From contig JACRBO010000015.1 of assembly GCA_016219235.1 (NCBI GenBank), forward strand, positions 1 to 6,129: a DNA stretch of 6,129 bases, read 5' to 3'. The stretch comes from Chloroflexota bacterium (lineage in GTDB: Bacteria > Chloroflexota > Anaerolineae > Fen-1058). A program made the translations under genes and the position numbers. This document shows, piece after piece, positions 1 to 6,129 of the stretch; positions within the stretch are counted from its first letter, which is position 1; every line of letters begins with the position of its first letter. Under the pieces are notes generated by a model, which was not told where the DNA came from, did not search any database, and saw only the letters and a list, made by a program, of their open reading frames with translations.

Positions 1-2
1 AT

Positions 3-841
<839 letters not shown>

Positions 842-845
<4 letters not shown>

Positions 846-1360
846 TCATCCGCGTCCTGACCGAGGCTGATGCTATCGCCTTTCGCGACATTCGTCTGCG
901 GGCATTGCAGGAAGAGCCGACGGCGTTCACCAGCTCGCCCGAAGAGTTCAGCCATCAAACGCTGGACAAGATCGCCGCGCGGTTCCGCAGTGATCCTGCC
1001 GAAAGTTTTATGCTGGGCGCGTTTCAAGACCGTGGGCTGGTGGGGCTGGTCGGTTTCTATCGCGAAACGGCCCTGAAGCAGCGGCACAAGGGCAGCATCA
1101 TCAGCCTGTACGTTGCGCCGGAAGCGCGCGGGCAAGGTTTAGGGCGTGCCCTGATGCACGATGCGATTCGCCGCGTGCGTAACATCGCTGGTGTGGAGAA
1201 TTTGCTGCTGGGCGTCATGGTCACGCAGACCGCGGCGCGGAAATTGTACGAATCACTGGGCTTTGTGGTGTACGGGCGCGAAGCCCGCGCCCTGTGCGTC
1301 GAAGGGCAGTACTACGACGAAGAATTTATGGCTTTGGACTTACGGGAGGATCGACCATGA
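842..1360 (+). CDS. GNAT-family N-acetyltransferase
   Basis: This 172-residue protein is a predicted acetyl-CoA-dependent N-acetyltransferase whose substrate cannot be told from sequence. It starts with a conserved-type beta strand (IIRVLTEADAIAFRDIRLRAL, residues 2-22). Motif A, which binds the acetyl-CoA pyrophosphate, is clear at about 89-105: LYVAPEARGQGLGRALM, with R96-x-x-G99-x-G101. Motif B follows as AARKLYESLGFVVYGRE (131-147). Length is normal for a single GNAT domain. The ATG lies in the ATGA shared with the cysS stop, with no strong Shine-Dalgarno sequence, so translation is probably coupled to cysS. Its own stop overlaps the next small ORF in the same way. A RimI-like protein acetylase or a small-molecule acetylase are both possible. 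Confidence 0.92.
1344..1350 (+). promoter_or_regulatory. Shine-Dalgarno for the 30-codon ORF
   Basis: GGGAGGA lies inside the end of the GNAT gene, six bases before the ATG at 1357. It is a much better ribosome site than the one before the GNAT gene, and it is the main evidence that the small downstream ORF is translated. Confidence 0.6.
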
Positions 1361-1449
1361 ACGTGTTTGTTATCGCGGGTGCATTGTTTCTCATCGGCAC
1401 GGTGGCGGTGTATACGTGGTTGACGCGGCGCGAAGCCCCTAAGGCGTAA
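1357..1449 (+). CDS. Small single-helix membrane protein, 30 aa
   Basis: The protein is MNVFVIAGALFLIGTVAVYT followed by WLTRREAPKA. Residues 3 to about 22 form one hydrophobic helix, and a short basic tail (RR, K) suggests the C-terminus faces the cytoplasm. It begins at the ATGA shared with the GNAT stop, has a good Shine-Dalgarno GGGAGGA six bases upstream, and ends with TAA. Its last 11 bases overlap the 3' end of the opposing lipoprotein gene. I recognise no family. The RBS, the overlap repeating the cysS-GNAT junction and the membrane-helix composition support it as real, but an ORF this short can be chance. Confidence 0.5.
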   Translation: MNVFVIAGALFLIGTVAVYTWLTRREAPKA

Positions 1450-2242
1450 TCAACTGCGGCCGTCCCGCCGAATCATACTCATACACATAGGTGCGGCCTT
1501 CGATCAAGTTACCGGCTTGATCGAAGGCGTATTTGCTGCCTGAGCCGGTGAATTGGCTGTTCGCCAACGCGAGCGCCACTCCGCCCCGCTCGATCTTCTC
1601 CGCCCGTTGAACCGCATCGAAAACCAGAAACATCACGTCATACGTTTGCAGCGCGATCGGCCCGGCGCGTGTCCCATCGATGGGGATGGCATTGTACTGA
1701 GCCACAAAATCCGCCGTTGATGGCAATGAGTTTGGATCAGGCACGTTGCTCACAAACGTGAGTCGATCATCGGGCCAATTCCGCGCCACACTGCGTCCAA
1801 ACCGGAACTCATTCAACCCGAACGGACACACGCCCACCGGCCACGTGCTTTGGAATGCCATCAACGGCAGTCCAGCGGCGCAATAGTCACTTAACACCGC
1901 ATCGGTGGTCATAGGCCGATAATGTCCAATCACCACCACGACCTGCGGATCGATGATCAACTGTCGGGCCGCTGTGAGCGCGCGATCATCTTCACCCCGA
2001 TCATCCAGCGCCACCAACTCGATGCGATAGCCGTTCACGCCGCCCCGCGCATTGATCTCGCGAATCGCCAGCCGTGCCGCGTAGATCGCCTCATAGCCGA
2101 TGACGCGATAACGCCCCTCGAATGGCGCGACGAGACCGATCTTGATCACGGGTTGGGTTGAAGCGCACGCCGATAAAACGAATGAGAGACAGAGAGATAG
2201 AGCGACAAAGAGAGACAGAGTGACTCGTGGCCTTCTCTCCAT
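1439..2242 (-). CDS. LIV-type (Peripla_BP_6) substrate-binding lipoprotein, apparently lacking one lobe
   Basis: This is a predicted extracytoplasmic solute-binding lipoprotein of the branched-chain amino acid (LivJ) type. I chose the ATG at 2242 (267 aa) because it gives a clean lipoprotein signal: MERRPRV, a hydrophobic stretch, and lipobox L23-S-A-C26. A GTG at 2269 overlapping the mltG stop (TAGTG) would add nine charged residues and is an alternative. KIGLVAPFEGRYRVIGYEAI, INARGGVNGYRIELVALDD and the VVVVIGHYRPMTTDAVLSDY stretch match the first part of lobe 1 in LivJ-like proteins. After about residue 152 the protein jumps to LTFVSNVPDPNSLPSTADFV and TYDVMFLVFDAV, which match the second part of lobe 1, and then to the usual C-terminal strand. 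Roughly 100-130 residues expected in between, corresponding to lobe 2, are absent, with no frame break. No permease or ATPase genes are adjacent. The frame ends in TAG. It lies 26 bases after mltG, so co-transcription is likely. Confidence 0.85.
   Translation of the reverse strand: MERRPRVTLSLFVALSLCLSFVLSACASTQPVIKIGLVAPFEGRYRVIGYEAIYAARLAIREINARGGVNGYRIELVALDDRGEDDRALTAARQLIIDPQVVVVIGHYRPMTTDAVLSDYCAAGLPLMAFQSTWPVGVCPFGLNEFRFGRSVARNWPDDRLTFVSNVPDPNSLPSTADFVAQYNAIPIDGTRAGPIALQTYDVMFLVFDAVQRAEKIERGGVALALANSQFTGSGSKYAFDQAGNLIEGRTYVYEYDSAGRPQLITP
1496..1528. repeat. Perfect 13-bp inverted repeat within the lipoprotein 3' end
   Basis: Arms GCCTTCGATCAAG (1496-1508) and CTTGATCGAAGGC (1516-1528) pair perfectly around a 7-base loop. 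It lies within the coding sequence for FDQAGNLIEG, and 47 bases beyond the stop of the convergent plus-strand operon. There is no T-run on either side, so it is not a standard intrinsic terminator. It may still act as a pause or bidirectional end signal between the converging operons. Confidence 0.75.
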
Positions 2243-2267
2243 CTCTCTTTCTCTCCGCCTCTCATTC
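2180..2267. repeat. Imperfect 23-base inverted repeat flanking the lipoprotein start
   Basis: Arms 2180-2202 and 2245-2267 match at 20 of 23 positions as reverse complements, with a 42-base spacer. Both arms end in GAATGAGAG on their purine strand, and the rest is GA-rich and of low complexity. In the minus-strand transcript the purine arm includes the ribosome-binding region of the lipoprotein gene, and the pyrimidine arm encodes its signal-peptide core. The ATG at 2242 sits in the loop just beside the stem. Confidence 0.65.
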
Positions 2268-2268
2268 A

Positions 2269-3408
2269 CTACCGGCATTCGTTGGCGATTTGCTCGTCCA
2301 GCGTCCGGGCAAACATGTGCGTGCCATCCTGCGAGCACGAGGCGCGGAAATAGTAGAAGTCGTGCTTCTCAGGATTGATGGCGGCCTTGATCGACGCCAA
2401 CGCGGGGTTGTCGATCGGGCCGGGAGTCAGGCCGGGATTGCGATACAGGTTATACGGCGAATCCACGCCCTGATAATCGTCTTGCGTGATCTGCGGCCAC
2501 CACGTATTCGGATCGCGCGTGTTGCCCAATGCATATTGCACTGTGGGATCGGCATCCAGCGCCATGCCATCGGTCAGGCGATTGAAGTACACGCCCGCGA
2601 TGGTGGGCCGCTCGGCCTCGACGGCGGCTTCACGCTCGACGATGGACGCCAGCCGGATCGCGTCGAACAGCGTGCGGCCTTGCGATTGCAAATCGGCGCG
2701 CATCTGCACCGTCACCTGCTTCTCGAAGTTGCGCAGCGCCGTGGCGATGATCTCGCGCGCGGTCACTTTGTCTTTGGCAATGCCATAGGTATCGGGGAAG
2801 ACGTAGCCTTCCAGCGACGCGCCCGCCGGCAGATCATTCAAGAACGAGAACTGCGCTTTCCATTGATTGGCGTTTTGCAGCAACACCAGAAACTCCGTGG
2901 CGCTGATGGGTACCTGCGCGGCCAGACTGTCGGCCAGTTCCTCGATGCGACGCGCCTGCGGAATGCGCACTTGCACTTCCGCAATGCGGCCTTCTTGCAG
3001 CGCCTGCGCCAACTGCTGCACGTTCATAGCCTGCGTCAGGGTAAAATCGCCGGCTTCGATGCCCGCATCCAGGCCGTTGTATTGCAGATACCGCTTGAAC
3101 AGATCGGGGTCTTTGATCAGGCCCATCGATTGCAGGCGATTGGCGATGGCGGTCAGACTCTCACCCGATTCGATCTTGAAATCGATCGGGGTGGTATCAC
3201 TCCCGCTGGCCGATGTTAAGTCGCTCGCCCGGAAATTCAGGTAGATCGACAGCACCAACTCTTGCAGGTCTTTAGGCGCGGCCAGTTGAATGCCGCCGCC
3301 GAGGTTGCCGCCGCGGCCCATCGTCAGCGTGACCACGGTCGCCATTGCCCCGCAGACCAAAGCAATGGTAATGAGGAAAACAATCAGGCGTTTCGTTTTT
3401 CGTTTCAT
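2269..3408 (-). CDS. mltG: Endolytic murein transglycosylase MltG (YceG-like)
   Basis: MltG is an inner-membrane lytic transglycosylase that cleaves nascent glycan strands and is proposed to terminate peptidoglycan chain growth. I start at the ATG at 3408 (379 aa) because MKRKTKRLIVFLI gives a basic head followed directly by a membrane helix (residues about 7-30). A TTG ten codons upstream is possible but starts inside the direct repeats. A LysM-like segment, DFKIESGESLTAIANRLQSM, begins near residue 76. The catalytic domain includes LEGYVFPDTYGI, then LASIVEREAAVEAERPTIAG with the predicted catalytic glutamate at 258 (E218 in E. coli). It continues with FNRL, DADPTVQYALG, SPYNLYRNPGLTPGPIDNPA and YYFRA near the end, all family hallmarks. 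Length is normal. No clear Shine-Dalgarno precedes the ATG. The frame ends TAG immediately followed by an in-frame TGA. Confidence 0.96.
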   Translation of the reverse strand: MKRKTKRLIVFLITIALVCGAMATVVTLTMGRGGNLGGGIQLAAPKDLQELVLSIYLNFRASDLTSASGSDTTPIDFKIESGESLTAIANRLQSMGLIKDPDLFKRYLQYNGLDAGIEAGDFTLTQAMNVQQLAQALQEGRIAEVQVRIPQARRIEELADSLAAQVPISATEFLVLLQNANQWKAQFSFLNDLPAGASLEGYVFPDTYGIAKDKVTAREIIATALRNFEKQVTVQMRADLQSQGRTLFDAIRLASIVEREAAVEAERPTIAGVYFNRLTDGMALDADPTVQYALGNTRDPNTWWPQITQDDYQGVDSPYNLYRNPGLTPGPIDNPALASIKAAINPEKHDFYYFRASCSQDGTHMFARTLDEQIANECR

Positions 3409-3430
3409 AGGTAAGCAGGCAAGGAAACCA

Positions 3431-3478
3431 GTAGACAAGTAGGAAAGTAGACAAGTAAATAAGTAGACAAGTAGGCAA
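3431..3478. repeat. Three tandem 16-bp direct repeats upstream of mltG
   Basis: Units at 3431-3446, 3447-3462 and 3463-3478 each begin with the invariant 11-mer GTAGACAAGTA and differ only in the last five bases (GGAAA, AATAA, GGCAA). The array fills most of the 83-base gap between the ruvX stop and the mltG ATG. It therefore lies in the transcribed leader of mltG, starting 22 bases before the ATG. An array of identical cores could be a protein-binding site or a slippage-prone repeat. Confidence 0.85.
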
Positions 3479-3491
3479 GTTCAGACTTTGG

Positions 3492-3968
3492 TCATTTGTC
3501 ACACTTGCCCTGGTAGGCAGTGCCAGGGTTTGTCATTTTTAATTGGTCATTGTTCATTGCTAATTGTTCATTGAGATAGTCTTGCAGGATGATGGCCGCC
3601 GCCGCCGAATCGATTTCGCCTTTGTCACGGACTTTGCGCGATGAGGCGGCCAGGCGTTCCTGGGCGTCTACCGATGAAAAGCGCTCGTCCCAAAACTCGA
3701 TCGGTAGTTGCAGCGCGGCGTGCAACTCATCGGCATACCGGCGGATGCGGCGAGCCTGAAAGCCCTCTTCGTTGCGCAGCGTCTTCGGCAGTCCAGCGAT
3801 GATGCGGTCGATGTGTTGTTCAGCACAGATCGCGCCCAGGCGCGCGAAGTCCTCTTTTTTCGAGGCGCGCTTGACGGTCAGCAGCGGCCGCGCCAGCGTT
3901 TTGGTTTCATCGCTGAGCGCCACGCCGATGCGTTTCTCGCCGATGTCCAATCCCAACCATCTGCTCAT
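3492..3968 (-). CDS. ruvX: RuvX/YqgF-family Holliday-junction-resolvase-like nuclease with repeat-derived C-terminal tail
   Basis: The protein has an RNase H-like fold and belongs to the YqgF/RuvX family, linked to pre-16S rRNA 5'-end processing and Holliday-junction cleavage. All signature blocks are present: WLGLDIGEKRIGVALSD with D8, AGLPKTLRNEEGFQARRIR (58-76), WDERFSS with E95 (93-99), and KGEIDSAAAAIILQDYL with D120 (116-132). D8, E95 and D120 form the expected acidic active site. Family members usually end soon after the DSAAAAIILQDYL helix. Here residues from about 132 to 158 are an added tail, and most of it is encoded by a heptanucleotide repeat array and a short palindrome. The ATG at 3968 has no strong Shine-Dalgarno. 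It overlaps (ATGA) the stop of a short open frame read from upstream. mltG follows after 83 bases. Confidence 0.95.
   Translation of the reverse strand: MSRWLGLDIGEKRIGVALSDETKTLARPLLTVKRASKKEDFARLGAICAEQHIDRIIAGLPKTLRNEEGFQARRIRRYADELHAALQLPIEFWDERFSSVDAQERLAASSRKVRDKGEIDSAAAAIILQDYLNEQLAMNNDQLKMTNPGTAYQGKCDK
3508..3528. repeat. Short palindrome at the ruvX 3' end
   Basis: CCCTGG (3508-3513) pairs with CCAGGG (3523-3528), and two more pairs (one T-G, one A-T) close a 5-base loop. It lies inside the C-terminal extension of ruvX, beside the heptad array. There is no U-tract on the transcribed (minus) strand, so I do not call it a terminator. Confidence 0.5.
3528..3576. repeat. Heptanucleotide tandem array (STRR-like), seven units
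   Basis: Read on the plus strand in steps of seven from 3528, the units are GTTTGTC, ATTTTTA, ATTGGTC, ATTGTTC, ATTGCTA, ATTGTTC and ATTGAGA. Two further related heptads, TTTGGTC and ATTTGTC, lie at 3487-3500 across the ruvX stop. The pattern resembles the short tandemly repeated repetitive sequences described from cyanobacterial genomes. It is AT-rich against a GC-rich background and encodes the end of RuvX (residues about 132-147). Confidence 0.8.
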
Positions 3969-4020
3969 ATCGTTTGAGTGTCCACCGAAATTCCGGCCCG
4001 TCGCAGCGCCTGTTGCGCGA

Positions 4021-4171
4021 GAGATTCCTCAGTCGCGGAAAAGAACGCTCCTGCTCAGAAACTCACGTGCTCACAGCGCCGTCCCCGGCGCGGATCGCCG
4101 CCGGGGACGGCGGCTGGAGCATTTCTGCGGTCACGCACCACGCGGCGCCTGGTGGCGGTCTCGGAATGACA
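4021..4171. repeat. REP/MITE-like intergenic element with central palindrome
   Basis: The element runs from GAGATTCCTC (4021-4030) to CGGAATGACA (4162-4171). From memory, these two boxes normally sit close together in a common dispersed bacterial repeat; here about 130 bases separate them. The interior holds a perfect 14-bp inverted repeat at 4077-4112. No convincing coding sequence crosses it, and no transposase is present. It fills most of the gap between the baseplate-J-type gene tail (ending 4178) and ruvX (starting 3968). Assignment as a mobile or dispersed element is inference, because other copies are not visible in this window. Confidence 0.5.
4077..4112. repeat. Perfect 14-bp inverted repeat
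   Basis: Arms CGCCGTCCCCGGCG (4077-4090) and CGCCGGGGACGGCG (4099-4112) flank the 8-base loop CGGATCGC. The hairpin would be very stable in RNA from either strand. Without a following T-run it is not a standard intrinsic terminator, but it could pause transcription or protect a 3' end between the upstream gene and ruvX. Confidence 0.85.
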
Positions 4172-4177
4172 CGGCGA

Positions 4178-4348
4178 TCAGCCGGCCGGATTCACATCAG
4201 TCTGGATACGGATGCTCAACCACGGCAGCCACGGGAACCAATCGGGCGTTACCGTGATCACCGGATCAGATTTCAGCGGCAGCGCTTGCTTCAGCAGATC
4301 GGTCGCTTCGGCAATGGACTTGCCCGTGATGCGGCGCGTGGCGCGACT
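4178..4348 (-). pseudogene. In-frame C-terminal remainder of the baseplate-J-type gene, after an amber codon
   Basis: Beyond the TAG at 4349-4351 the same reading frame stays open for 56 codons and then stops at TGA 4178-4180. The translation includes SRATRRITGKSIAEATDLLK, then a QALPLKSDPVITVTP stretch and WFPWLPWLSIRIQ. This looks like real protein: a GKS-x-x-EA-x-x-LL-x-x-LPL-x-SDP helix-and-turn, then an aromatic-proline end. I recall this kind of ending from intact homologues in Chloroflexi but cannot verify it here. There is no frameshift and no good internal start, so this is the lost or read-through C-terminus of the upstream gene rather than a separate gene. A single-base sequencing error is the main alternative. 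Confidence 0.7.
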
Positions 4349-5722
4349 CTATACCAGATCGGCCGCCGCATAGCCCACGCCCTGCATCGCGAATTGAAAC
4401 AAGGTGTCGGAACCTTCGACCGGCGCTGCTCCACCACGCTGAAAACTCAGTCCTTCGGGAATCAGTTGATAGTTCTCCGGCGCTTGGTTCTCCATTGCCG
4501 TGAAGACCAATCGGTTGGCGTCTTCACTGGAGACTTTCACGGCCGTGTATTCGACGCGCATCAACAGCGAGAGTTGATCGGCCTGTTCGGTGATTTCGTG
4601 ATCGAAGGTTTCTTCCAGGATGGTACCGCTTAGCGATTCGGCGATGACGAATTCGCCCGGCCCCAGTTCGGCCTGCAACTGCTGCACAGCAGCCTCGCGC
4701 AATTTGGGCGTGATGGCTTCGCGCGCCGTGTCGCGATCTTCGGACGCGACCGCGGCCACTTCACGCTCGCCGCCGCCGGTGAGCGGTTCGGGATTGCTAA
4801 TACGCACGGCCAGCGCGGCCACGCCTTCGACTTCGTTGATGAAGTTGGCGGGCACATTGCCCGACGCGCCCAATTCCACGGCCTCCACCTTGCCCTGCGC
4901 CTGCGCACCGATGCCGCCCGGCACCTGCACGTCTTCCGTCAAGATGAAGCGCGTGGCCTGGCTGGAGGCGGTCGTGCGCACCGCGGTGCCTTTGCCCACG
5001 GTGAAGGGCGTGTTGAGTTGATTGACGAAGATGACGGTACCGCCGGCGCGTGACTCCGGGACGCCGCGCTTGCCCGTCGTGGGCACCGTAATCAACTGGC
5101 GCACGATCGTGGTGATCTGCGTCGCGGGGACGCGGGCGGTAAACGGATCGATCTCGGTGGCCTCGGGATCGGCGATGATGTTGATCGTCACGATGAGGCG
5201 GGCGGAGCTGGGTACCAGCGTGATTTCGGCCTGGGGAATGATCACCAGCGCCGCGCCTGCCAGCACTGCTAACACGATCAGCACGAGGGCGTATTTGAAG
5301 ATGCGCCACGCGGGATGCCGCCGGCGCGCTTGCGCGTGCACGTCCGATTGATCGCGTTCGACGGCGGCGCGATGCGCCTCGCGCGTTTTGCGCGCGGAGG
5401 GCTGCCACGGCTTCTCTTCTTCGTCGTCTTCGTCGGGCAGTTTGTGCCAGCGGGTTTTGCGCTGGGCCGCCTCAACCGATCGGAACACGGGCAGGCCCGC
5501 TTCGCGCACTGTCGTGCGCACTTCGCCTTCCGGCGAGACGATCGCCACTTCGATGTGCTGCACTTCGGCAAAACGGCGCACGATGTGCACATCGACCGTC
5601 TGGCGCAGCACGGGCGCATCCCAGGGCACGACCAGGATCACGCGCGGACTGTTGGCCGTGGCCAGTCGATCGCGCACGGTGTGAATGTCGTCGTGTTCGT
5701 CCAGTTCGATAATCGCGTCCAT
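4349..5722 (-). CDS. Membrane-anchored baseplate J/gp47-domain protein, ending at a probable premature amber
   Basis: The ATG at 5722 gives 457 residues. I prefer it to a GTG at 5869 because the longer version would run through the predicted promoter and leader hairpin. Residues about 1-90 form a cytoplasmic domain (HDDIHTVRDRLATANSPRVI, VDVHIVRRFAEVQHIEVAIV, REAGLPVFRSVEAA). A very charged linker follows (DEDDEEEK, then many R and H). One membrane helix lies at about 141-163 (YALVLIVLAVLAGAALVIIP). The external part carries the baseplate J-like pattern at about 227-296: AGGTVIFVNQLNTPFTVGKG, later EAVELGASGNVPANFI. In phage this fold builds baseplates. Here, with no tail genes nearby and with a membrane anchor, an envelope role is more likely; the function is unknown. 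The frame stops at TAG but continues in frame for 56 plausible codons, so the full protein would be about 514 aa. It is probably the first gene of the minus operon. Confidence 0.85.
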   Translation of the reverse strand: MDAIIELDEHDDIHTVRDRLATANSPRVILVVPWDAPVLRQTVDVHIVRRFAEVQHIEVAIVSPEGEVRTTVREAGLPVFRSVEAAQRKTRWHKLPDEDDEEEKPWQPSARKTREAHRAAVERDQSDVHAQARRRHPAWRIFKYALVLIVLAVLAGAALVIIPQAEITLVPSSARLIVTINIIADPEATEIDPFTARVPATQITTIVRQLITVPTTGKRGVPESRAGGTVIFVNQLNTPFTVGKGTAVRTTASSQATRFILTEDVQVPGGIGAQAQGKVEAVELGASGNVPANFINEVEGVAALAVRISNPEPLTGGGEREVAAVASEDRDTAREAITPKLREAAVQQLQAELGPGEFVIAESLSGTILEETFDHEITEQADQLSLLMRVEYTAVKVSSEDANRLVFTAMENQAPENYQLIPEGLSFQRGGAAPVEGSDTLFQFAMQGVGYAAADLV

Positions 5723-5741
5723 AGCATCACGATACAGAGTG

Positions 5742-5772
5742 TCGGGGCGACCCGATGGTGCGGTCGCCCCGA
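5742..5772. promoter_or_regulatory. Perfect 11-bp leader hairpin of the minus operon
   Basis: TCGGGGCGACC (5742-5752) and GGTCGCCCCGA (5762-5772) pair perfectly around a 9-base loop. The hairpin lies between the predicted transcription start (about 5780) and the ATG at 5722, so it would form near the 5' end of the minus-strand mRNA. It could stabilise the message, control translation or be a DNA operator. No ligand-binding core is visible that would make it a known riboswitch. Confidence 0.7.
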
Positions 5773-5786
5773 TTGAGAGTGAGGCT

Positions 5787-5814
5787 ATTTTACCAGCAAG
5801 AGGGGAACGTGCAA
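5787..5814 (-). promoter_or_regulatory. Sigma-70-type promoter with extended -10, for the minus operon
   Basis: Read on the minus strand: -35 TTGCAC (5814-5809), a 16-base spacer, and -10 TAAAAT (5792-5787) preceded by TGG, which matches the extended -10 pattern TGn. Predicted start is near 5780, which gives a leader of about 58 bases to the ATG at 5722. Confidence 0.6.
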
Positions 5815-5817
5815 CTA

Positions 5818-5832
5818 CCGGCCCGATGCCGG
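5818..5832. repeat. Small inverted repeat between divergent promoters
   Basis: CCGGC (5818-5822) and GCCGG (5828-5832) flank CCGAT. It sits between the -35 of the leftward promoter and the -10 of the rightward one. It could be an operator, for example for autoregulation by the adjacent antitoxin-like gene. The arms are only 5 bp, so chance is quite possible. Confidence 0.3.
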
Positions 5833-5835
5833 GTG

Positions 5836-5841
5836 TATAAT
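5836..5841 (+). promoter_or_regulatory. -10 box TATAAT for the DUF433 gene
   Basis: A consensus TATAAT lies 39 bases before the ATG at 5881. No good -35 is found at 16-18 bases upstream. The region there overlaps the -35 of the divergent promoter, so the two promoters may interfere or share a regulator. Confidence 0.45.
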
Positions 5842-5880
5842 TATTGTAGGGTTGCCCAAAGAATCTCACGAGGTGAAGTC

Positions 5881-6129
5881 ATGGAAACGGTGCCGATCCC
5901 TCTGTCTAAATCACTTTACGATTTGGTCGCGCGGCGAGCCGCTGCGCGCCACCAGGCACCGGCCCGCCTCGTGGAAGAAATCCTGAGCGAGGAACTGATG
6001 CCTCAACATCCTTACGTGGAGGTTATCGACAGCCGCAGTGGCTCCCGGCCCGTCATTAGAGGCACACGGATAGGCATTGATGTGATCGTGGGGTATAGCC
6101 AGGCCGGATATCCGCCGCGTGACATCGTG
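5881..6129 (+). CDS. DUF433-family (VapB-like antitoxin) protein, 3'-truncated by window edge
   Basis: Eighty-three codons are visible and the frame is open at the window end. Residues about 1-38 (METVPIPLSKSLYDLVARRA, then QAPARLVEEILSEEL) look like a short ribbon-helix-helix-type segment. From residue 43 the DUF433 pattern begins: HPYVEVIDSRSGSRPVIRGT, RIGIDVIVGYSQAGYPPRDI. Many DUF433 proteins are thought to be antitoxins paired with PIN-like (DUF5615) nucleases encoded directly downstream; any such partner lies outside this window. A Shine-Dalgarno AGGTGA (5871-5876) four bases before the ATG fixes the start. The gene is divergent from the minus operon. Function is inferred from the family only. 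Confidence 0.85.
   Translation, partial: METVPIPLSKSLYDLVARRAAARHQAPARLVEEILSEELMPQHPYVEVIDSRSGSRPVIRGTRIGIDVIVGYSQAGYPPRDIV

Follow-up and report, generated by a model that had tools for sequence, protein, structure and literature searches.

An out-of-place amber codon within a two-codon patch of a conserved Baseplate_J-type gene from Anaerolineae

The J gene, its neighbours and its family

The window analysed here is a stretch of 6,129 nucleotides from a Chloroflexota contig (JACRBO010000015.1). Its minus strand carries a gene for a membrane-anchored, Baseplate_J-type protein (the J gene; 4352..5722 for the frame before an in-frame TAG), followed by ruvX of the Holliday junction resolvase family (3492..3968; PF03652, 143.2 bits; TIGR00250), by mltG for an endolytic transglycosylase (2269..3408; PF02618, 257.8 bits; TIGR00247), which ends naturally at a TAG followed by a TGA, and by a gene for an ABC-type substrate-binding lipoprotein (1439..2260; PF13458, 95 bits), which ends naturally at a TAG. 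The J gene likely starts at the ATG at 5722, which matches the starts of the relatives and gives 457 codons up to the TAG; the GTG at 5869 that opens the longest open reading frame is not preferred. As described in the first-pass annotation of this DNA, the TAG at 4349..4351 ends this minus-strand reading frame, and the same frame runs on unchanged for 56 codons (4181..4348) to a TGA at 4178..4180, encoding the peptides quoted there. Read through the stop, the J protein of the window comprises 514 residues, the TAG column included, and the normal length in the family is about 511 residues.

The order J-ruvX-mltG-lipoprotein is the same in the window and in the loci L001 to L003. At further loci of the class, where the flanks span about 1.5 kb or less, ruvX lies downstream of the J gene in 20 of 26 cases and mltG in 17 of 26. 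Pfam searches of the neighbours of the J gene returned ruvX, YceG/mltG, Peripla_BP_6, cysteinyl-tRNA synthetase, GNAT and DUF433, and recognised no phage tail or baseplate gene beside it in the window; a phage contractile-tail gene cluster is ruled out by these non-phage neighbours. The J gene was matched in 353 of the 396 genomes of class Anaerolineae. Because of this wide occurrence and the conserved J-ruvX-mltG neighbourhood, we regard it as a core-like chromosomal gene of Anaerolineae and not as a prophage gene. The proximity of mltG suggests a role of the J protein in the cell envelope.

Some further features were observed around these genes. The spacer between the J gene and ruvX contains dispersed repeats (3993..4124), with stretches that match many places in the genomes G002, G004 and G005, and a 23-nt inverted repeat whose arms (4068..4090 and 4099..4121) are 83% complementary. 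Tandem repeats of the TAATTG/TCATTG type in the ruvX-mltG spacer (3499..3573) also match many places in the genomes of relatives, and a AGTAGACA-type tandem array lies directly upstream of mltG (3408..3480). The start of a DUF433-type gene, recognised by Pfam, is found at 5881..6129, where it is cut by the end of the window; genes of this type are often antitoxins.

The J protein matches the Pfam family PF04865 (Baseplate_J) with 24.2 bits, for a cut-off of 21.1, and the PHROGs family phrog_6 (baseplate wedge subunit) over the J domain only, while a search of NCBIfam gave no match. Searching the sequences of the PDB with the J protein returned four baseplate chains (9g8s_C, 9euf_C, 8v3w_E and 8kea_b; E-values from 4.9e-5 to 0.087), with all matches confined to one domain of about 100 residues. 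Its similarity to the J proteins that form the baseplate wedge in contractile tails (PF04865, phrog_6) is restricted to this domain, at positions 221-318 of the family profile. In contrast to those proteins, the family in the window has a hydrophobic segment before the domain (residues 144-162 of the J protein) and a C-terminal tail after it, and its genes are chromosomal and lie beside ruvX and mltG.

Using the 457-residue protein without the tail as query, we retrieved 97 proteins at E<=1e-3 among 7,996 scored candidates, the window's own protein included, with 100% query coverage and identities of up to 91%. The relatives that carry names come from Thermoflexales and Anaerolineae metagenome-assembled genomes, and the name baseplate J/gp47 family protein is attached to P0011 and P0063. 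The family seems little studied, and a literature search of limited reach found nothing bearing on this case. A scan of contigs for relatives of the J gene returned none with a single protein and four with an alignment. The genome closest by mltG DNA (G005, 92%) gave no match to the J protein, and the contig of L004 (87%) ends before the site of interest and so does not cover it.

Conservation of the 56-codon tail

At 60% GC, a run of 56 codons stays open by chance with a probability of about 0.16. The openness of the tail frame alone would be weak evidence for a coding function; its conservation, as judged from the alignments, is decisive. Aligned to the corresponding tail of L001, the tail of the window scores 216, whereas the best of 1000 shuffles reaches 45. 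When the read-through protein, with an X at the stop, was aligned to the relatives (own protein excluded), the tail was found in 93 of 96. In 86 of these 93 it ends at the same column, that of the TGA, which is the natural end of the gene, and in the others within -3 to +10 columns. Of the three relatives lacking the tail, P0021 and P0056 are without the C-terminal part, and P0059 leaves the frame earlier. In a 54-sequence alignment, the tail represents 11% of the length but contains 6 of the 25 invariant columns.

By this conservation and by the gap between the alignment score and the shuffles, the tail is a genuine protein sequence. The ADLV position, at which all homologues would stop if it were the natural end of the gene, is ruled out as such, since the 93 relatives continue through the tail. 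A search with the 56-residue tail alone gave no candidate for a separate orphan tail reading frame. We conclude that the 56 codons are part of the gene and that the stop is misplaced.

Within the Anaerolineae/Thermoflexales baseplate J/gp47 family, the protein of the window is homologous from its start to the TAG, and its tail is homologous as well, with 53 of 56 residues identical to those of P0004. It differs from the family in that its tail, although kept in the DNA, lies behind a TAG as sequenced, at a column where the tail-bearing relatives read a sense codon, and in that a Val stands where near relatives have Asp, Asn or Glu.

Comparing tail and body among the seven nearest relatives, the identity is higher in the tail for four of them (P0004, with 94.6% in the tail and 90.5% in the body, P0007, P0008 and P0009) and lower for the other three (P0003, P0005 and P0006), most clearly for P0006 (75.0% versus 87.9%). 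When the DNA of the window is compared with that of L001, L002 and L003, the differences lie mainly at third codon positions, in the tail and the body alike. For L001, they amount to 16, 8 and 24 at codon positions 1, 2 and 3 in the tail and to 116, 72 and 218 in the body, counts that mostly reflect the time before any stop, these loci being distant. The tail thus appears to keep the codon-position pattern of coding DNA under selection. An old pseudogene is rejected: there is no scattered decay, a single mild unseen residue (column 346) occurs outside the affected site, and none occurs in the tail. As far as the alignments tell, either there is no real stop or the stop is recent.

A two-codon patch on a single contig

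The earlier reading had singled out the TAG, but the gene contains two adjacent abnormal codons, GTA TAG, the first being a Val codon directly 5' of the stop (4352..4354). At this column (457), all 52 covering relatives among P0003-P0055 differ from the window, with Asp in 38, Asn in 8 and Glu in 6. At the next column, that of the TAG, a sense codon is found in 93 of the 93 relatives with a tail, mostly for an aliphatic residue: Val in 31, Ile in 19 and Leu in 2 of the 52 covering sequences among P0003-P0055, and Val, Ile, Leu or Met in 80 of all 93. The 18 nearest relatives all have Asp or Asn followed by Ile, Val or Leu at columns 457 and 458. Across the 514-residue read-through, residues unseen in P0003-P0055 occur at columns 346, 457 and 458 only. 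The departure at column 346 is mild (Val in the window, mostly Leu in the relatives), and the number in the tail is zero. By the same count, the near relatives P0003-P0009 carry 3 to 14 unseen residues each, scattered along the sequence. On this count we do not consider the copy of the window decayed, and its two serious departures are adjacent.

The patch requires at least two substitutions when all residues seen in the family are allowed as the starting point, and three, within six bases, when the first residue is taken as Asp or Asn. Because two adjacent codons are abnormal, a simple one-base change is insufficient: on the alignment columns, neither a single-base nonsense mutation nor a one-base miscall explains the patch, whereas a short multi-base patch would. 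Three explanations had been offered for the TAG, namely a nonsense mutation, a base-call error and readthrough. The first two survive, although not as damage at a single point, and readthrough has gained no support. No template for the patch emerged, as the 15 surrounding bases, with up to three mismatches, matched only their own site in the window. An imperfect direct repeat of 12 bases (11/12) has its copies 60 bases apart, one of them directly before the patch; it was rejected as a template, since the patch finds no match in the bases that follow the other copy.

The stop is also isolated within the class. In a class-wide search with P0005 as reference, where the TAG column corresponds to residue 455, 149 of the 150 matches listed reach residue 496 or beyond, and the sole exception, from G004, ends at residue 236 at the end of its contig. 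Three of the listed matches were flagged with an internal stop, which in each is the last or next-to-last codon, after the tail; as natural ends, they were rejected as rival truncations. A truncation at the TAG column was not seen elsewhere among the relatives and the listed class matches checked; the truncated form of the J gene is represented by a single sequence on a single contig, that of the window.

Possible origins of the stop

A general reassignment of TAG to a sense codon in the genome of the window is the least probable of all the readings weighed here. It would account for a TAG inside a conserved frame, and the TAG of mltG is indeed directly backed by a TGA, as already read from the sequence. 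Against it, mltG and the lipoprotein gene stop at TAG at the C-terminal ends of their families: residues 1-378 of the 379 of MltG align to L001, L002 and L003, and residues 1-272 of the 273 of the lipoprotein align to L001, ending at the C-terminus of the relatives. Among five genomes from the order, four have a match to the release factor RF1 above the family cut-off, and in the fifth a contig end interrupts the match. No CTA anticodon was found by ARAGORN among the 31 distinct tRNA genes (30 loci) of G004, which is an incomplete draft. The first-pass annotation had judged general recoding unlikely on the grounds of the natural TAG ends, and the release factor and tRNA searches in relatives agree with it. 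A TAG was seen inside the release-factor match of G003, upstream of the switch to a second frame, in what is presumably the known prfB frameshift. The tRNA search also returned a tRNA-Sec in G004 (L059, 1233-1330), which points to a possible use of selenocysteine at TGA in this lineage.

Readthrough or suppression of the TAG at some level, yielding short and full-length products, is very unlikely. The tail is intact, in frame and free of unseen residues, and a read-through product would resemble the family protein. However, the relatives carry a sense codon at the site, so that the stop is not conserved as a signal, and all covering near relatives have Asp, Asn or Glu where the window has Val just before the stop, a change that selection for readthrough would not need. 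The predicted RNA fold of the 99 bases running downstream from just before the stop is no better than that of shuffled sequences (z 0.53), and Rfam gave no match in the window. The presence of RF1 in the order and the tRNA set of G004 speak against suppression as well. Programmed readthrough is not supported, given the sense codon in relatives and the lack of an RNA structure signal. We consider even more remote the idea of a leaky real stop that would give mainly a tail-less J protein and a little full-length protein, the release of the tail tuning an envelope function of an operon of J, ruvX and mltG.

With high confidence, the patch is either an artefact or a very recent mutation. We assign a probability of about one half to its being an assembly artefact, which makes this reading slightly likelier than a real change. 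In this view, the J gene is an ordinary full-length chromosomal gene of a Thermoflexales-like member of the Chloroflexota, class Anaerolineae, whose reading is broken in this contig alone by a short local patch over two adjacent codons; the remainder of the frame looks intact, and so does its 56-codon tail. The patch would have arisen during metagenome assembly or consensus calling, for example through a wrong join or a mixed consensus between strains, and we infer that it is absent from the organism. Our preference for an artefact rests on the near-universal occurrence of the gene, the strong conservation of its tail, the restriction of the variant to one contig and the tightness of the patch in an otherwise intact frame. 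A relative with a broken frame, P0059, occurs in the same data set. Against an artefact, we noticed no further frame break along the 6.1 kb of the contig, which is therefore not of generally poor sequence. In addition, the pattern of the patch would not result from two independent miscalls of single bases, a genuine complex mutation would leave the same picture, and the lower tail identity for three of the seven nearest relatives leaves room for some relaxation.

At somewhat less than even odds, the patch would instead stem from a complex mutation of several bases that arose very recently in a single strain, leaving a protein 56 residues short and being too recent for the tail to have decayed. 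The J gene would then probably be inactivated or impaired. The sequence as given does carry the stop in a contig with no other noticed frame break, and the clustered change fits a single complex mutation event. A recent event also fits with a tail that is free of unseen residues and, for four of the seven nearest relatives, as well kept as the body. However, loss should be selected against in a gene found in most genomes of the class and with nearly a quarter of its invariant columns in the tail. Moreover, all matches listed for the class extend beyond the site, apart from the one that stops at a contig end, and the variant is confined to one contig.

Genes interrupted by nonsense codons and stops introduced by assembly in metagenome contigs are a known kind of case, and the present finding is an ordinary one of this kind, with little biological novelty. 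It is a useful warning that, when a stop in a metagenome contig is followed by an intact frame, the reads should usually be inspected before one turns to readthrough or recoding. If the stop were real, this natural truncation of a nearly universal and apparently unstudied membrane protein of Anaerolineae would give a hint on the role of the tail. As in the known cases, the window has a conserved frame, one stop and an intact frame downstream; it differs from them in that the damage goes beyond a single base and spans two adjacent codons.
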